The position numbers and the translations under genes are program-made. From Candidatus Aenigmatarchaeota archaeon (GTDB taxonomy: Archaea > Aenigmatarchaeota > Aenigmatarchaeia > CG10238-14), in NCBI GenBank assembly GCA_038999265.1, contig JAWAAR010000004.1:1-36424 (forward strand): a stretch of 36,424 bases of DNA, read 5' to 3'. Below the pieces are notes generated by a model. It was not told the DNA's origin. It saw only the letters and a program-made list of their open reading frames with translations, and made no database searches. Shown here piece after piece: positions 1 through 36,424 of the stretch. The stretch's first letter is position 1. The number at the start of each line of letters is the position of its first letter.

Positions 1-463
1 TATACGAACTTTTGTTGATTTTTCAACAGGATTTTGAATGGGTTTCAACAGGATTTCGTATACGAAGTTTCAACAAAATTTCGGATTTTTTTGATGAGGT
101 TTGGGGTTTTGGGGGGTGTGAGGCCTGGTTATTCGAGGGGTGGTTTCAATGACGGTTTTGGGAGTTTGCAGGGGGGTGTTCAAGGACGGCTTGTGGGGGG
201 TTTGGGAGGTGGTGTTCCAATGACGGCTTGGGATGGTTTAATGAAGAGGTGGAAAGAGCTATTGGAAGTTGATTCAATGACGGGTTAGATGAGGGGTTTG
301 AAAGGATGTTCAATTTTTTTAATGAGGATTTAAAGGAAAAAAAGTGGAATGGAAACTTGCGGGATGGATGAGGTAAAGTGTATAAGAAAAATTAGATAAG
401 AGAATTATTTGCAAATTGGGGAATCGGATGGTCCTGGCACACGAGGAATTTTAGCTGCTGGTT
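1..463. other. Gene-poor G-rich edge region with degenerate short repeats
   Basis: No intact gene is supported. The plus strand is strikingly rich in G and T and poor in C. The core TTTCAACA, mostly followed by GGATTT, occurs at about 21, 43 and 68, and TTCAA(T/G)GACGG-like cores recur near 145, 179, 216 and 273, with uneven spacing of 34, 37 and 57 nt. Read as protein these cores give FNDG(F/L) in shifting frames; an open stretch runs from base 3 to about 149, and another FNDGL frame runs from about 274 to 370. The best reading is a decayed or frameshifted repetitive coding sequence running in from outside the window. Spacing and unit length are too irregular for a CRISPR array. The 84-codon Gly-rich open frame at 34-288 is not convincing as a gene. 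Confidence 0.35.
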
Positions 464-778
464 TTATATACACATGGAGGTACTGCGATAAGTATATTGT
501 ACAATAACTGGAATATGATCATACGTCTCCTCAAACACCATAAAAGGTAGAGTAGATATTTGTAAGGGTTGGGTACATCTAATATCCTTATATGCATTTG
601 ATGAATAAAAGGGAAGTTCATTGACCTCTAAAAAATCTAAACAACAAATATAATCACCAAGAGGATGGTATATTGGAAATTCTTCGTTTTCCTTACCATA
701 AGTTTCACGATGATAAATATAAATCGTTAGTAAGAGTAGGAAAACTAATAATATTAATAATATTTCTCTTAGTTTCAT
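464..778 (-). CDS. Small membrane-anchored hypothetical protein
   Basis: The family is not recognised. The 104-residue product begins with a strongly hydrophobic helix (residues about 5-22, rich in Leu and Ile), followed by a polar extracellular-looking region with five Cys, including a Cys-Cys pair near residue 45. It is best described as a signal-anchored or secreted small protein. Its ATG lies directly after the stop of the S74-domain protein (780-2414) on the same strand, so it is probably the last gene of the long minus-strand operon that starts with the intein-bearing surface protein. Membrane location fits a surface-structure operon. No catalytic motif is visible. Confidence 0.6.
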   Translation of the reverse strand: MKLREILLILLVFLLLLTIYIYHRETYGKENEEFPIYHPLGDYICCLDFLEVNELPFYSSNAYKDIRCTQPLQISTLPFMVFEETYDHIPVIVQYTYRSTSMCI

Positions 779-779
779 A

Positions 780-2414
780 TCATTTCACTGTTTTATTTAT
801 TTGTTCTTTTAAATATTTAATTTCTTCCTTTAATTGTATGATTTCTTGATGCTGTTTTTTCAATTCCTCCAAAAGCAATATACTCAATTTTTCATAATTT
901 ACATTACTTACGTTTCCATTATTATCACGAATCACTAATTCTGGTATGACTTCAAAAGTGTCCTCTGCAATTAAACCAAATTGTCTACCTCCACCAATAT
1001 CTTCACCTAAATGTTTATATTCGGGTTTAAAATCAAAAGACACAGGTTTAAGTTCATATATTTTAGTAGTGTTTATTTCCAAGTATGTGATATTTTCTTT
1101 GAATTTTTTTGAACTTCCCGACGCATAAATTATTCCATCAACATATAGTTTGTAAGAACCTGGATTTGTTGTCCCGATGCCGACGTTGCCGGAAGTTCCA
1201 TTCACAAATAAAAAAGAATGTGTTGAGTTGCTGACATTCAAGAGTGAACCTGTCCCGGTTATGTGAAGTTTGGCTAAAGGAGATGTTGTACCTATACCAA
1301 CCCTATCATTACTTGAATCAACATACAAAGTATTTGTGTCAACAGTCAATGCACCCACGGTCAACCTATCTGTTGAAGTAGAATAGGTTATTCCTGCATC
1401 ACCACATTGAACTGCTGAACCATCTCCATAGCAGACATAGGTGTTTGTTACAGTGCCGACTTGAGGATCTGATTCTGTTTGGAGAAATGCTGTGCAGGTA
1501 GGTGTGTCACCTAATGCAGTAATTGCTTGTCCGCTTGAACAGGCAGATGGATATGCAGTCAAGTTTTGCCAGCCAAGGCCGATATCAGGAGCAAGATCAA
1601 TTGCTGATATTGATCTATCAACTATCTTTGCAGAGTTAACAGAATTACTTGCAAGGTTGGCATTGCCAACAGTTCCAGTAAGATTTCCACCAACTAGAAC
1701 TGCTTGGATTTGTGCAGTTGTGTTGTACCAGCTTGATAGTGGGACTAGACTTGATTCATCTATTTCTGTTCCTCCGATACAGTTGGTGCATTGAAGGTCA
1801 CCTGCAGTCAAAGATGTAGCAGTTCCAGTCAAACCAGTACCGGCACCATAATAAGCACCTGTTATATTTATATTACCAACCACATGTAAAGTGGAATTTG
1901 GAGATGTTGTACCTATACCAACCCTATCATTACTTGAATCAACATACAAAGTATTTGTGTCAACAGTCAATGCACCCACGGTCAACCTATCTGTTGAAGT
2001 AGAATAGGTTATTCCTGCGTCACCACATTGAACTGCTGAACCATCTCCATAGCAGACATAGGTGTTTGTTACAGTGCCGACTTTAGGATCTGATTCTGTT
2101 TGGAGAAATGCTGTGCAGGTAGGTGTGTCACCTAATGCAGTAATTGCTTGTCCGCTTGAACAGGCAGATGGATAATTGCTTAGTCTAACCCACGGTACAT
2201 CACCTCCCTGTAATACACCAGTCCAATAAACATCCCCAGAAACATGCAAAGGATAGAGTGGGGTTATCAAACCAACACCTACATAACCAGTATTACCATT
2301 AACAATAAAGTAGGTTTGCCCCTCATTAGAGACATTCCTGACTATAAAACTCTTTGCCTGAATCAAGGGTAAAAGGTATAACAGGAAAACAAGAGTCATG
2401 AATGCCTTTCTCAT
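780..2414 (-). CDS. Tail-fibre-like surface protein with C-terminal peptidase S74 chaperone domain
   Basis: The protein has a signal peptide (MRKAFMTLVFLLYLLPLIQA), a long Gly/Ser/Thr/Asn-rich body with motifs such as NTGYVGVGLITP and DRVGIGTTSP, and a C-terminal S74 intramolecular chaperone domain over roughly the last 110 residues. That domain shows SSKKFKENI, a LKPVSFDFKPEY strand and FGLIAED, and ends in a Lys/Glu coiled coil. In phage tail spikes this domain trimerises beta-structured fibres and then cuts itself off at a Ser; the Ser is present here, but followed by Lys rather than the usual Asp. The body contains a near-perfect internal duplication. The ATG at 2414 overlaps the HepT stop as ATGA and leaves a clean signal peptide; a GTG at 2420 is possible. 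It is probably a secreted trimeric fibre or adhesin, with a viral origin possible. Confidence 0.82.
   Translation of the reverse strand: MRKAFMTLVFLLYLLPLIQAKSFIVRNVSNEGQTYFIVNGNTGYVGVGLITPLYPLHVSGDVYWTGVLQGGDVPWVRLSNYPSACSSGQAITALGDTPTCTAFLQTESDPKVGTVTNTYVCYGDGSAVQCGDAGITYSTSTDRLTVGALTVDTNTLYVDSSNDRVGIGTTSPNSTLHVVGNINITGAYYGAGTGLTGTATSLTAGDLQCTNCIGGTEIDESSLVPLSSWYNTTAQIQAVLVGGNLTGTVGNANLASNSVNSAKIVDRSISAIDLAPDIGLGWQNLTAYPSACSSGQAITALGDTPTCTAFLQTESDPQVGTVTNTYVCYGDGSAVQCGDAGITYSTSTDRLTVGALTVDTNTLYVDSSNDRVGIGTTSPLAKLHITGTGSLLNVSNSTHSFLFVNGTSGNVGIGTTNPGSYKLYVDGIIYASGSSKKFKENITYLEINTTKIYELKPVSFDFKPEYKHLGEDIGGGRQFGLIAEDTFEVIPELVIRDNNGNVSNVNYEKLSILLLEELKKQHQEIIQLKEEIKYLKEQINKTVK
1279..1553. repeat. 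275-bp internal direct repeat, copy 2 of surface protein
   Basis: This stretch matches 1900-2174 at the same length, 621 bp away, with only about two differences noticed (for example GCATCACC against GCGTCACC). It encodes a module from YPSACSSGQAITALGD through DRVGIGTTSP of the S74-domain protein. Near-identity at silent sites implies recent duplication or gene conversion. Confidence 0.9.
1900..2174. repeat. 275-bp internal direct repeat, copy 1 of surface protein
   Basis: This is the partner of 1279-1553 within the same gene and the more N-terminal copy on the minus strand. The DNA breakpoints are sharp on both sides: flanking sequence diverges at once, giving NSTLHV after this copy and LAKLHI after the other. 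Confidence 0.9.
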
Positions 2415-2752
2415 TCCCACCCCCTCAAGATCTTTTCTATCTCTTTTTTAAGTTTTGGTAAATCAAGTTCTATAAGATTCCAAACTCTTTCTAAATTTAC
2501 CCCAAAATAACTATGAATCAATATATCTCTTGTTCCAGAGATTTTTTTCCATTCAACTTGAGGATGCTCTTCTCTAAATCCTTTTGAAAGATTTTTAACT
2601 GCCTCTCCTATTATTTCAAGCCTCCTTATTATTGAATCTTGAATTTGGGGGTTTTCAAGAAATTTTTTCCTATTAATACCTCTTTTATATTCTTCTATCC
2701 TCTCAATAGATTCTAAAATATCTTTTAGATAAACCGTTTCATCTCTTTTCAT
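2411..2752 (-). CDS. hepT: HepT-like HEPN RNase toxin (module 1)
   Basis: This 113-residue all-helical protein of the HEPN/DUF86 (HepT) family carries the diagnostic R-x4-H-x-Y motif in GTRDILIHSYFGV. HepT toxins are RNases whose active site is silenced when the partner MntA nucleotidyltransferase AMPylates the motif Tyr. The RRLEIIGEA segment and the LPKLKKEIEKIL tail are shared with the second HepT at 3143-3481, so the two are paralogs. Its start overlaps the 3' end of the cognate MntA by 14 nt, and its stop overlaps the start of the S74 fibre gene, so it is embedded in a larger translationally coupled operon. The product assignment is firm; the function in this organism is inferred. Confidence 0.9.
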   Translation of the reverse strand: MKRDETVYLKDILESIERIEEYKRGINRKKFLENPQIQDSIIRRLEIIGEAVKNLSKGFREEHPQVEWKKISGTRDILIHSYFGVNLERVWNLIELDLPKLKKEIEKILRGWE

Positions 2753-3068
2753 ATATCCTCACTTCCTCATTCAAGATCCTATCTTTCAAGAATGGATGGA
2801 TAAACGAATACTCCCCCAAATCTACTTTTTTTTCTAGCACTTTCTCTAGTTCAATTTTCAATCCAGCCATCTCAAACAAGCTCATTCTCTTTGGAAGCTC
2901 AACTAAAATATCAATATCACTTCTCTTTTTTGCTTCTCCCCTAACCACGCTTCCAAATAACCCAGCCTTTTTCACCTTGTATTTTTTAAGGATTGGCAAT
3001 ATCTTTCTCTTTATCTCTTCTAAATCATTTTTTATTTTTTCATTCTCAATTCTCGTAGATTTTGGCAC
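2739..3068 (-). CDS. mntA: MntA-type minimal nucleotidyltransferase antitoxin (module 1)
   Basis: This 109-residue protein has the MNT catalytic signature GS-x10-D-x-D, visible as GSVVRGEAKKRSDIDILV. MntA antitoxins AMPylate the HepT toxin encoded next to them. The start is GTG, as in the paralog at 3468-3797. The first about 56 residues are identical to that paralog at protein and DNA level, while the C-terminal half (from KRMSLFEM to VDLGEYSFIHPFLKD) is clearly different, the pattern expected if the toxin-facing half was exchanged by recombination. It overlaps hepT by 14 nt. Confidence 0.9.
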   Translation of the reverse strand: MPKSTRIENEKIKNDLEEIKRKILPILKKYKVKKAGLFGSVVRGEAKKRSDIDILVELPKRMSLFEMAGLKIELEKVLEKKVDLGEYSFIHPFLKDRILNEEVRIYEKR

Positions 3069-3093
3069 TTATACCACCATTTGAAGATTGTGG
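2908..3093. repeat. 186-bp direct repeat, copy A (duplicated MntA 5' half)
   Basis: This repeat appears identical to 3637-3822, displaced by 729 bp. It covers the 5' half of mntA plus 25 bp upstream. The upstream 25 bp correspond to the last codons of the gene at 3798-4319 (HNLQMVV and stop), here left as a non-coding scar, which shows the direction of the tandem duplication. Confidence 0.9.
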
Positions 3094-3142
3094 AATATTG
3101 AATTAAAATCAACCAAGGGTACGAAACTATGAATATTCTTTT

Positions 3143-3481
3143 TCATACGACTTCCCCTAAAATCTTTTCTATCTCTTTTTTAAGTTTTGGTAAATCCACT
3201 TTTATTATTTCCCAAGTTAATTCAAGGTCAACCCCAAAGTAGTTGTGGATGAGTTTATCCCTAGTTCCAGCAATTTCTTTCCATGGGACCGATGAATATT
3301 TTTGCTTTAGTCTATTGGAAATATTCTTCGCAGCCTCTCCTATTATTTCAAGCCTCCTTAAATTTGCATCTTGCTTCTCTCTATCTTTAAGGAAATCCTG
3401 TTTTTTGACATTTAATAAAGATTGCTGGATTAGTGAGATGTTTTCAAGTATATGCCTCAAAAATATTTCATCTCTTTTCAT
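3143..3481 (-). CDS. hepT: HepT-like HEPN RNase toxin (module 2)
   Basis: This second HEPN/DUF86 protein has 112 residues and R-x4-H-x-Y in GTRDKLIHNYFGV. It is related to the module 1 toxin (RRLEIIGEAAKN and LPKLKKEIEKIL are shared) but diverged elsewhere, so the duplication is old here while the adjoining mntA 5' halves remain identical. Its ATG overlaps the end of its MntA partner by 14 nt, the same arrangement as module 1. A RNase toxin controlled by AMPylation is expected from the family. A 74-nt gap with the duplicated scar separates it from module 1. Confidence 0.9.
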   Translation of the reverse strand: MKRDEIFLRHILENISLIQQSLLNVKKQDFLKDREKQDANLRRLEIIGEAAKNISNRLKQKYSSVPWKEIAGTRDKLIHNYFGVDLELTWEIIKVDLPKLKKEIEKILGEVV

Positions 3482-3797
3482 ATATTCTTACCTCTTCTCT
3501 TAAAATTGTATCCTTAAGTAATGGGTGAATCGACTTGTAGGTTAAAAGATCAACCTTTCTTCCTAACTTGTTTTTTAACTTGATTTCCAAATTAATCAAA
3601 TCCAGCAAGCTTTTGCCTTCAGGAAGATCTACTAGTATATCAATATCACTTCTCTTTTTTGCTTCTCCCCTAACCACGCTTCCAAATAACCCAGCCTTTT
3701 TCACCTTGTATTTTTTAAGGATTGGCAATATCTTTCTCTTTATCTCTTCTAAATCATTTTTTATTTTTTCATTCTCAATTCTCGTAGATTTTGGCAC
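3468..3797 (-). CDS. mntA: MntA-type minimal nucleotidyltransferase antitoxin (module 2)
   Basis: This 109-residue MNT-fold nucleotidyltransferase has GS-x10-D-x-D (GSVVRGEAKKRSDIDILV). The GTG start follows the TAA of the upstream gene with no spacer, so translation is probably coupled. The N-terminal half is identical to module 1, while the C-terminal half (PEGKSLLDLINLEIKLKN onward) is different and includes VDLLTYKSIHPLLKD, more like canonical family members. By family knowledge it AMPylates and neutralises the HepT encoded at 3143-3481. Confidence 0.9.
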   Translation of the reverse strand: MPKSTRIENEKIKNDLEEIKRKILPILKKYKVKKAGLFGSVVRGEAKKRSDIDILVDLPEGKSLLDLINLEIKLKNKLGRKVDLLTYKSIHPLLKDTILREEVRIYEKR

Positions 3798-3822
3798 TTA
3801 TACCACCATTTGAAGATTGTGG
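3637..3822. repeat. 186-bp direct repeat, copy B (MntA 5' half)
   Basis: Partner of 2908-3093. Here the upstream edge is still the functional 3' end of the preceding gene, so this copy looks like the parental location. Confidence 0.9.
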
Positions 3823-4319
3823 GATATTATATCTTGAAGTTTGGATAAATTTAATTTATTATTTTTCATCATCAAATCCATCCACTTGCTTTCAATAATA
3901 GAACATTTGATTTCTGGGATTGAGAATATTTTTGCTTTATTCGCTTTCATCCAATATTGATAAATTTTTTGAGATAATCTGTTTTTTTCATGACATTCTG
4001 AAAAATATTTTTTAAAAATTCTATTAACCAATTTATTATTTATAACTCCTTTATTATAAAAAATTCTTAAAATGCTTCTAAGTGGAGATGGCATAAAATT
4101 TTTTTTATTAAATTCACGATCATATTTAGGATACCGTCTTAAATTTGAGAGTGACATTTCTACTTTACCAGAAATTAATTTTTTTGGTCCAAATGTTTTT
4201 TTATTATTCAACTCTGTAATTGAATCCATATTTGAAAAATTTATGAAAATATGTTTTTTGTGAGCCTCGAAAAGATAAACTCTTTTTAATATTTTCATTT
4301 CTTTATCTTTGATTTTCAT
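3798..4319 (-). CDS. Hypothetical protein between intein-bearing fibre gene and TA modules
   Basis: This protein of about 173 residues is not recognised. It is basic, rich in Lys, Asn and Ile, has no signal peptide or membrane helix, and is probably cytoplasmic and mostly helical (for example SPLRSILRIFYNKGV and RLSQKIYQYWMKANK). The best start is the ATG at 4319, six nt after a GGTG that overlaps the end of the upstream fibre gene; a GTG at 4328 or ATG at 4325 are alternatives. It sits in the same coupled operon as the surface protein and the MntA/HepT modules. The last seven codons were copied into the scar between modules. It could be a degenerate accessory or viral gene. Confidence 0.55.
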   Translation of the reverse strand: MKIKDKEMKILKRVYLFEAHKKHIFINFSNMDSITELNNKKTFGPKKLISGKVEMSLSNLRRYPKYDREFNKKNFMPSPLRSILRIFYNKGVINNKLVNRIFKKYFSECHEKNRLSQKIYQYWMKANKAKIFSIPEIKCSIIESKWMDLMMKNNKLNLSKLQDIISHNLQMVV

Positions 4320-4324
4320 ATTCA

Positions 4325-6835
4325 TCACCCTAAATTAATTATCACATCACCATTGGTATCAATAGTAAATGTTGTTGAACTGCTTGTAACTTTAATTGAG
4401 CCAGACACCTCCAATTTATTAGTAGGATAGCTTGTCCCGATGCCGACGTTGCCGGAAGTTTCATTGACAAACAAATCATCAGTAACATTCAAAGATAGTC
4501 CATCAGTTCCAGAACCCTGAATTTCTACTTTGGCCATTGGTGATGTTGTCCCGATGCCGACGTTGCCATAAATATAGGTATTGTGAGCAAGAATATCATT
4601 ACCAATAAAGTTATGGGTGTCCTCGACTTCTATGTCATACACATGTTCTTCACCAACTGATTCTATTTTTACAACTTTAGCCCAGATAAAATCTACATCC
4701 TTTTCTAACCATATGTCTTTTGGAGATCCCTTGGGATATAGCAAGGGTGAGAAAGCTTTATATACTTGCAATTTATAATTACTATTTGGTAACGGTACCC
4801 CAGTTTCTAATTCTGGGGCGTCTTCTACTACATTTCTAATATTTTCAAAATAAACATGCTGGAGTTGTCTTATCTCCCATGCCATATTCTTCTTGAATCC
4901 CATGAAAAGCACTTTTTTACCTTTAGCAATAATATTTCTTGCTAGAGATACATAATCACTATCTCCACTCAATATTATCACAACATCTGATTTTTCCAAA
5001 CTAGATAGCACATCAATTGTAATTTCAGTATCAACACCTCCTTTTTTTATTACACCATCACCATCATTAATGTATTTCAAATGTTTTTTCTTGAAAGTAA
5101 GTATAGAACCAAATTTTTCTTCCAATTTATCTAGGTAATTTTTTGTTTTTAAAAATGAACTGTCTCTTGTACTTGGTATGGCTATGTGGTAATTCATGAA
5201 GACGACATCAAAAACTTCTTCAAGAAAATCTTTAAATTTCTTATAATTAATTTTCCATCCAGCCTTCCTCTGGGCATAGAACATGTTAGCGTCATCTATA
5301 AATATAGCAACCCTCGGTTTTGTAACTGCAATGTAATCTCCTATATTTATTTGGTCTGTTCTTAGCCAGCCTGCGTTTTTTATGTCTGATTTATGTTTTA
5401 TTTTTCTATTACCGGGATTCAACACAAGATAAGGATGAGTTGCTGTTGTTTCTATAGATCTACCATCTTCTGTAACTATCCTATATACTGGTTTTATTCC
5501 CATGTCTATGAGTTTTTTAACTCTTCTCCAAACTATTTTTCCTGTTGCCTCATCTAGGCTTGCTATTTCATCTCCTTCTTTTATGTCTTTTATTTTAACT
5601 TCTTCATAATCATCAGATTTTTTCTTTTTTCTTCTTAGTTTGGTGTCCCCCGATACACAAAGGCCATCATTTCTTACTGAAAAAATTTGTGTTCCACTTG
5701 ATTGGTTTATTATTAAAGCGTTTGCCGATGAATCTGATGTAGAAGCAATGATGTTTAGTCTTGCTGAAGGTGAAGTTGTGCCTATACCAATTTTATTTTG
5801 ATATTGATAAATAACAGAATCATTTAAAGTATTGGTTGCATTCCACATTGCCAAATAGCCTGAACTACCAGATCCATATAGATTGCCACCACCCCCAACA
5901 TCTATACATACCAGTGTGTCACCAATAGCTTGAACTGCTTGACCAACACCACAACCTTCTGGATAGTTATCAATTGTGGTCCAATCACCTCTTGAAACAT
6001 ATTTGTTAGATAGTGATGAGCCACCTTCATAGATTGTTCCTGTAGCATTTAGATCACCATTAACAAAAAACCCCGTATTTGATTTTATTACACTATCCTC
6101 AACATAAAAATAATAATTGGTCTGCATACAACCGATACCAGTATTGCAAATACCTGGATATGTATAACCACCTTTGACTCCATAAGGAGCTTCAATAGTT
6201 CCATTAAATCTCAATACATCGATAATATATGTGTATCCAGAATATGTTAAGTTTCCGTGAGTGAGTATGTTTCCATAATTGTCTATTGTTAGACCTCCAG
6301 ATTCATATCCTCCAAGTATATTCAACTGATTTCCATATAAAATTCCTGTTGAATTTATGTCCCCTATTACCTCAAATTTTTTTACAGGCGAACTTGTCCC
6401 AATTCCAACTTTAACATTATCAGTATTGTTGTACAAATATTCACCAGATAAAACCCATCCAGAAGGTGTTGAGACCTGAGACCATGATGTTATACAATCG
6501 CCTGCAATACACAACCCACTTCCCCTAACATAGCCTGATGATACTACACACCCCGTATTAGAGGATTCTGCACAAATCCCACCTATAACATGAAGAGTAG
6601 AGGAGGGTGAAGTTGTGGCAACGCCTATTTTACCTGAACTGTCAACCCAAAGCACTGAACCAGCACTCAAGTTTTGTATAACTGTAAGATTGTTTGGGAA
6701 AATATAATTTCCACCCTCAAAAGTTCCTGATGAAATTGATTCTGCTAAGTGCCCAGGATCAGAAGATCTTACATTAGCTATAAACAACATAATTAAAATA
6801 ATTAAAATTATTGTTATTTTTTCCCCTTTAAACAT
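4325..6835 (-). CDS. Tail-fibre/adhesin-like surface protein interrupted by a NYN-domain intein
   Basis: An 836-residue precursor. Residues 1-24 form a signal peptide or anchor (hydrophobic ILIILIMLFIA). The extein is a Gly/Asn/Ser/Thr-rich beta-structured chain with repeated KVGIGTSSP, KIGIGTTSP and NVGIGTTSP motifs, the same family as the S74 protein downstream but without an S74 domain at its C-terminus (it ends DTNGDVIINLG). Residues 393-752 are an intein: removing it joins SVRNDGL to TYIYGNVGIGTTSP, a normal module. The mature protein would be about 476 residues. It is the first gene of a minus-strand operon reaching about 464. Secretion is expected, which raises the question of splicing before export. 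Confidence 0.85.
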   Translation of the reverse strand: MFKGEKITIILIILIMLFIANVRSSDPGHLAESISSGTFEGGNYIFPNNLTVIQNLSAGSVLWVDSSGKIGVATTSPSSTLHVIGGICAESSNTGCVVSSGYVRGSGLCIAGDCITSWSQVSTPSGWVLSGEYLYNNTDNVKVGIGTSSPVKKFEVIGDINSTGILYGNQLNILGGYESGGLTIDNYGNILTHGNLTYSGYTYIIDVLRFNGTIEAPYGVKGGYTYPGICNTGIGCMQTNYYFYVEDSVIKSNTGFFVNGDLNATGTIYEGGSSLSNKYVSRGDWTTIDNYPEGCGVGQAVQAIGDTLVCIDVGGGGNLYGSGSSGYLAMWNATNTLNDSVIYQYQNKIGIGTTSPSARLNIIASTSDSSANALIINQSSGTQIFSVRNDGLCVSGDTKLRRKKKKSDDYEEVKIKDIKEGDEIASLDEATGKIVWRRVKKLIDMGIKPVYRIVTEDGRSIETTATHPYLVLNPGNRKIKHKSDIKNAGWLRTDQINIGDYIAVTKPRVAIFIDDANMFYAQRKAGWKINYKKFKDFLEEVFDVVFMNYHIAIPSTRDSSFLKTKNYLDKLEEKFGSILTFKKKHLKYINDGDGVIKKGGVDTEITIDVLSSLEKSDVVIILSGDSDYVSLARNIIAKGKKVLFMGFKKNMAWEIRQLQHVYFENIRNVVEDAPELETGVPLPNSNYKLQVYKAFSPLLYPKGSPKDIWLEKDVDFIWAKVVKIESVGEEHVYDIEVEDTHNFIGNDILAHNTYIYGNVGIGTTSPMAKVEIQGSGTDGLSLNVTDDLFVNETSGNVGIGTSYPTNKLEVSGSIKVTSSSTTFTIDTNGDVIINLG
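4580..5659 (-). other. Intein with inserted NYN/LabA-like nuclease domain (360 residues)
   Basis: Splicing blocks are complete: Cys1 in CVSGDTKL (block A), TTATHPYLV (block B, T-x2-H), YDIEVEDTHNFIGN (block F), LAHN (block G), and Thr as the +1 extein residue. No LAGLIDADG motif is present. Between the two Hint halves lies a NYN domain at about intein residues 115-283 (nt 4811-5317). Its motifs are FIDDANMF, KGGVDTEITIDVL and SGDSDYVSLA, with acidic residues D122/D123, D210, D233 and D235 in the positions expected for the PIN-like metal site of LabA/NYN_1 proteins. Inference: this is a nuclease-bearing intein in which a PIN-fold enzyme replaces the usual homing endonuclease. Whether it cuts DNA for homing or RNA cannot be read from sequence. 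Confidence 0.93.
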
Positions 6836-6970
6836 ATATTATCCCATTATCATCAAAAATCAAAGATATTTTTTAAACAAAATACACCCCACTTTAAATA
6901 ATTTTTATTTATTCCATATTAAATATTTCTCGAGTTTTCAATATATTTATCTTCTTACTTAAAAGATATA
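6836..6970. promoter_or_regulatory. Divergent promoter region between two surface-protein genes
   Basis: A 135-nt AT-rich spacer separates divergent genes. On the minus strand, a TTTAAAAAATATC stretch lies about 30 nt upstream of the 6835 ATG. On the plus strand, ATATTAAATATTT and ATATATTTAT lie upstream of the 6971-6995 start choices. These resemble archaeal TATA boxes, but exact start sites cannot be fixed. Confidence 0.4.
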
Positions 6971-8353
6971 TTGGTGAAAAATGATAATTTAATTATGGAT
7001 GCTCCTTTAAGATATCTGATAATAGGCTTGATTTTTGCTATTCTTATCTTAATATATATGAAAATATCGAGAAGTCAGGAAATTTTAAGCAATTTCCATG
7101 AAGTCTTTGTGTTGGTTTTTACCAACAAAATGGCTTATTTGACAGATGAAAATGTAACTCTTTCAATATTTACCTCATCAGATGAAGGTGAAGTTAATTT
7201 AACTATAAACGGAAGCAATTCTGAATATTCAATTTCCGGGATTCTTGTAAATGGAAATTACTCTACGCAAATAGGTGGACTTGCTCCAGGAAATTACACA
7301 GTTATTGGTAGGGTTTACGTAAATGGCTCCCTATACCAAAATTTCTCATCCTTTGAGATTATCGATTATGAAAAAAACAATCAAAACTTAATCTCATTAG
7401 GAGAGGATATTCAACTCCAAATTTTATTGAATGGCCCATACGAAATTGGTAAGGATATGGTAATATCAATCTTGGGATATCCCCACACAAACTTTACAAT
7501 CGAGATTTTTAGAGGCAAAGAATTGATAATAAAAATTGAAAATTCAACAGATGAGAATGGAAATTTCACATACAATTTGCCAATTGAATATTTCGGAAAT
7601 TATACAATAAAATTCAACTATTTAAATAAAAGTGAAGAAAGGCGATTTATGATTCAACCAAAAATTGAATTTAAATTTGAAAGAAATGTTTTTGATGATG
7701 AAGTTAACTTTCTTTTTTTTGGTGAACAAAATTCAAATTATAGTATGGAGATAGTTTCGGAAAATTATTTTTCAATATTTAACTTTTCAACAGACGATAA
7801 TGGAACTTATATTTTTTCAAACAATTTTCAACCAGGCAATTATTCTGTTTTTCTTATCGGAGAAGGTGGGTTAAGTGAATGGTTTTTGGTTTCAGGTTCA
7901 AATGGTGATAAAAATGAAATAAAGAATGTAGAATTAGAGGAATTTAAGTTTATTACAACTGACGGTTTAAATTGGGTTTTGGAAGAGGATGTTCCAAAAA
8001 TATTAATAAATGCAAATCAAGTTTCAATAGATTGTAAAGGACATAGATTAGGTGGAATAACAATTGAAAATTCATCCGAGATTATGATAAATAATTGTAT
8101 AATAGAAGGTTCTGAAATAGGTTTATTTTCTAAAAATTCGAAAAAAATAGAAATCATCAATAACACTATAACTAAAAATAAGCATGGTGTTGTGATATTT
8201 GGTGGAGACCATATAAAGGTTATTGAAAATTTGATAACCGGAAATGATTATTATGGAATATTGTTTTTTGGGACATCCAATTATCAATCAGAAAATAACC
8301 AAATTGAGAATAGATTTGATATAAATCTCTTGGAAAAATTAAAAAACCTTTAA
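6971..8353 (+). CDS. Membrane-anchored surface protein with Ig-like domains and C-terminal beta-helix
   Basis: About 460 residues, with alternative starts TTG 6971, GTG 6974 or ATG 6995. An N-terminal membrane helix (YLIIGLIFAILILIYM) anchors a large extracellular part. Residues about 40-310 form repeated beta-sandwich-like segments with CARDB/Ig-type phrases (LSIFTSSDEGEVNLTINGS, PGNYTVIGRVYVNGS). The last about 120 residues form a short right-handed beta-helix of NosD/pectate-lyase type, recognisable by the rungs IMINNCIIEGSEIGLFSK, KIEIINNTITKNKHGVVIF and KVIENLITGNDYYGILFFG. Many N-x-S/T sites suggest N-glycosylation. The role is inferred as a cell-surface adhesin or glycan-binding protein. 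It is a monocistronic gene, divergent from the fibre operon and convergent with tRNA-Arg. Confidence 0.75.
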   Translation: MVKNDNLIMDAPLRYLIIGLIFAILILIYMKISRSQEILSNFHEVFVLVFTNKMAYLTDENVTLSIFTSSDEGEVNLTINGSNSEYSISGILVNGNYSTQIGGLAPGNYTVIGRVYVNGSLYQNFSSFEIIDYEKNNQNLISLGEDIQLQILLNGPYEIGKDMVISILGYPHTNFTIEIFRGKELIIKIENSTDENGNFTYNLPIEYFGNYTIKFNYLNKSEERRFMIQPKIEFKFERNVFDDEVNFLFFGEQNSNYSMEIVSENYFSIFNFSTDDNGTYIFSNNFQPGNYSVFLIGEGGLSEWFLVSGSNGDKNEIKNVELEEFKFITTDGLNWVLEEDVPKILINANQVSIDCKGHRLGGITIENSSEIMINNCIIEGSEIGLFSKNSKKIEIINNTITKNKHGVVIFGGDHIKVIENLITGNDYYGILFFGTSNYQSENNQIENRFDINLLEKLKNL

Positions 8354-8361
8354 AATAATCA

Positions 8362-8436
8362 TGGACCCGGAGGGATTTGAACCCTCGACCATCAGCTTAG
8401 AAGGCTGCTGCTCTGTCCAAACTGAGCTACGGGTCC
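8362..8436 (-). tRNA. tRNA-Arg (anticodon TCT)
   Basis: The 75-nt cloverleaf has a perfect 7-bp acceptor stem (GGACCCG/CGGGTCC), D stem GCTC/GAGC, anticodon loop CTTCTAA giving TCT (reads AGA), T arm GAGGG-TTCAAAT-CCCTC and discriminator A. CCA is not encoded. The first anticodon-stem pair is a G-A mismatch (GCAGC against GCTGA); the remaining four pairs are good. No intron is seen. Confidence 0.95.
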
Positions 8437-8479
8437 TTAGCAAACTTTATCATGTTTTCATGTTTTACCTTGAAATAAT

Positions 8480-8561
8480 GTTCCTTAGATAATTTTTGGT
8501 GACTTCATAAATTAATTTATGCTGGTTTTGTGAAGTCTTGTTTATTTATCTAAGGGGGAAC
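8480..8561. ncRNA. Nested inverted-repeat element between two tRNA genes (candidate structured RNA)
   Basis: Three concentric inverted repeats occur within 82 nt. The outer arms are GTTCCTTAGATAA (8480-8492) and TTATCTAAGGGGGAAC (8546-8561), fully complementary except for three extra G. The inner arms are GACTTCA (8501-8507) and TGAAGTC (8531-8537). The centre is the 16-nt palindrome CATAAATTAATTTATG (8506-8521). An RNA from either strand would fold into a long interrupted hairpin. It could be an ncRNA, a processing signal for the flanking tRNAs, or a small mobile-element relic. Symmetry prevents a strand call. Confidence 0.5.
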
Positions 8562-8627
8562 AATCAGGATAATCTCCACTCGTAATAATTCTAAAATTAA
8601 TAAATTTTAATAACAATTACTAATTAT

Positions 8628-8699
8628 GGCCCGGTTGGCGTAATGGTAGCGTAGGAGCCTGTGGAGCTCTTGGTCGGAGTTCGAATCTCCGGCTGGGCC
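8628..8699 (+). tRNA. tRNA-His (anticodon GTG)
   Basis: The cloverleaf includes an encoded G-1 opposite C73, the identity element of histidine tRNA: G-1 then GCCCGGT pairs with GCTGGGC then C73. The D stem is GCGT/GCGT with G-T pairs, the anticodon stem GGAGC/GCTCT encloses loop CTGTGGA (anticodon GTG), and the T arm is CGGAG-TTCGAAT-CTCCG. CCA is not encoded. A run of T immediately downstream (about 8701-8713) is a plausible archaeal terminator. Confidence 0.95.
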
Positions 8700-8728
8700 T
8701 ATTTATTTTTTTTAAGCAAAAAAAAATT

Positions 8729-9626
8729 ATGAAAAAAAAAAGAAGAAGCTCAAATATATCTTACCCTTAATTGGTTTAACTTTGTTGCTTTCAGGACTTA
8801 TGTCCCCTAGGTGGTCAATCGGATTATTGCCAAATTGCTCATCTCCTCTCGAGTTAAATGTTGGAAGAAAACCAAAAATAACAGCAAGAGATGTCGGTAG
8901 GAATGTTTATTTCATAGCCGATCCCTTTTTAGTTCAAAATGAAGGAAGGTACTATCTTTTTGTAGAAGTAAAAGAAGGGGGAAAAATGGTTATATTGGTT
9001 ATTTTTATAGTGACGATGGATTAAATTGGATTTATGGAGGTCCAGTTTTAAGGGAAAACTTTCATCTATCTTATCCTTATGTTTTTTGGTCGCCTGATGG
9101 GTGGTACATGATACCTGAGAGTAGTCAGGCCAATGCTATAAGATTATATAAATCTACAAACTTTCCAGAAAAGTGGGAATATGTCCAAGATATTATTCCT
9201 GGAAGATATGTTGATACAAGTATAGTCAATCAAAATGGAATTTGGTATCTATTTACCGGAGAACTTCATAGAGCATTAACTGGAACTTCAAAGGACTTAC
9301 ATTTATTTTATTCGGAAAACCTAACGGGGCCCTGGTTTGAACACCCAATGAGCCCAATAGTCAGAAATGATCCAAACAGAGCAAGGCCTGGTGGAAGAAT
9401 AATAGAATCTTATGGTATAATCTATAGGATAGCACAAGATGATACCCCACTTTATGGGAATGGTCTAAGAATCCTTCAAATAACTGAATTGACAACCCAA
9501 ACTTATAGGGAAGAAGAAATATCATCCATAGGTTTTTTTCTAAGAAACCCACGTTGGGCTATCTTGGGAGTACATACTTTTGATACAGATGGAAATATCT
9601 GTGTTTATGACGGAAGAGGTTGGTAA
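8729..9626 (+). pseudogene. Frame-disrupted glycan-active protein of the glucosamine inositolphosphorylceramide transferase N-terminal domain type
   Basis: Two in-frame pieces (8782-9024 and about 8983-9626) join into one protein if a base is lost or gained near 8977-8986 (G5A5). The rejoined text runs ADPFLVQNEGRYYLFVE, GYIGYFYSDDGLNWIY, HLSYPYVFWSPDGWYMIPES, IRLYKSTNFPEKWEYV, then DTSIVNQNGIWYLFTGE. This is the five-bladed GH43-like propeller domain found in GINT1-type and formyltransferase-linked sugar proteins. A second shift in the A10 run at 8732-8741 would join ATG 8729 to a lipoprotein-like leader (KYILPLIGLTLLLSG). It lies alone between tRNA-His and the convergent NDT-like gene. Either a pseudogene or an assembly homopolymer error explains it. 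Confidence 0.75.
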
Positions 9627-9627
9627 T

Positions 9628-10083
9628 TTAACCATATTTCCTTTTCCATCCTTTCTTATAACCCTGGTATTTTTTCTTATCGCTATATTGATAGTATTCC
9701 TTTTTTGACTCTTCTGGATATTCTTCATTCAAAAATTTGTTTATTTTTATTCTCAAGTCCTCTGGGGTAGAATATTTGATCAGCTTAAAATGTACATCCT
9801 TCAATGACTTTGGATAATCTCTTCCAAATTTCACAAAAAGTATGATTGGTTTTTTATTTTCATGAGCCCAATTAGCTTCAATTTCAACATCAGCCCCAGG
9901 ATAAGAAACCTCAGCAATAAAAAGTATTGAATCATTCAAGATCTCTTTCAATTTTTCAGTATATTTTTCTTTGGGGAATTCTTCTCTATCCTCAGGTAGG
10001 GTAACCTCGTATGTCTCAGCTAACTCCCTGAAAACTTCCTTTAAATCTTCTGGTAATTCTGAGGGATAAGAAATATATATCAT
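9628..10083 (-). CDS. Nucleoside 2-deoxyribosyltransferase-like protein
   Basis: A 151-residue protein with a Rossmann-like NDT fold pattern: MIYISYPS at the first strand, then DSILFIAEVSYPGADVEIEANWA followed by KKPIILFVKFG. The E in GADVEIE is where the family's nucleophilic Glu lies. NDT family enzymes cleave or exchange the N-glycosidic bond of nucleosides or nucleotides; the substrate here is unknown. The last 30 residues are a Lys/Tyr-rich basic tail without homology clues (QYSDKKKYQGYKKGWKRK). It follows the double Nudix gene with a 6-nt gap, so the genes are probably cotranscribed, which supports a role in nucleotide clean-up or turnover. A TIR-like reading was considered but fits less well. 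Confidence 0.65.
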   Translation of the reverse strand: MIYISYPSELPEDLKEVFRELAETYEVTLPEDREEFPKEKYTEKLKEILNDSILFIAEVSYPGADVEIEANWAHENKKPIILFVKFGRDYPKSLKDVHFKLIKYSTPEDLRIKINKFLNEEYPEESKKEYYQYSDKKKYQGYKKGWKRKYG

Positions 10084-10089
10084 CGAATA

Positions 10090-10914
10090 TCACTCTCTAT
10101 TTAAATATTCTAAACTTTTCTTGAATATTTTTACAAGACTTTTAAAATTCAAATTTTCTATAACTTCTTTTCTACTCATCCATTTTGCTTCAATCACATC
10201 ATCACACATTGGTTTTGGCTTAAAATCTTCACTTATTTTTACCAGATAAACTGATTGTCTTGAAACAACACCCTTGAGGAAACCCTTCTTGTAGGTAAAT
10301 TCATGTGTCAATGGAATTTTATTTATAGAAATTCCTTCATCAACTAATCCTATCTCCTCTCTCAATTCATGTCTCAATGCTTGAATTTCACTTTCTCCTC
10401 TCTCAATTCCCCCAGAAACAAAAGTAATGTTTCCATTTCTTGTTTTCACAGTAACAAAGGAATCTAAATCCTTGTAAACTATTGCAAGAATACCTTTTCT
10501 CGAAGGAAGTCTACCTATAAGTTTTATTGCTATTTGAACCATTCCATGAATTAAATTATAATCGAGAAGTTCTTGAATTGTGACCCACTTATAGTTTGTA
10601 TTTTCCTTGTTCAATTTTATTTTATTTATTTTTGACTCAAAAAGGAAAGGATTTATTTTCCAGGTAATTCCAATTTCCTTGTCCTCATCCATGTAAACTT
10701 TTGCCTTTTTGATCAAATTCAAAGATTTCTCATCCAGTCCGGTTTCTTCTTTTATCTCTCTGTAAGCTGCTTCAAGAGGTTTTTCACCTCTTTCTACCCT
10801 CCCGCAAACAAAACTCCATCCATTAGGATAATTTTTGGTTTTTGGGTGCCTCTTTAGAATTAATATCTTATTCTTGTGCCTTATTATTGAAACAACTGTC
10901 TCTATATATTCCAT
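10090..10914 (-). CDS. Tandem double Nudix hydrolase
   Basis: Two Nudix domains in one about 274-residue chain. The first (residues about 1-130) has a complete Nudix box, GRVERGEKPLEAAYREIKEE. The second (about 140-270) reads GGIERGESEIQALRHELREE, where the usual Arg of REUxEE is His. Nudix enzymes hydrolyse nucleoside diphosphates linked to another moiety using Mg on the Glu cluster, which is intact in both. The start is taken at ATG 10914, preceded by GGTG with a 5-nt spacer and lying just after the stop of the upstream gene; a longer form from 10941 would overlap that gene and has no such signal. The neighbours are a Nudix-HAD fusion upstream and an NDT-like gene downstream. Confidence 0.9.
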   Translation of the reverse strand: MEYIETVVSIIRHKNKILILKRHPKTKNYPNGWSFVCGRVERGEKPLEAAYREIKEETGLDEKSLNLIKKAKVYMDEDKEIGITWKINPFLFESKINKIKLNKENTNYKWVTIQELLDYNLIHGMVQIAIKLIGRLPSRKGILAIVYKDLDSFVTVKTRNGNITFVSGGIERGESEIQALRHELREEIGLVDEGISINKIPLTHEFTYKKGFLKGVVSRQSVYLVKISEDFKPKPMCDDVIEAKWMSRKEVIENLNFKSLVKIFKKSLEYLNRE

Positions 10915-10916
10915 TG

Positions 10917-11906
10917 TTACACCTTTATTCCGATCCTGCAAAATTCTTTCTTAATTTGTCTATCATTCCTGAAAATTATTGATTTTATTCCGATTTTTTC
11001 TGCTGATTTTATATTCCTTTCCAGGTCATCAACAAAAATTGTTTCCCAGGGTTTTGTTCCCATTCTATCAAGGGTCAGATTGTATATTCTTGGGTCAGGT
11101 TTGGCCAATCCAAATTTATATGATGTCACAACAACATCAAATATTCCTTCTAATCCCATATTTTTGAAACTCTCCTCAAACCAATCCCTCATATGGTTTG
11201 AAATTATCCCAAGCTTGTATCTACCTTTGAGTGATTTTGCAATCTTAACCATCCCTCTTCTAGGTTTATAGTGTTTTATCATATTTTCTCTTATTTCCTT
11301 TGGTGAACAATTCAAGAAATTTGATAGTTTTTCCCAAAAAACTTTTGAATCAACTTTACCCAATTCCACTGGTTTCCAAATATCAATGGTAAATTTCAAG
11401 AAATCTTGCTCATTAACCTTATATTTTCCCGAATATTTTTTAACAAAAGATTCGAATGTTCCGTCAATCGTAAAAACTCCAGAAAAATCAAAAATTATTC
11501 CTTTTATCAATCTACCTATTCTTTTTTCAAAAAACTTCTTTTCTTGGGGTGTGTAAAGCTTTCCAACCACTTCTGTTAATTTAAACCATTTTGCTTCCAT
11601 ATTTACTTCTGGTTTTAATCTTTTCTGATTAGTCTCAAAAAGGAAAATAGATATTATCTTAAGTTGTTTTTTATTTGAAACACTTGGCCTAATTATTGTT
11701 CCCAATTTTTCAACAAGCTTTAATTTTTCTATTCCAGTTTCCTCTCTTATCTCCCTTATAGCAGCCTCTATCTCACTTTCACCTTTCTCAATCCTACCTT
11801 TTGGGATGAACCAATTGTCAAAATTCAATCTTTTATCTCTAACCAAACAAACCTTGCCATTATTTAAAACAATTCCACCTGATGATCTTGATATTGAGGT
11901 ATACAT
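10917..11906 (-). CDS. Nudix hydrolase fused to HAD-superfamily hydrolase
   Basis: A 329-residue two-domain protein. Residues about 8-130 are a Nudix domain with box GRIEKGESEIEAAIREIREE. Residues about 133-325 are a HAD hydrolase with motif I IIFDFSGVF, motif II GIISNH, motif III Lys in GLAKPDPRIY and motif IV IFVDDLERN. Motif I has Ser rather than Asp two residues after the nucleophile, so the usual acid/base is missing, as in some FDFGGV-type HADs. Fusion suggests sequential action on one compound, for example pyrophosphate cleavage then dephosphorylation (inference). It heads a three-gene minus-strand operon and is divergent from the HD gene across a 47-nt AT-rich spacer. Confidence 0.9.
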   Translation of the reverse strand: MYTSISRSSGGIVLNNGKVCLVRDKRLNFDNWFIPKGRIEKGESEIEAAIREIREETGIEKLKLVEKLGTIIRPSVSNKKQLKIISIFLFETNQKRLKPEVNMEAKWFKLTEVVGKLYTPQEKKFFEKRIGRLIKGIIFDFSGVFTIDGTFESFVKKYSGKYKVNEQDFLKFTIDIWKPVELGKVDSKVFWEKLSNFLNCSPKEIRENMIKHYKPRRGMVKIAKSLKGRYKLGIISNHMRDWFEESFKNMGLEGIFDVVVTSYKFGLAKPDPRIYNLTLDRMGTKPWETIFVDDLERNIKSAEKIGIKSIIFRNDRQIKKEFCRIGIKV

Positions 11907-11953
11907 AAAATCAATATTTATTATTTACCTAAGGCAAATATTAACTTGATAGG

Positions 11954-12727
11954 ATGATAAAACTTGATACCCGTGGAAATGAGAAACTAGAAAAATTGTT
12001 AGATCTGGTCAACAAAGATAAAGAATTGGAAACAATATGGAAATGTGTTAATGTGAATGCAATAGATAGGATGGGTTACAATGATCATGGCCCAGTTCAT
12101 GTCCAAATTGTCTGCAAGAATGCCCTGGATATACTGAGGATTCTGGAAAAGAAAAAGATAGAGCCGAATATAGTAAAAGATTATTCTTTTGAACAAGAGG
12201 ATGCAGAAATTGTTGTTGTCCTCACCTCACTCCTCCATGATATTGGAATGGTAGTAAAGAGGGAAAACCATGAAGACTATAGCATTTCAATTGGCCTGAA
12301 ATTCATAGAAAAATATCTCGGTGAAATATATGAAAATGTTGAAACCAGAACAATAGTTAAGTCTGAAGTTCTACATGGGATAATGACACATTCAGAGGAA
12401 GAAAAACCTCTGACAATAGAAGCTGGTGTTGTAAGGGTTGCAGATGCATTGGATATGGCCCAAGGAAGGGCAAGGATACCGTTTGAGGCTGGAAGTATAA
12501 CTATCCATTCTGTTTCAGCTTTAGCAATAGAAAAGGTTCAAATATTGGAAGGTGAAGAAAAACCACTCCTGATCAAGATAAAAATGTCTAACTCTGCTGG
12601 TATATTTCAGGTTGATGAATTGCTTAGGAATAAGATAAAAAACACCCCAATAGAGAAGCACATCAAAGTTTATGTTGAAGTCCAGGGGGAAAGAGAAAAG
12701 TCAATTATTCACCACTTTGAGATTTGA
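11954..12727 (+). CDS. HD-domain metal-dependent phosphohydrolase
   Basis: A 257-residue HD-superfamily protein. The metal ligands are visible in order: H in NDHGPVHV, the HD pair in SLLHDIGM, H residues in EVLHGIMTH, and D in RVADALDMAQG. HD proteins of this layout hydrolyse phosphate esters, often of nucleotides, and are widespread as single genes in archaea; the substrate is not predictable. The C-terminal about 90 residues form a beta-rich domain (GSITIHSVSALAIEKVQIL). The start is ATG 11954 after a short AT-rich divergent promoter shared with the Nudix-HAD gene. It ends in a 23-bp convergent overlap with the DUF362 gene. Confidence 0.85.
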   Translation: MIKLDTRGNEKLEKLLDLVNKDKELETIWKCVNVNAIDRMGYNDHGPVHVQIVCKNALDILRILEKKKIEPNIVKDYSFEQEDAEIVVVLTSLLHDIGMVVKRENHEDYSISIGLKFIEKYLGEIYENVETRTIVKSEVLHGIMTHSEEEKPLTIEAGVVRVADALDMAQGRARIPFEAGSITIHSVSALAIEKVQILEGEEKPLLIKIKMSNSAGIFQVDELLRNKIKNTPIEKHIKVYVEVQGEREKSIIHHFEI

Positions 12728-13727
12728 TTGAAATAATCTTATATTTTCTTTTTCCAAGCCCTATTTCTTCACCATATTCTAGTATATAACTTCCATCAAC
12801 ACCATGCTCCCTCTTAAATGGATCAAAACCTGTATTTTTTATAACAAGATCCAATGAGGCCTGATCAATTGCAACAGGGTCCTTGGATAAAAGTATTCCT
12901 ATGTCTTTCATAAAAGGTTTTTGCTTAGTTCCCTTGCAATCACAAAGATGTGTGATGTTTGTTAGAAAGTTTATGTACCACCATTTTCTTCCCTTAATGG
13001 CTGCAAGTGTGTATTCGGCCATTTTTTCCATCAGTTTCTTGCTATTATGGAAATCTGTGTTTATTGCCGAATTAGGGCAGATGGCTATACACATGGCACA
13101 ACCTATACATTTTTCCTGATTTATTTTTGCTTTTTTTGTTAATTGAATGCCACCTGTAGGACAGTTTTTCACACATATACCACAAGATACACATGATCCT
13201 GTATCGATCTTTGGTGAAACTGAAGAATGCATATCAAGTTTACCACCTCTTGAACCCAACCCCATTCCAACATTTTTTATTGCACCCCCAAACCCAGACA
13301 TTCTATGACCTTTGAAATGTGTGAGGGCAACAAGTTTCTTGTATTTCTCAAGGCCTTTTCCGAGTTTTGCAATTTTTGTGTTTTTTGTTTTTATTGGGAC
13401 TTCAAGAGTTTCTTCACCCCACTCACCATCCAAAATATCTATTTCAATAAAATCAAAACCATGTTTTTTCGCGGTAATCAGATGATCGGTCTTTCTGGTT
13501 CTTGTCCCTCTATATAGGACATTACATTCCACAAACTTTGGTTTTTTGAAGTATTTTTTGATGTCCGAAAGCAGTTTAGGGTTGATGTGGGTGTCATTTT
13601 CTCCCTCCCCAAAATGTATCTTGAAACCTACATTTTCCTTTCCAAAATCCTTTGATATTATTTCAAAAAATCTATTTACTCCACTCTTTAAATCAGATAA
13701 TTTATCATAAAAGTAAACTTTTTCCAT
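12705..13727 (-). CDS. DUF362 protein with two [4Fe-4S] ferredoxin motifs
   Basis: A 340-residue DUF362 family protein (typical openings GFKIHFGEGENDTHI, then ALTHFKGHRMSGFGGAIKN) with an inserted ferredoxin segment at about residues 178-222. The clusters are CVSCGICVKNCPTGGI and CIGCAMCIAICPNSAI, each C-x2-C-x2-C-x3-C-P, binding two [4Fe-4S] centres. It is probably a cytoplasmic electron-transfer protein or iron-sulfur oxidoreductase; no partner gene is adjacent, so the pathway is unknown. It is followed upstream by pgk on the same strand (23-nt gap), so it may be the distal gene of the gap-pgk unit. The 3' end overlaps the HD gene. Confidence 0.88.
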   Translation of the reverse strand: MEKVYFYDKLSDLKSGVNRFFEIISKDFGKENVGFKIHFGEGENDTHINPKLLSDIKKYFKKPKFVECNVLYRGTRTRKTDHLITAKKHGFDFIEIDILDGEWGEETLEVPIKTKNTKIAKLGKGLEKYKKLVALTHFKGHRMSGFGGAIKNVGMGLGSRGGKLDMHSSVSPKIDTGSCVSCGICVKNCPTGGIQLTKKAKINQEKCIGCAMCIAICPNSAINTDFHNSKKLMEKMAEYTLAAIKGRKWWYINFLTNITHLCDCKGTKQKPFMKDIGILLSKDPVAIDQASLDLVIKNTGFDPFKREHGVDGSYILEYGEEIGLGKRKYKIISIKSQSGE

Positions 13728-13750
13728 AAGAATTATTGGAATTTCAAGTT

Positions 13751-14962
13751 TTAGTTTTTATTGGAAAAATTCTCCAAGGCTTCGATAACCGGTAATTTCT
13801 TTCCGGATAAATATTCTATGAAGGCACCCCCCGAAAGACTTACATATGTGAATTTATTCTTGTTAATGTGCAACTTTTTCAATGATTCAGTGCTGTGTCC
13901 ACCACCCAGTAGAGAGAATTTCACATTGGAAGCTGCTTTGAAAATCTTCCTGGTACCAATTTCAAAACCTTTCTCCTCAAACACACCCATTGGACCCTTG
14001 ATTATCACGCTATTAGATTTCTTGAGAATCCTAATGTATTTTTTTACTGTTTCCTTTCCTATATCCATCAATTGATTGTCTATCGGTAGATCTGAAAGAT
14101 ATACCTCCTTTCTTTTACCCTTAAACTTTATCGCAAAATCAATCGGTGTTTCAATTTTATTTCTATATTTCCTCAGGAGATCCTGAACTCTTGGTATATA
14201 TTCAGCACATTTCTTGTTTATTATATCCATTGTCTCTTTTCCAAGATTATAATAATCAGCTGCCAGAAAAAGTTCACCGGTCAATCCCCCTGTGAGGACT
14301 TTGTCAATTTTTCCTAACCTTAAAAGATTTTCAGCTACATCAATTGGTTCATCAACCTTTGCTCCTCCTATTACTAAAACACTTGGTCTTTCCGGGAGTT
14401 CGGTAAACCTCTTGAGAGAATTCAATTCCTTTTCCATGTATCTTCCAATAAATGTCGGTAAAACTGGTATGAAACCAACAGTTGAAGCATGCGATCTGTG
14501 AGAATCAGGGAATGCATCAAAAACAAAAGCTTCTGCAAGCGGTGAAAGGTTTTTTACAATCTTACTGTTCTTGTGTTCATCAGGTCTTTTCTCTACAGTC
14601 TCATCATCCAAAAATCTGACATTTTCAAGAAGAATCGCTTCTCCAGGTTTAAGGTTTTTTATCTTGTTTATTGATTTTTCACCAATTATGTCATCTATGT
14701 ATTCTATTTTCTTTCCAACAAGTTTTGTTAAATATATTGCATGCTGCTGGGTGTTTGTGAAATCTGGTTCTCCCTTTTTGCCTTGGTGACCTATTATCAC
14801 AACCTTTGCATTCTTTTTTAAAAGTTCCTTTATTGTCTTTGATCCTTCAACCAACCTTTCTGATAGTTCAATTCTTTTTGTTTTTTCATCATATGGTGAA
14901 TTCAGGCACGTCCTAACTATTACAGTCTTGTTGCTGAAATCAAAACCATCAATTGTTCTAAT
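13751..14962 (-). CDS. pgk: Phosphoglycerate kinase with apparent ATT start
   Basis: Converts 1,3-bisphosphoglycerate and ADP to 3-phosphoglycerate and ATP. Archaeal PGK features are LLENVRFLDDETVEKRP, DAFPDSHRSHASTVGF, GGAKVDEP, GPMGVFEEKGFE and LLGGGHSTE. The first conventional start (TTG 14854) would delete the N-terminal substrate-binding strand. In the same frame, upstream codons read RTIDGFDFSNKTVIVR then LNSPYDEKTKRI, exactly homologous to the family N-terminus, back to ATT at 14960-14962, which sits 5 nt after GAGGTG; the next upstream in-frame codons reach a stop. With this start the protein is 403 residues, the normal length. Oddly, the R-x-D-x-N-S-P motif reads RTCLNSP: the 3-PG-binding Asp is Cys. 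It is coupled to gap upstream. Confidence 0.9.
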   Translation of the reverse strand: MRTIDGFDFSNKTVIVRTCLNSPYDEKTKRIELSERLVEGSKTIKELLKKNAKVVIIGHQGKKGEPDFTNTQQHAIYLTKLVGKKIEYIDDIIGEKSINKIKNLKPGEAILLENVRFLDDETVEKRPDEHKNSKIVKNLSPLAEAFVFDAFPDSHRSHASTVGFIPVLPTFIGRYMEKELNSLKRFTELPERPSVLVIGGAKVDEPIDVAENLLRLGKIDKVLTGGLTGELFLAADYYNLGKETMDIINKKCAEYIPRVQDLLRKYRNKIETPIDFAIKFKGKRKEVYLSDLPIDNQLMDIGKETVKKYIRILKKSNSVIIKGPMGVFEEKGFEIGTRKIFKAASNVKFSLLGGGHSTESLKKLHINKNKFTYVSLSGGAFIEYLSGKKLPVIEALENFSNKN

Positions 14963-14967
14963 AAAAA

Positions 14968-14973
14968 CACCTC
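14968..14973 (-). promoter_or_regulatory. Shine-Dalgarno GAGGTG for pgk ATT start
   Basis: GAGGTG overlaps the TGA stop of gap and stands exactly 5 nt before the ATT codon, the same GGTG-N5 spacing seen before gap (ATG 16003), the double Nudix gene (ATG 10914), the gene at 25581 (TTG) and the gene ending at 30943 (GTG). This spacing is the main evidence for initiation at ATT. Confidence 0.7.
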
Positions 14974-16003
14974 AGATACCAAGGGACCTATCTGTTTTTG
15001 AGATTGACTTTTCTTTGTTCGTCTCTAACTGAAACATTGCCCTGATACAGTCTATGTTTTCAGGGATCACAATTGATTCTTGGTGCACCATGTGAGCCCA
15101 GAAGACATCATCCTCTCTTGTGTTTATTGTTTCTTCCCAAACTACAACTTCAGGCATGTCATATCTAGGTCTCAACAGATCCCTATATCTTTCTATCACC
15201 TTTGCAGTTGAGGTGTAACCATCGCTTGCCTTTAAAACTGTTATTCTTGGTGTTTTTATAAATAGATCTCTTATCTCCTCAGATTTGGGCAACCTTTTAA
15301 CCTCACAATGGACTATGTGGACATGGGCCAATGTTGTGGGGACTTTAACAGACATTGTTTTTATATCAAGATAGGGGAGTACTGTTTGAACATCTGGTCC
15401 GTGGTGGGAAGGAACTTCCATTGTAGGTTCTATCGAATTACACAATGCCTCTTCATCTTCAGGAGGATCATTTGCCCTTCTTACTATTGCCACATCCACT
15501 TCCTCTATATCAGTTATTTTTGAAAGAGTGTATAGTGTTCTTACAAGCGATGTGGTGTTGCAACTAGGGACTCTTATATACTTGTGTTTGTAAGCCTCAT
15601 CATAATTTACAAAAGAGTTAAAAGTCATCGTCCCGACACCACTTTTTTCTCCACCCTGAAATATTGCCCTCACACCATACTTCTCGTATATTTTCTTGTT
15701 TTCAGCTCCAACTTTCTTAGGGGTACAATCAACTACAACATCAACTTCTCCCTTACTTAACAGATCCTCCAATGTCCCATTCACAATCATTCCAGCCTTT
15801 TTCATATTTTCCAAACTTTCTTGGGAACAAGCATAAAGATGAGTACCATACAAGGGCCCTTTTGGCTCCAGTATTGTTTTCAAGGTTGGGGAAGGAGATC
15901 TTGTTGAGATTGCAACTAATTTCATGTCATCCTGTAGTTTTACAGCATGAGCAACTCTCTTCCCAATAACACCCATCCCATTGACAGCAACCCTTACGGC
16001 CAT
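14972..16003 (-). CDS. gap: Glyceraldehyde-3-phosphate dehydrogenase, archaeal type II
   Basis: A 343-residue archaeal phosphorylating GAPDH. It has the N-terminal Rossmann glycine motif VAVNGMGVIGKRVAHAV, the catalytic Cys in VPSCNTTSLVRTLYTL, and the archaeal IVRRANDPPED and TTLAHVHIVHCEVK segments. It oxidises glyceraldehyde 3-phosphate to 1,3-bisphosphoglycerate, or the reverse, and its product is the substrate of the pgk directly downstream, with which it is translationally coupled. The ATG at 16003 is preceded by GGTG with 5-nt spacing. The arrangement gives the lower glycolysis/gluconeogenesis pair. Cytoplasmic. Confidence 0.96.
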   Translation of the reverse strand: MAVRVAVNGMGVIGKRVAHAVKLQDDMKLVAISTRSPSPTLKTILEPKGPLYGTHLYACSQESLENMKKAGMIVNGTLEDLLSKGEVDVVVDCTPKKVGAENKKIYEKYGVRAIFQGGEKSGVGTMTFNSFVNYDEAYKHKYIRVPSCNTTSLVRTLYTLSKITDIEEVDVAIVRRANDPPEDEEALCNSIEPTMEVPSHHGPDVQTVLPYLDIKTMSVKVPTTLAHVHIVHCEVKRLPKSEEIRDLFIKTPRITVLKASDGYTSTAKVIERYRDLLRPRYDMPEVVVWEETINTREDDVFWAHMVHQESIVIPENIDCIRAMFQLETNKEKSISKTDRSLGI

Positions 16004-16055
16004 TTCACCACCTTATTATTATTTGACTACCTAATAGAAAAAGTTATTTGATGAA

Positions 16056-16129
16056 AGCCTCATCCGGGACTTGAACCCGGGACCTCTACCTTACCAAGGT
16101 AGCGCTCTAACCAGCTGAGCTAATGAGGC
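16056..16129 (-). tRNA. tRNA-Thr (anticodon GGT)
   Basis: A 74-nt cloverleaf with acceptor GCCTCAT/ATGAGGC, D stem GCTC/GAGC, anticodon stem CTACC/GGTAG enclosing TTGGTAA (anticodon GGT), T arm CCGGG-TTCAAGT-CCCGG and discriminator T, as in archaeal threonine tRNAs. CCA is not encoded. It lies between the nuclease gene and gap on the same strand. Confidence 0.95.
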
Positions 16130-16155
16130 CTGAAGAATAATTGTTTGAAAAGAAT

Positions 16156-17040
16156 TTAATTTTCCTCACCCTTTCCTTGCGGTTTGAAACAAAACACCTT
16201 AAAATCACAGTAATTGCAACGACCTGTTTTATTCTTTGGAAATTCCTCTGGGATGGGTTTCTTACTTCTTATCTCTTCTATGTCTCTCTTTATTTCCTCT
16301 ATATCTTCTTCTTTTATTGGATAATAAACACTCTCCCCAGTTCTTAGATAATAGAAAGATATATGTTTTGGTAACTCGTTGAAACACTCCTTCCACAAAT
16401 AGGCGTAAGCCTTACCTTGTTTTAAATGGGATTCTGGGATATAGTGTGGAAGGGGACACTTTGAAGTCTTGTAATCAACTATTGCCACTCCACTACCAAA
16501 CAATGAAAGTGTTTTGTCTATTATACCGGATATATTGTTGTTCTCAAGGTTCAACTTAAGTTCCCTGTCTTTTGGGTAGAAGAAATCTTTGAGTTCTTTC
16601 TCAAACCAAGTTGAATTTCTATCCATGGTTGAAAGCTTGTCTGAAAGGGAAAAGGCTAGTTTGGCTGCATAAAAATCCAAAAACTTTTTAGTTTCATTGT
16701 AATCATCATTTTTTTCCTTTTCTGATTTATAGCAATCAGGATAGTCTTTGCCTATTAATTTCCATTCGGTGTCCAAAAGTGATTCCAAAACTTTTGAAAA
16801 CCTCTTCCAAAGGACATGCCAATCTTCCTCCTGGATGTCGGCTATATTCACATAGTTGAAAAAATGATCCAAAACTTTGTGTGTTATACTTCCCTTTACT
16901 TTAGCTGGTGTTGGTTTTTCAGGCATGTTTCTTATGTGAACATAAAAAAATTTTCTTGGGCATTCAAAATAAAGGGCCAATGCTGTTGGGGACAACTTGA
17001 TGTTGCTCCCATTACTGAGTGTTGTATTTAATTCGGACAT
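16156..17040 (-). CDS. Cas4/RecB-like PD-(D/E)XK nuclease with Fe-S cysteines
   Basis: A 294-residue PDDEXK_1-type nuclease. The core shows His in SITHKVLDHFF, Asp in ISGIIDKTL, the D-x-K of VAIVDYKTSK and the QxxxY motif in LKQGKAYAYLW. Four Cys, one near the N-terminus (YFECPRKFF) and three at the C-terminus (CNYCDFKVFC), match the [4Fe-4S] clasp of Cas4 and AddB relatives. Such enzymes are DNA exonucleases or endonucleases acting on ends. There are no cas genes or CRISPR repeats in the window, so a repair or stand-alone function is more likely than spacer acquisition. Transcribed towards tRNA-Thr; monocistronic with a long AT-rich upstream region. Confidence 0.87.
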   Translation of the reverse strand: MSELNTTLSNGSNIKLSPTALALYFECPRKFFYVHIRNMPEKPTPAKVKGSITHKVLDHFFNYVNIADIQEEDWHVLWKRFSKVLESLLDTEWKLIGKDYPDCYKSEKEKNDDYNETKKFLDFYAAKLAFSLSDKLSTMDRNSTWFEKELKDFFYPKDRELKLNLENNNISGIIDKTLSLFGSGVAIVDYKTSKCPLPHYIPESHLKQGKAYAYLWKECFNELPKHISFYYLRTGESVYYPIKEEDIEEIKRDIEEIRSKKPIPEEFPKNKTGRCNYCDFKVFCFKPQGKGEEN

Positions 17041-17443
17041 CAGTTATTATTTGTATTTTTTGAATTTATTGGTTTGGTCAAAAAAGTTGTAATTGTATCA
17101 TTTCTTTTAACAAAAGAAAGAGTATTATTAATTGTTTTTTAGTATTCAAGAAAAATCTGCTATAAAATATAAATACTGTTTCCTTTCTTGTCAAAAAATT
17201 TTCAATCAAATTTTAATTGCCCTTTTAGAACTCTTTTAAATATTTTAATCACATAATAATTGGTTAAGATCAAAATGTCAATATCCCAGTTGACAGCAGC
17301 ATATCATATTTTAACTAGAGTTATTTGTATTTTTATTAAGGCTGATAATCTTTTCAATTGCTGTTAATTTGGGATGATTCCTTTCTTTTTCTGGATGACC
17401 AAGAAACCAACCATCAACATTTCAATCAATAAAAATAAAAGAT
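17041..17443. other. Intergenic region, AT-rich
   Basis: No gene is seen. There is an 8-bp perfect hairpin, TTTCTTTT-AAC-AAAAGAAA, at 17101-17119. TATA-like stretches TATAAAATATAAATA (about 17161) and TTTAAATATTTTAAT (about 17236) could drive the zinc-ribbon gene or an unannotated RNA. The 17368-17385 stretch TTTGGGATGATTCCTTTC resembles one on the minus strand at 31501-31517. Confidence 0.4.
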
Positions 17444-17450
17444 GGAGGTG
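17444..17450 (+). promoter_or_regulatory. Strong Shine-Dalgarno GGAGGTG
   Basis: A perfect anti-SD match six nt before the TTG at 17457. It fixes TTG as the start of the zinc-ribbon protein, since no ATG or GTG lies in range. Confidence 0.8.
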
Positions 17451-17456
17451 TAAAAG

Positions 17457-17648
17457 TTGATATTTTGTGATAAATGTAGTAGTGTGATGTTGCTGAAAGA
17501 AAAAAAAGGTGGAAATGAAGGGAAGTATGAATGTTTGAGATGTGGGTTGGTAAAAACCACTAAGATAAAGAAAATAGAATTGAGGGAAACATCATTTGAA
17601 GAGAGGTTGCCGGAAATAGAGGAGTTGAAAGTTCCCATCTACTATTAG
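17457..17648 (+). CDS. TFS/RPB9-type N-terminal zinc ribbon protein, short form
   Basis: A 63-residue protein beginning MIFCDKCSSVMLL, with a second knuckle YECLRCGLVK; the CxxC pairs form the N-terminal Zn ribbon of the RPB9/RPA12/TFS family. Full-length archaeal TFS adds a second C-terminal Zn ribbon carrying the acidic pair that stimulates RNA polymerase transcript cleavage; that half is absent. It could be a polymerase-associated RPB9-like factor or a degenerate TFS paralog. The start is TTG with a perfect SD. It ends 10 nt from the convergent pheT. Confidence 0.75.
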   Translation: MIFCDKCSSVMLLKEKKGGNEGKYECLRCGLVKTTKIKKIELRETSFEERLPEIEELKVPIYY

Positions 17649-17658
17649 GGTAATAAAT

Positions 17659-20019
17659 TCATTCCAACTCTATTTCCACCCTCTCCTTACCAGCCCCTAT
17701 ATTTTTCCTCTTTAATTTTATCAGACCTATTTCAGAAGTATTTCTTACATGTGTTCCCCCACAAGGCATATTCCAATCTCCACACTTCCACCATCTTTTT
17801 CCCTCAACTTTATTATCATCTTCTGTCCTTATTTCCAATTTCCTGGAAATTACTGAATTTACCTCTTCCTCCAATTCTTTTATTATTGGTGTCAATGGTT
17901 TATCATACAATATATCTATCCTAGCCTTGTCTGAACTTACATTTGAACCTATAACAGTTGGGTTTCCAGTCTTCTCAATAAGCGGATAATAAACTATATG
18001 TGCAGCCGAATGAAGTTTCATGATTCTATATCTCCTTTCCCAATCCAATTTTAATTCAACCTCATTACCTATCGAAAATGTTGGCTCAACTTCAAGGACG
18101 TGAACTATTTTACCATTTTCCTTTTTGACATCCACAACCCTGATACCATCAATTGTCCCGGTATCTGATGCCTGCCCACCAGAAAAGGCAAAAAATATTG
18201 TTCTATCAAGGACAACTTCTCTCCCCTTTATTTCAAGTACCTTTGATTTACACTCCCTTAAATAAGGATCCTTGTAAAACAACTCCACAGTTTCAACATC
18301 CTCAAAATCATCCTGTTTTTCTTTTAAATTTATATCATCCTTATTAAAACCACTACTTTTTATTTTATTTACCAACTCAAACAACAAATCAGCACAAATT
18401 TCACCACCAGCAACAGGCATCTCCAATCCCCATCTCTCCAACACAATTGGGTTTATTTCCCCAAACCTTGCAAGAACTTTACCGTCAACCAAAAACTTTG
18501 CTGCTCTGCCTTTAATATAGCAAGGAGCGGATGATTCCTCTATCCTGTAATTATCAATTCCAAGATTAGATAGTATACTTTCAAAAACTGATTTTATTTC
18601 TGAAAAGTTTGTCCTTGAATGGCAAAGTGTGATAGCCAGCCTTTTCATGGTTCTTCCTTCCTCACCATCCAAAACAAAAACATCCCCAACCTCAAACAAG
18701 TTTTGGGGATAATCATTGTGTTTATTTCTTGAAAGAACCTCCAGCAAACTTGGTAACAACCAACTCCTGACCACATTATATTCTGACGTTTTTGCATTCT
18801 CTGTCTCAGCTACTTTCCTTTCCTCCATATTCATTTTTTTAAATAGGTTGGACTTGTTTGTCAAAATAAATGTAACAACCTCTTGAAACCCATATCCAAC
18901 TAAAAGAGATCTCAGACGGTTTGCTAAAATTTCCTTCTCATCTTCCTCTCCTATGGTTGAGATGTTTGGTATTTCCGGTTCAAATTTCTGGTAACCATAG
19001 GCGATTGCCACATCCTCTACTATATCCATTGGATGCATTATGTCTGCCCTATAGCATGGAACTAAAACTTCTATCCTTTCCTTTCCTATCTCCTCAGCAT
19101 CATGGCCCATCATCTTCAGGTATTCAATAATTTCCTTATTTGAGAGTTTGAGTCCTAGAAGTTTGTTAACATAGTTTGGGTTAATTTGGATTGATGATGG
19201 GGATAGGTTTGGGGTATAGATGATTTCATTTCCATACTTTATCTTTATCTTATGTATTTTTGCACCTCTTTCAGCAAATGTTGTTACAATTATATTTAGA
19301 ACCTCATTTGCTGCCTTCTCATCTGTAGCTGTTATATCAACAAAAATATCTTTTGTTGTTTCATCGATCTTGGTATCCTCTGAATTTATTATTGGAGGCA
19401 TAGACAGGACTCTACCCCTCGCATCATGTAAAATTGGGTATTCATCCATACCTTCCAATATCCATGAATACTCCTTGCCTTTGGGATGTTTCTCAAGTAT
19501 CTCTTCCAATGTCATCTTTTCCTTTTGGTCTAGTGGAACAAAACTGAAATTCTTTGGTTTAGTTGTGTAAATAACCGGAAATATTATTTTTTTGTAGTCA
19601 TGAAGTCCGATTGCAACCTTCTTTCTTTTTCTGCAGTGGGTGAGATGGAGTTTCTCCTGAAGTTGCATTACTGATCTGATAAAGTCATCTGTGAATTTTA
19701 CATTCTTTATTATACATGAAACAAAATATGGCCTTACCTTTGCTACTTTATCCTCTATTATAACCATTTCCTCAGAAGCCTCTATCTTGTATCTTCTTAA
19801 CCCTGTCTTGACACCCATATATGAGGAGAAGGCCCTGGCTATTCCTTCAACTGAAAGCATATCTGGTCTGTTTGGGAAGACTTCCACATCAAATGTATCT
19901 CCATGAACACCTTCCCAACCAACACCCATCATAGGAATATTTTCTTCTATTTCTCTCATCGTGAATTCCTTTCCAACCAATTGGCAGAAATCTTTTCTAT
20001 CTATTGTTATCACAGCCAT
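17659..20019 (-). CDS. pheT: Phenylalanyl-tRNA synthetase beta subunit fused to AlaX-type editing domain
   Basis: A 786-residue protein. Residues 1-about 545 are an archaeal PheT: N-terminal DVEVFPNRPDMLSVEGIAR, the B3/B4 editing region, B5 with CYRADIMHPMDIVEDVAIAY, and the pseudo-catalytic domain to FELVNKIKSSG. Standard archaeal PheT stops there. After an acidic linker, residues about 557-786 are a full AlaX/AlaRS-editing domain: ELFYKDPYLRE, LDRTIFFAFSGGQASDTG, Zn-ligand motif KLHSAAHIVYY (HxxxH) and CGGTHVRNTSEIG (C-x3-H). The frame is continuous with no internal start needed. PheT pairs with PheS to charge tRNA-Phe. AlaX deacylates mischarged Ser/Gly-tRNA-Ala, so the fusion is unexpected. 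It starts directly after the pheS stop. Confidence 0.95.
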   Translation of the reverse strand: MAVITIDRKDFCQLVGKEFTMREIEENIPMMGVGWEGVHGDTFDVEVFPNRPDMLSVEGIARAFSSYMGVKTGLRRYKIEASEEMVIIEDKVAKVRPYFVSCIIKNVKFTDDFIRSVMQLQEKLHLTHCRKRKKVAIGLHDYKKIIFPVIYTTKPKNFSFVPLDQKEKMTLEEILEKHPKGKEYSWILEGMDEYPILHDARGRVLSMPPIINSEDTKIDETTKDIFVDITATDEKAANEVLNIIVTTFAERGAKIHKIKIKYGNEIIYTPNLSPSSIQINPNYVNKLLGLKLSNKEIIEYLKMMGHDAEEIGKERIEVLVPCYRADIMHPMDIVEDVAIAYGYQKFEPEIPNISTIGEEDEKEILANRLRSLLVGYGFQEVVTFILTNKSNLFKKMNMEERKVAETENAKTSEYNVVRSWLLPSLLEVLSRNKHNDYPQNLFEVGDVFVLDGEEGRTMKRLAITLCHSRTNFSEIKSVFESILSNLGIDNYRIEESSAPCYIKGRAAKFLVDGKVLARFGEINPIVLERWGLEMPVAGGEICADLLFELVNKIKSSGFNKDDINLKEKQDDFEDVETVELFYKDPYLRECKSKVLEIKGREVVLDRTIFFAFSGGQASDTGTIDGIRVVDVKKENGKIVHVLEVEPTFSIGNEVELKLDWERRYRIMKLHSAAHIVYYPLIEKTGNPTVIGSNVSSDKARIDILYDKPLTPIIKELEEEVNSVISRKLEIRTEDDNKVEGKRWWKCGDWNMPCGGTHVRNTSEIGLIKLKRKNIGAGKERVEIELE

Positions 20020-21537
20020 CTAAACACCCAACCATATTTTTGCCTCTCTCAGTTGTTTGAGATCTGACAGATATAGTTTTCTTATATCATCAACTCTGTA
20101 CTTGTCCATAATTAACCTGTCAAACCCAAGCCCCCAAGCTAAGACCGGTACATCTTTTCCTAAAAGTGGTTTTACAACTTCTGGCCTGAATATACCCGAT
20201 CCACCCAATTCCATCCATTCCTTATGAACAGGATGCCAGACCTCAACTTCCATGGACATTTCTGTGTACGGGAAATAGGCGGGCCTGAATCTTGCTTTTG
20301 GGAAACCCATCTTTAGGAAAAACCTTTTCAAATATCCCTGGAGTTGCCTGAAAGTAACATCCTCACCAACAACAATACCCTCTGTCTGATGGAATTCTGC
20401 CAAGTGTTTCCAATCTAATGTCTCATTCCTGAAACATCTCCCAACTGCAAAGAATTTTGCGGGTAGATCATCCTCTTTTAAGTTGGCCAATGTTCTTGCT
20501 GACAAGGAAGTGGTGTGTGTCCTGAGGACATATTTCCTTGAAAATTCAGGATCCCATCTATACTGCCAACCTGTTGAACCTGTATCCCAACCATTCTCAT
20601 GTGTCAATTTCACCCTTTCAACCAGTTTTTCATCTGGAAGTTCTCCCTTTTCAGGTATCTTCATGTAAAAAGTATCGGCCAAATCTCTTGCCGGGTGGTC
20701 TTGAGGTTGATATAGGGCGTCAAAATTCCAAAAGGATATGTCAAGTATCGGGCCTGTCATTTCCTTGAAACCCATTTCTGTCCATATCTTTCTTATGTAT
20801 TCTATTACTTGAGTGATGTAGTGTTTTTTTCCAGGGATTATCTTGGGTGATGGTATGGTAATATCGTATGATCTTAATGTCTGGATTTTCCATAGTTTTT
20901 CCTTTAATATCTCTGGAGTCAATTGAGTTATTTCTTCCTTTATAACAAGTTTCGGAAGTATTTTTCTACCCAAAGGAGTTAAGGATATCTCCCTTTTCTT
21001 TTCAAATGTTCTTTTTATCAGTTTCCTTCTTTCTAGTTTCTCCAAAACTAATTTATCCAACCCTTCTGTTTTATTTGATTTTATTGAAGAAAGTGTCTTT
21101 TCATCTGGTGTTTCAGTTTTTATCGATTTCCTCCCATTTGAGGTTAATTCGAGAAAACCTTTTTGAATTGTTATCCAATTGTTCTTCTTTGCCCAGACAA
21201 GGCCTATGTCAAAGTTTTTTATAGATTTTTTCAGTTCATCTATAGATTTCTTCCCAGAATCAACAGCTTTTAAAAGGTTTTTCTCTGGCAACCCTTCCTT
21301 TAAGTATGTTTCTCCCTCTTTTGTGAGTTGATAAGACTCAAGTATTTCCTCCTCTATTTTAATTACACCTTTGACCTTTGCCCAAAGAGAAGCCTTTTCA
21401 ATAGAATCTTTTGGGAGGCCGGTTGCCTCGTTAAGTTCCTTAAAATTTAGCGATTTTTTATTTTCCAAAGCCTTTAAAATTCTCTTTTCATAGTCATGAA
21501 GTCTTCCAAGTAGATCCTTCTCATTCATAGATTTCAT
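20020..21537 (-). CDS. pheS: Phenylalanyl-tRNA synthetase alpha subunit
   Basis: A 505-residue catalytic subunit of the heterotetrameric PheRS. Residues 1-about 200 form the archaeal/eukaryotic-type N-terminal winged-helix region that contacts tRNA (YEKRILKALENKKSLNFKEL). The class II core follows, with motif 1 near IRKIWTEMGFKEMTGP, motif 2 FFAVGRCFRNETLDWKHLAE, a Phe-binding region GFPKARFRPAYFPYTEMS, and motif 3 LAWGLGFDRLIMDKYRV. The stop TAG abuts the pheT ATG, so the subunits are translationally coupled in an equimolar pair. Alternative in-frame starts (MKSM, MNEK) lie within the first four codons. Confidence 0.97.
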   Translation of the reverse strand: MKSMNEKDLLGRLHDYEKRILKALENKKSLNFKELNEATGLPKDSIEKASLWAKVKGVIKIEEEILESYQLTKEGETYLKEGLPEKNLLKAVDSGKKSIDELKKSIKNFDIGLVWAKKNNWITIQKGFLELTSNGRKSIKTETPDEKTLSSIKSNKTEGLDKLVLEKLERRKLIKRTFEKKREISLTPLGRKILPKLVIKEEITQLTPEILKEKLWKIQTLRSYDITIPSPKIIPGKKHYITQVIEYIRKIWTEMGFKEMTGPILDISFWNFDALYQPQDHPARDLADTFYMKIPEKGELPDEKLVERVKLTHENGWDTGSTGWQYRWDPEFSRKYVLRTHTTSLSARTLANLKEDDLPAKFFAVGRCFRNETLDWKHLAEFHQTEGIVVGEDVTFRQLQGYLKRFFLKMGFPKARFRPAYFPYTEMSMEVEVWHPVHKEWMELGGSGIFRPEVVKPLLGKDVPVLAWGLGFDRLIMDKYRVDDIRKLYLSDLKQLREAKIWLGV

Positions 21538-21662
21538 CTCTTATTAGTTTGTAATTAGGAATAGAAAAATCTTGAGTTATCAATGAAATTGGTAGGGCAT
21601 CACACTCACTTAAGGATATTTTGGATGTTAAGTTTAAATTTGTTAGAAGTTTCAAGTTTTTT

Positions 21663-21928
21663 ATGGCTTATCACACAACACCAACAACATATTTTCTTAG
21701 ATATCCTGATGGTGTTGTTTCCTGTAATGTTGATGAGAATGGTGTTATGACTTTTATGGTGGGGAAAATTTTATTTCTTATGATCCAAGAGAAAGGACTC
21801 CTAATGAAATCGGTGGTCTTGAAGATATCAGGAAAAAACTTTTAGAACTTGGTGTTCCAGGGATAATTGTTGCAAAAATTATAGATTGGGGTTATGTACA
21901 TTCCTTGAGGATTAGAGGAATGATTTGA
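21663..21928 (+). pseudogene. Small conserved-looking protein, frame-disrupted
   Basis: The first part reads MAYHTTPTTYFLRYPDGV and continues to VDENGVMTF. The frame then ends in nonsense, while the +1-shifted frame carries on coherently as ENFISYDPRERTPNEIGG, LEDIRKKLLELGVPGIIVA and IIDWGYVHSLRIRGMI to a stop at 21928. One added base in T4 (21752-21755) or the nearby GGGG restores a protein of about 88 residues. The family is not recognised. It is flanked by convergent trpS and divergent pheS. A sequencing indel is as likely as true decay. Confidence 0.6.
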
Positions 21929-21934
21929 AAAATA

Positions 21935-23059
21935 TTAATCCCTCAACATAAACTCTTCAATTCTGTCCTTTGCCTTTTCTCTTCTTTGTTGATGCTCCTC
22001 AAGGAACTTATTTAATTTTTCTATAAGTATCTGTTTTAATTCACCCGTCAACATTTTCCCTGATTTATAATCCTCATATATTTTCCTTAATTTTTCATCA
22101 CTTTCTTCAAAGAATGTCAACCATTGGTAAGAGACATCTATATCCGGGTTTCCCCCAAATTTTCTATGCTCCTCTATATTTCTAGCCCCCCCAGAAAAAG
22201 CGTGCTTCATTATCTTATACTCAACTTCCTTTGGTGTGTCTGTAGTGAATATACAGGTTGTTTCTTTAGATGAAGACATTTTTCCCTGTTCAAGCATCCC
22301 CCCCAAACCTGGCAAAAACCTGCTGAGAATTGTTGCTGGTTTTGGATAACCAAGAGATTCGGCCACATCTCTTGTCAACCTAAAGTGGACATCCTGATCT
22401 ATGGCACAAGGTATTAGTGCTCTAGTTTTTTTACCTTCAAAAACCGTTGGTAAAAGGGCTGGAACCGATTGCATTGATGTATAGAATATCTCCCCTATAT
22501 TGTTGGAATTTGTGAAACCAAATGTTGCCTTTATTGTTGAAAAAGTTATCTTCTTTGCCACTTGACAAGCCAATTTATACATAGTTTTTGAATATTCTGT
22601 ATCTAAAAATATCTTAGTTTTCTTCGGATCAAAGCCAATGGCTATTATATCCAATATATTTTCATAAGCCCATTTTTTAGTTTCTTCAAGAGTTAAATTG
22701 TCTTTGAATAGAAACTTTTCCTCATCCGGTATTTGAAATAATAATGGTGAATCAAACTTATCCTGAAGCCACTTGGTAAATATCCATGGAATTATATGAC
22801 CGAGATGAACAGGTCCAGAAGGTGCCCTGCCTGTATACAAATAAAACTTTTCACCCCTTTCATACTCATCTAGAATCAAATCAAAATACATATGAGAAAA
22901 GAATATCCCTCTTCTTAGGAAATGATGGATTTCTCCTGTCTTTTTCCTGAGTCTCTCCAGTATTTTCTTGCTCAATGGCTGGACTCCAAACTCTTTTATC
23001 AATTTATCATAATCTATGTTTCCTTTGACCTCCCAAGGCGTGACTATGTATTCTGGCAT
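21935..23059 (-). CDS. trpS: Tryptophanyl-tRNA synthetase, archaeal type
   Basis: A 374-residue class I synthetase that charges tRNA-Trp. The HIGH-type motif is in YTGRAPSGPVHLGHIIPW and the KMSKS-type loop is GKMSSSKETTC. The N-terminal region MPEYIVTPWEVKG is typical of archaeal/eukaryotic TrpRS, as are QIPDEEKFLF and GGARNIEEHRKFGGNPD. The length is normal. A single gene, divergent from pyrD across 115 AT-rich nt; a TATA-like CTTTTAAAG lies 30 nt upstream of the ATG. Confidence 0.96.
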   Translation of the reverse strand: MPEYIVTPWEVKGNIDYDKLIKEFGVQPLSKKILERLRKKTGEIHHFLRRGIFFSHMYFDLILDEYERGEKFYLYTGRAPSGPVHLGHIIPWIFTKWLQDKFDSPLLFQIPDEEKFLFKDNLTLEETKKWAYENILDIIAIGFDPKKTKIFLDTEYSKTMYKLACQVAKKITFSTIKATFGFTNSNNIGEIFYTSMQSVPALLPTVFEGKKTRALIPCAIDQDVHFRLTRDVAESLGYPKPATILSRFLPGLGGMLEQGKMSSSKETTCIFTTDTPKEVEYKIMKHAFSGGARNIEEHRKFGGNPDIDVSYQWLTFFEESDEKLRKIYEDYKSGKMLTGELKQILIEKLNKFLEEHQQRREKAKDRIEEFMLRD

Positions 23060-23088
23060 AAAACCACATTAATAAATCAATTTTTTAT

Positions 23089-23097
23089 CTTTAAAAG
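23089..23097 (-). promoter_or_regulatory. Candidate TATA box for trpS
   Basis: On the minus strand CTTTTAAAG lies 30-38 nt upstream of the trpS ATG, a position that would give a transcript with a very short or no leader. Confidence 0.35.
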
Positions 23098-23174
23098 TAT
23101 GGTTTTCTAATTTTCAATCTTTTTCTACAAAAAATAAAATCATCCCTATTAATTTCAAATATTATATTAATTTT

Positions 23175-24161
23175 ATGTATTCATGTGATCTATCAGTTGA
23201 GATAAATACATCACATGGAACTATAAATATGGTATATCCTGTTATGAACGCATCTGGAATTTTTTGTTATCCAACTATTTTGAGGAAATTGGCTCCAAAA
23301 CTTGGTGCTGTTGTCACCAAATCCATAGGGCCAAAACCAAGGGAAGGTTATAGACCTCCCATAGTTGCCTGGACTCCAGAAGGAGATCTGGTGAATGCTG
23401 TCGGTTTGTGCAATCCAGGTTATGAAGAATCTTTAAGAGAGATTGAGGAATGGGGATACTATCCAATGATTGCTGATGGTAGAAGAGTTCCATTTATAAT
23501 ATCTGTTTTTGGACAAACACCAGATGAATTATTAGAGGTTGTCAGTGCTTTGAATAATATTTGCGATGCTTTTGAACTCAATTATAGTTGTCCTAATATA
23601 AGAGAAGGTGAAAGAAGTGGTATAACAATAGGAACTAATCCATCCTTGGTTAGATTATATACAGAAGGAGTAAGGCGAGTTACTAATAAACCATTAATTG
23701 TTAAATTAACCCCAAATGTGGATTATCAACTTTTATTGGATGTTGCAAGGGCTGCCATAGAAAGTGGAGCCGATATTCTAAGTGCAATAAATACTGTGTT
23801 CCCAGGGACACCTGTTGATTACATGGGGAGACCAATTTTAACTAATATAAAAGGTGGTATTTCTGGTCCAAGAATAAAGGAAAGAGGCTTAGAAGTAGTT
23901 GGAGTTTTGTCTGATCTCGGAGTTCCAATTATTGGAATTGGTGGAATAGAAACTGCTGGGGACATACTTGAATATTTAAAAGCTGGGGCAAGTGCTGTTG
24001 GTATTGGAACTGCATTTGCTTATATGAGTACTCAAGAAGTTTTGAATTATTTAGAGGGTTTATATGGAGAATTAGCAGAATTAATAAGAAATGAATACGT
24101 ACTCAGACCAGCAACATCGCTTATGGAGGTGATAGGTTCTGGTAAATATTCTGGTAAATAG
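23175..24161 (+). CDS. pyrD: Dihydroorotate dehydrogenase, class 1B catalytic subunit
   Basis: A 328-residue FMN TIM-barrel enzyme oxidising dihydroorotate to orotate in pyrimidine synthesis. Motifs: NASGIFCYP, GAVVTKSIGPKPREG, NAVGLCNPGYEE, the catalytic Cys in ELNYSCPNIREG (Cys base indicates class 1), INTVFPGTPVDYMGRPI, and the FMN-phosphate site IGIGGIETAGDILEYLKAGA. Class 1B pairs with an electron-transfer subunit, encoded next by pyrK; the two reading frames overlap. The start ATG 23175 follows an AT-rich divergent promoter shared with trpS. Confidence 0.95.
   Translation: MYSCDLSVEINTSHGTINMVYPVMNASGIFCYPTILRKLAPKLGAVVTKSIGPKPREGYRPPIVAWTPEGDLVNAVGLCNPGYEESLREIEEWGYYPMIADGRRVPFIISVFGQTPDELLEVVSALNNICDAFELNYSCPNIREGERSGITIGTNPSLVRLYTEGVRRVTNKPLIVKLTPNVDYQLLLDVARAAIESGADILSAINTVFPGTPVDYMGRPILTNIKGGISGPRIKERGLEVVGVLSDLGVPIIGIGGIETAGDILEYLKAGASAVGIGTAFAYMSTQEVLNYLEGLYGELAELIRNEYVLRPATSLMEVIGSGKYSGK
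24125..24133 (+). promoter_or_regulatory. Candidate Shine-Dalgarno GGAGGTGAT for pyrK
   Basis: A nine-base anti-SD match inside the 3' end of pyrD, 5 nt before the CTG at 24139 in the pyrK frame. It also encodes a conserved PyrD stretch (MEVIG), so coincidence is possible. Confidence 0.5.
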
Positions 24162-24996
24162 ACTATTAGATATACCTTATAATGTAACATCAATTATTTG
24201 GGTATCTAAAGACTATTTTATAATTTCTCTAGAACCTTTGGATGAACCGATAGGACCTTCCGTTCCTGGGCAGTTTGTGATGCTTACAATTCCTGGAGAT
24301 GATAACCAGCCACCAAAAGATCAAATTCCACTTTCCATATCATATCCATCACCATTACAATTTGCAGTAAAAGTTGTAGGCGATGGAACAAGAGCTTTAT
24401 CTCAAAGAAGAGTAGGGGAAGATGTTCTTGTAAGAGGCCCGCTCGGCAGAGGTTATCCAATTGAAGAATTTAATTCAAATTGTCCTGTTTATCTTATAGG
24501 CGGTGGTATCGGTTTATCTCCATTAAGATATTTGGCTTATAGATTGAAAGAAAGGGGGTTTGATATAACAACATTTATGGGAGCCAGGTCTTCAGATAGA
24601 TTGTTATTTTCTGAGGATTTTGAAAAATGTGGAAGGGTTTATACATGCACGGATGATGGTTCAGGAGGTATGAGAGGTTGGTTGCCTGAACTCCTAGAAT
24701 CTCATTCAAGTGATCTTGATCGTTCAGCCATAGTAGCGGTTTGTGGAAATGAAAGAATGATGGTACAAGTTTTAACTGTAATACAAGAATTTTTTGATCC
24801 GAAAAATGTTTATCTCGCTTTGGAAAGGGACATGAAATGTGGCATGGGAATATGTGGTTCCTGTGACTTTGGTGGTTATAGGCTATGTGTTGATGGTCCT
24901 GTTGTTTCTTATCAACAAATACTCTCAAATCCAGGAATGTCGACAGATTTTGGAAGATTTGGAAGAGATACTACAGGAAAAAAAACATGGATTTAA
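24139..24996 (+). CDS. pyrK: Dihydroorotate dehydrogenase electron-transfer subunit
   Basis: A FAD and [2Fe-2S] subunit that passes electrons from PyrD to NAD. Visible features: FAD domain VPGQFVMLTIPG, PLSISYPSP and VRGPLGRGYPI; NAD-binding YLIGGGIGLSPLRYLAYRL; and the 2Fe-2S Cys set in MKCGMGICGSCDF plus YRLC. The first TTG (24238) would remove the first FAD-domain strand, yet the same frame upstream reads NVTSIIWVSKDYFIISLE, which fits PyrK. No ATG, GTG or TTG exists between the in-frame stop at 24133-24135 and 24238. The best candidate is CTG 24139, five nt after GGAGGTGAT; ATT 24148 is an alternative. The overlap with pyrD is 23 nt. Confidence 0.88.
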   Translation: MVNILVNRLLDIPYNVTSIIWVSKDYFIISLEPLDEPIGPSVPGQFVMLTIPGDDNQPPKDQIPLSISYPSPLQFAVKVVGDGTRALSQRRVGEDVLVRGPLGRGYPIEEFNSNCPVYLIGGGIGLSPLRYLAYRLKERGFDITTFMGARSSDRLLFSEDFEKCGRVYTCTDDGSGGMRGWLPELLESHSSDLDRSAIVAVCGNERMMVQVLTVIQEFFDPKNVYLALERDMKCGMGICGSCDFGGYRLCVDGPVVSYQQILSNPGMSTDFGRFGRDTTGKKTWI

Positions 24997-25043
24997 ATGT
25001 CAATTATTTTTAATCCCAAAGACAAATAATTAAAAAGATATAC

Positions 25044-25580
25044 ATGCCCATATTTGCAAGAACCAAGTTAATACTTCACGAGGATTGCTTTAATTTTGCA
25101 GGACCAGAGATGTACCTAAAATACAAAGGTCCAAATCCACATCTAGCATACAACAAAATAAGGGAACTTTTTTGGACTGTTTTTGGTGTAAAAGAATCGG
25201 AAAGAGTTCAGGAAGAAGAATATGTCTGGGATAAGCAAGGTAAAAAAGAAACTTTTTCTGTAAAATGGCATGTAACAAAGGATATGGATAGATTATCTTA
25301 TCTGTACTTTGTAATAAAAATGAAGGGGTTTTTGGAAGAAACACAAAATGGGAAGGAAGGAGAAGTTAATGTGGATATAATTGGTGTTCTTAGGACAGAA
25401 TATCCCCAGGACAATATATGGGAAAGGACAATATTTTATGAGATGGCAAGAGTTTTTTGGCACAAAGTCTTTTACCAAGACAAAAGGGAAAAGTATGTAG
25501 ATATATGCAGGGATATATCAAATAGGTTCAGAAATGAACTGAAGGCCTTCTTCAACCTTATACCCCGGGGTGGTGAGTGA
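25044..25580 (+). CDS. Hypothetical protein, paralog A of tandem pair
   Basis: Not recognised. The 178-residue soluble protein has no signal or membrane segment and contains motifs shared with the next gene: LKYKGPNPHLAYNKIRE, a central KDMDRLSYLYFVIKMKG, GEVNVDIIGVLRTEYP, then FYEMARVFWHKVFY and a C-terminal helix with ICRDISNRFRNE. The alternating strands followed by helices suggest an alpha/beta sandwich. It is first of three tightly packed genes (the next start abuts this stop). The function is unknown; conserved paralogy suggests a heterodimer. Confidence 0.75.
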   Translation: MPIFARTKLILHEDCFNFAGPEMYLKYKGPNPHLAYNKIRELFWTVFGVKESERVQEEEYVWDKQGKKETFSVKWHVTKDMDRLSYLYFVIKMKGFLEETQNGKEGEVNVDIIGVLRTEYPQDNIWERTIFYEMARVFWHKVFYQDKREKYVDICRDISNRFRNELKAFFNLIPRGGE

Positions 25581-26108
25581 TTGGCCCAGCTTATAATGGA
25601 AGATGACTGTCTGGTTCCACAAGGTCAATTAATTATCAATTATAAAGGTCCAAACCCCTTCAGGGCCGTCCAAAAGACTGCCGAATTTTTGAGGAAAATA
25701 TGGGAGGTGGAGGCAAAAGACTATTGGGAAAGGCAATTCAGATATAATCCTGATGAGGACCCAAGAGGTTTTTATTTGAATGCTTATGTCAAAAAAGGTT
25801 TGGACAGGTTTACAAATGTTATTATAGAGGTAGTTATGCAAGGGGAACAGCCATCTGATCCAACCAAAGAAGGAAGGGTTGAAATAAGGATTGGTGGTGT
25901 GTTAAAAACAAAGTTTGGTGGCTCGGCTATAATAGATGATATAAGAAACCCCCTGGTAAGAAGTTTTTATTGGTTCTATGACAAATATTTTCACAAGAAG
26001 CAAAGGGTTAATTATCTTGAATTTTGGTGCAGGAAGAAGCTAATGGATTTAAGGAGAAGATACCAAGAACTTTTAGGTATAACACCAACTGATGAGGTAA
26101 GAGTTTAA
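25581..26108 (+). CDS. Hypothetical protein, paralog B of tandem pair
   Basis: A 175-residue homologue of the upstream protein with the same order of motifs: INYKGPNPFRAVQKTAE, VKKGLDRFTNVIIEVVMQG, GRVEIRIGGVLKTKFG, FYWFYDKYFHKKQRVNYLEF and a C-terminal helical RRRYQELLGI. The start is TTG directly after the upstream TGA, supported by GGTG with a 5-nt spacer. The two chains diverge strongly outside these motifs, suggesting specialised partners. No enzyme motif is recognised. Confidence 0.75.
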   Translation: MAQLIMEDDCLVPQGQLIINYKGPNPFRAVQKTAEFLRKIWEVEAKDYWERQFRYNPDEDPRGFYLNAYVKKGLDRFTNVIIEVVMQGEQPSDPTKEGRVEIRIGGVLKTKFGGSAIIDDIRNPLVRSFYWFYDKYFHKKQRVNYLEFWCRKKLMDLRRRYQELLGITPTDEVRV

Positions 26109-26386
26109 TGGGAATATTTGGTAAACTTAAACTTGGAAAAAAGAAGTACGATGAACTTTCAGATATAGAGGATTTAAGCAAAGAATTGTCGCCAGCACCA
26201 CCTCCACAACCTCAAAAACAGGAAGTAGACATCAACCAGAAAATACAATTAGATAGTTTGAAATCAAAACTGGATTTAATATTAACCGACTTGGATAATC
26301 TTAAAACACAAAACCAGATTATCACTGAAAGACTCAAAAATATAGAAAAGACATTAGCTGAGATGAAAGGTATAAGATACTATTAG
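26108..26386 (+). CDS. Small coiled-coil protein, third gene of the tandem-paralog operon
   Basis: 92 residues. The basic N-terminus MGIFGKLKLGKKKYDE could bind a membrane surface or nucleic acid. It is followed by a Pro-rich linker (SPAPPPQPQKQ) and a heptad-patterned coiled coil over about residues 45-88 (IQLDSLKSKLDLILTDLDNL and on). The ATG overlaps the preceding stop by one base, so it is co-translated with the paralog pair. It ends in a 33-bp convergent overlap with the next gene. The role is unknown, possibly a scaffold for the pair. Confidence 0.7.
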   Translation: MGIFGKLKLGKKKYDELSDIEDLSKELSPAPPPQPQKQEVDINQKIQLDSLKSKLDLILTDLDNLKTQNQIITERLKNIEKTLAEMKGIRYY

Positions 26387-26836
26387 TAGGATTATTACTA
26401 TAAACTGGATTAATATAAAATTGGAAAAATCCGGGAGAGCAAAAGGAATGGAAGATGATATTTGTAGGTTTAATTGTTTTACTTGACTTGTATCCTCAGT
26501 CACTGTAAATTCTATTTCACCTGGTTGTTGGGATTTTATGACAAAAAGAGTTAAAATAACTCCTTGAGTTGATTTAACTTGACGTGGCTGGACATTCTTT
26601 ATACTATTTGATGGAAAATGAATATTTATAAGGTGGGATTTGTCTTCTCCACCTACTGTATAAACTACTCGAGCATCTATAGTATAATCATGGGATTGAG
26701 AATTATCCGTGTTATTTACATAAACAATAAATGTTGAGGGTTGACCGACAACAAAGACCCCACCCCTAACTGCCCAAGCATCAAAACCACTGACTGATGG
26801 TATGAGAAGAATCAATAAAGGTATTATCCATTTCAT
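26354..26836 (-). CDS. Secreted, C-terminally anchored protein with LPDF motif (paralog 2)
   Basis: The signal peptide MKWIIPLLILLIPSVSG is followed by FDAWAVRGGVFVVGQPSTF and a beta-sandwich domain resembling archaeal CARDB/NEW3-type surface modules, then ALPDFSNF and a C-terminal membrane helix. It is homologous to the gene upstream (27413-26841): both share FD-x-W-x-V, a G(Q/R)-x-[ST] turn and (S/A)LPDF-x2-F before the membrane helix. The start is ATG 26836, four nt after the upstream stop; a start at 26881 would sit inside that gene and precede the signal peptide. It is the last gene of the secreted-protein operon. Confidence 0.7.
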   Translation of the reverse strand: MKWIIPLLILLIPSVSGFDAWAVRGGVFVVGQPSTFIVYVNNTDNSQSHDYTIDARVVYTVGGEDKSHLINIHFPSNSIKNVQPRQVKSTQGVILTLFVIKSQQPGEIEFTVTEDTSQVKQLNLQISSSIPFALPDFSNFILIQFIVIILLIVSYTFHLS

Positions 26837-26840
26837 CTTA

Positions 26841-27413
26841 TCAAAAATATTTTTGTCTTGTGGTAAAATAAATAAAACCAACCAAAAATAGAAGAATAAT
26901 TGGAGTAAATCCTTGGAAATCTGGTAAGCTTAGATATAGGTCTGATTCTGTTATCTTTAGAGTTGCTTCTTTGGTTGCATGGGGAGATGTGGCTCTAAAG
27001 GTTACCTCTCCGGTTAAAGATGTTAGGATTGTTATTCTTGGGTATAATCTTTTTATTTCACCCGCAAGAATTGTTGCTGAATCTGCACCTGACATCTCAA
27101 CCAAAATCCTGCTATCAGAAGGTTCAGCAGTAATTGAAAAGGAATCTGTATAAGCACCTTTGTTTTTAATATAAATGACAACTGGGGTTTGTCTACCTAT
27201 CCTAAAAACACTTGGGCCAACAACCCATATATCAAAATCATAACAAGATGAATACCATAAACCATTACAACATGCACCTGTGTTGTAACACTTATCTTGA
27301 CATGTATCTAGGTTATTTATATCCTCGCATGTGTTTGGATCCTTACAACAGAAGGCTGCAAATGATAAATCTATTGAAAGAAGAATTATTAAAATTACAA
27401 ATAATTTTTTCAT
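26841..27413 (-). CDS. Secreted Cys-rich, C-terminally anchored protein with LPDF motif (paralog 1)
   Basis: The signal peptide MKKLFVILIILLSIDLSFA is followed by a short Cys-rich domain (eight Cys within about 45 residues, CCKDPNTCEDINNL to YSSCYDF). A beta-sandwich domain starts FDIWVVGPSVFRIGRQTP, and the C-terminus is SLPDFQGF, a membrane helix and TRQKYF, a tripartite layout resembling archaeal sorting or anchoring tails. The start is ATG 27413, overlapping the upstream TGA by one base and 5 nt after GGTG; the 12-residue longer form has no support. It is cotranscribed with the thioredoxin-like gene. Confidence 0.75.
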   Translation of the reverse strand: MKKLFVILIILLSIDLSFAAFCCKDPNTCEDINNLDTCQDKCYNTGACCNGLWYSSCYDFDIWVVGPSVFRIGRQTPVVIYIKNKGAYTDSFSITAEPSDSRILVEMSGADSATILAGEIKRLYPRITILTSLTGEVTFRATSPHATKEATLKITESDLYLSLPDFQGFTPIILLFLVGFIYFTTRQKYF

Positions 27414-27787
27414 CAACACACCTTTGGCTTTCTCAAGAGTTTTTTGCAAATTTCCCTTTCTAAATTATCTTTTGTAAATTCTTTGGTATATTCTTTTCCA
27501 TTGATGATGATAACTGGGACCCCTATTACATTGTATTTTTTAATTAGTTTTTCCTCGTCTGGTGTAGTTTTATCTCTATCTATGATCCTCAAATTTATAT
27601 ATCCGTTGAAATCTTTTTTTATCTCCTCGATTATTTTGTCAGTCTTATTTACAACTATACAACTGTCTTCACGAAAGTATAAAATATCAACAACTCTAAC
27701 TTTATCCTTAAAAGTAAACACAAATATTGTGATAATAATAATTGCTAAAGTGATAATTCCAATTTTGGTTTTCTCATCAAGAACCAT
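27413..27787 (-). CDS. Membrane-anchored thioredoxin-fold protein with a single active-site Cys
   Basis: 124 residues. The N-terminal helix IGIITLAIIIITIFVF anchors a thioredoxin-like domain facing outwards: strand VVDILYFREDSCIVV, a helix, strand INLRIIDRD, and the cis-Pro loop NVIGVPVIIINGKEY. The usual CxxC is reduced to one Cys (DSCIVV). Two further Cys lie near the C-terminus (EICKKLL and a final KPKVC). It could act in disulfide handling of the Cys-rich secreted proteins made by the same operon (inference). The start at 27787 overlaps the upstream gene by 43 nt. Confidence 0.72.
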   Translation of the reverse strand: MVLDEKTKIGIITLAIIIITIFVFTFKDKVRVVDILYFREDSCIVVNKTDKIIEEIKKDFNGYINLRIIDRDKTTPDEEKLIKKYNVIGVPVIIINGKEYTKEFTKDNLEREICKKLLRKPKVC

Positions 27788-28227
27788 ATAACTACCACTG
27801 AAATTATAAGTAGAATTATTGCTATTTTGAAAATTTTTGTTTTTGTGAATGAGATTTTATTTTCTTCTGGTGAATGGTAATTTATGCTTTCTGATCCTGA
27901 AACTGTTACATTTATTGAATCATATGCCCCTTCGGGGGTCCTAACTTCTATTTGGTGTATTCCTGGCTCTAAATTTAAAGTGAGAGATACCCCCTTTCTT
28001 GGCTCCAAAAGCATTTTATTAAATTCTTTTATCTTTTGACCATCAATAAAAATACTAACACCAGTTATAGTTTCCTCACCAGTAGAGTGAATTGCAAATT
28101 TGATCTCTTGTGGGTTTTTTCCAAAACCATAGTGAGTTATTTTGACGCCAAATTCCTGACCCAAAATTATGGGAAAGAGTAAAAGAAAGATTATTGCTAT
28201 TGTTGTTGTTTTTTTCATTTTAATCAC
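27745..28227 (-). CDS. Secreted/anchored Ig-like surface protein
   Basis: 160 residues. The signal peptide KKTTTIAIIFLLLFPIILG precedes one beta-sandwich domain (GVKITHYGFGKNPQEIKFAI, then LEPGIHQIEVRTPEG) and a C-terminal membrane helix IAIILLIISVVVIWFLM with basic residues after it: type I membrane topology. The GTG at 28227 overlaps the upstream stop by 4 nt; ATG 28218 (MKKTTT) is an equally good start. The family is not further recognised. It belongs to the operon of secreted proteins. Confidence 0.7.
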   Translation of the reverse strand: MIKMKKTTTIAIIFLLLFPIILGQEFGVKITHYGFGKNPQEIKFAIHSTGEETITGVSIFIDGQKIKEFNKMLLEPRKGVSLTLNLEPGIHQIEVRTPEGAYDSINVTVSGSESINYHSPEENKISFTKTKIFKIAIILLIISVVVIWFLMRKPKLELSL

Positions 28228-29909
28228 ATATCACAAGTTGATAATACGTGGCAGGAAAATGAAGTATCTTCACAGGATTCAAGAACCGCGGGGTCTGTGT
28301 TAGGAAAACACTTTTCTGGATCGTTACAATTTTCAGTTGAACCATCACACCCGTCATAAACTTCACACCCACTAGTATTTGGTCTTATGTCATAGCAAAA
28401 GGAACCATAACCTCTATCTTCACAAGATTCATAACATTTACAATCATCATTATTAATACAAGAATTAGATGCACCGGGAGGTAATGTGGTTGTGGTTGAT
28501 GTTGTGGTGGTTGTGGTAGTTGAAATAGTAGAAGATGTAGTTGAACTAATACATCCATTGTTAGGATCACAAAAATCATTAACACAATCACAGGATTCTG
28601 AATTAAAACAACAACAATTGGAAGGTCCACAATCTGACCATGGACCATTTCCAAGAGATAAAATTGGGTTGTGTCGACATATATTTGAAACACATGTCCC
28701 AGCTGCTGGGCAAATTCCACAAGTTGCATCGTTGTAACCTAATAATTGGCAGTTTAATCCACAATTATTTGATAATAGGGTTGTTGTGGTGGTTGTTCGG
28801 GTTGTTGTGGTGGTTGATGTGGTTGTGGTTGTGGTTACACAAGCATCATTAATACAAATTCTTCCTGGATAGGGTATACCACCTTCATTATAACAAGTAG
28901 ATAAACCCAAATAACCACAACCATCACCGGGAAATTGGCAACATACACCATATGGGGTTGTTGTGGTGGTTCGGGTTGTTGTTGTTGTGGTGGTGGTTAT
29001 TATAAAATTTATACTATTCTCACTACAAAGAATATCATTATACCAAGTTTTAGCAGAAGCTATGTGAGCTCCTGGAGTATTGTAATTATAGTTACATGTT
29101 CCATTACATGCCGCCAATGTACAATTATTAGTATTCGTACCGTCAACAAAAATTCCAATTTTGTTAGCACAAGTAGGACAAAGTCTAATCCATCTTGAAT
29201 TTTGGGCATCGCATTTCCAGTTATCCACTATTTGACCATTTGAGGCACATATAGGTTGTCCATCTCCCCAATCCCATGAACTCCTACAGTTTCCAGGGAC
29301 ACACACATACCATTTTCCTGGATTTGTTATACCACTACAAAGGAATCTATAATCAGGCCAAGAATCACAAAAACTACATACACCATCGTCTCCACAAACC
29401 CCCCTTTGACTTGTATAAAATGGGTTTTTAACTCTCATGGCTAAACCATCTCCTATACCACACCAAACTAAATTACAGGTGTTAAAAACGTAATTATTAT
29501 AAACGCAATCATTACAGCTTTTTAAATAAAACCAGAGATGATTCTGCCAATCCCCAGAGTGTGGACCTGATCTAACTGTTACAGTAGCACTACAACCAAT
29601 ACCAGAGACTGAAGGATATGATGTATCAGGATAACTAATCCGCCAATCAGAACATACATAACCACGATTTGGGTTATTTAATTTTATTGTTATCTGTGTG
29701 CCTTGTTCCCAATATCCTATATAATAAAAAGGGTCTGGATTATTATCCCAACCAGCAGTTTTTCCATCCGAAGAAGTTATACTATACTCCGATCCATATC
29801 CACCGTCTTTAGTAACCCTACCAACTATTCTTTCAGCGGAATATACAAAATCTACGAAAAATAAAATAAAAAGTAGAAATAAAAGGAGTAATACAAAATT
29901 TTTTATCAT
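28224..29909 (-). CDS. Large secreted Cys-rich protein with poly-Thr linkers
   Basis: A 561-residue secreted protein. After a signal peptide (VLLLLFLLFILFFVDFVYSA) comes a domain of about 290 residues with many Trp, Gly and Cys, then three compact Cys-rich modules (about 10-20 Cys each) separated by Thr-rich stretches such as ITTTTTTTTRTTTTT and STTTTTTTSTTTT. Such linkers are likely O-glycosylated spacers. Phrases like CCNG/CCQFPGDGCGYLG and NSCINNDDCKCYESCEDRG resemble disulfide knots, so the protein should mature outside the cell. No catalytic motif is recognised. It heads the minus-strand secreted-protein operon and is probably a surface or exported structural protein. Confidence 0.8.
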   Translation of the reverse strand: MIKNFVLLLLFLLFILFFVDFVYSAERIVGRVTKDGGYGSEYSITSSDGKTAGWDNNPDPFYYIGYWEQGTQITIKLNNPNRGYVCSDWRISYPDTSYPSVSGIGCSATVTVRSGPHSGDWQNHLWFYLKSCNDCVYNNYVFNTCNLVWCGIGDGLAMRVKNPFYTSQRGVCGDDGVCSFCDSWPDYRFLCSGITNPGKWYVCVPGNCRSSWDWGDGQPICASNGQIVDNWKCDAQNSRWIRLCPTCANKIGIFVDGTNTNNCTLAACNGTCNYNYNTPGAHIASAKTWYNDILCSENSINFIITTTTTTTTRTTTTTPYGVCCQFPGDGCGYLGLSTCYNEGGIPYPGRICINDACVTTTTTTSTTTTTRTTTTTTLLSNNCGLNCQLLGYNDATCGICPAAGTCVSNICRHNPILSLGNGPWSDCGPSNCCCFNSESCDCVNDFCDPNNGCISSTTSSTISTTTTTTTSTTTTLPPGASNSCINNDDCKCYESCEDRGYGSFCYDIRPNTSGCEVYDGCDGSTENCNDPEKCFPNTDPAVLESCEDTSFSCHVLSTCDM

Positions 29910-30281
29910 AATTTTTAATTAACTTTACAAATTAATAAAAATATTGTGTGTTTGAGCTTGTCTAAAAATTCTAAAAAATAACAATAATTTCCAGACAAAA
30001 AATTGAATTGCAGTAAACAAATCTCATCAATATTTTCACCTGATAGGAGATGATTCTGCATCCTATCCTCACTTCTGATGTATATATTCTGATTGTCTTC
30101 AACCTATCCCCCATAATCATTGGTCAAAAACCCAAATACAGAATTTCCTCTTCCCTTTTGTCTATATTTTTGTCCACCTATTGGATGTTTATAGAATTTC
30201 CCCACCTTTCTCCTAAAGTAACCATCCATCCTTTCCTTGTTTGGTTTTACTATTGGCTTATGTTAAAGAATAAGTACGTGT
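29910..30281. other. Intergenic region with transposase-remnant flank
   Basis: No supported gene. A plus-strand open frame at 30050-30301 lacks coding character and is rejected. A hairpin GATAGG(AG)ATG ... CATCCTATC lies at 30042-30067. The stretch next to the transposase remnant probably belongs to the decayed element, but no terminal inverted repeat could be defined. Confidence 0.35.
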
Positions 30282-30450
30282 TTAGCTCCTCAAACACCTA
30301 AGTAACTCTTCCCTTATATTCACACCCTGTCTTTTCCATGTTCCAATACAAGTCATCATTCTTTCATGTATTTGTATGCCTTTCTCATTCCTGTATGTCC
30401 CTATAATCTTCCTATGAATGATATTACCCTAAGAGGTGCTCAAGTGGGGT
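30282..30450 (-). pseudogene. IS66-like transposase C-terminal remnant
   Basis: The minus strand encodes TPLEHLLG, then after a one-base shift NIIHRKIIGTYRNEKGI, IHERMMTCIGTWKRQGVNI and EELLRCLRS to a stop at 30282. This matches the C-terminal end of IS66-family (TnpC) transposases as I know them (HRK-x-G-x-x-R-x-E-x-G, then T-x-K-x-QG-x-N). Only about 55 codons survive, and the fragment begins directly beside the stop of the gene ending at 30452, so it marks an old insertion or rearrangement point. Family assignment is from memory of motifs, not a search. Confidence 0.6.
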
Positions 30451-30451
30451 A

Positions 30452-30943
30452 TCAAACATCAACTGTAAACCAGACTCTATCAAAATACTCTGTTCCATTG
30501 TAATCTTTTACCTTTATTTCTATTTTATGTATCCCATCTTTAAATTCAAGGTTATATCTTACAAATTCGTAACAAAAACTACACTCCTCAACAAATAATT
30601 TCTCATCTGTTGTTACTATGCACTTTTCCCCATTTCCGCATGAAACCCTAGAAAGATTACCATCATCAATTCTAGTTCTTATCCAAACACATGGTTGGGT
30701 ACATGAAACATTAATAATTATGTTTTTTGTATCGTAGGTTTTATTCATTGGTGAATGGATTATTATTATTGATTCATTCTTATTTTCACTTTTATTTTCA
30801 AATAAATCAAAGTTTCTATTTAATAAAACAAAATAGCCCAACCTTAAAATTAACAAAATAAAAAAAACCAAAATTATAAACCTTATATTTTTGAGAGTTT
30901 TATATTTTTTTGATCTTTTCCTTCTAGAAAAATATTTTACCAC
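30452..30943 (-). CDS. Signal-anchored extracellular protein with Ig-like domain
   Basis: 163 residues. A very basic cytoplasmic N-terminus (FSRRKRSKKYKTLK) and a membrane helix (FIILVFFILLILRLGYFVLL) are followed by an extracellular beta domain with NKTYDTKNIIINVSC, GIHKIEIKVKDYNGTEYFD and six Cys. The pattern (PMNKTYD, then KVKDYNG) is that of archaeal Ig/cadherin-like surface domains. The start is GTG 30943, fixed by GGTG with 5 nt spacing and by the upstream stop immediately before it. Cotranscribed with the small anchored protein at 30944-31222. Confidence 0.72.
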   Translation of the reverse strand: MVKYFSRRKRSKKYKTLKNIRFIILVFFILLILRLGYFVLLNRNFDLFENKSENKNESIIIIHSPMNKTYDTKNIIINVSCTQPCVWIRTRIDDGNLSRVSCGNGEKCIVTTDEKLFVEECSFCYEFVRYNLEFKDGIHKIEIKVKDYNGTEYFDRVWFTVDV

Positions 30944-31222
30944 TCATCCACCCACAACTTCCCACTCACTTTCACTCACTTTTTCTGATTTAAAATAAGT
31001 CACAGCCTTAACATAGGTCCCAGACACAGGATTCTTTTGATAACATGTTAAATTGGAATTCAAACTGTAGCATCTCTTAACTATAATGGCACCATCATCC
31101 GAAGGTTTGCTGTTTACATATAATTCTATTTTATAATAATTTATATTAAAAACTCCAGCTGCCAGAATTAAACCTAATACTAAAAGAATATACAGATATA
31201 TTTTTCCATTTTTAGTTGACAT
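30944..31222 (-). CDS. Small membrane-anchored hypothetical protein
   Basis: 92 residues. The N-terminal helix IYLYILLVLGLILAAGVF follows a short basic start, and about 60 residues of beta-rich sequence with two Cys (VKRCYSLNSNLTCYQ) lie outside. The helix preceded by few charged residues could be a class III (pilin-like) signal, which would fit the prepilin peptidase gene upstream at 31529-32656, but no clear cleavage-site motif is visible. The function is unknown. It overlaps nothing and its stop precedes the GTG of the next gene. Confidence 0.6.
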   Translation of the reverse strand: MSTKNGKIYLYILLVLGLILAAGVFNINYYKIELYVNSKPSDDGAIIVKRCYSLNSNLTCYQKNPVSGTYVKAVTYFKSEKVSESEWEVVGG

Positions 31223-31528
31223 TCCTTTTAATAATTAGTTTTATTTCATATATTAATTTTTCTGATGTGTCGATGTGAGGTCCCGTTGTATAACTCCCAG
31301 AATAAAAATAGAACTTCCCCAAAATCAAAGAAACAAAAAACTTTCTACTAGAAAAAGAGTTCAGCTCAGCAGACAAAAATTAATAACAGTTACCCAAAAA
31401 CACCGGTGATGTGAATAATGTGTAAAATAATTTAAAATATAACGCAAATCCCACTTTTATTTACTCAGGGAAAAAATTTTTTATAATAAGATTTACTTCA
31501 AAAGAAATCATCCCAAAAAATGACAATA
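31223..31528. other. Intergenic region, AT-rich
   Basis: I see no gene. It holds the likely promoter for the two anchored proteins downstream on the minus strand, and the motif TTTGGGATGATTTCTTT (minus strand, 31501-31517) just after the peptidase stop, similar to one at 17368-17385. Confidence 0.35.
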
Positions 31529-32656
31529 TCATCTTAATTTCCCGTAAATCTCATAAAAGATAACCTTAAGGTACATCCAAATGTGGTTCTTAAAACTTAT
31601 CAGATAAAAAACAATGCTTCCATCAAGTATGTAAACAAGAAAAACACCAAGAAAGATAAATGGTGCAAAGGGGATTGGTTTTGACACCATGACATCATTG
31701 AAATCCAATTTCTTTTCCTTTTTCAAACTAATTAACCTTTTCACATCATTATCCATCAATCTTCCACTAAAAGCGGATTTCCCAATTTTTTTAGAATACC
31801 CCAAAATATCAAAATAAGTTATAAATAAGACCTTCTCCTTTTTATATTTTTCTCCTTTTTTCAATATTATTTCATTCAATACCATACCTTCCTTTAGGTC
31901 ATCTATTTTAACTTTTCTCGAAAGTAAAAATTCGTTCAAATAAGACAGGGATATTCTCAACATTTGAAAAATCAAAAAAAACAATATTATATTACCTATA
32001 AAAACTAAATTGAAAACAAACTTTGGGGTGAAAAGAACGGCAAGTATAAAAGAAGTGATAGAAAAAACCTTTAAAATTTCATTAAAATTACTCCCCAACT
32101 CCAATAGAACAATTATCAAAATCAACTGAAATAGGAGGTTAATCCTTATTTGAAAAAAATTCTGAAGGAATGTGAAAAATGAAGAAAATCCTATTATAAA
32201 AACAAGCATCAGTGATATTGATTTCCATTTAAATGATTCGATCACCTCTCTTTTTAAAAAGTCAAATTTCAATTTAAACAGTCCATAAACAAAAAATAAA
32301 ATTGCAACAGGTACAAATGTATTAACTAGTATGATGTAAGATGGGAAATATTTAATTGCCCCTATCTTGTATATGTTGATCGGTACAAATATACTTAAAG
32401 CAGAGAATAGTTTTGCATCTGCAGCCGACCAAACACCCAAATTCCAAAGAAAATAACCAATTAAAAATGATATTGCTACATTTAACATGACCTCTTTTGT
32501 TGATGTTAATAATGTCTTGTTATAAAATAAATTAATCAGAATTCCAAAAATTATAAGAATTAATATATGCATGTTTTTTATCTTGCCGAATTTAATGTCA
32601 TAATAAGATATTAAAATAGCGAAAGGTATCAGAAGGATTAACGAGAGTTCAAACAT
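31529..32656 (-). CDS. Prepilin/preflagellin peptidase (A24 aspartate protease)
   Basis: A 375-residue polytopic membrane protein of the FlaK/PibD/TadV-like A24 family. The first catalytic Asp is in ISYYDIKFGKIKN at the end of helix 1, and the second is in WSAADAKLFSALSIFVP, corresponding to GxGDxK of the family. At least seven further hydrophobic helices follow. A cytoplasmic segment near residues 250-330 (VKIDDLKEGMVLNEIILKK) is an extra module seen in some archaeal and bacterial prepilin peptidase-like proteins. It cleaves class III signal peptides of pilins or archaellins. It is divergent from the hxs cassette across a 39-nt promoter. Confidence 0.85.
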   Translation of the reverse strand: MFELSLILLIPFAILISYYDIKFGKIKNMHILILIIFGILINLFYNKTLLTSTKEVMLNVAISFLIGYFLWNLGVWSAADAKLFSALSIFVPINIYKIGAIKYFPSYIILVNTFVPVAILFFVYGLFKLKFDFLKREVIESFKWKSISLMLVFIIGFSSFFTFLQNFFQIRINLLFQLILIIVLLELGSNFNEILKVFSITSFILAVLFTPKFVFNLVFIGNIILFFLIFQMLRISLSYLNEFLLSRKVKIDDLKEGMVLNEIILKKGEKYKKEKVLFITYFDILGYSKKIGKSAFSGRLMDNDVKRLISLKKEKKLDFNDVMVSKPIPFAPFIFLGVFLVYILDGSIVFYLISFKNHIWMYLKVIFYEIYGKLR

Positions 32657-32672
32657 AGATAAAAATATTAAA

Positions 32673-32680
32673 TTTATATA
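32673..32680 (+). promoter_or_regulatory. Candidate TATA box for the hxs cassette
   Basis: TTTATATA lies 16-23 nt before the ATG at 32696, inside a 39-nt divergent spacer; a transcript would be leaderless or nearly so. Confidence 0.4.
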
Positions 32681-32695
32681 ATAAAATAGGTTATT

Positions 32696-33145
32696 ATGCC
32701 AAAGTCATCCTTAAAGAAAATAGAGATGGTGGACAATCTTGAAATACATCCTGACAAGGTTATAGTTTCGGTCAATCCAAAATTCTACAGTTTAGATGTT
32801 GTCTATTCTTCCATATATACATTTCTGGATAATTGCTACTGTAAAATAGATGGTGATCCAAATGAAGAAATATTGGTCGAACTAAAACCAAAGGAAAAAG
32901 ATGACCCTGAGATTTTAGGAAGGAAATTCAACAATGAGTTGATAAACTATGCTGCTTTAGAAATAAGGGGATTAAAAACACAGGATATGAGACTTGAAAT
33001 TGTAAAAAGGGCTCTTGCATCTCACAGAACTTTTGAGAATTTGGAAGAAAAGCAGGAAGAGTGTGGAAGAGAGTTGGAAGACTGGGAGCTGGATCCGGAA
33101 GGAATAAACATACCTTGGGAGGAGAAATATGGAAAAGAAGCCTGA
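32696..33145 (+). CDS. hxsD: HxsD-like protein with acidic C-terminal extension
   Basis: 149 residues. Residues about 18-105 match the HxsD pattern known from His-Xaa-Ser peptide-modification systems: VIVSVNPKFYSLDVVYSSIY, FLDNCYCKIDGD, ILVELKPKE, then GRKFNNELINYAALEIR and IVKRALASH. HxsD is a small partner of the radical SAM maturases, probably in substrate recognition (inference). The last 40 residues are an acidic extension (RTFENLEEKQEECG, then NIPWEEKYG) not typical of the family, and could be regulatory or even a modification target. It is the first gene of a plus-strand cassette and overlaps the second hxsD by 17 nt. Confidence 0.7.
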   Translation: MPKSSLKKIEMVDNLEIHPDKVIVSVNPKFYSLDVVYSSIYTFLDNCYCKIDGDPNEEILVELKPKEKDDPEILGRKFNNELINYAALEIRGLKTQDMRLEIVKRALASHRTFENLEEKQEECGRELEDWELDPEGINIPWEEKYGKEA

Positions 33146-33362
33146 AAAGGTCTTGGTTAATTTTGACACAAAATTTTTCAAAAAGGAGCATGTGATCCTG
33201 GCAGCTCAAGCTTACACAGAACCTTGCTGGGTTTTGGTGGATGGGTCAGATGAATCAATCACAGCCATTCTATTACCCAAGGAAGGTGGGATATCACCCG
33301 AAAAACTGAAAGATGAATTTTACAATTATGTGTTAGCTACAGTAAAGAACTTTGATAGTTGA
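33129..33362 (+). CDS. hxsD: Second, short HxsD-like protein
   Basis: 77 residues, homologous in layout to the preceding protein: VLVNFDTKFFKKEHVILAAQ, CWVLVDGSDESITAILLPK and KLKDEFYNYVLATVKNF correspond to the two strands and the (E/K)F-x-N-x-(L/V) helix of HxsD. It lacks the C-terminal A-L segment and the acidic extension. The ATG follows GGAGGAGAAAT. Two diverged HxsD copies before one HxsB suggest a heterodimeric recognition unit (inference). Confidence 0.65.
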   Translation: MEKKPEKVLVNFDTKFFKKEHVILAAQAYTEPCWVLVDGSDESITAILLPKEGGISPEKLKDEFYNYVLATVKNFDS

Positions 33363-33406
33363 TGAAAAATATATCCATATATAAACAATAATTGTTAGGT
33401 GGTGCT

Positions 33407-34840
33407 TTGGCTATAAGTTATTTTGACTATTTTGGAACCGAGGATTTCAAGATAAACAATTTTTCATTCAAGAAATTTGATGATAATCATGTATTAGTGA
33501 CTACCATTCATGGGGGATGGATCGTCCTTGATAAAAGGGAATTTGATCTCTTGAGGTTTGGGAAGTTACAAGAAGATCCAATACTTTTCAAGAAACTTGA
33601 GAAGGAAGGAATAATATTGACTGGAAACAATGAACAAAATGTTGTAAATGCCTTCAAATCAAGACAATCTTTCCTATTTTCCTCTGTAAATCTCCACATA
33701 ATATCACCAACTCTCAGATGCAATCAAAGGTGTGTTTATTGTCATGCAAAATCCAAGCCATTGGATTCACATGGTTTTGACATGGATGAAGAAACAGCCA
33801 AAGCAACTGTCGATTTTATCTTTCAGGCACCAGTAAACTCAATGAGTATAGAATTCCAGGGAGGGGAACCACTGGTCAATTTTCCCATTGTTGAATATAT
33901 AATAGAATATTCAAAGGAGTTGGCCAAGAAAAAGAAAAAGTTTGTTAGGTTTATTATGGTTACAAATCTAACATTGATGGATCATGATATACTGAAGTAT
34001 TTGATTGAAAATAAAGTCTCACTTTGCACATCCTTGGACGGCCCTGAAAAGGTCCACAACAAGAATAGAAAGTATTTTGGGGGGAGTGGTACATACAAGG
34101 ATGTGGTCCATTGGATAGATGTGATAAAAAAGGAATATAAATACCCACTGGAAGCACTTCCGACAACAACCAAATTCTCCCTTAAATATCCGAAAGAGAT
34201 TGTAGATGAATATGTGGAAAGGGGTTTCAGACTCATAAGGATGAGGAGTCTTAATAATGCTGGAATGGCCCATGAACTTTGGAAAAAAATTGGATACACC
34301 CCAGAAGAATATGTGGAATTCTGGAAAAATGCTCTTGAGCATACCATAGAACTTTATAATAAAGGTGTGAATATAAAGGAGAACATGAGTGTTTTAGTTA
34401 CCAGGAAGTTTTTGACAAGGAATTATCCAAATTACACTTGTTGGGGGAACCCTTGTGGGGCTGCACTTTCCCAATGTGCATATGATTATGAGGGAAATAT
34501 ATATGCATGTGATGAGGCTAGATCATTCGATGTCTTCAGGATAGGAAATGTCAAGGAAAGCAATTACAAGGATGTTTTCCTCTCTGATATTGTTGGAAAG
34601 ATTGTAAGTGCTTCTTCTGGTTTGCTGAATGGATGTGAGGGGTGTGTGTGGCATCCATTTTGCGGGTTCTGTATGGTCTGCACTTTTGGGCAGCAGGGGA
34701 ATATAATAGGGAATATGGGAATTGACAATGAATGCAAGATCAGGAAATCCATACTTGAGCACATTCTAAGAAAAATTGTCTTTTCGGAAAAAGATAGGGG
34801 AATTCTAATTAATTGGGCTTTAGGAAGAGAGGGGATTTGA
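33407..34840 (+). CDS. hxsB: Radical SAM/SPASM peptide maturase, HxsB-like
   Basis: About 477 residues. The N-terminal domain (FSFKKFDDNHVLVTTIHGG, WIVLDKREFDLLRFGKL) is the recognition-like region of HxsB. The radical SAM core has the Fe-S motif CNQRCVYC at about residues 105-112, followed by SIEFQGGEPLVNF and CTSLDGPEKVHNKNRK, both HxsB hallmarks. The C-terminal SPASM region has auxiliary-cluster Cys in NPCGAALSQCAYDYEGNIYAC and a Cys set near GCEGCVWHPFCGFCMVC. It would reductively cleave SAM to modify a peptide. The start TTG 33407 follows AGGTGG with 5-nt spacing; TTG 33392 is possible. No HxsC or His-x-Ser repeat peptide is seen nearby. Confidence 0.85.
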   Translation: MAISYFDYFGTEDFKINNFSFKKFDDNHVLVTTIHGGWIVLDKREFDLLRFGKLQEDPILFKKLEKEGIILTGNNEQNVVNAFKSRQSFLFSSVNLHIISPTLRCNQRCVYCHAKSKPLDSHGFDMDEETAKATVDFIFQAPVNSMSIEFQGGEPLVNFPIVEYIIEYSKELAKKKKKFVRFIMVTNLTLMDHDILKYLIENKVSLCTSLDGPEKVHNKNRKYFGGSGTYKDVVHWIDVIKKEYKYPLEALPTTTKFSLKYPKEIVDEYVERGFRLIRMRSLNNAGMAHELWKKIGYTPEEYVEFWKNALEHTIELYNKGVNIKENMSVLVTRKFLTRNYPNYTCWGNPCGAALSQCAYDYEGNIYACDEARSFDVFRIGNVKESNYKDVFLSDIVGKIVSASSGLLNGCEGCVWHPFCGFCMVCTFGQQGNIIGNMGIDNECKIRKSILEHILRKIVFSEKDRGILINWALGREGI

Positions 34841-34905
34841 TCGGAGATTGAAAAGTTGATTATTTTGATACTAACTATCAAAAATTTTAACATTTAAATA
34901 TCAAT

Positions 34906-36278
34906 GTGGAAATAAGTCAAATAACAGAACAAAATCCTTGGTGGGAAGATAAAAACAAAATTAATGCCGATGAAAAGATAAAGTTGGCTCTATCAAAAAA
35001 ATAAATTAGAATACACTTTCAAAGAAGAGAACAAAGTGATAGTTGGTCCTAGGCAAGTTGGAAAGACTACATTTCTGAAACTTTTTATCAAGAATCTGAT
35101 AGATAAGGGGGGTTGATCCAAAAAGGACGCTATATTTTTCATGTGAACCTTTAAGGGACTTCAATGATATTATAGATATTATAAGATTCTCCGATTCAAT
35201 AATAGAAGGAAAAAAATACATCTTTTTTGATGAGATAAATTTTGTTAAAGAATGGCAAAGGGCAATAAAATATATTCTAGATTCTCCACTGGCTAAAGAT
35301 AAAATAATCAATGTCAGTGGCTCATCTTCCATTTCTCTTAAAAAAGAAACATTTCCTGGAAGAGAAATTAAAACAGAGTTCTTCTTACCATTATCTTTTA
35401 AGGAGTTTTGCAAAGTTTTCGGGAGTAATAACTTGAAAAATGAACTTTTGGAAAATTCTCCTCTATCTATTGAAAAAATAAACGAGAGGACAAAAAAGTT
35501 GTTTTTCTATTTCAATGAGATTGAGAGGTTATTCGGGTACTATATAAGATGCGGTGGTTTTCCAAGGAGCATGTATGAATTGATTGAAAATGGAAAAATA
35601 AGAGAAGAAACTTATGAAATCTACTGGAAATGGTTAGTTGCAGATATGGCAAAAATAGAAAGAAGTGAAAGGGTATTGTCCTCTGTTTTGCTAGGAGTCC
35701 TTAAGAATTATGGTAATAGGTTTTCTCTTAATTCTATAGCTAAAGAAACAGAAATTGGATCCCATGTTACTGTAAGAGAGTACCTAGAAATCTTGGAAGA
35801 ATTGTTTGTTGTGAGGAATGTTTTTCCAGTAGATGTCAAAAAAGGCACAGAAACTTTCAGAAGGATGAGAAAGGTGTATTTTATCGATCCTTTCCTTTTT
35901 CATATTTTCAAAAAAAGATTAATACAAAAAGAAGTAAAAGAGGGGGAAATTCCCAAAATAATTGAAGGTATTGTTGCTGAGGACTTGGTCAGGAGATTTG
36001 GAAAAGTTTTCTATTATTCTCAAAAAAAGGAGATTGATTTCTACATAAATAATTTTGGGATTGAGTTAAAGTGGGAGAAGAAGTTGGCAAAAAAAGACTT
36101 TCCAAAAGTTGAATTTACAAACAAACTGTTGTTGAGCAGGGGTGATTTTGAGTTTTTTGAAAATGAGAATATACTTGTTGTCCCGGTTAGTGTATTCTTG
36201 CTGGTGACTGTGGGACAAAATTATTTTGTCAATGATTCTTCATCTGATCCTGTCAATTCAACTGTCCTTACATGGTAA
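34906..36278 (+). pseudogene. AAA+ ATPase with DUF4143 domain, two frameshifts
   Basis: From GTG 34906 the frame reads ISQITEQNPWWEDKNKINAD, the usual opening of archaeal ATPases of this group. It shifts in the A7 run (34995-35001), continues with Walker A VIVGPRQVGKTTFL, shifts again in the G6 run (35107-35112), then runs unbroken: YIFFDEINFVKEWQ (Walker B), NVSGSSSISLKK (sensor), FFLPLSFKEFCKVFG, and the DUF4143 part with IAKETEIGSHVTVREYLEIL and the C-terminal FGIELKWEKKL. Dropping one G at 35107-35112 and adjusting A7 restores a protein of about 455 residues. It is probably a normal gene with homopolymer errors. The family often accompanies mobile or defence regions; the role is unknown. 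Confidence 0.8.
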
Positions 36279-36424
36279 ATTATTCTATATTCCTTCATAA
36301 ATTCCGCTACTTTTCGGAAATCTTCATTCAGAATTATTATTACCCCAGGACATAATTTCACATGTTTTATCTCATCCAGAAGGCCTTTTCTATGATATTT
36401 GTATTTTCCATTATTAGAATAATC
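36221..36424 (-). CDS. Partial hypothetical protein at window edge (C-terminal 67 residues)
   Basis: An open minus-strand frame enters from beyond the window and reads YKYHRKGLLDEIKHVKLCPG, VIIILNEDFRKVAEFMKEY and RIIYHVRTVELTGSDEE to a TAA at 36221-36223. The strand/helix alternation and normal codon use look like real protein, possibly the C-terminal part of a small alpha/beta domain. It overlaps the convergent ATPase by about 58 nt. The family is not recognised. Confidence 0.5.
   Translation of the reverse strand, partial: DYSNNGKYKYHRKGLLDEIKHVKLCPGVIIILNEDFRKVAEFMKEYRIIYHVRTVELTGSDEESLTK

Follow-up and report, generated by a model that had tools for sequence, protein, structure and literature searches.

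Inteins are regarded as selfish elements that owe their spread to a small number of homing enzymes, which cut DNA and are nested at one conserved loop. In fractured genes, split inteins have a free-standing endonuclease gene between their halves. According to a published review, the homing families comprise HNH, His-Cys box, GIY-YIG and LAGLIDADG enzymes (PMC7765530), and homing endonuclease domains nested in inteins all use one conserved site (PMC6801210). The archaeal intein described here shared the Hint splicing fold, the Cys1/His-Asn/+1 nucleophile set and a nuclease nested in Hint with class-1 inteins carrying LAGLIDADG or HNH enzymes, but its nuclease was of the NYN type and its host was a repeat-rich fibre protein, not a conserved replication or metabolic enzyme. 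With the standalone NYN/LabA/DUF88 proteins (2qip VPA0982; Pfam NYN) it had the fold and the four conserved aspartates in common, whereas here the NYN was nested in an intein; intein NYNs fell into separate clades, in this case an intein-only one. Polymorphic toxins with PT-HINT resembled it in their surface-type host protein, their Hint domain and the toxin-type cargo found in the intein family, but the cargo of our intein was internal to a complete splicing element and did not follow an autoproteolytic Hint at the C-terminus.

The gene was located in the window (the whole stretch of 36,424 nucleotides that was analysed) from Candidatus Aenigmatarchaeota archaeon. Extein, intein and NYN together formed a single open frame with zero stops, and the boundaries proposed by the sequence-only reading (intein aa 1-360, ORF residues 393-752) were exact (Table 1). 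All three Hint profiles exceeded their cut-offs: Intein_splicing PF14890 (89.9 bits against 35.8; E 1e-26 to 1.9e-25), TIGR01443 intein_Cterm (32.4 bits against 15.6; E 7.2e-8) and TIGR01445 intein_Nterm (29.7 bits against 24.5; E 9.8e-7). The splicing blocks noticed earlier were all found, namely C1, TTxxHPY, D342 and H349 of block F, H359-N360 and the +1 Thr. In an alignment of 31 related inteins, the window's included, T71, T72, H75, D342, H349, H359 and N360 were invariant (31/31). With a Hint domain above the curated cut-offs and a full set of splicing residues, the insert was a complete class-1-type intein that should be splice-competent as judged by its residues, and we infer splicing of the precursor from these intact active sites. 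The GC content of the intein (32.5%, against 34.0% for the window) was uninformative on transfer.

The nested domain had been recognized from FIDDANMF, SGDSDY and four spaced aspartates as an NYN nuclease replacing LAGLIDADG or HNH, and both parts of this claim held. Pfam NYN (PF01936) matched with 62.6 bits against a cut-off of 24.2 (E 2e-17 to 7.7e-17), D122, D210, D233 and D235 were almost invariant when the domain was aligned with standalone NYNs, and Pfam detected neither LAGLIDADG nor HNH in the window's intein or its 30 relatives (0/31). Structure prediction, which might have failed to return a PIN fold, instead gave a confident alpha/beta fold: AlphaFold2, with standalone NYN rows as the alignment, modelled the NYN region at pLDDT ~95, and the sole PDB match with E < 1e-3 in Foldseek was the NYN/DUF88-type protein 2qip (VPA0982; E 9.2e-10, TM 0.74 of target), which was also the best PDB chain for the NYN part by sequence. 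The N-terminal Hint half was modelled fairly well except for residues 70-111. The C-terminal half had no usable alignment rows and was of low confidence, so its Hint identity rested on the HMMs. The cargo was accordingly assigned to the NYN (PIN-like) family and, having intact catalytic residues, was a predicted nuclease; activity of the Hint-NYN protein would be expected from its intact active site.

Table 1. Positions of the intein-bearing gene and its parts in the window, and of two kinds of cargo in related loci
Feature	Position	Strand	Evidence
Whole ORF, 836 aa: hydrophobic N-terminal segment, VGIGTTSP-repeat fibre-like extein, intein, C-extein	4325..6835	-	
N-extein, fibre-like repeats, ending ...QIFSVRNDGL	5660..6835	-	
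Intein, 360 aa, Cys1 to His-Asn (ORF residues 393-752)	4580..5659	-	PF14890, TIGR01443, TIGR01445
N-terminal Hint half, aa 1-112: Cys1, TTATHPYL block B, ...GDYIAV strand	5324..5659	-	A2 profile match 1.9e-35
NYN (PIN-like) nuclease domain, intein aa 116-265	4865..5314	-	PF01936; AF2; Foldseek 2qip
NYN motif 1, FIDDANMF (D122, N125)	5279..5302	-	
NYN D210 within KKGGVDTEI	5030..5032	-	
NYN motif 3, SGDSDY (D233, D235)	4952..4969	-	
Linker from NYN to C-terminal Hint half, aa 266-320; model confidence partly low	4700..4864	-	AlphaFold2
C-terminal Hint half: block F VYDIEVEDTHNF, block G ILAHN	4580..4699	-	TIGR01443 7.2e-8
+1 Thr, C-extein start TYIYGNVGIGTTSP	4577..4579	-	
C-extein remainder	4328..4576	-	Sequence; extein relatives in same archaeal family
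VDQS cargo, DIEYxG and GKxSxAH-like motifs	L204:6926-7903, L204:8192-9205, L251:978-1991		
DUF433-DUF5615 antitoxin/PIN-like toxin-type pairs	L210:5247-5669, L210:1118-1492, with adjacent DUF433 ORFs; also L262	+ (L210)	

Further Hint-NYN-Hint architectures, which the sequence-only reading had proposed to look for, were found in Patescibacteria (CPR). We searched 380 genomes of this phylum and then scanned two of its classes with an N-terminal Hint profile that recovered more examples, a sampling that was not exhaustive; the CPR membership of the relatives was based on the phylum search around G159, the genome of a Ca. Curtissbacteria locus. Nine more in-frame Hint-NYN-Hint inteins came from eight Patescibacteria genomes (L204#1, L205#2, L206, L248#3, L249#1, L249#2, L252, L254 and L266), and the idea that the window's intein was unique was thereby ruled out. 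Among 31 contiguous fibre inteins compared, counting the window's, Pfam matched Intein_splicing in 31 and NYN in 10, and the four NYN aspartates were retained in all 10. The CPR hosts were the same VGIGTTSP-repeat fibre proteins, with inteins at corresponding sites. Much of the family had similar extein sites, VGIGTTxP...LHVxG[QEH] before Cys1 and TY[IL]xG after HN, giving the junction pattern ...LHVxG[QEH]|C..N|TY[IL]xG, and a single fibre gene could hold several inteins at corresponding repeats. Intein-free alleles, also suggested as a check, were looked for as well: fibre-like extein relatives without intein were present in the same archaeal family, and the junction-pattern search returned no exact intein-free allele. 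No Hint-NYN relative was detected in IMG/VR (single-sequence scan) or in phage and plasmid records (tblastn), which contained distant Hint or NYN pieces only; the best 80 matches of an NYN-alignment scan of genome contigs were standalone or otherwise fused NYNs, and none of 80 viral Hint loci had an NYN. One IMG/VR contig classed as viral (L268) matched a fibre protein of G532 including its DUF3800-type intein; either viruses carry genes of this kind or viral classifiers are misled by them. The CPR fibre proteins of L204 (4475 onward), L205 and L206 started with a domain of the DNA-binding type (phage-integrase SAM-like, MerR-like or HTH_17), and an apparent membrane segment lay between it and the fibre repeats.

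The nuclease did not always occupy the same position. In the window, L205#2 and L266 it followed the W..l..GxxIAV strand, which is the usual endonuclease position that the sequence-only reading had given. This placement was correct for the window, where the NYN followed GDYIAV, but not for the other 7 of the 10 NYN inteins. There it came directly after block B (HPYL/HPYF) and ahead of the W.KV..L..G..IA strand. Thus, in comparison to LAGLIDADG and HNH inteins with their one conserved site (PMC6801210), most of the NYN relatives used a second insertion loop, and the shifted position may reflect independent insertion or relocation.

The content of the slot was exchanged between closely similar inteins. 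The N-terminal Hint halves of L249#1 and L252 shared 81%, while their inserts shared 30%; for L249#2 and L252 the C-terminal Hint ends shared 92% and the inserts 32%, and for L248#1 and L248#3 the Hint halves shared 82 and 84% and the inserts 30%. L249#1, L249#2 and L252 were located at matching fibre sites, and the L252 NYN belonged to another clade than both L249 NYNs. In other inteins this slot was filled differently. L204#2, L204#3 and L251 contained an in-frame VDQS cargo that had no Pfam match and looked RNase H-like by appearance only, and the cargo of L204#4 showed a weak DUF3800 match (0.0053) below the Pfam cut-off. In L210 (twice) and L262, genes for DUF433 (1.7e-25 to 2.7e-22) and PIN-like DUF5615 (1.3e-15 to 3e-13) ran antisense to an open intein frame. 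ParE/RelE-type ORFs were likewise antisense in L260#2 (4.4e-9), L256 (2.8e-6) and, at a sub-threshold Pfam score, L265 (0.0028), and the small ORFs beside them could be candidate antitoxins. Five loci (L212, L213, L253, L264 and L267) resembled fractured genes in having an N-half ORF, nuclease ORF(s) and a C-half ORF. They differed from them in that a PD-(D/E)XK-like ORF (just over the Pfam cut-off in L212 and L213, called by similarity in the other three), sometimes with an NYN ORF, lay between the halves and that the hosts were fibre genes, whereas the window's intein was contiguous. NYN ORFs were found between the halves of L213 (a free NYN, 5.8e-21) and L264 (a copy that was apparently frame-broken). 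The PD-(D/E)XK-like ORFs of the split inteins had a zinc ribbon, and several of these loci contained an extra helical-looking ORF of 130-190 aa. Inteins without other cargo (L208, L209, L211, L259, L260, L205 and L270) had antisense ORFs of ~40-90 aa, each with an apparent single hydrophobic segment; they could encode small membrane proteins or have arisen by chance. The endonuclease slot of this fibre-intein family is an exchangeable cargo bay that was recurrently refilled, its alternative contents being toxin genes and other nucleases, a picture that the sequence-only reading had not anticipated. Therefore, cargo for element persistence in general was favoured over a specific homing enzyme.

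In a tree of 115 intein and non-intein NYNs, the intein label had to change at least four times, and well-supported branches forced every one of these changes. The window's NYN belonged to a five-member intein-only clade (98/81) with those of the CPR loci L204, L252, L248 and L254, and the sister of this clade was a standalone NYN from a Shapirobacteria genome (L024); the NYNs of the window's archaeal relatives had other positions in the tree. For Hint, a tree nested the window among the CPR fibre inteins beside L205 and L266 (96/90), so that the NYN and Hint histories differed in detail. Since both the NYN clade and the Hint position were CPR-bound and no other Hint-NYN architecture occurred among 156 genomes of the window's phylum, the data suggest a transfer from CPR bacteria to the window's archaeon, which provided the one archaeal example of an NYN intein. 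The locus was not a stray bacterial contig, because fibre relatives lacking the intein were found in the same archaeal family and the window neighbours included archaeal-type GAPDH and PheT. Between L205#2 and L266, a CPR pair outside the window's NYN clade, dN was 0.098 and dS 1.31, the latter so high that the NYN ratio of 0.075 (0.081 for the N-terminal Hint half) was approximate; in this pair the NYN was clearly under purifying selection.

The source assembly was a draft of 0.79 Mb in 54 contigs (97.5% complete), and the intein-borne NYN was the only one in the genome. Two further inteins were present, in a Top6A-like protein and a CDC48/VCP-type AAA protein, and by eye alone their long inserts look like ordinary LAGLIDADG-type endonucleases. 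The downstream ORF 3798-4328 had no convincing family match.

Considering all of this, it is probable that the window contained a splice-competent fibre intein whose swappable cargo slot held an intact NYN, a nuclease freed by splicing and serving the persistence of the element. The hosts of the family would be repeat-rich fibre proteins, from CPR bacteria and from one DPANN archaeon. The precursor would splice itself by attack of Cys1, transfer to Thr+1 and cyclisation of Asn, and since this chemistry should excise Hint-NYN cleanly, an intact fibre protein and a free Hint-NYN protein would both be expected. The freed protein would act as a metal-dependent nuclease with RNA as the most likely substrate, and most likely serve element persistence. 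As to its precise role, toxin-like or addiction cargo could be proposed tentatively; an unorthodox homing or mobility nuclease seemed unlikely, and so did a function useful to the host, as an RNase, against viruses or in competition. A persistence or toxin-like role was slightly favoured over homing because sister slots held toxin-antitoxin-type genes and a PD-(D/E)XK-like ORF accompanied NYN in split forms. The coupling of RNA cleavage to splicing and the regulatory role raised by the sequence-only reading were hypothetical. On the other hand, no antitoxin was seen inside the window's intein, which weakened the classical addiction reading. A wider proposal, in which the slot of CPR/DPANN surface-fibre inteins is a swappable bay for toxic nucleases and these inteins persist by addiction or toxicity instead of homing and have crossed between bacteria and archaea, remained somewhat doubtful; it would cover the in-frame NYN, RNase H-like and DUF3800-like domains as well as the antisense DUF433-DUF5615 or ParE genes.

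The strongest alternative was that the NYN truly replaced the homing endonuclease, nicking or cutting intein-free fibre-repeat DNA so that recombination copied the intein in. The NYN occupied the homing-endonuclease slot and retained its catalytic residues, another nuclease (the PD-(D/E)XK-like ORF) filled this slot in split relatives, several inteins per gene were found at corresponding repeat sites, and the same archaeal family had related fibre proteins without intein. Nevertheless, we considered this rather unlikely. The NYN proteins characterised so far are RNases, KHNYN among them (PMC12709174), which weakened a DNA-homing reading; no DNA-recognition module was seen, the NYN would be redundant in L213 and L264 where it co-occurred with the PD-(D/E)XK-like ORF, and the antisense toxin genes of sister inteins cannot home. 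It was improbable that the fibre exported or presented Hint-NYN against neighbouring cells in the manner of a polymorphic toxin, even though the exteins were surface-fibre-like with N-terminal hydrophobic or membrane segments, Pfam PT-HINT (pretoxin Hint) matched 13 of the 31 inteins, and toxin-type genes (ParE, PIN-like DUF5615) occurred in sister inteins. The NYN was internal to Hint and not C-terminal, with C-extein repeats downstream; given the full splicing chemistry, with HN and Thr+1 conserved, the intein should be excised cleanly and probably before the protein is exported; an adjacent immunity gene was not identified, and the antisense sister toxin genes were not part of the fibre protein. 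Finally, an NYN misjoined to Hint by assembly, or a dead insert, was exceedingly improbable despite the 54-contig draft and the single such locus in the phylum sample: the architecture recurred in nine CPR relatives from eight other genomes, along with a matching clade of intein-resident NYNs, which effectively excluded the chimera raised by the sequence-only reading, and the uninterrupted frame, the complete active site and the dN/dS of the relative pair argued against decay.

The earlier statement that no described intein class had this enzyme agreed with our search, since neither an intein or Hint domain carrying an NYN nor a Patescibacteria intein, with toxin-antitoxin genes or in general, was found described in the open-licence literature. 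The enzyme nested in this intein was thus of a new class, and the cargo-swapping family of the intein had apparently not been described before. If true, a family that swaps its homing enzyme for PIN-like nucleases or antisense toxin genes would represent a second route to intein persistence and an exception to the rule that nested domains use one site. The fibre inteins also offer naturally tested positions for large intein cargo, and the intein was common to CPR bacteria and a DPANN archaeon, both groups of tiny, mostly symbiotic cells.

Three other features of the window were observed, all on the minus strand. Close to the intein gene, positions 780-2420 encoded a second VGIGTTSP-repeat fibre-like protein with a C-terminal Peptidase_S74 chaperone domain. 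Two tandem MNT-HepT-type pairs were located at 2411-3797, and their MNT copies were identical in the first half and divergent after it. At 17659-20019, one ORF combined an archaeal PheRS beta subunit (aa 1-544) with an AlaXM-like tRNA editing domain (aa 578-733).
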